The notes beneath the pieces were generated by a model. It ran no database searches. It saw only the letters and a program-made list of their open reading frames with translations, and was not told the origin of the DNA. This document shows, one piece after another, positions 1-46,146 of a DNA stretch of 46,146 bases. The stretch comes from Phycisphaeraceae bacterium. GTDB taxonomy: Bacteria; Planctomycetota; Phycisphaerae; Phycisphaerales; Phycisphaeraceae. The stretch spans positions 1-46,146 of the forward strand of contig JAHQVV010000164.1 of NCBI GenBank assembly GCA_019634195.1. Reading direction: 5' to 3'. Position 1 is the stretch's first letter, and each line of letters starts with the position of its first letter. A program made the position numbers and the translations under genes.

Positions 1-705
1 GACCTGGGCCTATTCACCTGCGACCCGCGGATCACGGCCGACCTGGTGCAGGTCTTCCACTTCCTGACCGGCCGATCGATCGCGAGGGACTACAAGCACC
101 TGCTCATCGCGCCGACGAATATGCGCCGACGGTTTATGGAAATGATCCAACGCGAGATCGATCACTGCGCAGACTGGCAAGCGCGCGGCGGGGAGGCAGA
201 CGAGCCCAACCGGCCTTACATCCTGGCGAAGATGAACTCGCTGGAAGACGAGCTGATCTGTCGCAAGCTGTACGAGGCGAGCTGCGCGGGTGTGAAGATC
301 GATCTGATCGTGCGCGGCTTCTGCTGCCTGAGGCCCGGTGTCGAGGGGCTGAGCGAGAATATCCGCGTGACGAGCGTGATCGGCCGCTTCCTCGAGCACA
401 GCCGGGTGTACCACTTCCACAATAACGGCGAGGGCGAGTACTACATCGGCAGCGCCGACTGGATGTACCGCAACCTGAACAACCGCGTCGAGTGCATCAC
501 GCCGATCTACGAGCCCGCCCACCGCGCGACGCTCAAGCAGATGCTCGATGTGATGCTTGTTGACGAACGGCAGGCGTGGGACATGCACCCGGATGGCACG
601 TACACGCAGCGCACGCCGGCCGATGCGAATACCACGCCCGCGCTGGGCACGCACCGCACGCTGATGGATCAGACCCGTTTGGACCAGATTAACGCCGGAG
701 TTTGA
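1..705 (+). CDS. ppk1: Polyphosphate kinase 1, C-terminal part (5' end outside window)
   Basis: PPK1 reversibly transfers the terminal phosphate of ATP onto polyphosphate. The frame is open from base 1 with no start, so about 234 C-terminal residues of a roughly 700-residue enzyme are present. It begins with DLGLFTCDPRIT, a PPK1 C-terminal-domain signature, and continues with a conserved block around KMNSLEDELICRKLYEAS. The GRFLEHSRVYHF motif holds the second conserved histidine of the family (E. coli His592 equivalent), and YYIGSADWMYRNLNNRVE follows. The phosphorylated histidine of the first catalytic domain would lie upstream of the window. The last 30 residues or so are not conserved. The stop is 3 nt before the next ATG, so the phosphatase downstream is probably co-transcribed. 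Confidence 0.95.
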   Translation, partial: DLGLFTCDPRITADLVQVFHFLTGRSIARDYKHLLIAPTNMRRRFMEMIQREIDHCADWQARGGEADEPNRPYILAKMNSLEDELICRKLYEASCAGVKIDLIVRGFCCLRPGVEGLSENIRVTSVIGRFLEHSRVYHFHNNGEGEYYIGSADWMYRNLNNRVECITPIYEPAHRATLKQMLDVMLVDERQAWDMHPDGTYTQRTPADANTTPALGTHRTLMDQTRLDQINAGV

Positions 706-708
706 GAC

Positions 709-2187
709 ATGAAACGAATCGTTTTACCGTTCTTCCTGTTCGTTTTCTTGTGTGTGTGTTTATCGGTGCAAGCTGACGAGCAAGCCAAGCCCGCGTTCGG
801 CCAAGGCATCATGGTCGGCGAGGTGACGGATACCTCCGCGATCGTGCAAGTGCGCGTGACGCAAGGGACCGAGTTGGTTGATGGCGAGACGTACGACGAT
901 GGCGATGCGATGCGCGATGGGGCCCTGCCGGGTGTCGAATCTCAGATTGTTTTTCATTACAAACCTGTAGGAAATGCGCCTTGGCAAGCTGCATCGGGTT
1001 GGGTTAAGGCAAAGGCAGAGAATGATTTCATTGCGAAAGCATCGCTTCACCTACTTGAGCCTGGAAAGGAGTATGTTGTTTGGTGTGAGTTTGCGGACTC
1101 AGATCAGAATGACGCGGTTTTTGATAAAACCAAGGATACTTTCGCGACCTTCAAAGCCCACCCCGGCAAAAACATCTCAACTCCCGTCCGCTTCACCCTG
1201 ACCTCGTGCATGAACTACGACAAGTTCATCGGCAATGAACATAAGGGCTACCAGGGTGAGGACCGTGCGATGGGCTACCCCGCCGCCGAGGCGGTGCTCA
1301 AGCAGAAGCCGGATTTCGTTGTTTATGCGGGCGATGTGATCTATTACGACAAGAAGCCGAAGGTCAAGACACTGGCCGACATGCGGGCCAAGTGGCACCG
1401 GCAGAACAACCTGCCACGCATGATCGCGCTGCACGCCGCGGCGCCCGGCTACTGGATGAAGGACGACCACGACCACCGCACCAACGACAGCGATGCCGAG
1501 CGGGATTACTTCCCCTCGCACGAGCTAGGCATCAAGACGTTCCGCGAGCAGGTGCCGATCGTTGGGCCGGACGATGACGAGACGCCGACCTACCGCACGT
1601 TCCGTGTGAGCAAGGATTTGCAGGTCTGGTTCGTCGAGGGGCGCGACTACCGCGACGCGAACAAGCTGCCCGACGGCCCGGACAAAACACTGTGGGGTCC
1701 GGAACAGATTCTCTGGCTCAAAAAGACGCTGCTCGAATCCGACGCGACCTACCGCATCCTCATCAGCCCGACGCCCTTGGTCGGCCCGGACGACGGCTAC
1801 AAGAGCGACAACCACACGAACCCCAAGGGGTTCCGCACCGAGGGCGAGGCGTTCAAGCAGTGGGGCAAGGCCAACGGTATCTGGAAGAACACGTTCCTGA
1901 TGTGCGGCGACCGGCACTGGCAGTACCACTCTATCGACCCGACCGGGGCGCACGAGTTCTCCTGCGGCGCGCTCAACGACGAGAACAGCCGGATGGGCCG
2001 CAAGCCCGGCGACCCGAAGAGCACCGACCCCGATGGGCTGGTCAAGCAGTTGTTTACGTCCCCCAAGCCCACCGGCGGGTTTATCACGATCGTGGTCGAC
2101 CCGGGCGGCGTCAAGACAGCCATCCGCTTCGAGTACTACGACGACCTGGGTGAGCAGCTCTACAACTTCACGCCCGGCAAAAAGTAG
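709..2187 (+). CDS. PhoD-like alkaline phosphatase/phosphodiesterase, exported
   Basis: This 492-residue protein has a signal peptide (KR, then a hydrophobic stretch to about residue 22, VQADE). An N-terminal fibronectin-like domain follows, then a PhoD-type metallophosphatase domain. Visible motifs are FTLTSCMNY, VVYAGDVIYYD (metal-binding GD plus Tyr), MKDDHDHRTND and MCGDRHWQYHS near the C-terminus, the usual order of metal ligands in the PhoD/PF09423 family. Such enzymes release phosphate from phosphomonoesters or diesters outside the cytoplasm. The gene starts 3 nt after the ppk1 stop, so phosphate release and polyphosphate storage are plausibly co-expressed. The exact substrate cannot be told. 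Its TAG stop lies inside the left end of an inverted repeat. Confidence 0.88.
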   Translation: MKRIVLPFFLFVFLCVCLSVQADEQAKPAFGQGIMVGEVTDTSAIVQVRVTQGTELVDGETYDDGDAMRDGALPGVESQIVFHYKPVGNAPWQAASGWVKAKAENDFIAKASLHLLEPGKEYVVWCEFADSDQNDAVFDKTKDTFATFKAHPGKNISTPVRFTLTSCMNYDKFIGNEHKGYQGEDRAMGYPAAEAVLKQKPDFVVYAGDVIYYDKKPKVKTLADMRAKWHRQNNLPRMIALHAAAPGYWMKDDHDHRTNDSDAERDYFPSHELGIKTFREQVPIVGPDDDETPTYRTFRVSKDLQVWFVEGRDYRDANKLPDGPDKTLWGPEQILWLKKTLLESDATYRILISPTPLVGPDDGYKSDNHTNPKGFRTEGEAFKQWGKANGIWKNTFLMCGDRHWQYHSIDPTGAHEFSCGALNDENSRMGRKPGDPKSTDPDGLVKQLFTSPKPTGGFITIVVDPGGVKTAIRFEYYDDLGEQLYNFTPGKK

Positions 2188-2265
2188 GGCAGGCATTCTT
2201 GCCTGTCACAAGGCCGAAGGCCTGATGCCTTGCCCGGGCACGGCAGGCAGGAATGCCTGCCCTAC
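2184..2265. repeat. Two-arm inverted repeat (family A, copy 1)
   Basis: The left arm (2184-2207, starting GTAGGGCAGGCATTC) and right arm (2242-2265, ending GAATGCCTGCCCTAC) are reverse complements over about 24 bp with two mismatches. Each arm also folds on itself (CAGGCA/TGCCTG). The element lies between convergent genes, and its first bases provide the TAG stop of the PhoD-like gene. It could act as a bidirectional transcription end or mRNA-stabilising hairpin; this is inferred. There is no T-run. Confidence 0.85.
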
Positions 2266-2272
2266 CAGTCTT

Positions 2273-4639
2273 TCAGGGCTGTAGGCCCTCAAGCTGCCTG
2301 ACAAACTGCGCGATGCCCGGGTCTTCGGGTAAGAGCTTCTGGGCTTCTTTGGCGTACTGAAGGGCGACGCCCTCTTCCTTTTGCTGCATGCTGTACTGTG
2401 CTAGCGCGATCAGCATCTGCGGGTCGTTGGGCGTCGTTTCCAGGCTCTTCTTCATAACGCCGATCGCCTGCACCGGCCGGCCCGTGTCGTGCAGCGCGAT
2501 GGCATAGGCGTATGCGATATCCGCGCGCCCCGGGGCTTTGGCGTACGCGTCCGACAGCAGGTTGATCGCCTCGCGGTAGTCGCGCTGGCGGATGAACAGC
2601 ATCGCCTTGCTGTAGAGCAGGTCCGGCTGTTTGGGTAGCTGGATGAGCCCCTTGTCCAGCAGGCGGATGGCCTCTTCAACCCTGCCCCCGTCTGCGTACA
2701 TCGTCGCGAGGTTGGCGTAGGCGGGGTAGAACGAGGGGTCGATCTCAAGGACACGGTTGAACTGGTCGATCGCCTGGCCGAAGTCGCCGAGCCGGTAGGC
2801 CAGCGTCCCGAGGTTCATCGTCGCTGCGGCGGTGTCGGCCGACACTTCTTGTGCCTTGCGGTACGACGCGATGCCCGCCTTGATGTTCTTGCGGTCCGCT
2901 TCGCTGACCCGGTCCTTGGGTACGTCGGCCAATGCCTCGCCCGCCTCGATACGGATCGATCGCAGCGGGTCGTCGAGCAGCTTCATCGCGGGGCCGACCC
3001 GTGCCTGGATGGGCATATCGCTGAGCACATCGGCCGCGGCGAGACGCACCATCGGTTCCTTATCGCTGAGCGCCTCCATCAGACCCTGGGCCGCAGCGCG
3101 CGTGGGGTACCGGCTGAGGTAGATCACCGCGGTGCCGCGCACGATGGCCGGCTGGTCCTCATCACGCAAGAGCTTGAGCAGCGCCGCGTCCGTGGCCGGC
3201 TGATTCTCCCGTGCCCGGTGGAAGACCTGTCCGTAGTGCTCATCTTGATCGATATCGACGCCCCACCAGAACGCCGCGTTCTCCGCCGCCCACTCAACGG
3301 TCTGCTCGGTGTGGCACTGGTTGCAGGCGTTGGGGGTGCCCAACTCCAGCGACAGGTCCGGCCGGGGGATGCGGAAGCTGTGGTCCCGTCGATCATCGAC
3401 ACCCATGTAGGTGCGGTGCGGCATGTGGCAGTTGATGCACGAATCGCCGCCCGAGCCCGGCGGGTGCTTGTGGTGCTCGTACGTGTCGAACTTGCTGGGC
3501 ATGTGGCACTTGGCGCACAGGTCGTTACTCAGCGTCGGCACACGCGCGGTGTGTGGGTCGTGGCAATCGACGCACGACACCCCCGCCATGTGCATCTTGC
3601 TCTGCACGAACGAGCCCCAGACGTAGACCTCGTCCTGGATCTGACCGTCGGGGAAGTACAGCCCCTCGGTCAGGTGCGACGGCCGGTAGTTGTCGTGGAA
3701 CGGCACGCCCGCGTCGCCGCCGTCGGCGATCTGCGACCGCCGCGAGTGGCACCGCGCACAGGCGTTGAGCACCTTGTCGTCTTTCATCGGCGTCGCGCGC
3801 TCGGCGATCCCCGTCTCCGGGTTCATCACCCACTGCCGGGCCTCATCTTTCAAACGCACGACCAGGCCCATGTCGCCCTTATCGATCGATGGGTCCGCGA
3901 CGTACAACTCAGCCCAGTCTTTGTGCGCCTCGCCCGGCCCGTGGCACGCCTCGCACGACACGTTGATCTCCGACCACATCGTCTTGTACGTGCCGGTCTT
4001 CACGTCGTAGTTCTTCTGTAGGTCCGTCGAGTGGCACTCGGCACACATGTGGTTCCACGTAAAGTTCGGCCCGGTCCAGTGCAGCGCATCGGTATGCGGC
4101 AGGTCCTCATCCGGGTACAGGTGGTACCAACGCTGCCCACCTTGTTCCTTCGGCCGACTGTCCCAGCAGATCGTCAGCGCTTGGATCTTCCCTCCCTCAA
4201 ACTCGACGAGGTACTGCTGCAGCGGCTCGATGCCGAAGGTGTACTTGATCTCAAAGTCGGCCATCTTCCCGTCGGGCCCGTCGGTGTGGACGAAGAACTT
4301 GCCGCCCTTCTTGAAGAAGCGCGAGGTGTTGCCCGAGTGGGTGAAGGTGGAGTCGTTGAAGTCGCCGATGACGGTGTTGTCGTTGGCCGGCTTCATCGCC
4401 GCGTCGTGGTGCGAGCCGACCCAGGACTCGTGTTCTTGTTGGTGGCACTCGGCGCAGGCGGCCGCGCCGATGAACCCGGCGGCCTTGTCCGAGACCGTGG
4501 TCGTCGTTGCGGCGCTCGATGTTTCTTCCTCGCCGCCGCCCGAGCAGGACACCGATGAGAACAGAATCCCCAGACCAGCCACGACCAGCAACAACCCCGC
4601 GGCGGGGGGCAAGAGAGCCATTCCTTTACGCATGGCCAC
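2273..4639 (-). CDS. Octahaem cytochrome c lipoprotein with HEAT and TPR repeats
   Basis: This 788-residue exported protein has a hydrophobic N-terminus ending in SSVSC followed by Ser/Gly, a probable but imperfect lipobox at Cys32. Eight CxxCH haem motifs start at about residues 62, 199, 229, 294, 356, 375, 401 and 439, in a cytochrome c554-like arrangement (GFIGAAACAECH, CEACHGPGEAH, CVDCHDPH, CINCHMPH). HEAT-like repeats with DEDQPAIVRGTAVIYL and KEPMVRLAAADVL patterns follow at about 480-600, then four or so TPRs (about 610-780). The likely role is periplasmic electron transfer within a protein complex. No substrate can be assigned and the redox partner is not in the window. Haem attachment needs a Ccm system that is not seen here. 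An in-frame Met two codons later is an alternative start. Confidence 0.88.
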   Translation of the reverse strand: MAMRKGMALLPPAAGLLLVVAGLGILFSSVSCSGGGEEETSSAATTTTVSDKAAGFIGAAACAECHQQEHESWVGSHHDAAMKPANDNTVIGDFNDSTFTHSGNTSRFFKKGGKFFVHTDGPDGKMADFEIKYTFGIEPLQQYLVEFEGGKIQALTICWDSRPKEQGGQRWYHLYPDEDLPHTDALHWTGPNFTWNHMCAECHSTDLQKNYDVKTGTYKTMWSEINVSCEACHGPGEAHKDWAELYVADPSIDKGDMGLVVRLKDEARQWVMNPETGIAERATPMKDDKVLNACARCHSRRSQIADGGDAGVPFHDNYRPSHLTEGLYFPDGQIQDEVYVWGSFVQSKMHMAGVSCVDCHDPHTARVPTLSNDLCAKCHMPSKFDTYEHHKHPPGSGGDSCINCHMPHRTYMGVDDRRDHSFRIPRPDLSLELGTPNACNQCHTEQTVEWAAENAAFWWGVDIDQDEHYGQVFHRARENQPATDAALLKLLRDEDQPAIVRGTAVIYLSRYPTRAAAQGLMEALSDKEPMVRLAAADVLSDMPIQARVGPAMKLLDDPLRSIRIEAGEALADVPKDRVSEADRKNIKAGIASYRKAQEVSADTAAATMNLGTLAYRLGDFGQAIDQFNRVLEIDPSFYPAYANLATMYADGGRVEEAIRLLDKGLIQLPKQPDLLYSKAMLFIRQRDYREAINLLSDAYAKAPGRADIAYAYAIALHDTGRPVQAIGVMKKSLETTPNDPQMLIALAQYSMQQKEEGVALQYAKEAQKLLPEDPGIAQFVRQLEGLQP

Positions 4640-4662
4640 ATGATAAACGATCGGTCGGGAAA

Positions 4663-5751
4663 TCAGCCGGCCATCGCCTGCACTACCAGCCGACGCAGGA
4701 TCCCCGCCTCGGCGTGGTTGGGATCGATTCGCAGTGCGTGATCGATGTCTTCGAGCGCCTTCTGATGCTCTCGCTTCAGCCGGTGATGCTCCGCCTCGCG
4801 CAGAGCCAGCGTGATCGCGATCGTCTTGGCCTGCTGCTCGAAGGCCTCGACCTGCAGCCGGCGGTGCATCTTGAGTAGCTCCAGGATCGCCTTGTGGTTC
4901 TCCGGGCTCGTGGTGACGGTCAGCCGCTCGGACATGTCGTAGATCGTCGAGTCATTGTCGAGCCATTCGTCTGGGTGGCCGACGGTCATCTGAATCGACT
5001 CGATGAGCTGGTCGATGAGTTCCTGTCGGCTGTACGATTCGTAGGTGATCGTCCCGTCCTTGCTCGTGTTTCCGTCGCAGTGGGCACAAAAGAAGTGCCA
5101 GTCGGCCAGCTTGTTCGCGTCGACAGTGATCTGCTGGCCTGTTTCTTTGATGCGCCCGCGCAGCCAGCCGGTGCGTTTCGGATCGTCGCGATCGTAGAGT
5201 TGGATCGGGATGTTCCGCCTCGGATCGACGAACCACGACACGTCGTAGATGAGCGTCTCGAGGTTTTGCTGACGCAGTTCGTGCTTGGTCGAGATTTTGA
5301 CGATGCCATCACGGACCGCAAGGGCGGCCTTTTCGTCTTTGTAGACGTCGCTACTGACATGTTCCAAGGCAAGCCCGAGCATTGTGTGTGCCGACACGCC
5401 CTTGAGTTCCAACGGCATGAGGCTGTCTCGATCGATCCCTACCAACTCGAGCGCCTGCCAATTGACGACCAGGTTGACGCCTGCTGCGTCGCGGACGAAG
5501 CGGATAATCGTATCGAGTGTTGCATTGTCCATATTAAAGGAAAGCTTCTTCTCTAGGGCTGCGTTGGCTGCCGCGTTGATATCTGGAGCAGAATCAAAGG
5601 GCTTTCCATCAATCCGATAGGCGCGGATCGTGTCCATGGGGTCAATCGGTTTCGTTGAGTCCACCTGCACGGGGTCAACGCTGGTCGGCGTTGAAGATTG
5701 GCAGGCCGGCAAGACACATAGTGCAAGCAGCAGGCAGAAAGCGGTTTTCAT
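4663..5751 (-). CDS. Lipoprotein with secretin/TonB short N-terminal (STN)-like domain
   Basis: This 362-residue protein has a clear lipobox LPAC at Cys17. Residues about 70-140 (KLSFNMDNATLDTIIRFVRD, VNLVVNWQALE, PLELKGVSAHTMLGLALEHV) have the beta-alpha-beta pattern of STN/N0 domains: an 'LxxaLdxxLxxtgl' fold followed by IVKIST. The C-terminal third has a helical repeat resembling one TPR (HQKALEDIDHALRIDPNHAEA). Two Cys of FFCAHCDGN at about 225 form a CxxC. It is not a secretin, since no pore domain is present. Such stand-alone STN lipoproteins are common in planctomycetes and have no known function. It lies 23 nt upstream of the octahaem gene on the same strand, so co-transcription is likely. 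A GGGAG ribosome site precedes the ATG. Confidence 0.72.
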   Translation of the reverse strand: MKTAFCLLLALCVLPACQSSTPTSVDPVQVDSTKPIDPMDTIRAYRIDGKPFDSAPDINAAANAALEKKLSFNMDNATLDTIIRFVRDAAGVNLVVNWQALELVGIDRDSLMPLELKGVSAHTMLGLALEHVSSDVYKDEKAALAVRDGIVKISTKHELRQQNLETLIYDVSWFVDPRRNIPIQLYDRDDPKRTGWLRGRIKETGQQITVDANKLADWHFFCAHCDGNTSKDGTITYESYSRQELIDQLIESIQMTVGHPDEWLDNDSTIYDMSERLTVTTSPENHKAILELLKMHRRLQVEAFEQQAKTIAITLALREAEHHRLKREHQKALEDIDHALRIDPNHAEAGILRRLVVQAMAG

Positions 5752-5807
5752 ATCGGCTCCCGGTTGAAATCATTCGTACGCAACGAGCATAGCCGAACGC
5801 ACGCGTT

Positions 5808-6266
5808 TTACGCAGCGCGTTCTAGAAAAGATTTGATTGCGTCAGCCCGTTCGCGGATGAGCTTCTGTAGATAGCGCCGCATCACCATCCGATCGGCAGC
5901 TTGCCCTAATAAACCAAATGGGCTAACAAAATCGATCTGATCGCTCATCCGCGTAACACCGTCGCCGAGGTCTTCGAAAAAGTGGTCGTGTACGAAGTGC
6001 TTAAACGGACCGTCGGTCTGCACATCCCGAAAGTGCGTCGGCCGATCCATCGCGGTGATCTCGACCGTCATCCGGCGGGTCATCCCGAGGTGTTTCGCCT
6101 GCCAAGTAACGGTTTCCCCCAGTTCGATCAACCCATCGGCTCGGCCCGCAACGACCCGTTCGTTGGTGTGCTCCAGTGAACGCACATGAAACCCGATATC
6201 CCGCGCGAGACCAAAGCAGGCTTCAATTGGGGCGTGGATGTCGGTAGTGGTCGTGATGATGGGCAT
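5808..6266 (-). CDS. SRPBCC (START/polyketide-cyclase-like) family protein
   Basis: The 152-residue product starts MPIITTTTDIHAPIEACFGL, the usual beta-strand then helix opening of ligand-binding SRPBCC proteins. It runs through GETVTWQAKHLGMTRRMTVEITAMDRP, GPFKHFVHDHFFEDLGDG and TRMSDQIDFVSPFG to a long C-terminal helix, covering the complete fold. I chose the Met at 6266 because residues from the upstream Met (6320) do not belong to the fold. That longer start would leave only 8 nt to the upstream sulfatase stop. The family binds hydrophobic ligands; no ligand can be named. No other gene in this strand group explains its role. Confidence 0.78.
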   Translation of the reverse strand: MPIITTTTDIHAPIEACFGLARDIGFHVRSLEHTNERVVAGRADGLIELGETVTWQAKHLGMTRRMTVEITAMDRPTHFRDVQTDGPFKHFVHDHFFEDLGDGVTRMSDQIDFVSPFGLLGQAADRMVMRRYLQKLIRERADAIKSFLERAA

Positions 6267-6328
6267 GACTCGGGCTGACCATGGTTTACCCTTCATACCG
6301 AGCGGCCGCACAAGCCACATATGGTGCG

Positions 6329-7831
6329 CTACCGCCGTGGGCCTCTTCCGCCGAGGTAGGGGTGATCATCGAAGCCGGTATAGTTGGGGTTGGCCGCGCG
6401 GGGGTCATTGGTTTCGATGAGTCGTTCTTGTAGTCGCTTGCGCATCTGTTTGATCGCGTCTGCATAGGCGGGGTCTTTGGCGACGTTGTGCAATTGCTCG
6501 GGGTCTTTGACGACATCATAAAGCTCCTCGGCCGGTCGTTTGTCAAAGCACAGCTTAAATGCTCGGCGGTGCTCTTCGTCGCGGTCGTGGTTGTCGATGA
6601 TGTATGTTTTGGTTGGTCCACCGTCACAATCGCTCAGCCAGATATTGGACTTACCGTCGGCGGAGGGCTCAAACATGCCGATCGGCCAGCGGTCCGGCTC
6701 GTAGTTGCGGATATACAAGAGCTCTTTGGTGCGCAGGCCACGGGAGGGGTAGCCGACCATGCTTTCCAAGCTCTGGCTTGGCGTGTGGCGTTCTCTGCCC
6801 AGGATGATGTCTTGCCTGGATTCAAGGTGAGAAGGGCCGGCTTGGTTTTTTGTGAGCAGGCTGGCGAAGCTCTTCATCGTCATGTTGTCAGGCACGTTGA
6901 CGCCAGCGATTTCAAGCAGTGTCGGCGCGAAATCACCGAGCGAGACAAACGCATCAATCTCTTTGCCGGGCTTGATCTTCGCGCCCCATCGGATGGCAAG
7001 CGGGACACGTGTACCCGAGTCGTAGAGGTTGGCTTTGGCGCGTGGGAAGGGCATGCCGTGGTCGCCGGTCATGATGATGATGGTGTTCTCGAGCAGGCCG
7101 CGCTTTTCGATTTCTGCGATCGCGGTGCCGACGAGCTTGTCCCAGCGCTGGATGGCGAAGTAGTAGTCCGCGACGTCTTCGCGCACCTCGGCGACGTTTG
7201 GAAAATGCTCAAACATCTGGACCTTGTCGGGGTCGATGTTGCTGTTTTTATGCTGGCCCTTGCGGTAGCCGCGGTGTGGGTCGTGGTGGGCGAGCCAGTA
7301 AAAGAAGGGCTGGTCGTCTGCGGTGCGTTTGGCTTCGTATTGGTCTAGGAACGGGCCGATTTTTTTGACCTGTTGGGTGGCTGGGTGGTCGCCGTGGTGC
7401 TCTTCCCAGCTTTGGATGTTGCCCGGCCCCCATTGTTTATGGCTTGATCGCCCGGTGAAGTAGCCGCTATCGCGGAGCATGTGGATGAAGCTTTCGTGTT
7501 CGACCGGCAGGGTGCTCCAGAGGTTCGCGCCAGAGCCAAGCTCCCAGATATGCTTACCGGTGATGAGGCTGTTACGGCATGGCGTGCACGATGGGCTTGG
7601 GGCGTAGGCTTGTTGAAAGAGGATGCCTTCGTGCGCGAGCCGGTCGAAATTAGGCGTGCTGATCGTCTTGTCGCCGTAGGCCCCGGCGTGTGGCCAGCCC
7701 CAGTCGTCGGCCATGCAGAAGAGGATATTGGGCCGCGACGCGGTGGTTGCTTGGTCGGGTACTTCAGCAAGGGCACCGGCGGATAGGAGGAGCAGGCAGA
7801 TGCCAACGAGCAGCAACAAGCAGGATTTCAT
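6329..7831 (-). CDS. Secreted sulfatase (type I, formylglycine dependent)
   Basis: This 500-residue protein has a signal peptide (MKSCLLLLVGICLLLLSAGALA). The opening RPNILFCMADDWGWPHAGAY carries the first Asp metal ligands, and SPSCTPCRNSLITGKH carries the C-x-P-x-R site where cysteine becomes formylglycine. IIIMTGDHGMPFPRAKANLYD gives the second metal-binding Asp-His, and the C-terminal ELYDVVKDPEQLHNVAKDP is standard for the family. It would cleave sulfate esters, in this phylum usually from polysaccharides, in the periplasm or outside. The start at 7831 is chosen because it places the signal peptide at the N-terminus; 26 further in-frame codons upstream are not signal-like. The residue after Pro in the sulfatase motif is Cys rather than the common Ser. 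No formylglycine-generating enzyme is in the window. Confidence 0.92.
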   Translation of the reverse strand: MKSCLLLLVGICLLLLSAGALAEVPDQATTASRPNILFCMADDWGWPHAGAYGDKTISTPNFDRLAHEGILFQQAYAPSPSCTPCRNSLITGKHIWELGSGANLWSTLPVEHESFIHMLRDSGYFTGRSSHKQWGPGNIQSWEEHHGDHPATQQVKKIGPFLDQYEAKRTADDQPFFYWLAHHDPHRGYRKGQHKNSNIDPDKVQMFEHFPNVAEVREDVADYYFAIQRWDKLVGTAIAEIEKRGLLENTIIIMTGDHGMPFPRAKANLYDSGTRVPLAIRWGAKIKPGKEIDAFVSLGDFAPTLLEIAGVNVPDNMTMKSFASLLTKNQAGPSHLESRQDIILGRERHTPSQSLESMVGYPSRGLRTKELLYIRNYEPDRWPIGMFEPSADGKSNIWLSDCDGGPTKTYIIDNHDRDEEHRRAFKLCFDKRPAEELYDVVKDPEQLHNVAKDPAYADAIKQMRKRLQERLIETNDPRAANPNYTGFDDHPYLGGRGPRR

Positions 7832-8008
7832 TGATTGGGTCTTTCGCAATGACTTGGTTCGGTGTCTACTTACGTGACAGCAATTTACCTGATCGGGCGC
7901 GATAGCCACATGGTTTTCGATACCTCTTACGGATATTGATAGAGATAGAATGGCTGTTGGTGTGTCTTGATCCTGTAGGATTTCGGCTGTTTCAAGATCT
8001 CGCTTGGT

Positions 8009-10249
8009 TTACTCCACCCGATCCAGCGCGAGCTCATGCGCCTCGTTGTACCTTCGGCCGAGGTTGTGCCAGTCGAAGTGTTCGCTGTAGCTCTCGACGG
8101 TGTTGCGCAGCGTGATGCGTTCGCGGCGGCTCAGCTCGGTGTAGCGGAACATGATCTCGGTGAGCTGGTCGGCCGACTCGTGGTAGCTCTTGTAGCGGCG
8201 GTTGACGCAGAACAGGCCCTGCTCTTCGTGGTCGGGGAGGAGTTGGGCGAGGTAGCTGCCGAAGCCGGAGAGGTCGGAGGTGATGGCGGAGACACCCAGC
8301 GCGATGGATTCCAAAGGCGTGTAGCCCCAGGGCTCGTAGTAGCTGGGGAAGACGCCCATGTGGGTGCCGCGGACGAAGTCGTCGTACTCCAGGCCGAACA
8401 GCGGGCTGGTCGGGCTGATGAAGTCGGGGTGGAAGATGACCTTGACGCGGTCGTTCTCGTGGTTGAGCAGGTTGCATCGGCGGAGCTGGTCGAGCACGTC
8501 GTCTTTCTGGTCGTCCTGCAGGTCGTGTGTCACGATGGGCGGCAGCCAGTTGTGCTTCCACGCGTGGATGGACCGGCGCAGGCGCAGGCGCCAGTACTCG
8601 TCGACGAGCGCGTTGAGGTCGGGGACTCGGCCCTGGGCGGCGTGGGCGACGATGCGGTCCTGCATCTGCTCGGTCATGTTTTCGGCGATGCGGCGGAAGT
8701 CCTTGAGGTTCGCGGCGGACTGGAGCTCGCCGACGTTGATGGATTTGATGGGGGCTTTGGTGATGATGAAGAAGACAATGGTCGTGGGGGACTCGGCGAC
8801 CTTGAGCCGGTGGTTGAGCCGGGCCAGGGATTCGATGCAGAGGTCCATGCCTTTGTTGCGGTACTCGTATCGGCCGGAGGTGAAGAAGTAGAGCGTGTTG
8901 TCCAGGTCGAAGGTGTAGGACGGGAAGAAGTGGGCCATCGTGAATTCGTGGATGCGCTGCTTGTGCTGGTTGTGCAGGTTCTGGAATTCGTGCAGCGCGG
9001 CGAATCGCTGGATGTTTAGGCCGTTGGGCAGCAGGACGTCGGGGTCCCGGCCCAGGAGGTGTTTGCACTCGAGGGCGGTGACGTCTGAGACGGTGGTAAA
9101 GACGTGGCTGCCGTGGGCGGCGGCGCGTTCGACGCCGTGCTGGAACTCGATATTGAAGTGGTGCGCTTCGTGGGCGGCGTCGAAGAAGGCGATGTGGTCG
9201 TAGAAGGCGGGGTTGTGCATCGCCAGGTACCGGCCCAGCAAGGTGGCGTGTGTCGTGAAGACGATGGACCCGGGCCAGTTTTCCTGCCGGAGCATGGGGA
9301 TGCAGACGCCGGCCATCCACTCGTGGAAGTGTGCGATGAGGTCGCGTTTTTCGCTTTGCTGCTGGCCGAGGATGAACAGGAGCATACGGACGGCTTCGCC
9401 GAAGGCCACGATGTCGTCGGTCAGCGCGTCGCCGTCGGGTGTGGGGATGCCGTGGTCGGACCAGAGGCGGTACTTGACATCGCTCAGGTAGCGCTTGGCG
9501 TCGCCGACGTGAAGCAGCACGGCTTGAGGCCGGCCGGTGACCAGCCAGTGCCCGTACTCGACGCCGTAGCCCATCTCGCGCATCTGCTGGACGGCCTGGC
9601 CGATAGGCGTGTCCATCTGCTCGGGGCTGGCCGGCTCGAACTCGACCTGCGCGGTGTCGTGGTTGTACGGCCCGACGAGGCAGTAACGCTTGCCCCATCG
9701 CGCCATCATGGACGGGACCTTGGTGCGTAGGACGGTGTAGATCCCGCCGAGCTTGTTGCAGACCTCCCAGCCGATCTCGAGCAGCAGCGGGTCGGCGCGC
9801 TTGATCTGGATGACATCCTCATCCACCGATGCGGGTGGGGTGGGCTTGGGCTGTGCGGCCGGCGGCGGGGCGGGCGTGTTGCTGGGCGCGTCGATCGGTT
9901 TGTCCTGGATCGGCGGGGCGGACTCGATCGTGCTAGGGGCGGAGGCGGGCTGGGCTTTCGGGGTGCGATCGATGGGTGGCGGCGGGGGCGTCGCGGCCTT
10001 GCTGTCGGTCGTCGCTTGCTTGGCAGGGGCCTTGAGCTTGGACTGTGATTTGGCGGCGGCTTTCTTGGCGACCTGCTTGGCGACTTTTTTAGCGGCCTTC
10101 TTTTTTGCCGGTTTTTTCTTGGATGACGCAGCGCTCACGCTGGACGCTTTCTTTGCGGCCGAGGCTTTTTTGGCGGTGCGTTTGCCCTTTTTCTTGTTGG
10201 CCTTGGTGTTTGTGGCGGCGGTCTTCTTCTTTTTGGATTTCTTGGCCAT
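8009..10249 (-). CDS. GT3-type glycogen synthase with histone H1-like basic N-terminal tail
   Basis: The 746-residue product is closest to fungal/animal glycogen synthase (GT3), not bacterial GlgA (GT5). Evidence is GWEVCNKLGGIYTVLRTK at about 161-177, KRYCLVGPYNHD, ECKHLLGRDPDVLLPNGLNI, AALHEFQNLHNQHKQRIHEF, FDLDNTLYFFTSGRYEYRNK and PSYYEPWGYTPLES. It should extend glycogen using UDP-glucose (inferred from GT3). The first 145 residues are a separate tail: about 30 Lys in the first 80 residues, mixed with Ala and Ser in KKA/AKK repeats and no Asp or Glu before residue 82, then a Pro-rich linker (PPPPP at about 88-92). The tail resembles histone H1 or AlgP C-terminal domains. It is in frame with the catalytic part and has no internal stop; a shorter start near residue 150 is possible but lacks an obvious Met. 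No other glycogen gene is nearby. Confidence 0.88.
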   Translation of the reverse strand: MAKKSKKKKTAATNTKANKKKGKRTAKKASAAKKASSVSAASSKKKPAKKKAAKKVAKQVAKKAAAKSQSKLKAPAKQATTDSKAATPPPPPIDRTPKAQPASAPSTIESAPPIQDKPIDAPSNTPAPPPAAQPKPTPPASVDEDVIQIKRADPLLLEIGWEVCNKLGGIYTVLRTKVPSMMARWGKRYCLVGPYNHDTAQVEFEPASPEQMDTPIGQAVQQMREMGYGVEYGHWLVTGRPQAVLLHVGDAKRYLSDVKYRLWSDHGIPTPDGDALTDDIVAFGEAVRMLLFILGQQQSEKRDLIAHFHEWMAGVCIPMLRQENWPGSIVFTTHATLLGRYLAMHNPAFYDHIAFFDAAHEAHHFNIEFQHGVERAAAHGSHVFTTVSDVTALECKHLLGRDPDVLLPNGLNIQRFAALHEFQNLHNQHKQRIHEFTMAHFFPSYTFDLDNTLYFFTSGRYEYRNKGMDLCIESLARLNHRLKVAESPTTIVFFIITKAPIKSINVGELQSAANLKDFRRIAENMTEQMQDRIVAHAAQGRVPDLNALVDEYWRLRLRRSIHAWKHNWLPPIVTHDLQDDQKDDVLDQLRRCNLLNHENDRVKVIFHPDFISPTSPLFGLEYDDFVRGTHMGVFPSYYEPWGYTPLESIALGVSAITSDLSGFGSYLAQLLPDHEEQGLFCVNRRYKSYHESADQLTEIMFRYTELSRRERITLRNTVESYSEHFDWHNLGRRYNEAHELALDRVE

Positions 10250-10309
10250 GGGTTGATTGTAACGGGTGGGCTCAGGCGGTTCGCTGGCTTGCAGGGCTAT
10301 GATGCGGGT

Positions 10310-11005
10310 ATGCGAGAAGACCAGGCTTTTGCGTGTGACCAGGCGATCGAGCGCGGCGACGAAGCGGGGCTGTCTGCGTTATTGAAAGCCGAGCCGCGGC
10401 TGACCGGCACGCCGATCCCGGTCAAGCGGGACTGGGGCGAGGAGATGTGGCTGGGGCTGCACCGCGCGGCTGAATCGGGCGGGGCCGGGCTGGTTGCGTT
10501 GCTTTTGGATCACGGCGCTTCGATCGATGGTCGGACGCGGTTCCGCACGCCGATGCATGGCCGGGAGACGGCGTTGATCCTCGCCAGCCGGGGCGGGCAC
10601 GACGCGGTGGTGAGGTGTTTGATCGATCGCCACGCGGATGTAGACCTGTTGGATGCGAACCACCGCAGCGCGCTGAGCGTCGCGGCGGAGGCGGGCCACG
10701 CGGGGATCGTCGCGATGTTGATTGCCTTGGGCTGCGCGTTGGACCCGGTGGATGACCAGGGCCGGACGCCGCTGCACTGGGCGATTGCCGGCGGGCACGC
10801 GGCGGTGGCGATCGCGTTGATCGAGGCGGGCGCGGACGTGGATCACCTGTGCCCGAAGGAGCCGGGGGGCTATACGCCGCTGCACCGCTGCGCGACGGCG
10901 GGGGAGGCGATGGACGGCGTTGCAGATCGGTTGCGCCAGGCCGGGGCGGATCCGACGCTGCGTGACCCACGGTTTGAGAAGACGGCCGCGGACCTCTCCG
11001 TGTAG
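10310..11005 (+). CDS. Ankyrin repeat protein
   Basis: This 231-residue soluble protein has about five ankyrin repeats: GLHRAAESGGAGLVALLLDH (about 50-70), ETALILASRGGHDAVVRCLI, SALSVAAEAGHAGIVAMLIA, TPLHWAIAGGHAAVAIALIE and YTPLHRCATAGEAMDGVADR. The repeats mediate protein-protein contacts; no enzymatic domain or signal peptide is visible, so it is probably cytoplasmic. The start at 10310 is preferred over upstream codons because the sequence becomes acidic/helical only from MREDQAFACDQAIERGD. The gene is divergent from the glycogen synthase (60 bp between starts) and convergent with the next gene. Its TAG stop sits within a hairpin repeat. Confidence 0.83.
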   Translation: MREDQAFACDQAIERGDEAGLSALLKAEPRLTGTPIPVKRDWGEEMWLGLHRAAESGGAGLVALLLDHGASIDGRTRFRTPMHGRETALILASRGGHDAVVRCLIDRHADVDLLDANHRSALSVAAEAGHAGIVAMLIALGCALDPVDDQGRTPLHWAIAGGHAAVAIALIEAGADVDHLCPKEPGGYTPLHRCATAGEAMDGVADRLRQAGADPTLRDPRFEKTAADLSV

Positions 11006-11035
11006 CGGGTGAGGCTTCGCGTCACCCGCTACACG
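10999..11035. repeat. Perfect hairpin shared by the ends of two convergent genes (family B, short form)
   Basis: Fourteen bp on each side (10999-11012, 11022-11035) are perfectly complementary around a 9-nt loop (GGCTTCGCG). The core GTAGCGGGTGA/TCACCCGCTAC matches the ends of the longer family B elements near 30350 and 32074. The left arm contains the TAG stop of the ankyrin gene, and the right arm contains, in complement, the TGA stop of the glycosyltransferase. A bidirectional terminator role is inferred. Confidence 0.88.
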
Positions 11036-12140
11036 CCAACGCCTCGATCGCGTTGTCCATCTGCGGCGCGAGGCGTGACCAGGCGAAGCGCTCCGCGGTA
11101 CATGAGGTGCGATCGATGCTCTTGTTTGTTAACGCCCGTTTGACCGCGTCGGCGACACCTCCGGGGGTTTGATCGTGATACACCGCCGCGTCGCCCCACA
11201 CCTCGGGGTAGGCCAGCGCATCGGGCAGCACCGCCGCGCACCCGGCGCTCACCGCCTCGGCCACCGCGATGCCGAAGAACTCGTGCCGGCTGGTGGAGAC
11301 CACGGCATCCGCCTCGCGCAATGCGTCTTCATACGCCACGCGCGTCGGCTGGTACCCCCAGCGCACGATACGGTCCGCGAAGCGCTCCTCTGCTTTTGCA
11401 AAGCATTTCGGCGCTTCCGCGAATTGCTCGCCGACGACACTTAGCCGGAACGCGACGCCGCGCTGCACCAGCACGTCCAGCGCCTCGAAGAACAGCTCCG
11501 GCCCCTTGTCGTATTCCCACCGCGCCGCCCACAGCAGCAGCGGCGGCCCGTCACGCTTAACCGGCTTAGGCGCCGCGCCGATCGGATTAATCCCCGGGTA
11601 GTGCACCGACGACGCGGCGCGGATCGCTTCGACGGCCACGGGCATCGGGTAGTCCGGCATGCTTTGCAACAGGTCGCCGAGTGCATCCAAAAAACGATCG
11701 CGGTTGTAGGCCGAGTTCCACCAGACACAGGGCGGGGGTTGTTGCCCCGATCTCGGGTGCGACGCGATCGCGGCCAGCGCACTGGTCGTGTTGGTCAGCC
11801 CGAAGTGCACATCGCGTTGCTCTCTGTGGCGGGTCGGGTAGGTGAGCTGGTTCTCGTGGAAGTAGACCGCCGCCGGAAGCTTGGCCGCAGCGGGGCACAA
11901 GCCCCGTAGCGCCGCGAGGTCGAGCATCGAGGTGCACCACAGCGCGTCCCAGGGTTCGCCTTGCTGTGCCAAGGCCTGGATCTGCCGGGCCAGCTCGATC
12001 GGTGCCTGGCGAACACGCCACTTGAAATGCCTGGCCGGCAGCGACAGCGCCTCGAACGTGTGCCGGCTGTGGCCCTGCCAACCGCTGAGCAGCGCGCGGT
12101 GGCTCGCCGCGTCATAAGGCTGCAGTGCGAGGATGTGCAT
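11022..12140 (-). CDS. tRNA-queuosine alpha-mannosyltransferase-like glycosyltransferase (DUF3524/GT4)
   Basis: This 372-residue protein has the DUF3524-type N-terminus: MHILALQPYDAASHRALLSGW, LPARHFKWRVRQAP, WDALWCTSMLDLAALRGL, VYFHENQLTYPTRHREQRD and a WWNSAYNRDRFLDAL block. A GT4-like domain follows with LLLWAARWEYDKGPELFFEAL and HEFFGIAVAEAVSAGCAAVLP. This matches the GTDC1/QTMAN family, which adds mannose to queuosine at position 34 of tRNA-Asp. Family membership is well supported; the tRNA substrate is inferred. No queuosine biosynthesis gene is in the window. The start at 12140 gives the family N-terminus; the 42 in-frame codons upstream overlap the preceding gene. It lies 26 nt downstream of the TauE/SafE gene on the same strand. 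Confidence 0.8.
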   Translation of the reverse strand: MHILALQPYDAASHRALLSGWQGHSRHTFEALSLPARHFKWRVRQAPIELARQIQALAQQGEPWDALWCTSMLDLAALRGLCPAAAKLPAAVYFHENQLTYPTRHREQRDVHFGLTNTTSALAAIASHPRSGQQPPPCVWWNSAYNRDRFLDALGDLLQSMPDYPMPVAVEAIRAASSVHYPGINPIGAAPKPVKRDGPPLLLWAARWEYDKGPELFFEALDVLVQRGVAFRLSVVGEQFAEAPKCFAKAEERFADRIVRWGYQPTRVAYEDALREADAVVSTSRHEFFGIAVAEAVSAGCAAVLPDALAYPEVWGDAAVYHDQTPGGVADAVKRALTNKSIDRTSCTAERFAWSRLAPQMDNAIEALACSG

Positions 12141-12166
12141 GGCTAGAGCGTACCTTTCTGCCGGCA

Positions 12167-12931
12167 CTAGAGCATCGGCTCGACCAGCGAAGTGACGCCC
12201 AGCACAAGGAGCAGCGCGATCATCGCCCAACGCAGCTGCCGCTTGGGGATGCGGTGGCCCAGCCACAAGCCCGCCGCGGTGCCCAGCATCGCGATCGGCA
12301 GGGTTAACGCCCCGATCCCAGCCATCTTGAGCTGTGTGGCCGGCTCAAACATCATCACGAGCACGACGATCTGGATCGGCATGACAAACCAGAAGCTCGC
12401 CCACAAGAACAGCCGGGCCTGCTTGGCCGGCCAGTCGTGCGCGACAACCCACAGCACCAGCGGCGGCCCGCCCATGCCCACGGCCCCCGCGGTCACGCCG
12501 CCGGTGAAACCCGCCAGCCAGCCCCAGCCCTGTGCGAGTTGCTCCCTTGGCTTGATGCGCAGGCCAAGCTGCAGCCCCAGCGCGACTAAGATCATCGCGC
12601 CCACGGCCTGCTTGACGATGTCGGTGCTTGAGTTGGCCAGTACCCACAGCAGCGCAAAGCCGGGCACGTACCCGATCAGCCGAGCGATCCCGACGGGCCA
12701 GAGCACCAGCCGCCACGGGATCTCTTTTCGGTAATGCCAGAGCTTGACGGTGAGTTGAGCGATGACCGCGCCAGACATCAGCGCGAGGATCGGGCCCATC
12801 TCCATGCCGGCCCACAGGAGCATCGGCAAGATGATCATGCCGGCACCGAACCCGATCGACGCCTGCACGACCGCCGCGATAAGGATGGCAAGCACGGCCA
12901 GGATGAGTTGCGTAGTATCCAAGCTGGCCAC
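12167..12931 (-). CDS. TauE/SafE family membrane permease
   Basis: The 254-residue product is hydrophobic with about eight membrane segments in two related halves. The first half has VQASIGFGAGMIILPMLLW and the second FTGGVTAGAVGMGGPPLVLW, the pair of Gly-rich signatures of the TauE/SafE (DUF81) family. Members export or import sulfite, sulfoacetate or other small organosulfur anions, or have unknown substrates. It uses a GTG start, and no strong ribosome site is visible. It is the first gene of a minus-strand pair with the queuosine mannosyltransferase-like gene. There is no sulfur-metabolism gene beside it, so the substrate is unknown. Confidence 0.85.
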   Translation of the reverse strand: MASLDTTQLILAVLAILIAAVVQASIGFGAGMIILPMLLWAGMEMGPILALMSGAVIAQLTVKLWHYRKEIPWRLVLWPVGIARLIGYVPGFALLWVLANSSTDIVKQAVGAMILVALGLQLGLRIKPREQLAQGWGWLAGFTGGVTAGAVGMGGPPLVLWVVAHDWPAKQARLFLWASFWFVMPIQIVVLVMMFEPATQLKMAGIGALTLPIAMLGTAAGLWLGHRIPKRQLRWAMIALLLVLGVTSLVEPML

Positions 12932-12982
12932 AGGGTAGGGATAGATGATCGCTGCGTTATCTTTTTAGCTGCTACGTGTCTC

Positions 12983-13034
12983 TGGGGTGTCGGAGCGCAG
13001 CCCTGACCGCTCGCCGCGGAGGCGCCAACAAATC
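12983..13034 (+). repeat. Dispersed 50-bp intergenic repeat (family D, copy 1)
   Basis: The segment TGGGGTGTCGGAGC... through GACCGCTCGCCGCGGAGG and CGCCAACAA is about 90% identical to the reverse complement of 40511-40560. It contains a small hairpin in its first half and the GC palindrome-like CGCCGCGGAGGCG in the second. It lies 3' of the thioredoxin-like gene and 5' of the TauE/SafE gene. Confidence 0.75.
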
Positions 13035-13055
13035 GGACAGCACCACCCGCTACCC

Positions 13056-13628
13056 CTATTTCCACTTGATATTGCAGCCCATTGAGGGGATCTGCTCGAG
13101 GGTGACGGCCTGGCCTGCCAGGACTTGGTCCAGCGCTGCGCGCAGGTCTTGGCCGTTGGCCTGGCCGTCGCGGTCGTCGTACTGGCCCGAGGCGACACGG
13201 TGCGGGCGCGTATCGTCGAGTTGACCGCGGTAGGCCAGCGCGTGTGCGCTATCGAACAGGAAGAAGTCCGGCGTGCACGCCGCGGAGTAGGCCTTGGCCA
13301 CCGATTGATCCGGGTCCGACACGTAAGGGAACGAGTACCCGCGCAGACCGATCTCTTCCTTCATCTTCTGCGGCGAGTCATCGGGGTAGTTCTCGATGTC
13401 GTTGCTCTGGATCGCGACGACGCCGACCCGATCCCCGTAGTCCTTGCCGATGCGTGCCAGCTCCGGCGCGACGTGCTTGACGTACGGGCAGTGGTTGCAG
13501 ATGAACATCACGAGCAGCGGCTTGCCGGCGAACTGCTGCCGCGTCACGGTATTGCCATCGGGGTCCGGCAGCGCGAAATCAGGGGCGGTGGTGCCGAGTG
13601 GGATCATGGTCGAGGGCGTCAGGGCCAT
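13056..13628 (-). CDS. Thioredoxin-fold (AhpC/TSA-like) protein
   Basis: This 190-residue protein begins LGTTAPDFALPDPDGNTVT, then KPLLVMFICNHCPYVKHVAP with a CxxC active site (Cys-Asn-His-Cys). VGVVAIQSNDIENYPDDSP, ACTPDFFLFDSAHALAYRGQ and the conserved C-terminal SMGCNIKWK follow. This matches the redoxin family often annotated as thioredoxin family protein or peroxiredoxin-like. The CxxC suggests thiol-disulfide exchange rather than classical peroxidase activity. No signal peptide is present, so it is probably cytoplasmic. An AAGGA ribosome site precedes the ATG. It is divergent from the Kef-type antiporter with 101 bp between the start codons. Confidence 0.87.
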   Translation of the reverse strand: MALTPSTMIPLGTTAPDFALPDPDGNTVTRQQFAGKPLLVMFICNHCPYVKHVAPELARIGKDYGDRVGVVAIQSNDIENYPDDSPQKMKEEIGLRGYSFPYVSDPDQSVAKAYSAACTPDFFLFDSAHALAYRGQLDDTRPHRVASGQYDDRDGQANGQDLRAALDQVLAGQAVTLEQIPSMGCNIKWK

Positions 13629-13729
13629 TGTGGATTCCTTTTATTACTCGTAAGTGATCTTCCGTTGTCTTTGTTAGTCTAGTCATACCGGGATTGTCCG
13701 ACCCAAGCTGATCGTAAAGAAATCTCTCT

Positions 13730-15451
13730 ATGGACCTCTGGACCAACCTCTTTGACCTGATCGTGCTGCTGACGGTGGCGATGGTGCTTGGGGTCATTGC
13801 CGAGCGGCTCAAGCAGTCGGCGGTGGTCGGGTACATGGTCGCGGGGGTGATCGTCGGGTCCAGCGGCGGGGCGCTCTCGGACAAGTCCAATGTCGAGACG
13901 CTGGCGAACCTCGGCGTCATCCTCCTGATGTTCACGATCGGGCTGGAGTTCAACTGGTCCAGGCTCAAGCGGCTGGGCCTGACCGCGTTGTCGTCGGGCG
14001 CGATGCAGATCGGGCTGACGATCGTGGTGGCGATGTCGATCGGGCTGGCGTTTTTGCCTTGGAAAGGCGCGTTCGCGATCGCGGCGGCGTTGGCGATGTC
14101 GTCGACGGCGGTGGTGCTGCCGGTCTTGCAGAAGCGAGCCGAGGCCGATTCGGTCCACGGGCGGTTTGCGCTCGGCGTGCTGCTGGTGCAGGACCTGGCG
14201 GTGGTGCCGATGGTGCTGATCGTCGGCGCGCTGGGCACGGTGGCCGGCGAGGACCCCAAGGGCGGGCTGGATATCGTCCTGGGCACGTTGCAGGGCTTCG
14301 GCGTGGTGGGCCTGTTCGTGCTGGGCTTCTTCTTGTTCAGTGTCTATGTGCTGCCCTGGCTGGTGCGCTTTGCGGTGCCCACGCGCAACCGCGACGTTCT
14401 GACGCTCTTCGCGTTCCTCATGGCGATGGGCTCGGCCTGGTTGGCGCAGAAAGTCGGGATCTCCCCGGCACTGGGCGCCCTGCTCGCCGCGATCTTCCTG
14501 GGCGAGTCGATCATCGCCCCGCAGCTGCGCAGCGACGTCAACCCGCTCAAGACCGTGTTCGTCACACTGTTCTTCTCGGCCATCGGGATGTACCTGGACG
14601 TGAAGTGGTTCATCACGGATTTCGCGTGGGTGTATGTGCTCGTGCTGACCTTGATGATCGTGGTTATCAAGCCGACGGTCGTGACGGCCGTTGGCCTGAT
14701 CATGAAGCTGACGCCGAGGAGCGCGGTGGCGGCGGGTTGCTCGATGGCGCAGGTGGGTCTGTTCTCGTTCGTGCTCGCACAGATCGCTTTGCAGGGCAGG
14801 ATCATTGAGCAGATTCATTTCGATATGGTCGTCGCGGCGACGATCCTGACGCTGTTCTTGACGCCGTACACCGTGCAACTCGGTCGTCCGCTGGGCAGCC
14901 GGTTCGACACATTCCTGCGCAAGCGCGGCTTGTCCCGCGCACGGATCGGGCAGGAGCCCGTTGCCCAGGCCTTGGCCAAGGGGCATATCGTCGTCGTGGG
15001 CTATGGCCCGGCCGGTCGCGAGGTCGTGGAAGAGGCGCGAAACCAATCCCTGCCCGCCATCGTGCTGGACCTCAACCCGGCCTCGGTCATCGAAGCGCGC
15101 AAGCTCGGGCTGGAGGCCTACGTCGGCGACGCGTCCCAGCCCGCGATCCTCAAGCTCGCCCGTCTCGAAGATTCCAGCGCGATCGTCATCACCCTGCCTG
15201 ACCACCGCCTGACCACGGCGATCATCGTTGAGGCCCGCGACCAGTGCCACGACGCGAAGATCATCGCCCGCTCCCGCTACCACCGCTACTTCAACCTGCT
15301 CGAAGGCGCCGGCGCGAACATCGTCGTGGACGAAGAACGCCAGGTCGGCCGACGCCTGAGCGAATACATCCAGGCGACCAGCGGCAAGAGCGAGTCGGAG
15401 GAAATCGAACAGGCAAAAGAAAAGCCGCGCGAGCAAGGCGCGGCGTCGTAA
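13730..15451 (+). CDS. Kef-type cation:proton antiporter with RCK/TrkA-N domain
   Basis: The 573-residue product has a membrane domain of about 12 segments (residues 5-395). It starts LTVAMVLGVIAERLKQSAVV and includes ILLMFTIGLEFNWSRLKRLG, the CPA2 signature. A cytosolic nucleotide-binding RCK domain follows (about 417-540): GHIVVVGYGPAGREVVEEA, VLDLNPASVIEARKLGLEAY and VGDASQPAILKLARLEDSSA. A short polar tail rich in Glu/Lys ends the protein. This is the KefB/KefC/YbaL architecture: K+ (or Na+) efflux in exchange for protons, gated by nucleotide binding to RCK. Ion specificity is not readable from sequence. It stands alone, with a possible hairpin terminator right at its stop. Confidence 0.9.
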   Translation: MDLWTNLFDLIVLLTVAMVLGVIAERLKQSAVVGYMVAGVIVGSSGGALSDKSNVETLANLGVILLMFTIGLEFNWSRLKRLGLTALSSGAMQIGLTIVVAMSIGLAFLPWKGAFAIAAALAMSSTAVVLPVLQKRAEADSVHGRFALGVLLVQDLAVVPMVLIVGALGTVAGEDPKGGLDIVLGTLQGFGVVGLFVLGFFLFSVYVLPWLVRFAVPTRNRDVLTLFAFLMAMGSAWLAQKVGISPALGALLAAIFLGESIIAPQLRSDVNPLKTVFVTLFFSAIGMYLDVKWFITDFAWVYVLVLTLMIVVIKPTVVTAVGLIMKLTPRSAVAAGCSMAQVGLFSFVLAQIALQGRIIEQIHFDMVVAATILTLFLTPYTVQLGRPLGSRFDTFLRKRGLSRARIGQEPVAQALAKGHIVVVGYGPAGREVVEEARNQSLPAIVLDLNPASVIEARKLGLEAYVGDASQPAILKLARLEDSSAIVITLPDHRLTTAIIVEARDQCHDAKIIARSRYHRYFNLLEGAGANIVVDEERQVGRRLSEYIQATSGKSESEEIEQAKEKPREQGAAS

Positions 15452-15477
15452 AGCTCCTGGCTTCCGCCCGGGGCTTT
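15450..15477. terminator. Possible bidirectional hairpin between convergent genes
   Basis: AAAGCTCCTGGC, a 4-nt loop TTCC, then GCCCGGGGCTTT form a 12-position stem with one mismatch and one G-T pair. The flanking A and T runs fit an intrinsic terminator acting in either direction. It lies between the antiporter stop and the isomerase-like gene stop. Confidence 0.5.
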
Positions 15478-15483
15478 GATCGT

Positions 15484-16446
15484 TTAGGCCGTCAGTGCTT
15501 CACGACATCTTTCGAGCAGTTCCGTGCCTTTGCGGACGCCGCCGACCTTGTCTTCTTTGCCTTCGTACTCGACGCCGACGTAGCCGCGGTAGCCGTGGGC
15601 GAGCACGATGCGCATCATACGCATGAAGTCGGTGCGCTTGTGCGAGCCGTCCGCGTTGAACTCGTGGCACTTGGCGCTCACTGCCTTGGCGTACGGCATC
15701 ATCTCGTGCACGCCCAGGTAGTTGTTGTACTTGCCGAAGTTACCAAAGTCCGGCAGCGTGCCACACTCGGGCAGGCCGACCTCGTCCATCACTTCCGCCA
15801 GCCACTTGCCGTTGGACGACAGGCCGCCGTGGTTCTCGACGATGACGTTGATTCCAAAGCCGCGCGCGAACTCGGTGAGCTGATGCAGGCCATCCGCGGC
15901 GAGCTTGACCTGTTCGTCGTAGCTGCCCTTGCTGCCCGCGTTGACGCGGATGGCCTGCCCGCCGAGCAGCTTGCTGGCGACGACCCACTTCATGTGGTTC
16001 TCGACAGTCTTCTTGCGCTCGGCGGCGTCGGGGTGTCCGATCTGGCCCTCGCCGTCGACCATGATGAGCAGGGTCTTGACGCCGTGGTCGTCGCAGCGCT
16101 CTTTCATCTCGCGCAGGTAGCCGAAGTCGGTGGCCTTGTCCTTGAAGAACTGGTTGACCCACTCGACCGCGTCGAGGTTGTACTCCTCACGGATGAACTT
16201 GCCGAAGTCGCGGTTGTCTACCTTTTTGTCCCAGAAGAGCTTGTTGAGCGACCACTGGGCGACACTGATCTCGAAGAGCGGCTTGCCATAGGGCGCGGCG
16301 AATTTCGCGTCGGTAGTGGGTTCGGGGAAGGCGGGCTTGTTGTCAGCGTGGTTGTCGGCGTTGGCCTGTGTGGGCGCGAGCGATGCGGCTGTCGCGGCGG
16401 TGACGGCAGAGGCGGCAAGGAACTGTCGGCGGGTCGTGGGCGGCAT
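15484..16446 (-). CDS. Tat-exported sugar phosphate isomerase/epimerase-like protein
   Basis: This 320-residue protein begins TRRQFLAASAVTAATAASLA, a twin-arginine signal with Ala-rich core. A TIM-barrel of the xylose-isomerase-like/AP-endonuclease-2 family follows: FEISVAQWSLNKLF, NLDAVEWVNQFF, VKTLLIMVDGEGQIG, AIRVNAGSKGSYDEQ, GINVIVENHGGLSSN, GTLPDFGNFG and GYVGVEYEGKE. The Glu, Asp, His and Glu positions at strand ends match metal ligands of the fold. Planctomycetes carry many such exported paralogs, generally linked with carbohydrate turnover; the substrate is unknown. An AAGGAG site 5 nt before ATG supports the start. It is transcribed in the same direction as the PhyH gene upstream, 59 nt away. 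Confidence 0.86.
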   Translation of the reverse strand: MPPTTRRQFLAASAVTAATAASLAPTQANADNHADNKPAFPEPTTDAKFAAPYGKPLFEISVAQWSLNKLFWDKKVDNRDFGKFIREEYNLDAVEWVNQFFKDKATDFGYLREMKERCDDHGVKTLLIMVDGEGQIGHPDAAERKKTVENHMKWVVASKLLGGQAIRVNAGSKGSYDEQVKLAADGLHQLTEFARGFGINVIVENHGGLSSNGKWLAEVMDEVGLPECGTLPDFGNFGKYNNYLGVHEMMPYAKAVSAKCHEFNADGSHKRTDFMRMMRIVLAHGYRGYVGVEYEGKEDKVGGVRKGTELLERCREALTA

Positions 16447-16505
16447 AGGGACTCCTTAATATAGACAACGCGATTTCGTGTACTGAAGCGTCACATCATC
16501 ATACG

Positions 16506-17216
16506 TCAGGCAGGGCAGATCGGCTGTTTTTCGTACCAATCCATCTCGCCGGGCAGCCCGCAGTTGGCGAACTCGATGTGGATGACCCGGCGGTGCTTGG
16601 GCGACTTGGCGGTGCTGGAGGCGTGCAGGCAGAGCGGGCGCATGAGCAGCAGGCCGCCGCGCGGAACGAGGCAGACCTGCTCGCCGAACAGCTCTTTGGC
16701 CTCGATGGTTTCGTCGGGGTTGAGCCTGCCGCGGGTGTGGCTCCCTGGCGAGCAGCGGAGCGGCCCGTTGTTGAGCCCGCAGTCGTCGAGGTGGATCCGC
16801 ACGGCCAGCACCTGGCTGAGCACCTCGGCGCTTGCGCGGGTGTGCGGCACGCCGTCTTTCACAGAGGTTGGCCCAAAGCCGGGGTGGTCGACGCGTTCCT
16901 CGATCGCGATGGCCTGATCCTGGTGCCAGCCGACGTGCCAGTTCGAGCCCTTGATCTTGTCGAAGAGGATCGCTCGGACGGCGAAGGCCTCGGGTCCGAG
17001 GATCGCTTCAACGTGCGCCGCGATAACGGGCTTGGTGATTAGCGAACGGGTTAGCGGGACCCGTTCAAACAGGTTTCGCATGCCGTGGCTGGCGGGCCTT
17101 ACTGCCTGAATCGCTCCGATCAGTTCATCGATATGGCGAGTCTCGAGGGCGCGGTCGACCACCGCGAACCCGTCGCCTTGCACTTGGGCGATGGTGTTTT
17201 CGTCTACCCAATTCAT
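16506..17216 (-). CDS. Phytanoyl-CoA dioxygenase (PhyH) family protein
   Basis: This 236-residue non-haem iron, 2-oxoglutarate dioxygenase-like protein has the iron triad visible: WHVGWHQDQAI (His-x-Asp), then RPLCLHASSTA with the distal His. HRRVIHIEF provides the Arg expected to bind 2-oxoglutarate. GPLRCSPGSHTRGRL is a further typical PhyH motif. The family hydroxylates small molecules ranging from fatty acyl chains to amino acids and ectoine; this member's substrate is not predictable. It starts 7 nt after the lpd stop on the same strand with AAGG before the ATG, so it should be co-transcribed with dihydrolipoyl dehydrogenase. Confidence 0.85.
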   Translation of the reverse strand: MNWVDENTIAQVQGDGFAVVDRALETRHIDELIGAIQAVRPASHGMRNLFERVPLTRSLITKPVIAAHVEAILGPEAFAVRAILFDKIKGSNWHVGWHQDQAIAIEERVDHPGFGPTSVKDGVPHTRASAEVLSQVLAVRIHLDDCGLNNGPLRCSPGSHTRGRLNPDETIEAKELFGEQVCLVPRGGLLLMRPLCLHASSTAKSPKHRRVIHIEFANCGLPGEMDWYEKQPICPA

Positions 17217-17223
17217 TTGGGCC

Positions 17224-18675
17224 TTAGAAGTTCAGCGTCCGGTTTTCGGTTGCTAGTGTTGCTTCGTGGACCGCTTCGCTGAGCGTCGGGTGGGCGTGGA
17301 CGGTGTTGATGATTTCTTCTGCCGTGGCTTCGAGGCGTCGTGCCAGGCCCATCTCGGCGATGAGTTCGGTGACGTTTTCGCCGACCATGTGGCAGCCGAG
17401 GACCTCGCCGTGCTGCTTGCCGGTGATCATCTTGACGAAGCCGTCGGTCTCGCCGAGCGCTTGTGCTTTGCCGCTGGCCAGGAAGGGGAAGGTGCCGACG
17501 TTGTAGTCGAGCCCCTGGTCCTTGCAGGCTGCTTCCGTCAGGCCGATCGACGCGACCTGCGGGTGGCAGTAGGTGCAGCCGGGGATGGAGCCGTAGTCCA
17601 TGTCGGGTGCATCGTGGCCGGCCATACGTTCGACGCAGACGACGGCTTCTTCGGACGCGACGTGTGCCAGCCACGGCGGGCCGATGACGTCGCCGACGGC
17701 GTAGATACCTTTGACGGAAGTCTCGTAGGTCGCGCCTTCTTTGCGGTAGTCGACCTTGATGTGGTCTTTGAACAGTTCGACACCGAGTTTCTCGGCGAGC
17801 AGGCCGTTGTATCGCCCGCGGACGCCGATCGCGACGAGGACTTTGTCGGCTTCGATGGTCTCGGTTTTTTCATCGTCGCCGACCTTCGCGATGGTGGCCT
17901 TGACGCCGGCGTTGGTCACTTCGATCGACTTGGTGATGTGGCCGGTCTTGATATTGATGCCTTGTTTCGTAAAGGCTTTCTGCACGGCCTTGGAGGAGTC
18001 GGCGTCTTCGATGGGCATGACACGGTCCTGCATCTCGATGACGGTGCACTCGGTGCCGAAGGCGTTGTAGAAGTAGGCGAACTCCATGCCGATTGCGCCG
18101 CTGCCGACGATGAGCAGCTTCTCGGGCTGATCGGTGAGCGTCATCGCTTGCTTCGCGGCGATGACCTTGTCGCCGTCGAAAGGCGTGCCGGGGAGTTCGC
18201 GGGGCACTGCACCGGTGGCGATCAAGATGTTCTTGGCCTTGAGCGTCGCGGTGGCTTCGCCGGCGTGTTCGGTGTCGTCCTTATCGAAGACCTGGACCTT
18301 GCCGGGGGCGGGGATGTAGGCGTGCCCCTCGAAGTGGGTGATCTTGTTCTTCTTGAAGAGCATGCCAACGCCCTTGTTGAGCTGTGCCGCGACGCCACGC
18401 GATCGGCCGATGACTTTCTCCCAGTTGTGGCTGACGTTCTCGGCGGTGATGCCCCACTTGTCGGCGTCGTGGCTGAGCTTGGAATAGAACTCGGCGCCGG
18501 CGAGCAGGGCCTTGGTCGGGATGCAGCCCCAGTTCAGGCAGACCCCGCCGAGCTTGTCGCGCTCGACGCAGGCGACGTTCATCCCCAGCTGAGCGGCGCG
18601 GATGGCGCCGACGTAGCCGCCGGGGCCGCCGCCGATGACGACGAGATCGAAGGTTTGTTCGTTGTTGTCGGCCAT
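17224..18675 (-). CDS. lpdA: Dihydrolipoyl dehydrogenase (E3)
   Basis: The 483-residue flavoprotein reoxidises dihydrolipoamide of 2-oxoacid dehydrogenase or glycine cleavage complexes with NAD+. The FAD site is FDLVVIGGGPGGYVGAIRAA, the redox disulfide KLGGVCLNWGCIPTKALL. The NAD site is KLLIVGSGAIGMEFAYFYNA, and GIYAVGDVIGPPWLAHVASE is the second FAD motif. The C-terminal VHAHPTLSEAVHEA holds the catalytic His and Glu. The start at 18675 is supported by AAGGAG 6 nt upstream; seven further in-frame codons upstream are unlikely to be translated. A TACAAT box about 38 nt upstream of the ATG (18713-18718, complement) may be the -10. No E1/E2 gene is nearby, so it may serve several complexes. 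Confidence 0.95.
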   Translation of the reverse strand: MADNNEQTFDLVVIGGGPGGYVGAIRAAQLGMNVACVERDKLGGVCLNWGCIPTKALLAGAEFYSKLSHDADKWGITAENVSHNWEKVIGRSRGVAAQLNKGVGMLFKKNKITHFEGHAYIPAPGKVQVFDKDDTEHAGEATATLKAKNILIATGAVPRELPGTPFDGDKVIAAKQAMTLTDQPEKLLIVGSGAIGMEFAYFYNAFGTECTVIEMQDRVMPIEDADSSKAVQKAFTKQGINIKTGHITKSIEVTNAGVKATIAKVGDDEKTETIEADKVLVAIGVRGRYNGLLAEKLGVELFKDHIKVDYRKEGATYETSVKGIYAVGDVIGPPWLAHVASEEAVVCVERMAGHDAPDMDYGSIPGCTYCHPQVASIGLTEAACKDQGLDYNVGTFPFLASGKAQALGETDGFVKMITGKQHGEVLGCHMVGENVTELIAEMGLARRLEATAEEIINTVHAHPTLSEAVHEATLATENRTLNF

Positions 18676-18848
18676 GGCCGGCTCCTTGCGTTTCATCTTG
18701 CGAAAGAGGGGTATTGTAGCGGTTTGGGAGCAGCTCAGCCGTGGGCCGATTTGCCGCAGAGGGCGGGCCTATCTATAAACCATGCCCCAAGAACAGGGGC
18801 GATTGACCAGGCTTTGAGCCAGTAAAAGAACTTTTAACGAGGCATACT

Positions 18849-19940
18849 GTGACCACCGCACTCAAACTCGCCGTCATCCCCGGCGACGGCACCGGACAAG
18901 AAGTAACCGACCAGGCCCTGCGCATCCTGGACGCCGCCGCACCCAAGCACGGCATCACGGTCGATGCGACGCCCTTCGGCTACGGCGGGGAGCACTACCT
19001 CAAGACCGGCGAGGTGATCACCGACGAGCAGGTCGATGAGCTGCGCGGCTTCGACGCGATCATGCTCGGTGCGGTCGGCCACCCGGGCGTGAAGCCCGGC
19101 ATCCTCGAGAAGGGCCTGCTCCTCAAGCTCCGGTTCCAACTGGATCAATACATCAACCTGCGGCCGGTGAAGCTGTACCCGGGTGTCGATACGCCGTTGG
19201 CGGGCAAGACACCCGACGACATCGACTTCGTCTGCGTGCGCGAGAATACGGAAGACCTGTACTGCGGCAACGGCGGACGCGCCAGGGTTGGGACGCCACA
19301 AGAGATCAGCACGCAGGAGATGATCGCGACGCGCTTCGGCGTCGAACGCTGCGTGCGCTACGCGTTCGAGCTCGCCAAGACCCGCACCCGCAAGCACCTC
19401 ACCCTGGTCCATAAGACGAATGTGCTGACCCATTGCGGCGGGACATGGTTCGACACGTTCACCGAGGTTGCCAGTGAGTATCCCGACATCGAAACCGCGT
19501 ACCACCACGTTGATGCGTGCTGCATGTACATGGCGACCAAGCCGGAGGTGTACGACACCATCGTCGTGCCCAACATGTTCGGCGACATTATCACCGACCT
19601 AGGCGCCGCGGTGGCGGGGGGCATGGGCATCGCTGCGTCGGGCAACCTGAACCCGGACCCGAGCGCGAACAGCGTGAGCATGTTCGAGCCGGTGCACGGC
19701 AGCTCGCCGGACATCGCGGGCCAGAACAAGGCCAACCCGCTGGCGGCGATCGACTCGCTGGCGATGCTGCTGCGTGAGACGGGCCGTGTGAAATCACAGG
19801 ACGCGCTGATTGCTGCAGGCGATCAGGTGGCCGCCGCCGTGCAGGCCGTGACGCCCCAATTCACCGGCAAACGCCTGGACCGCAGCGGTTACGGGACGGA
19901 CGAGATCGGCATGATGGTGCTTGATGCGCTGGGTTATTGA
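18849..19940 (+). CDS. leuB: 3-isopropylmalate dehydrogenase
   Basis: The 363-residue beta-decarboxylating dehydrogenase would oxidise 3-isopropylmalate with NAD+ in leucine synthesis. Motifs are LAVIPGDGTGQEVTDQ, RFQLDQYINLRPVKLYPGVD, DFVCVRENTEDLYCGNGGRA, THCGGTWFDT, PNMFGDIITDLGAAVAGGMG and FEPVHGSSPDIAGQNKANPL. The block LKLRFQLDQYINLRP and the GNGG segment resemble actinobacterial LeuB, from memory of that family. Related isocitrate or tartrate dehydrogenases are less likely but not excluded. The start is GTG, with GAGG 6 nt upstream. It is divergent from lpdA and is not in a leu operon here. A small GC hairpin (18784-18800) lies in the leader. Confidence 0.88.
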   Translation: MTTALKLAVIPGDGTGQEVTDQALRILDAAAPKHGITVDATPFGYGGEHYLKTGEVITDEQVDELRGFDAIMLGAVGHPGVKPGILEKGLLLKLRFQLDQYINLRPVKLYPGVDTPLAGKTPDDIDFVCVRENTEDLYCGNGGRARVGTPQEISTQEMIATRFGVERCVRYAFELAKTRTRKHLTLVHKTNVLTHCGGTWFDTFTEVASEYPDIETAYHHVDACCMYMATKPEVYDTIVVPNMFGDIITDLGAAVAGGMGIAASGNLNPDPSANSVSMFEPVHGSSPDIAGQNKANPLAAIDSLAMLLRETGRVKSQDALIAAGDQVAAAVQAVTPQFTGKRLDRSGYGTDEIGMMVLDALGY

Positions 19941-20012
19941 TCCGAGCTCGAAGCGTCAGCGAGTGACCCGAATTGGAGTTGTACGGTCACTCGCTGACGC
20001 TTCGTGCTCGGA
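19941..20012. repeat. Two-arm inverted repeat (family F)
   Basis: The left arm (19941-19968, TCCGAGCTCGAAGCGTCAGC then GAGTGACC) and the right arm (19985-20012) are reverse complements over 28 bp with one mismatch, around a 16-nt spacer. The element starts at the base right after the leuB TGA and ends 9 nt before the stop of the convergent DUF389 gene. A bidirectional transcription end is plausible. Confidence 0.88.
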
Positions 20013-20021
20013 CAAACCGGG

Positions 20022-21941
20022 TCACTCCGAAGATGATGTTGTAAGCTCGGTTTTGATGAGTACCCGGCACGGCTGGTCGGTGAAGCCTTCAATGACCTGG
20101 TCGAGTTCGACACCGAGTAGCGATGTGTTGGCGTTTTCTTTTGCTGTGATGATGACGGTGTAGTGCGGCACCGCGTCCTTGCCGGGCTTCTTCTCGATCG
20201 TGCTGAGGCTGACACCCTCGCGTTCGTCGACGACTTCCTGGATCTCGGCCATCAGGTCCTCGTTGATGTCCGGCTTGGGCAGCGAGTCGTAGAGGAAGTA
20301 GATCAGCGGGATGGACAGGATCACCGCGCCGACGGTCAGGCCCATGATGGCGTGGCGGGTCCATCGTTTTTCGCGCGCGTGCAGGTGCTGGGCCTGCATG
20401 CCGACGGCGAAGAGCGCGGCGGCGGCGCCGAGGACGATGGCGATGATGTTGGTGAAGAAGAGCATCGCCGCGCCGGCGGAGGTGACCAGGTCGCCGTGCG
20501 CGAGCGCGACGCCGGAGGTCGCGATGGGCGGGACGAGGGCGGCGGCGATGGCAACACCCGGCAGCGCGCCTAAAAGGTTCGGGCGTGCGGTCGCGTATGC
20601 CGCGGCGATGCCGGAGATCAGTGCGACGGCCAGGTCCAGCGCGTTGGGCTTGCCCCGGCTGAGCATCTCGCCGGTGAGGCCCGCGTGCGGGATGATCATG
20701 CCCATCAGCATCGCCAGCAGCAGCGCGACCAGGAACCCCAGCAGCACGGACTTGCTGGCATTGCGCATCAAGAACCCGTTGCCCTGCACGACGGCCAGGC
20801 CGCAGCCGATCAGCGGCGTCATCAGCGGCGCGACGAGCATCGCGCCGATCACCACGGCGGTAGAGTTCTGCATCAGCCCGAGCGTCGCGATCGCGGTGGA
20901 CAGGCAGATCAGCGCGATGAAGTCGACGTTCCACTGGCTGGCGTTCTGCACCCGCTCGACGAGGGACACGCGGTCCTCGCGTTCGAGCTGCGGGATGCCG
21001 CGGCTAAAGAGCTGGCGGACGCGCTCGGCGGTGGCGGTCATCAGCGGCTTGGGCTGGCGGACGACCCCGAGCGTCAGGCCCGTCTCGTCGTTGAGCACCT
21101 CGTTGGGGATCATCGAGAACAGGGCCTTGCGGGCGTGCCACTGGTTCGCCGCGCCGATGAGGACCAGTTCGTAAGACCCTCGCTCGACGGTGCGCGACAG
21201 GCCCTTGCGGAAGTCCTTAGCGATCTCGACGACCGGCCGGACCTTGTGCTCGCTGGGCTTGTCGCCGACCGCGCGCTTGATCGCCTTGTCCAGCAGTCTT
21301 CGGCCGACCATTTCGGCTTCGGGGCCGATGGCTGGCTCGATGTACAGCGCGTCGACCCCCGCGGGCCCGGCCTCGTCGATCGCGCAGGTCGGGTCGGGCA
21401 GCTGCGTGATCTTGCTGGCCAGCTTGATCGCCTCGGTCGCGTGCGGCCCGCCAGACGTCGGGACCAGGATGCGCTGGCAGCGAGCGCCGGTCGTCTCCAA
21501 CCCCAGCCGGAGCAGCAGCACCATGCACGCCGCCTCGCGGAACAGCTTCACCGGCAGGGCTTCTTCGTCACCCTTTGCTTTCGCGTGCTTGGCGAGGACC
21601 AGCAGCTTCGTGCCGTGCTCGGCGATCGCTGCCAACAGCGCGTCACCCACCGCGTCGCCGCTGGTCTTCACCGCGAGGACCTCGACCTTCGGGCACGGCT
21701 CCGGCTCGTCGTCGGGGTGGTCCTCGGCCTCGACGTGCGCCGCGGCCATGCGCGCGTGGCTGTCGGTGTAGTCGCTCACCGCTGCACGGACGGAGGGGAG
21801 TGGCTCGGCGTCCTCGGCCGCGTCCTTGCTTATGGGCAATAGGGCGACGATGTCCTCGCCGCGCGCCCGCGCGCACTGCCACGCCCAGCCGACCATCGCC
21901 GACGCCTCGGACTGACTCGTTATCACGACCGCCACCGCCAT
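20022..21941 (-). CDS. Membrane protein: UspA-like N-terminal region fused to DUF389 domain
   Basis: The 639-residue product has two cytosolic universal-stress-protein-like regions. The first (1-150) starts MAVAVVITSQSEASAM; the second (about 155-320) contains CQRILVPTSGGPHATEAIKL and YELVLIGAANQWHA. A linker and a membrane domain (about 370-560) of the DUF389/TIGR00341 family follow, with LICLSTAIATLGLMQNSTAV, VIGAMLVAPLMTPLIGCGLA, PGVAIAAALVPPIATSGVAL and a further long hydrophobic helix. A soluble C-terminal domain ends it. DUF389 has no agreed function; stress sensing tied to a membrane domain is an inference. The start at 21941 lies 20 nt after the Lgt-like stop and matches the family start; a much longer in-frame extension overlaps that gene and is rejected. 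Confidence 0.84.
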   Translation of the reverse strand: MAVAVVITSQSEASAMVGWAWQCARARGEDIVALLPISKDAAEDAEPLPSVRAAVSDYTDSHARMAAAHVEAEDHPDDEPEPCPKVEVLAVKTSGDAVGDALLAAIAEHGTKLLVLAKHAKAKGDEEALPVKLFREAACMVLLLRLGLETTGARCQRILVPTSGGPHATEAIKLASKITQLPDPTCAIDEAGPAGVDALYIEPAIGPEAEMVGRRLLDKAIKRAVGDKPSEHKVRPVVEIAKDFRKGLSRTVERGSYELVLIGAANQWHARKALFSMIPNEVLNDETGLTLGVVRQPKPLMTATAERVRQLFSRGIPQLEREDRVSLVERVQNASQWNVDFIALICLSTAIATLGLMQNSTAVVIGAMLVAPLMTPLIGCGLAVVQGNGFLMRNASKSVLLGFLVALLLAMLMGMIIPHAGLTGEMLSRGKPNALDLAVALISGIAAAYATARPNLLGALPGVAIAAALVPPIATSGVALAHGDLVTSAGAAMLFFTNIIAIVLGAAAALFAVGMQAQHLHAREKRWTRHAIMGLTVGAVILSIPLIYFLYDSLPKPDINEDLMAEIQEVVDEREGVSLSTIEKKPGKDAVPHYTVIITAKENANTSLLGVELDQVIEGFTDQPCRVLIKTELTTSSSE

Positions 21942-21961
21942 GGGGATAGGGTAACGCGCGA

Positions 21962-22693
21962 TCAGGCGGCTGGCGGTGTCTTTGGCGTTGTCGGCGCTGC
22001 TGCGCGCTGTGCATAGCGAATAAAGCCCAGCGCGATCATCGCGATGGCCAGCAGTTGATAGCCCGTCAAGCCGGCGATTAGTGTCGGCGTGTCGCGGATG
22101 AATTCGTGCACGAAGCGGAACATGCCGTAGGCGATGAGGTAGAGGTGGAAGAGCTGGCCGGGCTGGAGGCGTTTGCGGACCATGATGGCGGAGACTGTCA
22201 AGGCGATTACGTTGAACAGCAGTTCGGTGATCGCGGCGGGGTAGTAGCTGCCGGTCGCGTCGGCGGATGCCCACCACGCGGGCTCGCAGGCGACGCCCTT
22301 GCAGCAGCCGTGCATCAGGCAGCCGATGCGCCCGAGGATGAGCCCGGCCGGGACCGCGAGCGCGAAGGTATCGCCGGTCGGCTGGTGGTAGCCGATGATT
22401 TTTTTACCGATCTCGACGCCCGCGTACCCGCCGAGCAGTGCGCCGGTGACGGTCTTGCCGACCAGCAGCTGCTGCCAGAACGTGCCGCGGTTCCAGATCG
22501 CTGGCCCCTCGGCAAAGAGGTAGCCGAGCTTCGCGCCGACGACCAGGCCGACGACCCCGCCGGCCAGCGCGACGGTGAGTTCAGGCCGGCCGTTCATGCG
22601 CTTGATCCAGAGCAGACCGCCGACGACAAAGCCGACGACGAGCATCATCCCGTAGCCCGGGCTCCAGAAGATGTGGCTGCTGCTTGCGATCAT
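21962..22693 (-). CDS. Prolipoprotein diacylglyceryl transferase (Lgt) family protein, divergent
   Basis: This 243-residue polytopic protein has about seven membrane segments. It begins HIFWSPGYGMMLVVGFVVGG and contains VAGLILGRIGCLMHGCCKGV-like Lgt-position residues: GRIGCLMHGCCKGVACEPAW at about 138-158. YYPAAITELLFNV and LFHLYLIAYGMFRFVHEFIR follow. The latter is the typical Lgt C-terminal block with the conserved Arg. Genuine Lgt has an Asn-rich loop (GRxGNFxNxExxG) where this protein has three cysteines, so it is Lgt-family but may not be the housekeeping Lgt. It could modify proteins or lipids with diacylglyceryl groups. The start at 22693 is chosen because upstream codons run through a repeat. 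It is followed closely by the UspA-DUF389 gene. Confidence 0.78.
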   Translation of the reverse strand: MIASSSHIFWSPGYGMMLVVGFVVGGLLWIKRMNGRPELTVALAGGVVGLVVGAKLGYLFAEGPAIWNRGTFWQQLLVGKTVTGALLGGYAGVEIGKKIIGYHQPTGDTFALAVPAGLILGRIGCLMHGCCKGVACEPAWWASADATGSYYPAAITELLFNVIALTVSAIMVRKRLQPGQLFHLYLIAYGMFRFVHEFIRDTPTLIAGLTGYQLLAIAMIALGFIRYAQRAAAPTTPKTPPAA

Positions 22694-22720
22694 GGCTTGG
22701 TGTATGGGATGAATGGCTTG

Positions 22721-22867
22721 TGGCTCGGGCTCCTTCTCCCTTTCAAGGAGAAGGCCGGGGATGAGGGTGGGGCGTGTAACAAACCAAGGCTTGTTCATTA
22801 TTCCGTTGTCTGCATGACGCTGGACCCTCACCCCAACCCTCTCCCTGGAAGGGAGAGGGAGTCGAGG
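22721..22867 (+). repeat. Long nested inverted repeat (family C, copy 1)
   Basis: About 147 bp lie between the radical SAM and Lgt-like genes. The left arm (22732-22772, CCTTCTCCCTTTCAAGGAGA...) and the right arm (22825-22859, CCCTCACCCCAACCCTCTCC...) are imperfect reverse complements over about 35 bp. Each arm holds its own hairpin, such as CCTCTCCCTGGAAGGGAGAGG. The second copy, in the same orientation, is at 37666-37803. The arrangement is MITE-like, but no target-site duplication is clear. Confidence 0.82.
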
Positions 22868-22875
22868 CAATCGCT

Positions 22876-24255
22876 TTACCGCATCGCGTAGTGCCGGCAG
22901 AACGATTCGAGCGAGCCGCCCTCGCCGACGACGTGTACGCAGCAGCGGTCGATGCGGTGCTGATCGTATGTCCACGCGTCCATGAACGGCTTGATGAACA
23001 GGCGCAACACATCGTCAGGCCCGATCTCCAATTGCTTGAGCACCTCGCCCAGCGGCTCGCTCTCGCAACCACACTTGCTCAGGTCTTCGAGGTTGAAATC
23101 GATCCGGTCTTTCAGGAAGCCCTGCATCGATTTGAAGTCAACGAGGCGCGAGACGGGCAGGGCCGTGTCGCCGCGGCGGAGCAGGTAGCCGACGGTGTGG
23201 CAGTTCGGGTCGCCGCAGGGCAGGGGTGTGAAGTCGTTTTCGCTGAGCAGGTGGTTGGATTGATCGATCAGCCCGAGGGCGATGTCCGCGACGGAGAGGC
23301 GCTGTGTCGGCGGGTGTTGCTTGTGTTCGGGCGTTGTTGATGCGCTGCCGTTGACCGTGAGGTTGACGCCCTCGTACGCCCGGCCGGAGCCGAACATCGG
23401 CTGGAAGGTGATGCCGCGGATCGCGGGGTGTTTGATCGCCAGGCGAAGTGTTTCGCCGAGCTGATCGGCGTTGTGCCCGTCTACGGTCATCGCGAGCGTG
23501 ACGGGGATGCCCAGATCTCCGCAGCGATCGAGCACGCGCGAGCGTAGCGCGCGGAGGTCTTTGCCGCGAAGTTCGATCTGGCCGGCTTCCTGCGGGCCGT
23601 CGTACTGCAGGTAGACCTCGAACTTTTTCAGGTCGCGGCGGAGCTCGCCGAGCTGCTCAACGAACCCGGGTTCGGCGGCGAGGCGCACGCCGTTGGTGTT
23701 CAGCAGCACGTAGCCGATGTCGCTGTGCTGTAGCGCCCAGCGCATCACGTCAAAGAACCGGGGGTGGATGGTGGGCTCGCCGCCGGACAGCTGGAGGATG
23801 TCGATCATGCCCTTGCGGTCGATGACGGACTGGATGCGCTGCTGGATGTCTTCGACCGGCAGGGCGGTGGCGTCGCTTTCCTGCGGGCTGTCGGCGTAGC
23901 AGGTCGGGCAACTGAGGTTGCAGCTCTCGACGATCTCGATCAGCGCGATGCAGGTGGAGCTGTGCTCGACGATGCCCGCGTTGTGGCCAACTGGGGCCGG
24001 TGTGCAGCACGCGCCGGCCGAGCAGTTGCAGCCGGTGGTTGGTTGCGTGTCCGCGCCGTGGGAGAGGTGGTAGAAGCGGTCGTCGGTGGAAAGGGTGGCC
24101 TCGAAGTGGCCGTGCGCAGCGCAGTGTTTTTTCATGACGACTTGTTTGCCGCGCTGGACAACCTCGGCGTCGATCTGTTCTTTGCAGACCGGGCACAGGC
24201 TGGTGGTGTGCTTGAGGTGCCGGTCGGCCGAGGTGTCGAGGGTGGTCAGTTGCAT
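22876..24255 (-). CDS. Radical SAM protein resembling archaeal tetraether lipid synthase (Tes/MJ0619 group)
   Basis: This 459-residue protein has a Cys-rich N-terminal module (SLCPVCKEQIDAEVVQ, KKHCAAHGHFE), then GCNCSAGACC and STCIALIEIVESCNLSCPTC carrying the CxxxCxxC cluster that binds SAM-cleaving Fe-S. DILQLSGGEPTIHPRFFDV is the radical SAM GGEP motif. The C-terminal region keeps further Cys groups seen in the archaeal family: LPCGDPNCHTVGYLL, CGCESEP, and the final RCCVHVVGEGGSLESFCRHY. This overall pattern matches the MJ0619 group, one archaeal member of which joins lipid tails into tetraethers. Whether this bacterial member does lipid C-C coupling is unknown. The start at 24255 has GGGAA upstream. 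It lies 17 nt after the zinc-ribbon membrane gene, so they form an operon. Confidence 0.8.
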   Translation of the reverse strand: MQLTTLDTSADRHLKHTTSLCPVCKEQIDAEVVQRGKQVVMKKHCAAHGHFEATLSTDDRFYHLSHGADTQPTTGCNCSAGACCTPAPVGHNAGIVEHSSTCIALIEIVESCNLSCPTCYADSPQESDATALPVEDIQQRIQSVIDRKGMIDILQLSGGEPTIHPRFFDVMRWALQHSDIGYVLLNTNGVRLAAEPGFVEQLGELRRDLKKFEVYLQYDGPQEAGQIELRGKDLRALRSRVLDRCGDLGIPVTLAMTVDGHNADQLGETLRLAIKHPAIRGITFQPMFGSGRAYEGVNLTVNGSASTTPEHKQHPPTQRLSVADIALGLIDQSNHLLSENDFTPLPCGDPNCHTVGYLLRRGDTALPVSRLVDFKSMQGFLKDRIDFNLEDLSKCGCESEPLGEVLKQLEIGPDDVLRLFIKPFMDAWTYDQHRIDRCCVHVVGEGGSLESFCRHYAMR

Positions 24256-24272
24256 GGTTGTTTCCCGGAAGG

Positions 24273-24755
24273 TCAATGGAAGTTGAGTGAGTTGAGCGCG
24301 ATCGCGCACCCGCCGAACGCGGCGAAGCCCATCAGCGCCGCCTGTGCGAGCCAGAGCACGACGCCCGCCCCGGCGTACTGGTCGCGCTTGCCCGCGCTGC
24401 CCGGCTTGGGGTGGTGGTAAGCCATTCGCTTGCAAACCGAGCCGGTTTTGATCACGGTCACCGGCAGCAGGATCAGGATCGCCAGCGGCATGGTGATCAG
24501 GCTGAGCATCGGGACGATCGAGCAGACGAAGACCACGATCCCCGGCCAGAGGATGTGCCAAACGACTTCGCCCGAGCTGATCGGCGGGGGGACCGGCTTG
24601 CGCGACAACAGGTCGGCGACAAAGCTCTCGCCACACTCGGGGCAGGTCGATCGCCGGCCGGGGTCCCAGTCGGAGGTCGGCCCAACGTTGTAGCCACAGC
24701 GCGGGCAGTCCAGCCGGGGGGCGTCGGGGTCGGGATGGTTGTTTAGGGTGTTCAC
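24273..24755 (-). CDS. Small zinc-ribbon membrane protein
   Basis: The 160-residue product has an N-terminal double CxxC zinc ribbon: LDCPRCGYNV, then STCPECGESFV at about 15-48. Two clustered membrane segments follow (about 66-105, WHILWPGIVVFVCSIVPMLS, LAILILLPVTVI), and a further segment ends it (about 130-155). The zinc ribbon plus hydrophobic core is common in planctomycete membrane proteins of unknown function. It starts with GTG and is preceded by a good promoter, so it heads the operon with the radical SAM protein. No function can be assigned; a scaffold or regulator of the membrane partner is speculation. Confidence 0.72.
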   Translation of the reverse strand: MNTLNNHPDPDAPRLDCPRCGYNVGPTSDWDPGRRSTCPECGESFVADLLSRKPVPPPISSGEVVWHILWPGIVVFVCSIVPMLSLITMPLAILILLPVTVIKTGSVCKRMAYHHPKPGSAGKRDQYAGAGVVLWLAQAALMGFAAFGGCAIALNSLNFH

Positions 24756-24765
24756 GGTTATTTAA

Positions 24766-24781
24766 GTAAGCATAAACTTAC
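24766..24781. promoter_or_regulatory. Operator-like inverted repeat over promoter -10
   Basis: GTAAG-CATAAA-CTTAC is a perfect 5-bp inverted repeat with a 6-nt spacer. Its end overlaps the -10 box of the minus-strand promoter at 24780-24807. A repressor site is an inference from position alone. Confidence 0.35.
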
Positions 24782-24807
24782 AATATAAAATTCCTCGTGG
24801 GTGTCAA
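24780..24807 (-). promoter_or_regulatory. Sigma-70-type promoter of the zinc-ribbon/radical SAM operon
   Basis: Read on the minus strand, TTGACA (24807-24802) is followed after a 16-nt spacer by TATTGT (24785-24780). The region is AT-rich in an otherwise GC-rich genome. Transcription would start about 18-20 nt before the GTG codon, leaving a very short leader. Confidence 0.6.
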
Positions 24808-24842
24808 GGTTTTTTTTGCTGATGCTTGGGTGGGGCGGTGAT

Positions 24843-25868
24843 TCACTCTGTTTTGGGCCCGAGAAAGGAACGATCCAGCGTGGCCCACTCCTGCGGGTCC
24901 ATTGTCCACAGGCTGTAGAGCGCCACGCCGCGGTAGTGACCGGGCGGGCCGGCTTGATCGAGGCCGGCGTGGATGCCGTGTAGCGCGTTGCTCAGGTTCT
25001 CGACGTCCGGGTGGTGGTAGCCCACATCGGTGTCTTCGTAGCAGGGCAGGCCCAGCAATAGCGGCGTGCCTTCGGACCAGTCGATGACCTGCCGCGTCCA
25101 CTTCGCCATCAGCGCGGCGTAGGGTTTTTCAAACGGGATCGAGGTGTCGTACATCATGACCGCCAGGTGGTCGCAGCGGCGAGCGACCCCGCGGAAGTAA
25201 GCCTCGTCCCAGTGCACCTCGGAGCTCGGCTGCCAGCGTGTCGGCGGCGGGTAGGCCGCGACGGACAGGACGGCGTCCTCGGGCAGCGCTTGTTTGAGTT
25301 CTTCCAATAACAGCAAGCAGTCCGGGTCGCCGCTGGGCCAGGGCTCGATGTTGAGTTGGACGCCGGCAAGCCGGGGGTGGTCGTCTAGCAGCGTGATGAT
25401 CGATTGGATGAAGGCCGCGCGCCACTTCGCGCTTCCGGGGTGGCAGTGCAGCTCGAACACGCCGCCGACCCATGGGATGACGCGTTGGTTGTTCTGCTCC
25501 GCGATATCGAGGAAGCGCGCGAGCTGCGCGTCGTCTCTGCCGGGCAACACCCCGCTAGGCCGGGTCGGCGTCAGGTGCGGGAAGAGGTCGACGATCCCAC
25601 GTTGGGCGAGCGCGCTGAGTTCGGCCTCGATGTAGCCAGCGTCGCGGTATTGATCGCGCAGGTGCTCGCGTTTGTTGTCGGTAAACCAGGCGTCGTCGCC
25701 GAGCCAGCGGTGGCTCATCCAGATGCCGTTTGCGGACCGGTCGTGTCGGCCGTCGGTGATTTGCATGCCGGGCGACCACAGGGCGTAGCCGAGCAGTGGC
25801 AGGGCGACCGCGATCGCCAGGGCGACGAGCCATCGTTTGCACCGGCGTCGGCAGGGGATGATCCGCAT
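24843..25868 (-). CDS. Putative TIM-barrel glycoside hydrolase-like protein, membrane anchored
   Basis: This 341-residue protein has a basic N-terminus (RRRCKR) then one hydrophobic helix (about 14-32), so it is anchored or exported. The rest has GH18/DUF-type TIM-barrel features: GIWMSHRWLGDDAWF, GIVDLFPHLTPTR, QRVIPWVGGVFELH, LAGVQLNIEPWPSGD (a strand ending in Glu, where the catalytic acid would lie), LSVAAYPPPTRWQP, DHLAVMMYDTSIPF and YRGVALYSLWTM. The catalytic Glu and substrate are not certain. It has no close neighbours on its strand except the diguanylate cyclase 26 nt upstream, with which it may form an operon. Confidence 0.6.
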   Translation of the reverse strand: MRIIPCRRRCKRWLVALAIAVALPLLGYALWSPGMQITDGRHDRSANGIWMSHRWLGDDAWFTDNKREHLRDQYRDAGYIEAELSALAQRGIVDLFPHLTPTRPSGVLPGRDDAQLARFLDIAEQNNQRVIPWVGGVFELHCHPGSAKWRAAFIQSIITLLDDHPRLAGVQLNIEPWPSGDPDCLLLLEELKQALPEDAVLSVAAYPPPTRWQPSSEVHWDEAYFRGVARRCDHLAVMMYDTSIPFEKPYAALMAKWTRQVIDWSEGTPLLLGLPCYEDTDVGYHHPDVENLSNALHGIHAGLDQAGPPGHYRGVALYSLWTMDPQEWATLDRSFLGPKTE

Positions 25869-25894
25869 CGCGCCATCATAAACGAGCGGTTACC

Positions 25895-26899
25895 TCAGCA
25901 GGTCCGGCCCTTGCCGCTGCGTTTGGCTTGGTAGAGGCGTTGGTCGGCGAGCTTGATGAGGGCGGGGGCGTCGCTGACGTTGTCGGCGGCGAGTGACGCG
26001 ACCCCGGCGGACAGGTCGGCGTTGAGGTTCGCTCGGCCCAGCAGCGAGGCGGCCTGCTGGCGGAAGAGCATGCGGATCGAATTGGACAACTCGATCGCGC
26101 GTTGGCGGTCGCAGCCGGGCATGAGCACGACGAACTCGTCGCCGCCGAGACGGACGGTCATGTCGTCGTGCCGGGTGCACGCTTTGAGCAGGCCTGCGGT
26201 GAGGACGAGCAGCTCGTCGCCCACGTCGTGGCCGAGCTGGTCGTTGACCTGCTTGAACCCGTCCATGTCGATGACCATGGCCGAGACGTCGGTGTTGGAT
26301 TCTTCTGCGGCTTCGATGAGCCTGGGCAGCTGCTCGTCGAGGAAGCGTCGGTTTCCCAGCTCGGTCAAGGGATCGCGGAGCGCGAGTCGGCGGAGCTGTT
26401 CGGTTGAGCGTTTGGTCTCTTCCTTGACACGCTTGTCGATGGTTTGGCGGAGCTGGCGGGCCTCCCGGCCGTCACGGATGGCGACCGTGGTGACGCGGTG
26501 CATCGCGCGTGCGATGCGGCCGGCCTCGTCGCGCCGGGTCAGGGGCAACTCGCTGAGGTCGGTGATGTGGCGTCGCTCGGCGACCTTGTCGATCTGTTTG
26601 ACCAGCCGGTCATAGGGCGAGGCGATCCACCACTGGCCGATGAGGATGAGCGCCGAGCCGGAGACCAGGAACCCGGCCATCGCGAGGATCTCGCTGGGGA
26701 CCTGCCGGCCCAGGACGACGGAGTTGTTGAGTCTGGCGCTGACGAGGTGGACAAGGATGCCGACGAAGACGCCGGCGACAACCATGAGGGCGACCTTGGA
26801 GCGCATGGGGGCGTCGTCGAAGCGGTGGGTGCGGGCGTGTTCGGCCTCTGACCGCTTGTGCGTGACGTCGTGCGTCGGTGTGGTGGGTGAATGAGACAT
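25895..26899 (-). CDS. Membrane diguanylate cyclase (HAMP-GGDEF)
   Basis: The 334-residue product has two membrane helices (SKVALMVVAGVFVGILVHLV and EILAMAGFLVSGSALILIG) flanking only a short periplasmic loop. A HAMP-like segment follows (SPYDRLVKQIDKVAERR...), then a coiled-coil linker with RQLRQTIDKRVKEETKRS. The GGDEF domain starts RDPLTELGNRRFLDEQLP. The active site RLGGDEFVVLMPG is intact, and RHDD lies five residues before GGDEF, matching the RxxD product-inhibition I-site. It should make cyclic di-GMP under feedback control. The start at 26899 is supported by an AGGGGG purine run; a longer upstream frame is unlikely. No EAL/HD-GYP or PilZ gene is in the window. Confidence 0.9.
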   Translation of the reverse strand: MSHSPTTPTHDVTHKRSEAEHARTHRFDDAPMRSKVALMVVAGVFVGILVHLVSARLNNSVVLGRQVPSEILAMAGFLVSGSALILIGQWWIASPYDRLVKQIDKVAERRHITDLSELPLTRRDEAGRIARAMHRVTTVAIRDGREARQLRQTIDKRVKEETKRSTEQLRRLALRDPLTELGNRRFLDEQLPRLIEAAEESNTDVSAMVIDMDGFKQVNDQLGHDVGDELLVLTAGLLKACTRHDDMTVRLGGDEFVVLMPGCDRQRAIELSNSIRMLFRQQAASLLGRANLNADLSAGVASLAADNVSDAPALIKLADQRLYQAKRSGKGRTC

Positions 26900-27117
26900 C
26901 GGGCCCCCTGAGGCGTACCGGGATCGTGTGCCTGTTGGTGGGCAGTCGTGGACCGCCGTTGGTACCAGAAACATCCAATTCAGGACCGCGAGGGGCTAAC
27001 CGTGTTTTGTAAATTTGTTTCCGCTGTGCCGGTTGTAGGGGTTGCGGGAATGGGGGAGGTTTGTCCAGTTGGAAGCGCTACGCTGGCTTAGTTTGGGGAG
27101 GGGTTAGAATTGATGCG

Positions 27118-27435
27118 ATGCAGCAAGACCAATCAGAACGATCGCGCGGTGTCGTTACGGTGCGTGTTGCTTGCTACGTGTTGTCGACGATGATTTTTGC
27201 GCTGCTTGTGCTGGCCGGGATCATGGTTGTGATGTCACTTGGGCCGGAACCGGGTGACAATATGATTCTGATGGGGCTGCCAATGCTCGCAGTGCCTCAA
27301 ACGATTTTGTGCATTTTACTTTTGGCTTTGGTGCAATGGATGGGGCGCTCGATGCCGAAGGCTGAACGATGGGTTTTTACCACTCTGAGCATGAGTTTCT
27401 TGTGCTTTTTTATGGCGGTTTGGATCTTTGGCTAG
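27118..27435 (+). CDS. Small hydrophobic membrane protein, unknown function
   Basis: The 105-residue product has three likely membrane segments: TVRVACYVLSTMIFALLVLA, LMGLPMLAVPQTILCILLLA and TTLSMSFLCFFMAVWIFG. The last eight residues overlap the stop of the convergent phosphodiesterase gene by 4 nt. The start at 27118 follows GGGGAGGGG with a long gap; upstream in-frame TTG codons are less likely. I recognise no family. Codon and base use are slightly less GC-rich than its neighbours. Confidence 0.55.
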   Translation: MQQDQSERSRGVVTVRVACYVLSTMIFALLVLAGIMVVMSLGPEPGDNMILMGLPMLAVPQTILCILLLALVQWMGRSMPKAERWVFTTLSMSFLCFFMAVWIFG

Positions 27436-28289
27436 ACAGGCAGATCGACGCGCTCGATCGCGGTGGCGAGGCCGGAACCGGGCTCGGCGGTGATCAGGAT
27501 GCCGCGGGCTCTTGGGTTGCCGTCGGCACAGTCGAAGGCGGCGGGCATGGATGTGGTGAGGTGCTTGACGACGCGGTCGGCGCGTCGGCCCAGGACCGAG
27601 TCGTACGGGCCGGTCATGCCCAGGTCCGTGATGTAGGCGGTCGAGCCCCGGCCGACCCACGGCTCGCCCGGGATCGAGATGTCCTCGGTGTTGGGCTTGG
27701 GCAGGAGGCGTTCGTCGGCGGTGGGGATATGCGTGTGCGTGCCGAAGACGCAGGCGACCTTGCCGTTGAGGTGCCAGCCCATCGCGACTTTCTCGCTAGT
27801 TGCCTCGGCGTGTATCTCAACGATCGTGATCGTATTTTCTTTGGCGGGCTGATTGGCCAGCAGTTCGTCGATGGCCTTGAACGCATCGCTGCCCCGCATG
27901 TTGTTGATAAACAGTTGGCCGATGAGGGTGACGACGCGGATCGCGCAGGGCTTGCCCTGATCGTCGTTGGCTTGCAAATGCATGACGCCTTTGCCGCGGG
28001 CCTTGGCCGGCAGGTTCAGCGGGCGGATGAGGTCGGTGGCGGTGTCGAGTGTGGCGTAGATCTGGTTCTTGCGGAAGGCGTGGTCGCCGAGGGTCATGCC
28101 ATCGATGCCGGCCTCTTTGAGCTTGTTGTAGAGGGTTGGGGTGAGCCCCGAGCCGTCGGCGGCGTTTTCCGCGTTGGCGAGGACGACGTGCGCGCCGTGG
28201 GATTGACGCAGGGTGGACGCGGCGGCGATGGCGGCTTGCCGGCCGGCGGTGCCGACGATGTCGCCGAGGATCGCGATTTTGATAGGCAT
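27432..28289 (-). CDS. YmdB/TIGR00282 family metallophosphodiesterase
   Basis: The 285-residue product matches the family that hydrolyses 2',3'-cyclic nucleotides or cAMP. It has IAILGDIVGTAGRQA, VLANAENAADGSGLT, ITIVEIHAEATSEKVAMGWH, VFGTHTHIPTADERLLP and STAYITDLGMTGPYDSVLG. These cover the metal ligands Asp10, Glu41, Asn42, and the two His groups. One key place differs: the usual GNH motif is TLGDH at 67-70, so the metal-binding Asn is Asp69. No start doubt: ATGCCTATC follows directly. It overlaps the small membrane gene at the 3' ends and is divergent from nrdR, with a repeat between. It would be cytoplasmic. Confidence 0.88.
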   Translation of the reverse strand: MPIKIAILGDIVGTAGRQAAIAAASTLRQSHGAHVVLANAENAADGSGLTPTLYNKLKEAGIDGMTLGDHAFRKNQIYATLDTATDLIRPLNLPAKARGKGVMHLQANDDQGKPCAIRVVTLIGQLFINNMRGSDAFKAIDELLANQPAKENTITIVEIHAEATSEKVAMGWHLNGKVACVFGTHTHIPTADERLLPKPNTEDISIPGEPWVGRGSTAYITDLGMTGPYDSVLGRRADRVVKHLTTSMPAAFDCADGNPRARGILITAEPGSGLATAIERVDLPV

Positions 28290-28304
28290 GGGTTCAGGGT
28301 AGCG

Positions 28305-28395
28305 TTAGCCGGCGGGCTTGTCCCGGCGATGGGTTTGATTGCGATGCCAACCGACAACGCGGCCGACCTATCGGCGGGACAAGCCCGCCGGCTAA
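28305..28395. repeat. Two-arm inverted repeat (family E)
   Basis: The left arm (28305-28333, TTAGCCGGCGGGCTTGTCCC...) and the right arm (28367-28395) are reverse complements over 29 bp with two mismatches, around a 33-nt spacer. It lies between the divergent ymdB-like and nrdR genes and ends 28 nt before the nrdR ATG. It may overlap promoters on both sides. Confidence 0.88.
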
Positions 28396-28423
28396 GCGAG
28401 GCAGTTGTGCTATCTTTACCGCT

Positions 28424-28918
28424 ATGCGCTGCCCGTTCTGCGATATCGACAAGGACAAGGTGATCGATTCACGCGCCACCGACGGCGGGCGATCGATCCG
28501 TCGGCGTCGGCAGTGCCTGTCTTGTAACAAGCGGTTTACGACCTACGAGACCGTCGAGGAGAAGGTCAGCCTGCAGGTCGTTAAGAAGGACGACAGCCGG
28601 GTGCCCTACTCCAAGGACAAGGTCATCGCCGGCGTCGAGAAGGCCGCGTATAAGCGGCCGGTGTCGGTCGATCAGATCGTGGCCCTGGCCGAGTCGGTCG
28701 AGGAAGACCTGTTCCGTCGCGGCGAGAAGGAGATCGCGTCCACCGAGATCGGCCTGATCGTGCTTAACAAGCTGCGCACGGTGGACCACGTCGCGTACAT
28801 GCGCTTCGCGAGTGTGTATATGGATGTCGATAAGGTCGATGACCTGCTTGAAGAGATGCAGCAGGTCAAGGACGAGGCCGCCAACGCCCCGCCACGCGAG
28901 CAGGGCAAACTGTTTTAG
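28424..28918 (+). CDS. nrdR: Transcriptional repressor NrdR
   Basis: This 164-residue regulator represses ribonucleotide reductase genes when bound to ATP/dATP. MRCPFCDIDKDKVIDSR and RRRQCLSCNKRFTTYE form the zinc ribbon (Cys3, Cys6, Cys31, Cys34). SLQVVKKDDSRVPYSKDKVI begins the ATP-cone domain (about 48-138). Length and N-terminus are standard. No nrd gene is in the window, and I could not find a clear NrdR box here. A hairpin repeat lies directly upstream. Confidence 0.95.
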   Translation: MRCPFCDIDKDKVIDSRATDGGRSIRRRRQCLSCNKRFTTYETVEEKVSLQVVKKDDSRVPYSKDKVIAGVEKAAYKRPVSVDQIVALAESVEEDLFRRGEKEIASTEIGLIVLNKLRTVDHVAYMRFASVYMDVDKVDDLLEEMQQVKDEAANAPPREQGKLF

Positions 28919-28943
28919 ACTGTTTATGTGAAATGTCTTCGGT

Positions 28944-29026
28944 GGGTAGGCGTCCCGCCTGTCGTCATGCCGCAGCCATGCACCCATTTTCGAGCGGCGC
29001 TCGAACGGCAGGCAAGATGCCCGCCC
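28944..29026. repeat. Two-arm inverted repeat (family A, copy 2)
   Basis: The left arm (28944-28965) and the right arm (29005-29026, ACGGCAGGCAAGATGCCCGC) are imperfect reverse complements over about 22 bp. The right arm resembles the family A arms at 2184-2265. Between the arms, TTCGAGC-GGC-GCTCGAA (28989-29005) forms a separate perfect 7-bp hairpin. It sits in the space between nrdR and the peptidase gene. Confidence 0.7.
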
Positions 29027-29055
29027 CGCCTTGTAAACCCTTTGGGACTACCCCG

Positions 29056-30336
29056 ATGCGAAAACCATTGATAAGCCGTTTGTTCCCGTTGCTATTCGCG
29101 GGGCTGCTACTCGTCGGCTGCCAGGCCAGGCCGTACAAACCCGGGCCGCCGCTGAACGCGTCGGCGTTTATGCAGGTCGTTGAGACGCTGACGGCCCCGG
29201 AGATGCAGGGGCGCGACGCGGGCAGCGGCGGGATTGGCCTGGCGCGGGACTTCATCGTCGGTCGTTTCAAGTCGCTGGGCCTGGAGCCCGCGTTTATGAT
29301 CGATGGCGAGCCGAGCTTTACTCAGCCGCTGGCCGTCCGTACGGGCAAGAACGCCGAGGGCAAGGTGATCGAAGCCCCGGTCCAGAATGTCGGCGCGCTG
29401 CTGCCGGGCAGCGGCAACCTCAAGGACCAGGTCGTCGTCATCGGCGGGCACTACGACCATATCGGCTACGGCCACTACGGCTCACGGGCCAAGGAACACA
29501 AGGGCGAGCTGCACCCCGGCGCCGATGACAACGCCTCGGGTACGGCCGGCGTCCTGCTGCTGGCGCGGCACTTCGCGCTGCAGCACCACAACGACGGCAA
29601 GCCCCGGCGCACCCTCTTCTTCACCGGCTTCGCCGCGGAGGAACGCGGGCTCATCGGCTCGCGCTACATGGTCCGCAACCCCGGCCAGTGGGCCTTCGAC
29701 GCCAAGCAGGTCAGCGGCATGATCAACCTCGACATGATCGGCCGGCTCCGCGGCGACGACCTGTACATCTTCACCGACGCGACCGGCGAGCAGTGGCGCG
29801 GCTGGACGGAAGAGGCCAACGAAGACGTCGGCCTGAACCTGAAGTGGGATGTCCGCGCGCCCGGCGGCAGCGATCACAGCATGTTCATCTCCATAGGCGT
29901 CCCCGCGGTGTTCTTTAATACCTGGCTGCACGACGACTACCACACGCCGCGCGACACGGCCGACAAGATCAACGGCGAGGGCGGCACCGCGGTGCTTCAG
30001 GTTGTCGCGGGTCTGGCCGAGCGTGCCGTGACCGAGCCGGAGCGCATCACGTTTGTCCCGCCCAAGCCGCGTCCGCCCCGTCCGTATCTCGGGGTGATGC
30101 TCGGCGACGCGGAGGCCGGTGTGCTGATGCAGGACCTCCTTGCCGACGGCCCGCTGGACGAGGCCGGCGCAAAGAACGGCGACGTGCTGCTTTCCATCGG
30201 GGGCAAGCCGATGAGCAGCCCCGGCGACGTCCGCGCGTTCCTCGCCAAGGCCAAGGCCGGCACCGAGGTGAAGGTCCAGGTCAAGCGCGGCGACGAGACG
30301 CTGGACCTGACGGTGCTGCTGGGTGTGCGGCGGTAG
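29056..30336 (+). CDS. M28-family zinc aminopeptidase lipoprotein with C-terminal PDZ domain
   Basis: The 426-residue product has a lipobox (LLVGC, Cys22). The peptidase domain has IGGHYDH (zinc His-x-Asp), PGADDNASGTAGVLLLARHF (bridging Asp), FAAEERGLIGSRYMV (catalytic/zinc Glu), NLDMIGRLRG (Asp) and DDYHTPRDTADKIN (His), so all ligands of M28 are present. Residues about 345-425 are a PDZ domain beginning PYLGVMLGDAEAGVLMQDLL and ending with GDETLDLTVLLGV. It would act as a periplasmic aminopeptidase; PDZ may aid peptide binding. The start at 29056 was chosen because the lipoprotein signal begins there; the in-frame codons upstream run through a repeat. Confidence 0.91.
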   Translation: MRKPLISRLFPLLFAGLLLVGCQARPYKPGPPLNASAFMQVVETLTAPEMQGRDAGSGGIGLARDFIVGRFKSLGLEPAFMIDGEPSFTQPLAVRTGKNAEGKVIEAPVQNVGALLPGSGNLKDQVVVIGGHYDHIGYGHYGSRAKEHKGELHPGADDNASGTAGVLLLARHFALQHHNDGKPRRTLFFTGFAAEERGLIGSRYMVRNPGQWAFDAKQVSGMINLDMIGRLRGDDLYIFTDATGEQWRGWTEEANEDVGLNLKWDVRAPGGSDHSMFISIGVPAVFFNTWLHDDYHTPRDTADKINGEGGTAVLQVVAGLAERAVTEPERITFVPPKPRPPRPYLGVMLGDAEAGVLMQDLLADGPLDEAGAKNGDVLLSIGGKPMSSPGDVRAFLAKAKAGTEVKVQVKRGDETLDLTVLLGVRR

Positions 30337-30348
30337 GGGGCTTTTGTT

Positions 30349-30421
30349 TAGCGGGCGACGCGGAGCGTCCCGTTCATACCATCTGTCACGCTTCGCACGG
30401 GACGCTTCGCGTCTCCCGCTA
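30349..30421. repeat. Two-arm inverted repeat (family B, copy 1)
   Basis: The left arm (30349-30373, TAGCGGGCGACGCGGAGCGT...) and the right arm (30397-30421) are reverse complements over 25 bp with two mismatches, spacer 23 nt. It shares the GTAGCGGG...ACGCG...GCGTCCCG pattern with the copy at 32074 and the short form at 10999. It follows the M28 peptidase stop by 12 nt, a position suited to transcription termination. Confidence 0.85.
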
Positions 30422-30465
30422 CACGGACATGGATTCCGCCATCGCAGCGCAGAGGTGCCTAAGAT

Positions 30466-31020
30466 ATGCCCATGAACACACAATCCACCAAGACCGGCGT
30501 CATCATCTGCGATCACGGCAGCCGGCGCGCCCAGTCCAATGAGAGCCTTGAGGAAGTCGCCCGCCTGTTCGCCGACCGTTTCGCGGGCGGCTGCGACATC
30601 GTCGAGCCGGCGCACATGGAGCTGGCCATGCCCGACATCGCCGCGGCGTACGCCGCGTGCGTGAACCGCGGCGCGACCCACATCGTCGTCCTGCCGTTCT
30701 TCCTGGCGCGGGGCAAGCATTTCATGCGCGACATCCCCAGCCTGACCAGCCAGGCCGCGGTCGACTTCCCCGGCACGACGTATCAGATCGCCGAGCCGCT
30801 GGGGATCGATAACCTGATCCTGGACCTCTTAAAGAAGCGGCTGGATGCGAACGACCAGCCGGTCCTCGCCAGCGGTGAGGCCGACCCCCGGCTCAAGGAC
30901 ACCCCCGCGACCGACAAGCGCATCCAGTGCAATACCTGCCCGTTCGAGCTGAACAAAGAGACCGGCCAGGTTGCGATCAAGCCCGGCAGCGGCGTGGTGG
31001 CCGGCGGTGTGCGGCACTGA
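30466..31020 (+). CDS. CbiX-like sirohydrochlorin chelatase
   Basis: This 184-residue protein opens GVIICDHGSRRAQSNESLEE, the CbiX/SirB signature in which the His binds the metal. VEPAHMELAMPDIAAAYAAC and HIVVLPFFLARGKHFMRDIP follow, with the second conserved His. The family inserts cobalt or iron into sirohydrochlorin, in cobalamin or siroheme synthesis. A 50-residue C-terminal extension carries CNTCPFEL, a CxxC not part of the core fold. No other tetrapyrrole gene is in the window, so the metal is unknown. Two in-frame ATGs (30466, 30472) are possible; AGGTG precedes the first. Confidence 0.84.
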   Translation: MPMNTQSTKTGVIICDHGSRRAQSNESLEEVARLFADRFAGGCDIVEPAHMELAMPDIAAAYAACVNRGATHIVVLPFFLARGKHFMRDIPSLTSQAAVDFPGTTYQIAEPLGIDNLILDLLKKRLDANDQPVLASGEADPRLKDTPATDKRIQCNTCPFELNKETGQVAIKPGSGVVAGGVRH

Positions 31021-31098
31021 GCATTCTTCTCCTTTCCTGGCGGGGAGGGGTTTCAAGGCAATTCAAGCCGCACATCCCGCTATAATCCATCCTTGTGC

Positions 31099-31126
31099 TT
31101 GGTATTGTCGATAGAGGCTCTATAAT
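31099..31126 (+). promoter_or_regulatory. Probable sigma-70 promoter of thioredoxin-fold gene
   Basis: TTGGTA (31099-31104), a 16-nt spacer, then a perfect TATAAT (31121-31126). Another TATAAT lies 40 bp upstream (31081-31086) in the same CTATAATC context, but has no good -35. The leader to the ATG at 31175 would be about 42 nt. Confidence 0.5.
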
Positions 31127-31174
31127 CGAAGCTTTACCACGCTTACCTACCTTTCACACCGCTGGGGCGATCCG

Positions 31175-32041
31175 ATGACTCGACGCACACTTTCTTTTCT
31201 GACGACTTTTGCGTTAGGCCTGACATTGGCCCTCGCGCTGCCCGCCGCCGCGGGGACGATCGAACACAAGGGCTGGCTCTACGGCGAGGAGGCCGACAAA
31301 GCCATCGAACTGGCGGCCGAACACAACATGCCTGTCGCGGTCATGCGGACCTACCGCGATACGACCTGCCCCAAGTGCATCGGCGCGGCGCGTCAGATGG
31401 CCGCGTCCAAGTCGACCAAGAAGATGGTCCGCGTGATGGCCTACGTCAACGGCAGCGCCGACCTGAAGAGCGAAGCGGCCAGCCGCTTAGTCAACAAGGC
31501 CTACAGCCAGACTAAAGACAAGTCCAACTGGGTCCCCGACCTGTACTTCGTGATGCCCGACGGCCGGGTGCTGGGCTTTGTGCCTTACGAAGACTCCGCG
31601 AAGACCGAGCCCGAGGCCAAGGCCGTCGCCCAGATGGCCGCGTGGATCAAGGGCGTCGACGAGGTGCTGGATAAAGCCGACCGCGACGCCGAGAAGGGCC
31701 GGTACGCCGCCGCGCTCAAAGACATCGACGAACTGCTAGTGCAGGACGCGAAGATCAACCACATGATCCGCATCCAGACCGGCGTCATCGACAAGAAAGA
31801 GAAGATGCCCGAGACCCCGGCGAGCCTGTTCTTCCCGAACCTCAAGGACGAGAAGGTCGCCGAGTACCAGGCCCTGGCAATGGAGCAGGTCGGCAAGGCC
31901 CGCAAGCTGATCGAGAAGGAAGAGCTCCGCGAGGCGCAGCGCCTGCTGCGGACTCTGTCCCGCACGCCGCAGGGCTGGGAGGCCAACACGAAGGCCCAGG
32001 CGATGATGCAGGAAGTCGTCGAGCTGCTCAAGGCGTCGTGA
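31175..32041 (+). CDS. Secreted thioredoxin-fold protein
   Basis: The 288-residue product has a signal peptide (TRRTLSFLTTFALGLTLALA ending AAAG). A thioredoxin-like region follows with VAVMRTYRDTTCPKCIGAAR (CPKC site at about 70) and DLYFVMPDGRVLGFVPYED. A helical C-terminal half (about 160-285) contains DKADRDAEKGRYAAALKDID and KARKLIEKEELREAQRLLRT, TPR-like or coiled-coil. The CPKC motif suggests a thiol-disulfide role outside the cytoplasm. I cannot identify the family more closely. It is preceded by a likely promoter and followed by a family B repeat. Confidence 0.68.
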   Translation: MTRRTLSFLTTFALGLTLALALPAAAGTIEHKGWLYGEEADKAIELAAEHNMPVAVMRTYRDTTCPKCIGAARQMAASKSTKKMVRVMAYVNGSADLKSEAASRLVNKAYSQTKDKSNWVPDLYFVMPDGRVLGFVPYEDSAKTEPEAKAVAQMAAWIKGVDEVLDKADRDAEKGRYAAALKDIDELLVQDAKINHMIRIQTGVIDKKEKMPETPASLFFPNLKDEKVAEYQALAMEQVGKARKLIEKEELREAQRLLRTLSRTPQGWEANTKAQAMMQEVVELLKAS

Positions 32042-32073
32042 GCACAACGCGCGTATATTCTTTGATGACGTAT

Positions 32074-32152
32074 GTGTAGCGGGAGACGCGCAGCGTCCCG
32101 TCCAGGCGATTTGCCATGCTTAGCCCCGGACGCGGCGCGTCTCCCGCTACAC
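32074..32152. repeat. Two-arm inverted repeat (family B, copy 2)
   Basis: GTGTAGCGGGAGACGCGC at 32074-32091 and its reverse complement near 32135-32152 flank a core with AGCGTCC/GGACGC. It lies between convergent genes (stops at 32041 and 32169) and is the most symmetric family B copy apart from the short form. Confidence 0.87.
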
Positions 32153-32168
32153 GTGGAATGAAGCTTCT

Positions 32169-32645
32169 TTAGCGCTTGTCGTCTTGCTCGTCTGCATCCT
32201 CACCCCAATCCTCGCCTTCGTCTTCATCGAAGTCGTCCTCGTCCTCGGCGTCGCGGTAGGGCTTGTCCTCGAACAGGCCGTAGGGGTCGCGGTCGTCTTC
32301 TTCGGGCGAGCCCGGCTCGCCCTCTTCGCTCGGCGGCTCGTCTTCGTCATCGCCTTGCGCCCCGCCGCGCTCGAACAGGTCTTCCTCGGCGGGGAGCTTG
32401 TCGTGGTCGACGTACCGCTCGGCGCTGGCCTGCCAGGCGTCGACGCGCTCGGCGGGTTTGCCCGCGCGTCGCTCGGCGCGGTCCTGCTCGATGGCCTTGA
32501 GCTGACGCCGCTTCCACCGCCGGCCGACACCCACCACGACAACAAACAGCACCGATACCGCGCCGATCACCATGATGGTTGAAACCAACATGAACCACTT
32601 GCCGGCGCTGCTTCCGGGTTCGAGTTGGGCGAGCAGCCAATGCAT
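32169..32645 (-). CDS. Single-span membrane protein with highly acidic C-terminal tail
   Basis: The 158-residue product has one membrane helix at about 17-41 (WFMLVSTIMVIGAVSVLFVV), then a basic juxtamembrane region (GRRWKRRQLKAIEQDRAERR). A tail from about residue 95 to the end is dominated by Asp and Glu (for example DAEDEDDFDEDEGEDWGEDA). The acidic tail may bind metal ions or basic partners. No family is recognised. It is convergent with the thioredoxin-fold gene and divergent from the lipoprotein gene. Confidence 0.65.
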   Translation of the reverse strand: MHWLLAQLEPGSSAGKWFMLVSTIMVIGAVSVLFVVVVGVGRRWKRRQLKAIEQDRAERRAGKPAERVDAWQASAERYVDHDKLPAEEDLFERGGAQGDDEDEPPSEEGEPGSPEEDDRDPYGLFEDKPYRDAEDEDDFDEDEGEDWGEDADEQDDKR

Positions 32646-32727
32646 GGCCTGATTTTACCGCCCCCGAGATAAACCGCCGCGTTTTCTCACTTTTGATGTC
32701 GAGCAATCGCTACACTTTTTAGGGCAG

Positions 32728-32758
32728 GTGGGACAGGCCCCAGCCTGCCCCACTTTTT
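32728..32758 (+). terminator. Hairpin with T-run in the leader of a lipoprotein gene
   Basis: GTGGGACAGGC - CCCA - GCCTGCCCCAC is an 11-bp stem with one mismatch (32728-32753), followed by five T (32754-32758). It sits 12 nt before the ATG of the next gene, overlapping the region just before its GGAG ribosome site. It looks like an intrinsic terminator or attenuator; no upstream plus-strand gene needs termination here. Confidence 0.45.
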
Positions 32759-32770
32759 GGAGACCCCGCG

Positions 32771-33415
32771 ATGAAACCGATTGGAATCAAACACGCCGCG
32801 CTGATGCTCACCACTTGCCTGCTCCTGGCCGGGTGCATCCCCGTCAAGAACGTCGAGAAGGCGTGGAAGGACGCCAAGGCCGACGAAACGCTCGTCGGCA
32901 TATGGGTCCAGAACGACGGCGAGGGGATCGTCGGCTTCGTCAACACCGACAAGGGCTTCCTCGTCAGCTCCGGGTCCTCGGGCCTCGAGGGCGGGTGCAA
33001 GTCCTTCACGACCAACGGCCACAACTACATCATCGTCGCGCAGTTCCGCGCCGCGATCCTCGGCTTCGACAACGTCGAGGACGACAACAAGGGCGGCACG
33101 CTGATCCGCTACAAGATCGACGGCGACAAGCTCACCCTCTACACCTACAGCCAGGAAAAACTCAACGCCGCGGTCAAGGACAAGAAGGTGGCCGGCGAGA
33201 TGGACGAGAACAACAGCGCCTCGCTCAGCGGGTTGGACGCCGCGACGATCGAGTGGCTGGGCAAGATCGCCGACGAGAAAGAAGGCTGGGACGTTCAGGA
33301 ATACAAGCGCAAGAAAGTGACGGGGGTCTCCGCAGACCTCCCGCGGGGCGGGCTTCCGGGGACGGCGGGGCGGCTCGGCCGCACACAAGGTGCACCGAGG
33401 TGCCCGGCCGCGTGA
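32771..33415 (+). CDS. Lipoprotein of unknown function
   Basis: This 214-residue protein has a clear lipobox (LLAGC, Cys22). The first 170 residues after the signal form a compact beta-rich domain with ETLVGIWVQNDGEGIVGFVN, HNYIIVAQFRAAILGFD and LIRYKIDGDKLTLYTYSQEK. From about residue 185 the sequence changes to a Gly/Pro/Arg-rich tail (LPRGGLPGTAGRLGRTQGAP) that looks like translated intergenic DNA, so the ancestral stop was probably lost. I recognise no family. The start has GGAG 8 nt upstream, and a strong terminator follows. Confidence 0.7.
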   Translation: MKPIGIKHAALMLTTCLLLAGCIPVKNVEKAWKDAKADETLVGIWVQNDGEGIVGFVNTDKGFLVSSGSSGLEGGCKSFTTNGHNYIIVAQFRAAILGFDNVEDDNKGGTLIRYKIDGDKLTLYTYSQEKLNAAVKDKKVAGEMDENNSASLSGLDAATIEWLGKIADEKEGWDVQEYKRKKVTGVSADLPRGGLPGTAGRLGRTQGAPRCPAA

Positions 33416-33438
33416 AGACGGGCTTGCGCTGACACCGG

Positions 33439-33473
33439 CCCGCGTTGCATGCTTCTGCATCAACGCGGGTTTT
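33439..33473 (+). terminator. Intrinsic terminator of the lipoprotein gene
   Basis: CCCGCGTTG pairs with CAACGCGGG (9 bp), with an inner ATGC-TTCT-GCAT hairpin and one bulged C, followed by TTTT. It lies 23 nt after the lipoprotein stop and before the CPBP gene. Confidence 0.75.
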
Positions 33474-33601
33474 GTGTGTGGGTCTCGCGCGGCGGCACCG
33501 GCCCGATAAGCCCCGGAATCGGCCCGCACGCCGGCACAGGCGGGGCCTTGATGCGGTACATTCCTCGCGTTGCCCGCCGATCTTGCCGAAGAAACCACCA
33601 C

Positions 33602-34648
33602 GTGAGTGACGACCCTTCAAACCCAACGCCGGCCAAGCCTGCTGCGCCCGATTCGCTGTTAACGCGGCTTGATCGCTGGATGGCCGAGAACCCCTGGCAC
33701 CCGCGCGCGACGCCGTTCTTCGTCTACATGATCGGCATCCTCATCGGTGGCCTGATCTACGGCGGGTCGTTCGGCATGCCCGAGGTGCCCGTGCTCATCC
33801 CCGTCATCTACACGCTGCAGGTCGGCATCGTCGTCGCCCTGCTCTGGCGGTACCGCGGGCTGCTGCCCGAACTTAACCTCAGGTTCCACTGGCTGGCGGT
33901 GCCCACCGGCATCGCCCTCTGTTTCGCGTGGGTCTACCTCGGCTACGCGAGCAACTGGGCGGTGCATCAGCTCCAGGGCATCCCACGGCTCGGCGAGTTC
34001 GCCGCCTGGCTCGTGCCCACCCACGAACAGTTCCCCGCCCATGCCGGCGACTGGTTCGTGCCGACCGAGCAGTCGTCGGCCAACCTCAGCACCGACAACA
34101 GCATCCACGACAACCGCGCCGCGCTGGGCGATGCCTGGTACTGGTCGACGATGGGCTTAAGGCTGCTGGGCATGTCGATCGCGGTGCCCCTGTTCGAAGA
34201 GCTCTGGGTGCGGTCGGCGGTGCTGCGCGGGGGGTTTCGCGCGGGCAAGACGAAGACGGCGTTCCTCCAGCTCGCGTCCGACCTGCCGATCCTCGGCGAG
34301 TGGGTCAGCGGCACGAAGGCCGGCCGGCGTGCCGCGAAAGAGCCGCCGATGTTTACCCGGCAGCTGCAGGAGACGGCCGTCGGCCGGATCAGCCTGTTCG
34401 CGGTCTGCTTCTCGACGCTGGTGTTCATGCTCGCGCACGCCCGGCGGGACTACCTGGGCTGCATCGCCTGCGGTGTGGTGTGGTGCCTGCTGGTGTGGTG
34501 GACGAACAAACCGAAGAAGGGCGAGGCCTGGGCCGACCAGCCCGCCGGCGGCCGCTACGGCCTGGGCCCGATCGTCTGGAGCCACGGCATCACCAACGCC
34601 GCGCTCTGGGCGTGGACGCTGCAGACGGGCGATTGGCAGTTTCTTTGA
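33602..34648 (+). CDS. CPBP-family (CAAX-like) intramembrane metalloprotease
   Basis: The 348-residue product has about seven or eight membrane segments. The family motifs are VPLFEELWVRSAVLRGG (EE-x3-R, metal/catalytic Glu), FMLAHARRDYLGCIACGVVW (His) and IVWSHGITNAALW (His). This gives the membrane-embedded active site of CPBP/Rce1-like proteases, which cleave membrane-bound substrates or act on processed peptides. The start is uncertain: I chose GTG at 33602 (VSDDPSNPTPAKP); the frame stays open upstream, including an ATG at 33551. It is convergent with the prepilin operon, with 17 nt between the stops. Confidence 0.8.
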   Translation: MSDDPSNPTPAKPAAPDSLLTRLDRWMAENPWHPRATPFFVYMIGILIGGLIYGGSFGMPEVPVLIPVIYTLQVGIVVALLWRYRGLLPELNLRFHWLAVPTGIALCFAWVYLGYASNWAVHQLQGIPRLGEFAAWLVPTHEQFPAHAGDWFVPTEQSSANLSTDNSIHDNRAALGDAWYWSTMGLRLLGMSIAVPLFEELWVRSAVLRGGFRAGKTKTAFLQLASDLPILGEWVSGTKAGRRAAKEPPMFTRQLQETAVGRISLFAVCFSTLVFMLAHARRDYLGCIACGVVWCLLVWWTNKPKKGEAWADQPAGGRYGLGPIVWSHGITNAALWAWTLQTGDWQFL

Positions 34649-34665
34649 TCTCGTCTGAAGGCTGG

Positions 34666-35442
34666 TTAGGGCGCGTCGAAATCCCAAATCAGTTGCTGGC
34701 GCGGGTCAGGCTCCTCGAACCACGCGTTGTAGGTGATCGCGTCTGAGCCGCGTGTGATCGATTCGGAGTCCTGCGATACGGCTTCCACACGACCGTCAAC
34801 GAAAGCGACATTCGCGGCACCACCATGCCGTGTGTACACCTCGCGTTCTGCGCCGTGGAAATTGGTATTGAAGCCCGAATTGATGGATAGGCCCGCGTCT
34901 CGAGATAGGCCGTCAAAGTAGGTGACAACTTCCGTCGTTTTACGGATCGTCGAGAGCTTGTGAAACTCGACATTGCCGCCGGACAGGTCCCCAAAATTTT
35001 CGTTCATTTTGATTGTCCGGCTGCCGTTTCCGCCGGTGGCGCCTGTATCTTCACCGAAACCTTCATACACCGGGTCTTGTTTGTAGATGTTGTAGTTCCG
35101 GTCTGATGCGGTGCTATAGTTTTGTTGGACTTGGCTCAAATACTCGTCCAACGCATTAAACCAAAGCACCTTCACTTTTTCTGAGTTTCCGAGATCATTG
35201 TCTTGGAAGGGCTGCGGGAAGAAGTCTTTGTTTTCGTCGATATACATCTGGGTTGCAAGGCCCAGTTGTTTGTGGTGATTGGCGCACTGGATTGCCTTGG
35301 CCGACCGCCGTGCCGCGCCCAGCGCGGGCAGCAGGATCGCGATGAGCAGGGCGATGATCGAGATCACTACGAGCAGCTCGATCAGTGTGAAGGCCCGATG
35401 ATGGTCTGCAGGCCCGGCTTTGCGGTGTACTCGTCGTGGCAT
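34666..35442 (-). CDS. Prepilin-like protein with H-x9-DG motif
   Basis: The 258-residue protein has a short basic leader, then the class III prepilin cleavage/methylation helix starting [20 protein letters not shown]. The Phe after Ala would be the mature N-terminus. The rest is a secreted domain with polar beta structure and a C-terminal [13 protein letters not shown], the H-x9-DG motif typical of the planctomycete/verrucomicrobial DUF1559-like prepilins. It is probably processed by a prepilin peptidase and placed at the cell surface; no secretion ATPase or peptidase is in the window. It is the second of two tandem paralogs, 32 nt after the first, with an AGAGG site before ATG. Confidence 0.9.
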
Positions 35443-35474
35443 AGGGAACCTCTTTGACTATTCTATTCTAAAGA

Positions 35475-36467
35475 CTACTGGACTTTATACCCGTTAAAGT
35501 CGTCGGGGTCGTCGGTATCACCGGCGTTTAGCACGATGGAGCCTGAGGGGACCCACTGGTCGATCTTGCGGGATTCGGCCTGGTTCTGAGCCTCGCCATG
35601 GCCGTCGAGGAAGCCCATATTCATGACGTCGTTCTTGTGGCGGTAGGCGAAGCGGCGGGCGTTTTGCTGCTGCTGGTCGTTGCCCCATTTGTAAGGATTC
35701 CAGTTGGTAATCAGCACGGAAAGTCCTGGGCCATGCGATGCCCAGTTGCCGCCGTCGAGCTGTTTTTCAGCCCCGTTAAAAGTAATCTCGCCAGTAGAAC
35801 TATTCACAGCCCGCGCACCATCCATCACGATCGCTTTGCTCGAGGTATTGATGAGCTTGCCTAGCTTGTAGGGCTCTGTGACGGAGGGCGCGATAGCGGA
35901 TTTGACGAAGCTGCGCTGGTAAACCTCTGGCGGGCTGCCGCCGGGGAAGTCGCCCCAGTTGACCATAAACGAGGTGTTCATGGAGTAGCTGGAGACCGGC
36001 GCGGTATCGGGGACAGTGAGTGAGCCAAAGGCCTGTTCGGTGTAGGTTTCTCCATTGGTTGGGCAGCGGAAGTCTTTTTCGAAGATCTGCTCGACGCGGT
36101 CGGAGCGATCCTTGGCCAGGCCTAGCGAGGTTCCTAAGGAAGGGCTGACCCAGTCAAAGTTCTGGGTGGGTTCCTCGGAAGAGTTCCGGAATGTGTAGGC
36201 GCTGCTTAGCTGGGTGAGGTCTCGGCCGGAGGTGTTGGGGCCGGGGAGCAGTTCCTTGTTGTCGGTGGCATAGGTGAAGATGCCCTGGCCGGCCCCTCGC
36301 AGGTGTGCCAGGCAGGCGGAGGCGCGTGCCGATTCGCGTGCCGCGCCGAGGGCGGGCAAGAGGATCGCGATGAGCAGGGCGATAATGGAGATCACGACGA
36401 GGAGCTCGATGAGCGTGAAAGCGCGACGAGCCCGGGCGGTTCGCTGATCGGTGGTTGTTCTGTGCAT
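35475..36467 (-). CDS. Prepilin-like protein, paralog with H-x10-DG motif
   Basis: This 330-residue protein shares the same N-terminal helix ([20 protein letters not shown], then [13 protein letters not shown]) and secreted C-terminal domain as its downstream neighbour. The C-terminal [14 protein letters not shown] has ten residues between His and Asp instead of nine. It carries a 70-residue longer body. The two genes are clearly tandem paralogs and likely one transcript. A cleavage/surface role like other planctomycete prepilins is inferred. No cysteine pair or enzymatic motif is visible. Confidence 0.9.
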
Positions 36468-36519
36468 GTCGTGTACTACTCGGTTGGTTGGGCTTCGTTG
36501 AAAAATCAGTCAAGCGGCC

Positions 36520-36549
36520 AAAAACGAAGCGGGCCCGTTAAGACCCGCT
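36520..36549 (-). terminator. Intrinsic terminator after the PEP-CTERM gene
   Basis: On the minus strand, AGCGGG - TCTTAACGGG - CCCGCT is followed by TCG then five T. It separates the PEP-CTERM transcript from the prepilin operon. A second 7-bp stem (ATCTGGG/CCCAGAT, 36574-36595) lies between it and the PEP-CTERM stop. Confidence 0.7.
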
Positions 36550-36640
36550 CCATGTCAACACTAAGCATTGAATATCTGGGAACAATGCCCCAGATAGTTG
36601 GTTTTGGGCGAGATAATCATCCGCCCTGTTACACCCCGTT

Positions 36641-37351
36641 TCAGCCGCGACGACGGCGGGCGATTAGCAGGCCGCCGAGGCCGAGCAGGGCGAGGGAGCC
36701 GGGCTCGGGGATGTTCAGAGTGCCAGGGGTGTTAAGTGCTTCTCCAGCATCGACCGAGCCGCTGAAGCCGGGAATGCCTTCGCCATCGAAGTCATTGCGG
36801 ACCCAATCTGAAGCAGTATCGGTGTCAACACCATCGGGCAGACGCGAAGCGCCGCCGACTTCGAAGCTGTTGCCATCGTAGCCTTCAACCAGATCAGCGG
36901 TGCTGTAGATGAAGTCGCCGGCAACATCGTTTCGGACGCCGACAGAGTCAATAATGGCCGTCCAGAAGGTGGCATCAATGACGCCATCATCATTGGTGTC
37001 GATGTCGTCACCGGTCGAACCAGTGAATCCACTAACCAGCAGGAGTGTGAGAGTAGAGTTCTCAAAATCGTTCGAGCCGCCGGGATCAAAGCCGGTCCAC
37101 CAGATACCATTCGAATCGGTCGTGCCGACAGAGATGATGTTGTCGTCGATCAAACCTGCGGATGAACCTTCGCCTTCGATCTCCAAGATCGTCAGGTCGG
37201 AATAGTCGGTGCTGGCATCGCCAAAAATTTCGATGTATTCATTGGTGTCCGTGCTTGTGTGGTTGACGACGAATTCGTTGATGACAGGGACGGCGTGTGC
37301 CGAGCCAGCCAACAGTGCGGCCGCAGTAAAACCAAAAAGGGTACGCTTCAT
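36641..37351 (-). CDS. PEP-CTERM protein with lamin-tail-like domain
   Basis: The 236-residue product has a signal peptide (MKRTLFGFTAAALLAGSAHA). A lamin-tail/LTD-like opening follows (VPVINEFVVNHTSTDTNEYI, IEIFGDASTDYSDLTILEIE). An Asp-rich region, DDIDTNDDGVIDATF, resembles a calcium-binding dockerin-like loop. The end is NIPEPGSLALLGLGGLLIAR then RRRG: a PEP motif, a membrane helix and a basic cluster, the exosortase sorting signal. It should be processed by an exosortase and released or anchored; none is in the window. GGAG lies about 8 nt before the ATG at 37351. Confidence 0.88.
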   Translation of the reverse strand: MKRTLFGFTAAALLAGSAHAVPVINEFVVNHTSTDTNEYIEIFGDASTDYSDLTILEIEGEGSSAGLIDDNIISVGTTDSNGIWWTGFDPGGSNDFENSTLTLLLVSGFTGSTGDDIDTNDDGVIDATFWTAIIDSVGVRNDVAGDFIYSTADLVEGYDGNSFEVGGASRLPDGVDTDTASDWVRNDFDGEGIPGFSGSVDAGEALNTPGTLNIPEPGSLALLGLGGLLIARRRRG

Positions 37352-37665
37352 CTCAAAATCTCCAAAAAGGGGGGGAAGGGGGTCTTTTCTGATCCGCAAG
37401 GGGTGCGGAAGGGCTGAGCACAATTACAGCCCACAGGAGCGTTTGCCTAAGAACTGAGCAAAGATCAGTCCGAGAAATAACACCCGTTAGTGTTACTCGC
37501 AAAAGCTATGCCGGGAATACTACCGCTCGAATGTGAGCGGAAGACGAGCGGGGGGATTTTTGACCATTTCCTCACAATAATGGGGCTGGTGCGCTCTGAT
37601 GCGGGTCTATCTGAGCGCAACGCATGATCAAGTCATGGCTTAGAGCATCTTGCCTCTTTTCTGGC
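37352..37665. other. Long non-coding leader upstream of the PEP-CTERM gene
   Basis: I see no gene here. It holds a G7-AA-G5 tract (37369-37382) just upstream of the ribosome site and a small hairpin CCGCA/TGCGG (37394-37408). A perfect inverted repeat lies at 37478-37495, and an AT-richer stretch runs to 37600. It is probably a promoter/leader region for the minus-strand PEP-CTERM gene. Confidence 0.5.
37478..37495. promoter_or_regulatory. Operator-like palindrome TAACAC-N6-GTGTTA
   Basis: TAACAC and GTGTTA are perfect 6-bp inverted half-sites separated by 6 nt, 127 bp upstream of the PEP-CTERM ATG. It could be a regulator binding site; no gene for such a regulator is in the window. Confidence 0.35.
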
Positions 37666-37803
37666 ATGGCTCGGGCTTTAGGGAGAAGGAGGGGGATGAG
37701 GATCGGGCGTGAAGCAGACCGCGGCTTGTTCTGTATTTCATTGTGAAGACGACGCCGGACCCTCACCCCAACCCTCCCCCTGGAAGGGAGAGGGGGCAAG
37801 GCA
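37666..37803 (+). repeat. Long nested inverted repeat (family C, copy 2)
   Basis: It matches the copy at 22721-22867 along most of its length: TGGCTCGGGCT, GGAGAAGG, GGGGATGAGG, GGCTTGTTC and GGACCCTCACCCCAACCC. It ends with CCCTGGAAGGGAGAGGG. The left arm has lost part of its internal hairpin. It lies 3' of clpB, about 40 nt after the stop. Confidence 0.82.
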
Positions 37804-37842
37804 TCGTGGCAACAAGGACGCAAGATGCGCTAGCCCGGGGCA

Positions 37843-40482
<2,640 letters not shown>

Positions 40483-40510
40483 CACGATGGGTCTCCGTTC
40501 TTATTGCTTT

Positions 40511-40560
40511 GCTGGCGCCTCCGCGGCGGGCGGTCAGGGGCTTTGCCCCCGACACCCCCA
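40511..40560 (-). repeat. Dispersed 50-bp intergenic repeat (family D, copy 2)
   Basis: Its reverse complement reads TGGGGGTGTCGGGGGCAAAG then CCCCTGACCGCCCGCCGC and GGAGGCGCCAGC, about 90% identical to 12983-13034. It contains a GGGGC-AAA-GCCCC hairpin. It abuts the stop of the DnaJ-like gene and precedes clpB. Confidence 0.8.
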
Positions 40561-40561
40561 A

Positions 40562-41488
40562 TCATTCATTTGCATCGCGGAGTTGTTCGTATGCCTTGCG
40601 TTGTGCTTCGGTCAGATCTTTTTCGACATCGATCATGACCTGCGCGTACAGGTCGGCGTTGCCTGCGCTGCCGCGTTTGGGCATGCCTTTGCCTTTGAGG
40701 CGGAGCTTTGCGCCGCTGGGCGTGCCGGGCGGGATGGTCATCGTGACGGTGCCGTCCATCGTGTGGACATCTGCCTTCCCGCCGAGCGCCGCGACGTGCG
40801 GGGGGATCTTGGTGGTCGTCGTCAGGTTGCCGTTGGGCGCCAACTCGAAGCGTGGGTCTTTGCCGACGTTGATTTTCAGGAGCAGGTTGTGCTCTTTGAG
40901 TCGGAGCTTGTTGCCGGTGGTGGTTCCTTTAGGGATCTTGACGTCGATGGTCTGCGTGCCGGCCGGGCCTTGGAGTGTGAGTTGGCGCGAGGCGCCGTGG
41001 TAGGCCTCGGTGAGCGAGACGCCGATCTCGTGGGTCTGCTCGGGCGCCTGCCGCGGCGCGCCGGGGTTCTCGAAGCGGTGCCCGCCGCCCGCGCCGCCGA
41101 ACATCTCTTCGAAGGGTGCACCGCCACCTTGGCCTTGCGCGGCTTGGCCGAAGAGCATCTCGAAGAAGTCGCTGAAGCCGCCCGCGCCACCGGAGGATTG
41201 GAAGTTAAACCCGCCGCTTCCGGGGCCGTAGCCGGGCGGGGGTTGGAACTGTTCGCCGTGCTGCCAGTTCTTGCCGAGGCGGTCGTACTTGGCGCGTTTG
41301 TCTTTGTCCGAGAGGACCTCGTAGGCCTCGCCGACCTTGGCGAATTGTTCCGAGGCGTCGGGGTTGTCTTTGTTCTTGTCGGGGTGGTGCTTGTTGGCGA
41401 GTTTTCGGTAGGCGCGTTTGATCTCGTCGGCCGAGGCGGACCGATCGACGCCGAGGGTCTTGTAGTAGTCTTCGAACTTGAGGGCCAT
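40562..41488 (-). CDS. DnaJ-class co-chaperone of the CbpA type
   Basis: The 308-residue product has a J-domain (1-68) with [20 protein letters not shown] and the HPD motif in [10 protein letters not shown] Gly/Phe-rich linker follows ([20 protein letters not shown]), then two C-terminal substrate-binding domains: [20 protein letters not shown] and [20 protein letters not shown]. It lacks the CxxCxGxG zinc finger of DnaJ itself, so it belongs to the CbpA/curved-DNA-binding group. It would stimulate DnaK ATPase. The start at 41488 has GGGAG 6 nt upstream; an upstream in-frame start is less likely. It precedes clpB in one operon, which fits a shared folding stress response. Confidence 0.9.
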
Positions 41489-41735
41489 AGCATCTCCCGG
41501 TTCTAAATAGTGCAAAAGTGCGGCCAAACGGGACCCGCGTTAATGATTGTAAAACAACGGGTTGAGGGCGTTTAGGGGCGGCAAGGGGTGCCACTTTGAC
41601 AGGTTGGGTGTGGGCTGCCGCCATAAGGTGTTTGGAGGGGCCGGTGGGTTTTTACAACGGTCATTTGCGAATTATTCTTTGAATCTCGGTATGTTGGTAG
41701 GCTCGGTTCTTTAGTTCTACGAAAGGCGGTTGTTG

Positions 41736-43274
41736 ATGCGGGATCTCTTGACGCGGTGGTGGTTGGTTTTGGTGCTGCTGGCCGTGATCGGCCTGCCCGT
41801 GGCGGCGGACCGCCCAAACATCCTCTTCCTCTACTCTGACGACCACGCTGCGCACGCGGTCGGCGCGTACGGCGGCCGGCTGGCCGGGTTGAACCCCACG
41901 CCGACGATCGACAAGCTCGCGGCGGAAGGTGTGGTGCTCACCAACGCGTTCTGTACGAACTCGATCTGCACCCCCGCACGGGCGACGATCCTCACCGGTC
42001 AGTACAGCCATGTCAACGGCGTGCTGGCGTTTGACGCGCTTTCGCCGGACAAGCACGCGCTGCCCAGGCTCATGGGCGAGGCGGGCTACCAGACCGCGGT
42101 CATCGGCAAGTGGCACCTCAAGGTCGAGCCGAGGGCGTTCGACTACTACGCGGTGCTCGCGGGGCAGGGCTCGTACTTCAACCCGATCCTGCGTGTGCGG
42201 GGCGACAAGCCCTGGCCCGAGAACATCGTGCAGCGCACTGGCTACAACTCGCTGCATTCCTCGGATGTTGTCCGCACCCACGCGCTGGGCTGGCTCAAGA
42301 AGCGGGACAAGAAAAAGCCCTTCTTCCTGATGTGCCAGTTCAAAGCCCCGCACGACAACTTCGAGAACGCGGAGCGCTACGACTTCCTCTTCGACGATAT
42401 CGACATCCCCGAGCCGGTCAGCCTGCGCAAACGCGGCAACCACGGCCCGGCCGACAAGCCCCTGTACGGCACGTCCGTTGGCAAGCGCACCAAGTGGCGC
42501 AACATGGGCCACCACATGTTCGTCGACCGCGAACTCGATGAAGATGCCTACAAAACCGAGTCGTACCAGCGCTACCTGAAGAAGTACCTCCGCTGCGTGC
42601 GCGGCATCGACGACAACATCAAGCGCATCCTCGATGAACTCAAGAAGACCGGCCAACTCGACAACACCATCATCGTTTACTCCTCGGACCAGGGCTTCAT
42701 GCTCGGCGAGCACGACTACATCGACAAGCGATGGATGTACGAAGAATCCTTACGCATCCCGCTGATCGTGCGCTACCCCAAGGCCTACAAGGCGGGGCAC
42801 AAGATCGATGCGATCATCAACAACCCCGATGTCGCGCCGACGCTCTTGGCGATGGCGGGGATCGAAACGCCCGGGGACATGCAGGGCCGATCGTTCGAGT
42901 CGATGCTCAAGGGCGAGGCCACGCCGGCCGACTGGCGGATTGCTACGTACTACCGCTACTACCTGCACATGACCCACCACGACAACCCGGCCCACATGGG
43001 CATCCGCACGAAGGACAAGAAGCTGATCTTCTTCTACGGCCTCAAGCTCGATGTCCAGGGCGCAAGCCGAAAAGCGAAGCCGACCGAGCCTTACTGGGAG
43101 TTCTACGACCTGGCCAAGGACCCGCACGAGATGGACAACCGGATCAACGACCCGGCCTACGCCCAGACGATCGCCGACCTGCGCAAGCAACTCAAGCAAC
43201 TCCGTAAGGAGCTCGGCGACACGGATGAGAAGCACCCGCAGGTGATGGGTCGCTGGGAACAGACCGCGGAATAG
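41736..43274 (+). CDS. Secreted sulfatase (type I)
   Basis: The 512-residue protein has a signal peptide (LLTRWWLVLVLLAVIGLPVA). RPNILFLYSDDHAAHAVGAY carries the first Asp pair, and NSICTPARATILTGQYSHVN holds the C-T-P-A-R formylglycine site. GKWHLKVEP follows, then TIIVYSSDQGFMLGEHDYID with the second metal Asp. The C-terminal ELYDL-like PYWEFYDLAKDPHEMDNRIN is typical. It should hydrolyse sulfate esters outside the cytoplasm. The paralog at 6329-7831 shares the fold but only low identity by eye. The start is 41736 (AAAGG upstream); two codons earlier TTG is possible. A T-rich terminator follows. Confidence 0.93.
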   Translation: MRDLLTRWWLVLVLLAVIGLPVAADRPNILFLYSDDHAAHAVGAYGGRLAGLNPTPTIDKLAAEGVVLTNAFCTNSICTPARATILTGQYSHVNGVLAFDALSPDKHALPRLMGEAGYQTAVIGKWHLKVEPRAFDYYAVLAGQGSYFNPILRVRGDKPWPENIVQRTGYNSLHSSDVVRTHALGWLKKRDKKKPFFLMCQFKAPHDNFENAERYDFLFDDIDIPEPVSLRKRGNHGPADKPLYGTSVGKRTKWRNMGHHMFVDRELDEDAYKTESYQRYLKKYLRCVRGIDDNIKRILDELKKTGQLDNTIIVYSSDQGFMLGEHDYIDKRWMYEESLRIPLIVRYPKAYKAGHKIDAIINNPDVAPTLLAMAGIETPGDMQGRSFESMLKGEATPADWRIATYYRYYLHMTHHDNPAHMGIRTKDKKLIFFYGLKLDVQGASRKAKPTEPYWEFYDLAKDPHEMDNRINDPAYAQTIADLRKQLKQLRKELGDTDEKHPQVMGRWEQTAE

Positions 43275-43293
43275 CTCGCTGAGCGGGCTTTTT

Positions 43294-43313
43294 GCAGATT
43301 TTTTCTGCTTTTT
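43294..43313 (+). terminator. Intrinsic terminator of the second sulfatase gene
   Basis: GCAGA-TTTTT-TCTGC followed by TTTTT (43309-43313), 19 nt after the stop. The stem is short (5 bp) but the T-run is good. Confidence 0.6.
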
Positions 43314-43336
43314 CTTTAATTGCCGTTCCACAAATC

Positions 43337-43375
43337 CCATGATGGGGGGATATGCCTCTAGAGAGCTGCGGCTCT
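43337..43375. promoter_or_regulatory. Small hairpins in the sigma-factor leader
   Basis: Two small stems stand before the sigma-factor gene: CCCAT-G-ATGGG (from about 43346) and AGAGC-TGCG-GCTCT-TTT (43362-43378). The second is terminator-like and 22 nt before the ATG. Regulation of the sigma-factor mRNA is possible but not shown. Confidence 0.3.
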
Positions 43376-43397
43376 TTTAGAAGCTATCTCGTCCGTC

Positions 43398-43907
43398 ATG
43401 CCTGTTGACCAGAAAACCATCACGTCTGTCCTACTGCGCGACCGGGCCAAACTCCTGGCCTACATCGGGGCGATCGTGCGCGACCAGCATGTCGCGGAAG
43501 ACGTCCTCCAAGAAGTCTCGATGCTGGCGATCGAGAAGCAGGGACAGATCAAGGACGCGGACACGCTCCTGCCCTGGCTGCGTGTGACGGCGCGGTTCCG
43601 GTCGCTTAAGGCGATCGAAAAACGCGGCAAGCGGCCCGCGCTGATGGACAGCCAGATGCTCGATGTGCTGGAGCCGCATTGGCAAAAAGTCGACCACCTC
43701 GCCGCGCAAGAAACCAACAGGTCGCTGGACAACTGCGTCAAGCAGCTCGCGCCCCAGGCCCAGCGGCTGATCGAGCTGCGCTACGGTGCCGGCCTGTCTG
43801 TGCGAGACATCGGTCAACAGCTCAGCCGAAAGACCGACACGCTCTACAAAACGTATACCCGCATCCACGCGGTGCTGCAGCGCTGCATGAGAAAGGCGCA
43901 GGGATAA
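43398..43907 (+). CDS. ECF-like sigma factor
   Basis: The 169-residue sigma factor has region 2 as LLRDRAKLLAYIGAIVRDQH, AEDVLQEVSMLAIEK and DTLLPWLRVTARFRSLKAIE. Region 4 is LAPQAQRLIELRYGAGLSVR then DIGQQLSRKTDTLYKTYTRI, a helix-turn-helix. It matches the planctomycete group of ECF factors encoded beside FecR/LamG membrane proteins. It should direct RNA polymerase to surface or stress-related genes. The stop is 5 nt before the next gene, a probable anti-sigma or signalling partner. No target promoter set can be seen here. Confidence 0.88.
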   Translation: MPVDQKTITSVLLRDRAKLLAYIGAIVRDQHVAEDVLQEVSMLAIEKQGQIKDADTLLPWLRVTARFRSLKAIEKRGKRPALMDSQMLDVLEPHWQKVDHLAAQETNRSLDNCVKQLAPQAQRLIELRYGAGLSVRDIGQQLSRKTDTLYKTYTRIHAVLQRCMRKAQG

Positions 43908-43912
43908 CCGCG

Positions 43913-45787
43913 ATGCCGGGACAACCCCCCGACAACACGCAGCAGTTCTTCGGCGTCCCCGAACGCCTGGCCAACCTGGTCGTGCGCTACTACGACGACA
44001 ACCTCTCTGATGATGAGTCGGCCGAGCTCCGCGAAGGGCTGCAGCAGAACGCCGCTGCGCGTGACTTGTTCGTTCAGTGGGGCCTGCAGATCCAAACGCT
44101 GGCCGAGTCGTTGGCCCCGCAATACAGCGAGTCGGATTCGATCCCGCTTGAACGGCTCGCCGAGATGGAGTCCGAGGCCCAGGCCGAGATCATCACGCTG
44201 GATGCCGTTGAGCCCGATCCCGCTGACGGCTCTGCGGCACTATCGGTTCGCGACATTGCCAAGGCCGGCCGATACGTCTTCGAGCACGCCCTGGCGAACA
44301 AGCACTTGCTCTACACCGCGGGGTCCGGCCTGGCTGCCGCGATGATCCTGATCGCGGCGATCTTATGGCTGCCCTTTGGTTCAACCGAGCAGCCGGCGTT
44401 CACCGACCTGGACCGGCTCGAACCCACGCCGACGCCGGCCCATCTGCCCGTTGTCGCGACGCTGACCGACGCCGTCGGCGCGCAGTGGCGCTCCGATGAC
44501 AGGCCCGTCCCCATGCCGGTGGGGGCGCAGCTCGTCGCTTATGAACGTTTTACGCTGACGCACGGCTTCGCCGAGATCACCACCCGCCGCGGCGCGACCG
44601 CGCTGCTCCAAGCCCCGTGCACGATCGAGTTGACCGACCACGACAATGCGATCCGCCTGCACAGCGGCAAGCTGGTCGGCAAGTGCGAAACGCCTGCGAG
44701 CAAAGGCTTTACCGTCCACGCCCCGGACATGGATGTCGTCGACCTTGGCACCGAATTCGGCGTCGAGGCTGACTCGGCCGAGGGCAGCACGGTCCTCGTC
44801 ATGACCGGCGAAGTCCGCGCCCAGCCGACCGAGCAATCCCCGCTGGCGTTCACGCCTGTCGTCTTGACCAAAGACCAGGCCCGCCGGGTGGCCCCGGAGA
44901 CCGGCGGCCTTGGCGTGATCGCGGCGAGCGAAGCACCCGTTTTTTATGAAGACGCACCCCACCCCTACGTGGCGGCGGTCCTGGATGCCGCCCCGGTGGT
45001 TTACTGGCGGTTTGAAGACGATGCGGACAAGACGATCGCAAACGAGATCGACCCGGATCGGGATGCACTGGCCATGGTCGGCCCGGCAACGCTGACCAAC
45101 GCCGGCGTGCTCGGCAAGGCCGGGATCCTGGCGAACCGAGAACAGCCCTACGGCTACTTCGAGACGAACAACCCGATCGATCGGCTCAGTGGCTTTGAGC
45201 AAGGCACGATCGAGTTCTGGTACTACGCGGATCATCTGTTTAAGCAGGAGGACAACCGCACCTCCGCCCTGCTCCTGAGCCTGCACGATGCGGGGCAAGT
45301 GCTGGAGCAGCCCAAGGCGAATGCCGAGGAAATGCTCGCCTTAGAGCTAACTGACGATTCATGGCTGTTTGATAAAGAGCGAGTCAAACCCATCGGCTGG
45401 CTCGAGCACGCGCTGCGGGTCTACCCCAAACACTTTGGCAATGGCGACCAGCAGGGACGCGGGCTCTACACCGATCACGCCCACCCGGTTCAGCGTTGGC
45501 AGCATGTGGTGCTGGTCAAGCAGGCCGACACGATCACGCTGTACATCGACGGCCAGCGCGTTAAAGAGGTGCCCCACGTCTTCGCGCCGATCAGCCCGGT
45601 CAGTGTTCGTCTGGGGCACACCTTCGCCTTTGATGTCCTGGATCGCGCTGCAGCCCCCAATCTGGTCGCTCCATCTCGCCCGCTGCTTGGCCGGCTCGAC
45701 GAGGTCGCTCTTTACGACAAACCCTTAACCGCCGAGCAGGTTGCCCGGCATCATTCCCTCGTCACCGGGGGGGGACCTTCACCCTGA
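43913..45787 (+). CDS. FecR-type transmembrane protein with LamG-like C-terminal domain
   Basis: The 624-residue product has a cytosolic N-terminal region with a helix resembling an anti-sigma domain (LVVRYYDDNLSDDESAELRE). One membrane helix follows at about 143-160 (AAAMILIAAILWLPF). A FecR domain at about 180-330 contains FAEITTRRGATALLQAPCTI, IRLHSGKLVGKCETPASKGF and DMDVVDLGTEFGVEAD. A ConA-like/LamG region at about 360-620 (PVVYWRFEDDADKTIANEID, FEQGTIEFWYYADHLFK, LGRLDEVALYDKPLTAEQVA) should bind carbohydrate. It is the presumed signalling partner of the sigma factor just upstream. The start at 43913 is 5 nt after that gene's stop. Confidence 0.88.
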   Translation: MPGQPPDNTQQFFGVPERLANLVVRYYDDNLSDDESAELREGLQQNAAARDLFVQWGLQIQTLAESLAPQYSESDSIPLERLAEMESEAQAEIITLDAVEPDPADGSAALSVRDIAKAGRYVFEHALANKHLLYTAGSGLAAAMILIAAILWLPFGSTEQPAFTDLDRLEPTPTPAHLPVVATLTDAVGAQWRSDDRPVPMPVGAQLVAYERFTLTHGFAEITTRRGATALLQAPCTIELTDHDNAIRLHSGKLVGKCETPASKGFTVHAPDMDVVDLGTEFGVEADSAEGSTVLVMTGEVRAQPTEQSPLAFTPVVLTKDQARRVAPETGGLGVIAASEAPVFYEDAPHPYVAAVLDAAPVVYWRFEDDADKTIANEIDPDRDALAMVGPATLTNAGVLGKAGILANREQPYGYFETNNPIDRLSGFEQGTIEFWYYADHLFKQEDNRTSALLLSLHDAGQVLEQPKANAEEMLALELTDDSWLFDKERVKPIGWLEHALRVYPKHFGNGDQQGRGLYTDHAHPVQRWQHVVLVKQADTITLYIDGQRVKEVPHVFAPISPVSVRLGHTFAFDVLDRAAAPNLVAPSRPLLGRLDEVALYDKPLTAEQVARHHSLVTGGGPSP

Positions 45788-45814
45788 TCTCTTGTCACTA
45801 ACCCGCCCGTCTGG

Positions 45815-45834
45815 GCACGCGTGCAACGTTGCAC
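45815..45834. promoter_or_regulatory. Overlapping palindromes upstream of the LamG-protein gene
   Basis: GTGCAACGTTGCAC (45821-45834) is a perfect 14-bp palindrome with a central CG, like operators of LacI-family repressors. It overlaps GCACGCGTGC (45815-45824), also perfect. It lies 43 nt before the ATG of the next gene. Binding by a LacI-type regulator is an inference. Confidence 0.45.
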
Positions 45835-45877
45835 AACTGATTCCTTTCATCCCAGTTACCACCTTAGGAGGTTAACA

Positions 45878-46146
45878 ATGACTCGTTTCTTTACCACCGC
45901 TTCGCTGATCGCTGTTTCTTTCGCTGCTGCACAGGCCCCGGCCGACCTGGTCAACCACTGGACGTTTGACTCGGCGGATCGAAGCGGCAACACCGCTTTT
46001 GATACCGCTGGCGCGGAAGCGAACAACGCGGTCTCGGGCGCAGCGGTTTATGCCGCTGGCGTCCTGGGCGACGGCGCTGCATCGTTTAATACCACCGGTA
46101 ATACTATTTTCGATATCGCCGGCCCCATGGAGCTCACGAATGCGAC
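45878..46146 (+). CDS. Exported LamG-domain protein (3' end outside window)
   Basis: The first 89 codons are present. The product has a signal peptide (MTRFFTTASLIAVSFAAAQA), then the start of a LamG/ConA-like domain: DLVNHWTFDSADRSGNTAFD, GVLGDGAASFNTTGN and IAGPMELTNA. This is the pattern of planctomycete surface proteins with LamG domains, often ending in a PEP-CTERM signal that would lie beyond the window. The ribosome site TTAGGAGG (45865-45872) is near-ideal, 5 nt before the ATG. It is the last gene of the sigma-FecR/LamG module. Its upstream palindrome suggests separate control. Confidence 0.85.
   Translation, partial: MTRFFTTASLIAVSFAAAQAPADLVNHWTFDSADRSGNTAFDTAGAEANNAVSGAAVYAAGVLGDGAASFNTTGNTIFDIAGPMELTNA

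Follow-up and report, generated by a model that had tools for sequence, protein, structure and literature searches.

The window, a 46,146-nucleotide stretch of DNA, carries four consecutive genes on its minus strand. In order of transcription, and in window positions, the features are as follows:

24273-24755, minus strand: small membrane protein of 160 aa with a GTG start, three transmembrane (TM) helices and a zinc ribbon at its N-terminus; a candidate client or partner
24306-24308, minus strand: codon of Cys150, the conserved Cys near the C-terminus of that protein (counted from the translation)
22876-24255, minus strand: radical SAM protein P0001, 459 aa, Tes-like and of a new clade (Pfam, tree, fold match)
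22694-22875, minus strand: intergenic gap with a dispersed repeat, an insertion outside the system
21962-22693, minus strand: Lgt-like membrane protein with the motif GRIGC(x4)CC(x4)C, the divergent second Lgt of the genome (Pfam LGT, 5AZB fold)
20022-21941, minus strand: UspA-like/DUF389 protein (Pfam DUF389)

All four genes had been described in a first-pass annotation of this DNA and exist as open reading frames with translations; the Lgt-family frame is open beyond 21962-22693, and its likely start is the ATG at 22693. The 182-nt gap with a repeat, reported to split the four genes, is likewise present and lies between the radical SAM and Lgt-like genes. The repeat is a dispersed, intergenic element of ~145 bp with ~20 near-full-length copies genome-wide, and the gap at the same place in relatives is mostly short. 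In the proposed UspA-DUF389 fusion, the DUF389 portion is sound (Pfam 1.6e-33), whereas the Usp portion is a sub-threshold match (0.0027, under the cut-off). The inclusion of this gene in a common system did not survive comparison, as it occurs near the locus, ~4 kb off, only within the same genus.

P0001 is a relative of Tes in an apparently separate bacterial branch

P0001 matches the Pfam families Radical_SAM (9.8e-16) and HMPTM zinc ribbon (1.7e-16). The Cys pattern noted at first pass (CxxxCxxC, LPCGDPNC and CxH...FC) corresponds to C112xxxC116xxC119, LPCGDPNC at residues 345-352 and CCVH...FC at residues 438-453, and these cysteines are invariant across 86 homologues, the last of them in 85/86 (one gap). 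By sequence, the best match among solved structures is the archaeal tetraether synthase Tes/GDGT-MAS (MJ0619, PDB 7TOL/7TOM; 1.3e-36), and the AlphaFold2 model of P0001 aligns with 7TOM over 394 residues (Z 38.1, 2.9 A), which is a whole-length Tes fold. The two proteins have in common the CX3CX2C motif, the C-terminal auxiliary-cluster domain and a rubredoxin-type site, in which C9/C12/C33/H36 correspond to C21/C24/C45/H48. A defence-system reading was dropped, with nothing found beyond weak generic viperin matches.

Kinship with Tes, as the first-pass annotation had suggested, is thus well founded, but membership in the Tes clade is not. P0001 scores 170.7 bits against the Tes/GDGT-MAS NCBIfam model NF045702, under its equivalog cut-off of 450, and 224.8 bits against TrsS (NF045646), the best-scoring named family, again under the equivalog cut-off of 490. 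In the haloarchaeal and mycobacterial relatives that match the TrsS radical SAM (seleno)protein or branch nearby, the gene adjoins a methyltransferase gene, whereas that of P0001 adjoins an Lgt-like gene. In the tree, whose archaeal sampling comprised the solved M. jannaschii Tes sequence and plasmid-borne relatives only, with the lone true archaeal Tes part-length, the 86 members of the P0001 clade stand separate (SH-aLRT 100). Finally, Met439, the labile FeS ligand, and Tyr459, which are conserved in 1000 archaeal Tes homologues (PMC9433317), are Lys422 and Val442 in 86/86 clade members. Unlike Tes/GDGT-MAS, the clade also has extra invariant cysteines (C102, C347, C395 and C397), and its partner genes encode an Lgt-like protein and small Cys proteins. 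P0001 is therefore related to Tes but is not Tes, and it appears to belong to its own bacterial branch.

This fold and family kinship would suit a bacterial pathway to membrane-spanning lipids, in which the radical SAM enzyme would, like Tes, join two phospholipids by their tails. Head groups would be remodelled or passed on by the Lgt-like protein, and the small proteins would serve only as scaffolds or chaperones. Bacterial Tes homologues have been proposed as makers of brGDGTs, and Planctomycetota have been put forward as possible producers (PMC8941075, PMC11868695). We nevertheless regard such a pathway as unlikely, since the uniform lack of Met439 and Tyr459 speaks against it, the additional cysteines C347 and C395/C397 suggest other cluster chemistry, and it leaves the recurrent, often tandem proteins with a C-terminal Cys unexplained.

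The Lgt-like protein retains a donor pocket and has an altered active site

The Lgt-like protein matches Pfam LGT (PF01790) at 7.2e-26, over the cut-off, and its model aligns with Lgt (PDB 5AZB) over 220 residues (Z 13.5, 5.1 A; next unrelated structure, 6.5), although it falls under both NCBIfam cut-offs for Lgt (67.7 vs 334 bits and 41.1 vs 118.9 bits). A canonical Lgt is encoded separately in the same genome. Y26, D129, R143, G154, Y235, R239, E243 and R246 of Lgt are retained in the family, with the donor-pocket residues R143, R239, Y26, Y235 and E243 present in at least 71 of 74 members; R143 and R239 are catalytic residues of this pocket (PMC4728403). The fold and donor pocket of Lgt are thus shared, but H103 and E151 are not. 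H103 is replaced by T, L, V or M and E151 by Cys in the 74 members, and N146, E151 and L152 are all Cys in 74/74; the active site has four cysteines (C-x4-CC-x4-C), inside the catalytic loop. Judged from these residues, the protein is a second, altered Lgt with the lipid-donor pocket kept. Both H103 and E151 are essential in E. coli Lgt, and their mutants are inactive (PMC4728403); because both are missing here, it is not assured that the protein catalyses the same reaction as Lgt.

Loss of H103 and E151 together with gain of the C-x4-CC-x4-C motif could also indicate a thiol-redox or metal module, in which these cysteines and those of the small proteins would act together as a disulfide, metal or electron path, lipid transfer having been lost. 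Many of the small proteins have zinc-ribbon domains, which would fit. However, we consider this idea improbable, as R143, R239, E243, R246 and Y235 are almost invariant and would be needless in a redox-only protein, and many verrucomicrobial small proteins are without a zinc ribbon.

The two genes are linked across several phyla

Of 80 named loci from Planctomycetota, Verrucomicrobiota and Hydrogenedentota, 68 have the Lgt-like gene next to the radical SAM gene, on the same strand in 68/68 and downstream in 67. Bacteroidota and Actinomycetota relatives likewise have an Lgt-like gene, and the pairing was found in Persicobacter and Nonomuraea. In 11 genomes checked, including five with room for the gene but no adjacency, the Lgt-like gene was found elsewhere. 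Among 392 planctomycete genomes, 58 carry the radical SAM gene, 46 the Lgt-like gene and 38 both, and in 36 of these 38 the two lie at most 1.5 kb apart, in either gene order. A conserved link to the Lgt-like gene, which the first-pass annotation had proposed to check, is strongly supported and much firmer than that annotation supposed. GCC-type Lgt-like proteins are not exclusive to radical SAM carriers, an idea that lone copies refute. A mirror-tree comparison gave a correlation of r 0.78, which is not counted as evidence because shared descent accounts for it.

Small membrane proteins with a C-terminal Cys belong to the set

The gene first annotated as a zinc-ribbon membrane protein is real, but that description overlooked a recurrent, often tandem component with a conserved C-terminal Cys. 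In 69/76 loci with room for it, the radical SAM gene has such a counterpart immediately upstream; none was seen at loci L039, L042 and L045. They are mostly 3-TM proteins that end in a helix, [GAST]-Cys and a short tail; in the window the last helix ends FAAFGGC-AIALNSLNFH, where the Cys is Cys150. [GAST]C occurs in the last 30 aa of 64/69 small proteins vs 21/90 control ORFs, and a stricter Cys motif in 58/76 loci vs 7/179 in the background, with at least two copies in 21 loci; about one fifth of loci have no strict match, and the small protein encoded in the window likewise falls short of the strict cut-off. Tandem arrays are common, with six consecutive proteins in L037 and four in Chthoniobacter. 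The dN/dS in close pairs is <0.4, and a Pfam search of the small proteins returned no family above the cut-off. Where the two enzyme genes do not lie together (L103, L068), the small protein stays beside the radical SAM gene, and the lone Lgt-like gene has none next to it. The small membrane protein belongs to the radical SAM/Lgt-like set. Two candidate associations were discarded: the zinc ribbon as the defining trait of these proteins is missing from many verrucomicrobial members, and the idea that loci losing the GCC motif also lack small proteins is contradicted by L037, which has no GCC and six small proteins.

The residue before the Cys in 85 motifs was G in 48, A in 19, S in 12, T in 5 and P in 1; as the search required one of these five at -1, only their proportions carry information. 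At -3 Phe is commonest, positions +1 to +4 are hydrophobic and the tail is 2-21 aa long. The loop ahead of the last helix is rich in K/R (18.5% vs 7.5% and 4.3%), which predicts that the Cys lies outside, on the periplasmic side. The small proteins resemble lipobox substrates in that a small residue precedes the Cys and, by the topology predicted from the K/R bias, this Cys closes a hydrophobic helix on its outer side. They differ in the usual absence of Leu from -3 and in having no polar or soluble domain beyond the Cys. With hydrophobic residues after the Cys and Phe rather than Leu at -3, the motif is not a canonical lipobox.

Tandem, diverse proteins that share one terminal motif resemble precursors, and their persistence beside the radical SAM gene in genomes that have the Lgt-like gene at another site would fit a radical SAM enzyme that acts directly on them in the manner of a RiPP maturase, crosslinking the C-terminal Cys, while the role of the Lgt-like protein would be to add the joined lipid or to present it. 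This scheme seems unlikely to us, since the nearest solved structures to P0001 are lipid enzymes, with the peptide maturases SuiB and SkfB far behind (Z 19), and the Cys is predicted to lie across the membrane from the cytoplasmic radical SAM enzyme.

A possible lipid or lipoprotein modification system

From the observed module, its conservation, the two folds and the residues kept and lost, we infer a lipid substrate, transfer onto Cys and an order of steps. The reading that we favour, tentatively and as a possibility short of probable, is a dedicated three-part membrane system for lipid or lipoprotein modification with the small Cys proteins as clients. These proteins, one to six per locus and mostly with three TM helices, close their last helix with [F/hydrophobic]-[G/A]-[G/A/S]-Cys, after which a short tail follows. 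The altered Lgt would act in the outer leaflet and transfer a glycerolipid, for which the client Cys would be the simplest acceptor; its four added cysteines may stand in for the lost His103/Glu151 chemistry. The radical SAM enzyme would couple or modify an alkyl chain: as in Tes, it would take the chain into its pocket and make a radical bond on it from the cytoplasmic face, and the product would be a lipid or lipopeptide that is coupled or crosslinked. Because the small protein travels with the radical SAM gene and is absent beside the lone Lgt-like gene, it may be the client of the radical SAM enzyme. We count this against the favoured model, along with the GCC-type Lgt-like genes that occur without a radical SAM gene, the non-canonical Cys motif, the loss of H103 and E151, and the loci that have no strict motif or no small protein. 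The fuller proposal would constitute a new kind of bacterial post-translational system: working together, a Tes-like radical enzyme and a re-engineered Lgt would equip small polytopic membrane proteins with a lipid anchor at the C-terminal Cys, one that is radical-modified and possibly spans the membrane. We consider it doubtful.

A parallel exists in MYXO-CTERM and related C-terminal sorting signals, which contain an invariant Cys for which lipidation by an Lgt-like enzyme has been proposed (PMC11980579). In both cases the protein is anchored in the membrane and has the Cys close to its C-terminus. In the sorting signals, however, the helix and an Arg-rich tail come after the Cys, whereas in the small proteins the helix comes first. 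The present proteins also differ in being small, polytopic and linked to a Tes-like enzyme.

Among the papers searched, none brings Lgt together with tetraether and radical SAM, nor Lgt together with radical SAM and Verrucomicrobia. The three-part gene set, spread across several bacterial phyla, has the look of a system for lipid or lipoprotein modification that no paper found describes. Bacterial Tes homologues, present in hundreds of genomes with no function demonstrated, have been used to infer producers of branched tetraether lipids, which underpin palaeoclimate proxies (PMC8941075, PMC11868695). A large bacterial branch that is not Tes and has an altered Lgt and small Cys proteins as its partners calls for caution in the use of such homologues as tetraether markers, and the gene set offers a handle on their role. 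Given the linkage of the module and its presence in cultured strains, the question of function can now be tested; the cultured carriers are Chthoniobacter flavus, Haloferula sp. BvORR071 and Roseibacillus persicicus.

Gene content and conserved linkage

The window derives from a planctomycete draft genome (3.6 Mb, 246 contigs), and named close homologues of its sequence lie in the Phycisphaerae. The first-pass annotation had suggested a possible membrane-lipid system around four minus-strand genes, and the sequence motifs it described were found in the window proteins.

Genes of the region considered
20022-21941, minus strand, DUF389 protein
21962-22693, minus strand, Lgt-family protein
22876-24255, minus strand, radical SAM protein
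24273-24755, minus strand, small membrane protein

The expected conservation of the Lgt-like neighbour was borne out. An Lgt-like gene is present at 68 of 80 named loci (several of the others are contig ends), always on the same strand, and 67 lie directly downstream of the radical SAM gene, mostly within 130 bp. All 11 genomes checked in full encode the protein; five of them have no copy next to the radical SAM gene although there is space for one. Across 392 planctomycete genomes the radical SAM protein occurs in 58, the Lgt-like protein in 46 and both in 38 (hypergeometric P ~3e-30, kinship ignored), with the genes at most 1.5 kb apart in 36 of those 38. Gene order is often reversed in divergent planctomycetes, so the genes seem either to have stayed linked or to have become linked anew. 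Relatives in Bacteroidota and Actinomycetota also carry an Lgt-like gene, placed just upstream, whereas a methyltransferase gene takes its place in the haloarchaeal relatives and in one from mycobacteria. At L146, L148 and L149 (mycobacterial and haloarchaeal plasmid relatives) the radical SAM gene directly precedes the methyltransferase gene.

The DUF389 gene was rejected as a part of the system, since it lies near the radical SAM locus in the same genus only, as was the 182-nt gap (22694-22875), which is occupied by a dispersed repeat. This intergenic repeat of ~145 bp recurs at 37682-37803 and in ~20 near-full copies genome-wide (75-83% identity), and matches both strands, giving it inverted-repeat character.

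A Tes fold in a separate subfamily

The radical SAM protein has the Tes fold as modelled by AlphaFold2 from 46 homologues (pLDDT 84, pTM 0.86), because the model matches GDGT-MAS/Tes (7TOM) with Z 38.1 over 394 residues and the next fold with only Z 19.4. Tes is also the top solved structure by sequence (1.3e-36), and its rubredoxin site (C21, C24, C45, H48) and radical SAM cysteines are retained. The annotated Tes kinship holds for the fold, but membership of the Tes group proper is not supported: the protein scores well below the Tes cut-off (170.7 bits against 450), its top named family is TrsS (224.8 bits, likewise well below the cut-off of 490), and its clade stands alone (SH-aLRT 100, by a quick method with one partial archaeal Tes sequence). 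Met439 and Tyr459, completely conserved in 1000 archaeal homologues (PMC9433317), are Lys and Val in all 86 clade members, which share additional invariant cysteines (C102, C347, C395, C397). Since the Tes single mutants M439A, Y459F and Y459L retain activity (PMC9433317), these replacements mark a separate subfamily, not a dead enzyme.

A second, altered Lgt

The Lgt-like protein is a second Lgt, as this genome and three cultured Verrucomicrobia also encode a canonical copy, and its model matches E. coli Lgt with Z 13.5. Compared with E. coli Lgt, 74 members retain Y26, D129, R143, G154, Y235, R239, E243 and R246, whereas H103 is replaced by T, L, V or M, and Cys stands in place of each of N146, E151 and L152. 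In E. coli Lgt, mutants of H103 and E151 are inactive and the donor pocket is made up of R143 and R239 (PMC4728403); the donor side therefore looks to have been kept and the acceptor/catalytic side re-made. GCC-type Lgt-like genes lacking a radical SAM partner (L157, L158, L162 and L164, from planctomycete genomes) represent a broader family of altered Lgt proteins.

Both enzymes belong to known superfamilies. No description of the clade, the altered Lgt or the three-part module was found in the open-access papers searched, and absence there is not proof.

Small cysteine membrane proteins as candidate clients

Of the 76 loci with enough sequence upstream, 69 encode a small membrane protein immediately before the radical SAM gene, and 64 of these 69 have [GAST]-Cys within the last 30 residues. 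Among small membrane ORFs unrelated to the system the figure is 21 of 90. A stricter motif (consensus F-[GA]-[GAS]-C-L, tail mostly 5-16 residues) occurs at 58 of 76 loci, twice or more in 21 and three or more times in five, compared with 7 out of 179 for the background, where at least two of the seven matches (the L051 tandem pair) are family members. The window protein (FAAFGGC-AIALNSLNFH) falls just short of the strict hydrophobicity cut-off. The locus from the same genus carries a tandem pair (YFAGGC and YFFGGC), Chthoniobacter has four copies, and the divergent locus L037 six in tandem directly after the radical SAM gene; the latter lie 1.3 to 3.7 kb past its start, in gene orientation, and most end in a helix, Cys and a short tail. 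These are real genes, as dN/dS is <0.4 in close pairs. Sequences that diverge yet share a terminal motif, and whose copy number varies while the enzymes stay constant, are what a client role would be expected to produce. From charge bias, the terminal Cys is predicted to face outside, where the active site of Lgt also lies.

We tentatively suggest that the Lgt-like enzyme would transfer lipid onto this Cys and the Tes-like enzyme would perform radical alkyl-chain chemistry. The main tension is that where the radical SAM and Lgt-like genes lie apart, the small genes stay with the former; GCC-type Lgt-like genes also being found alone adds to it. Among rival readings, free membrane-spanning lipids as the product and direct radical modification of the small proteins are each unlikely in our estimation, and a redox module seems quite improbable.

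Elsewhere in the window, a CPBP/Rce1-like membrane protease (33449-34648; PF02517, 6.1e-6), of a superfamily shared with myxosortase, is encoded ~9 kb from the locus, and at 2273-4639 HEAT and TPR repeats are fused to a multihaem cytochrome (c554/c7-like).
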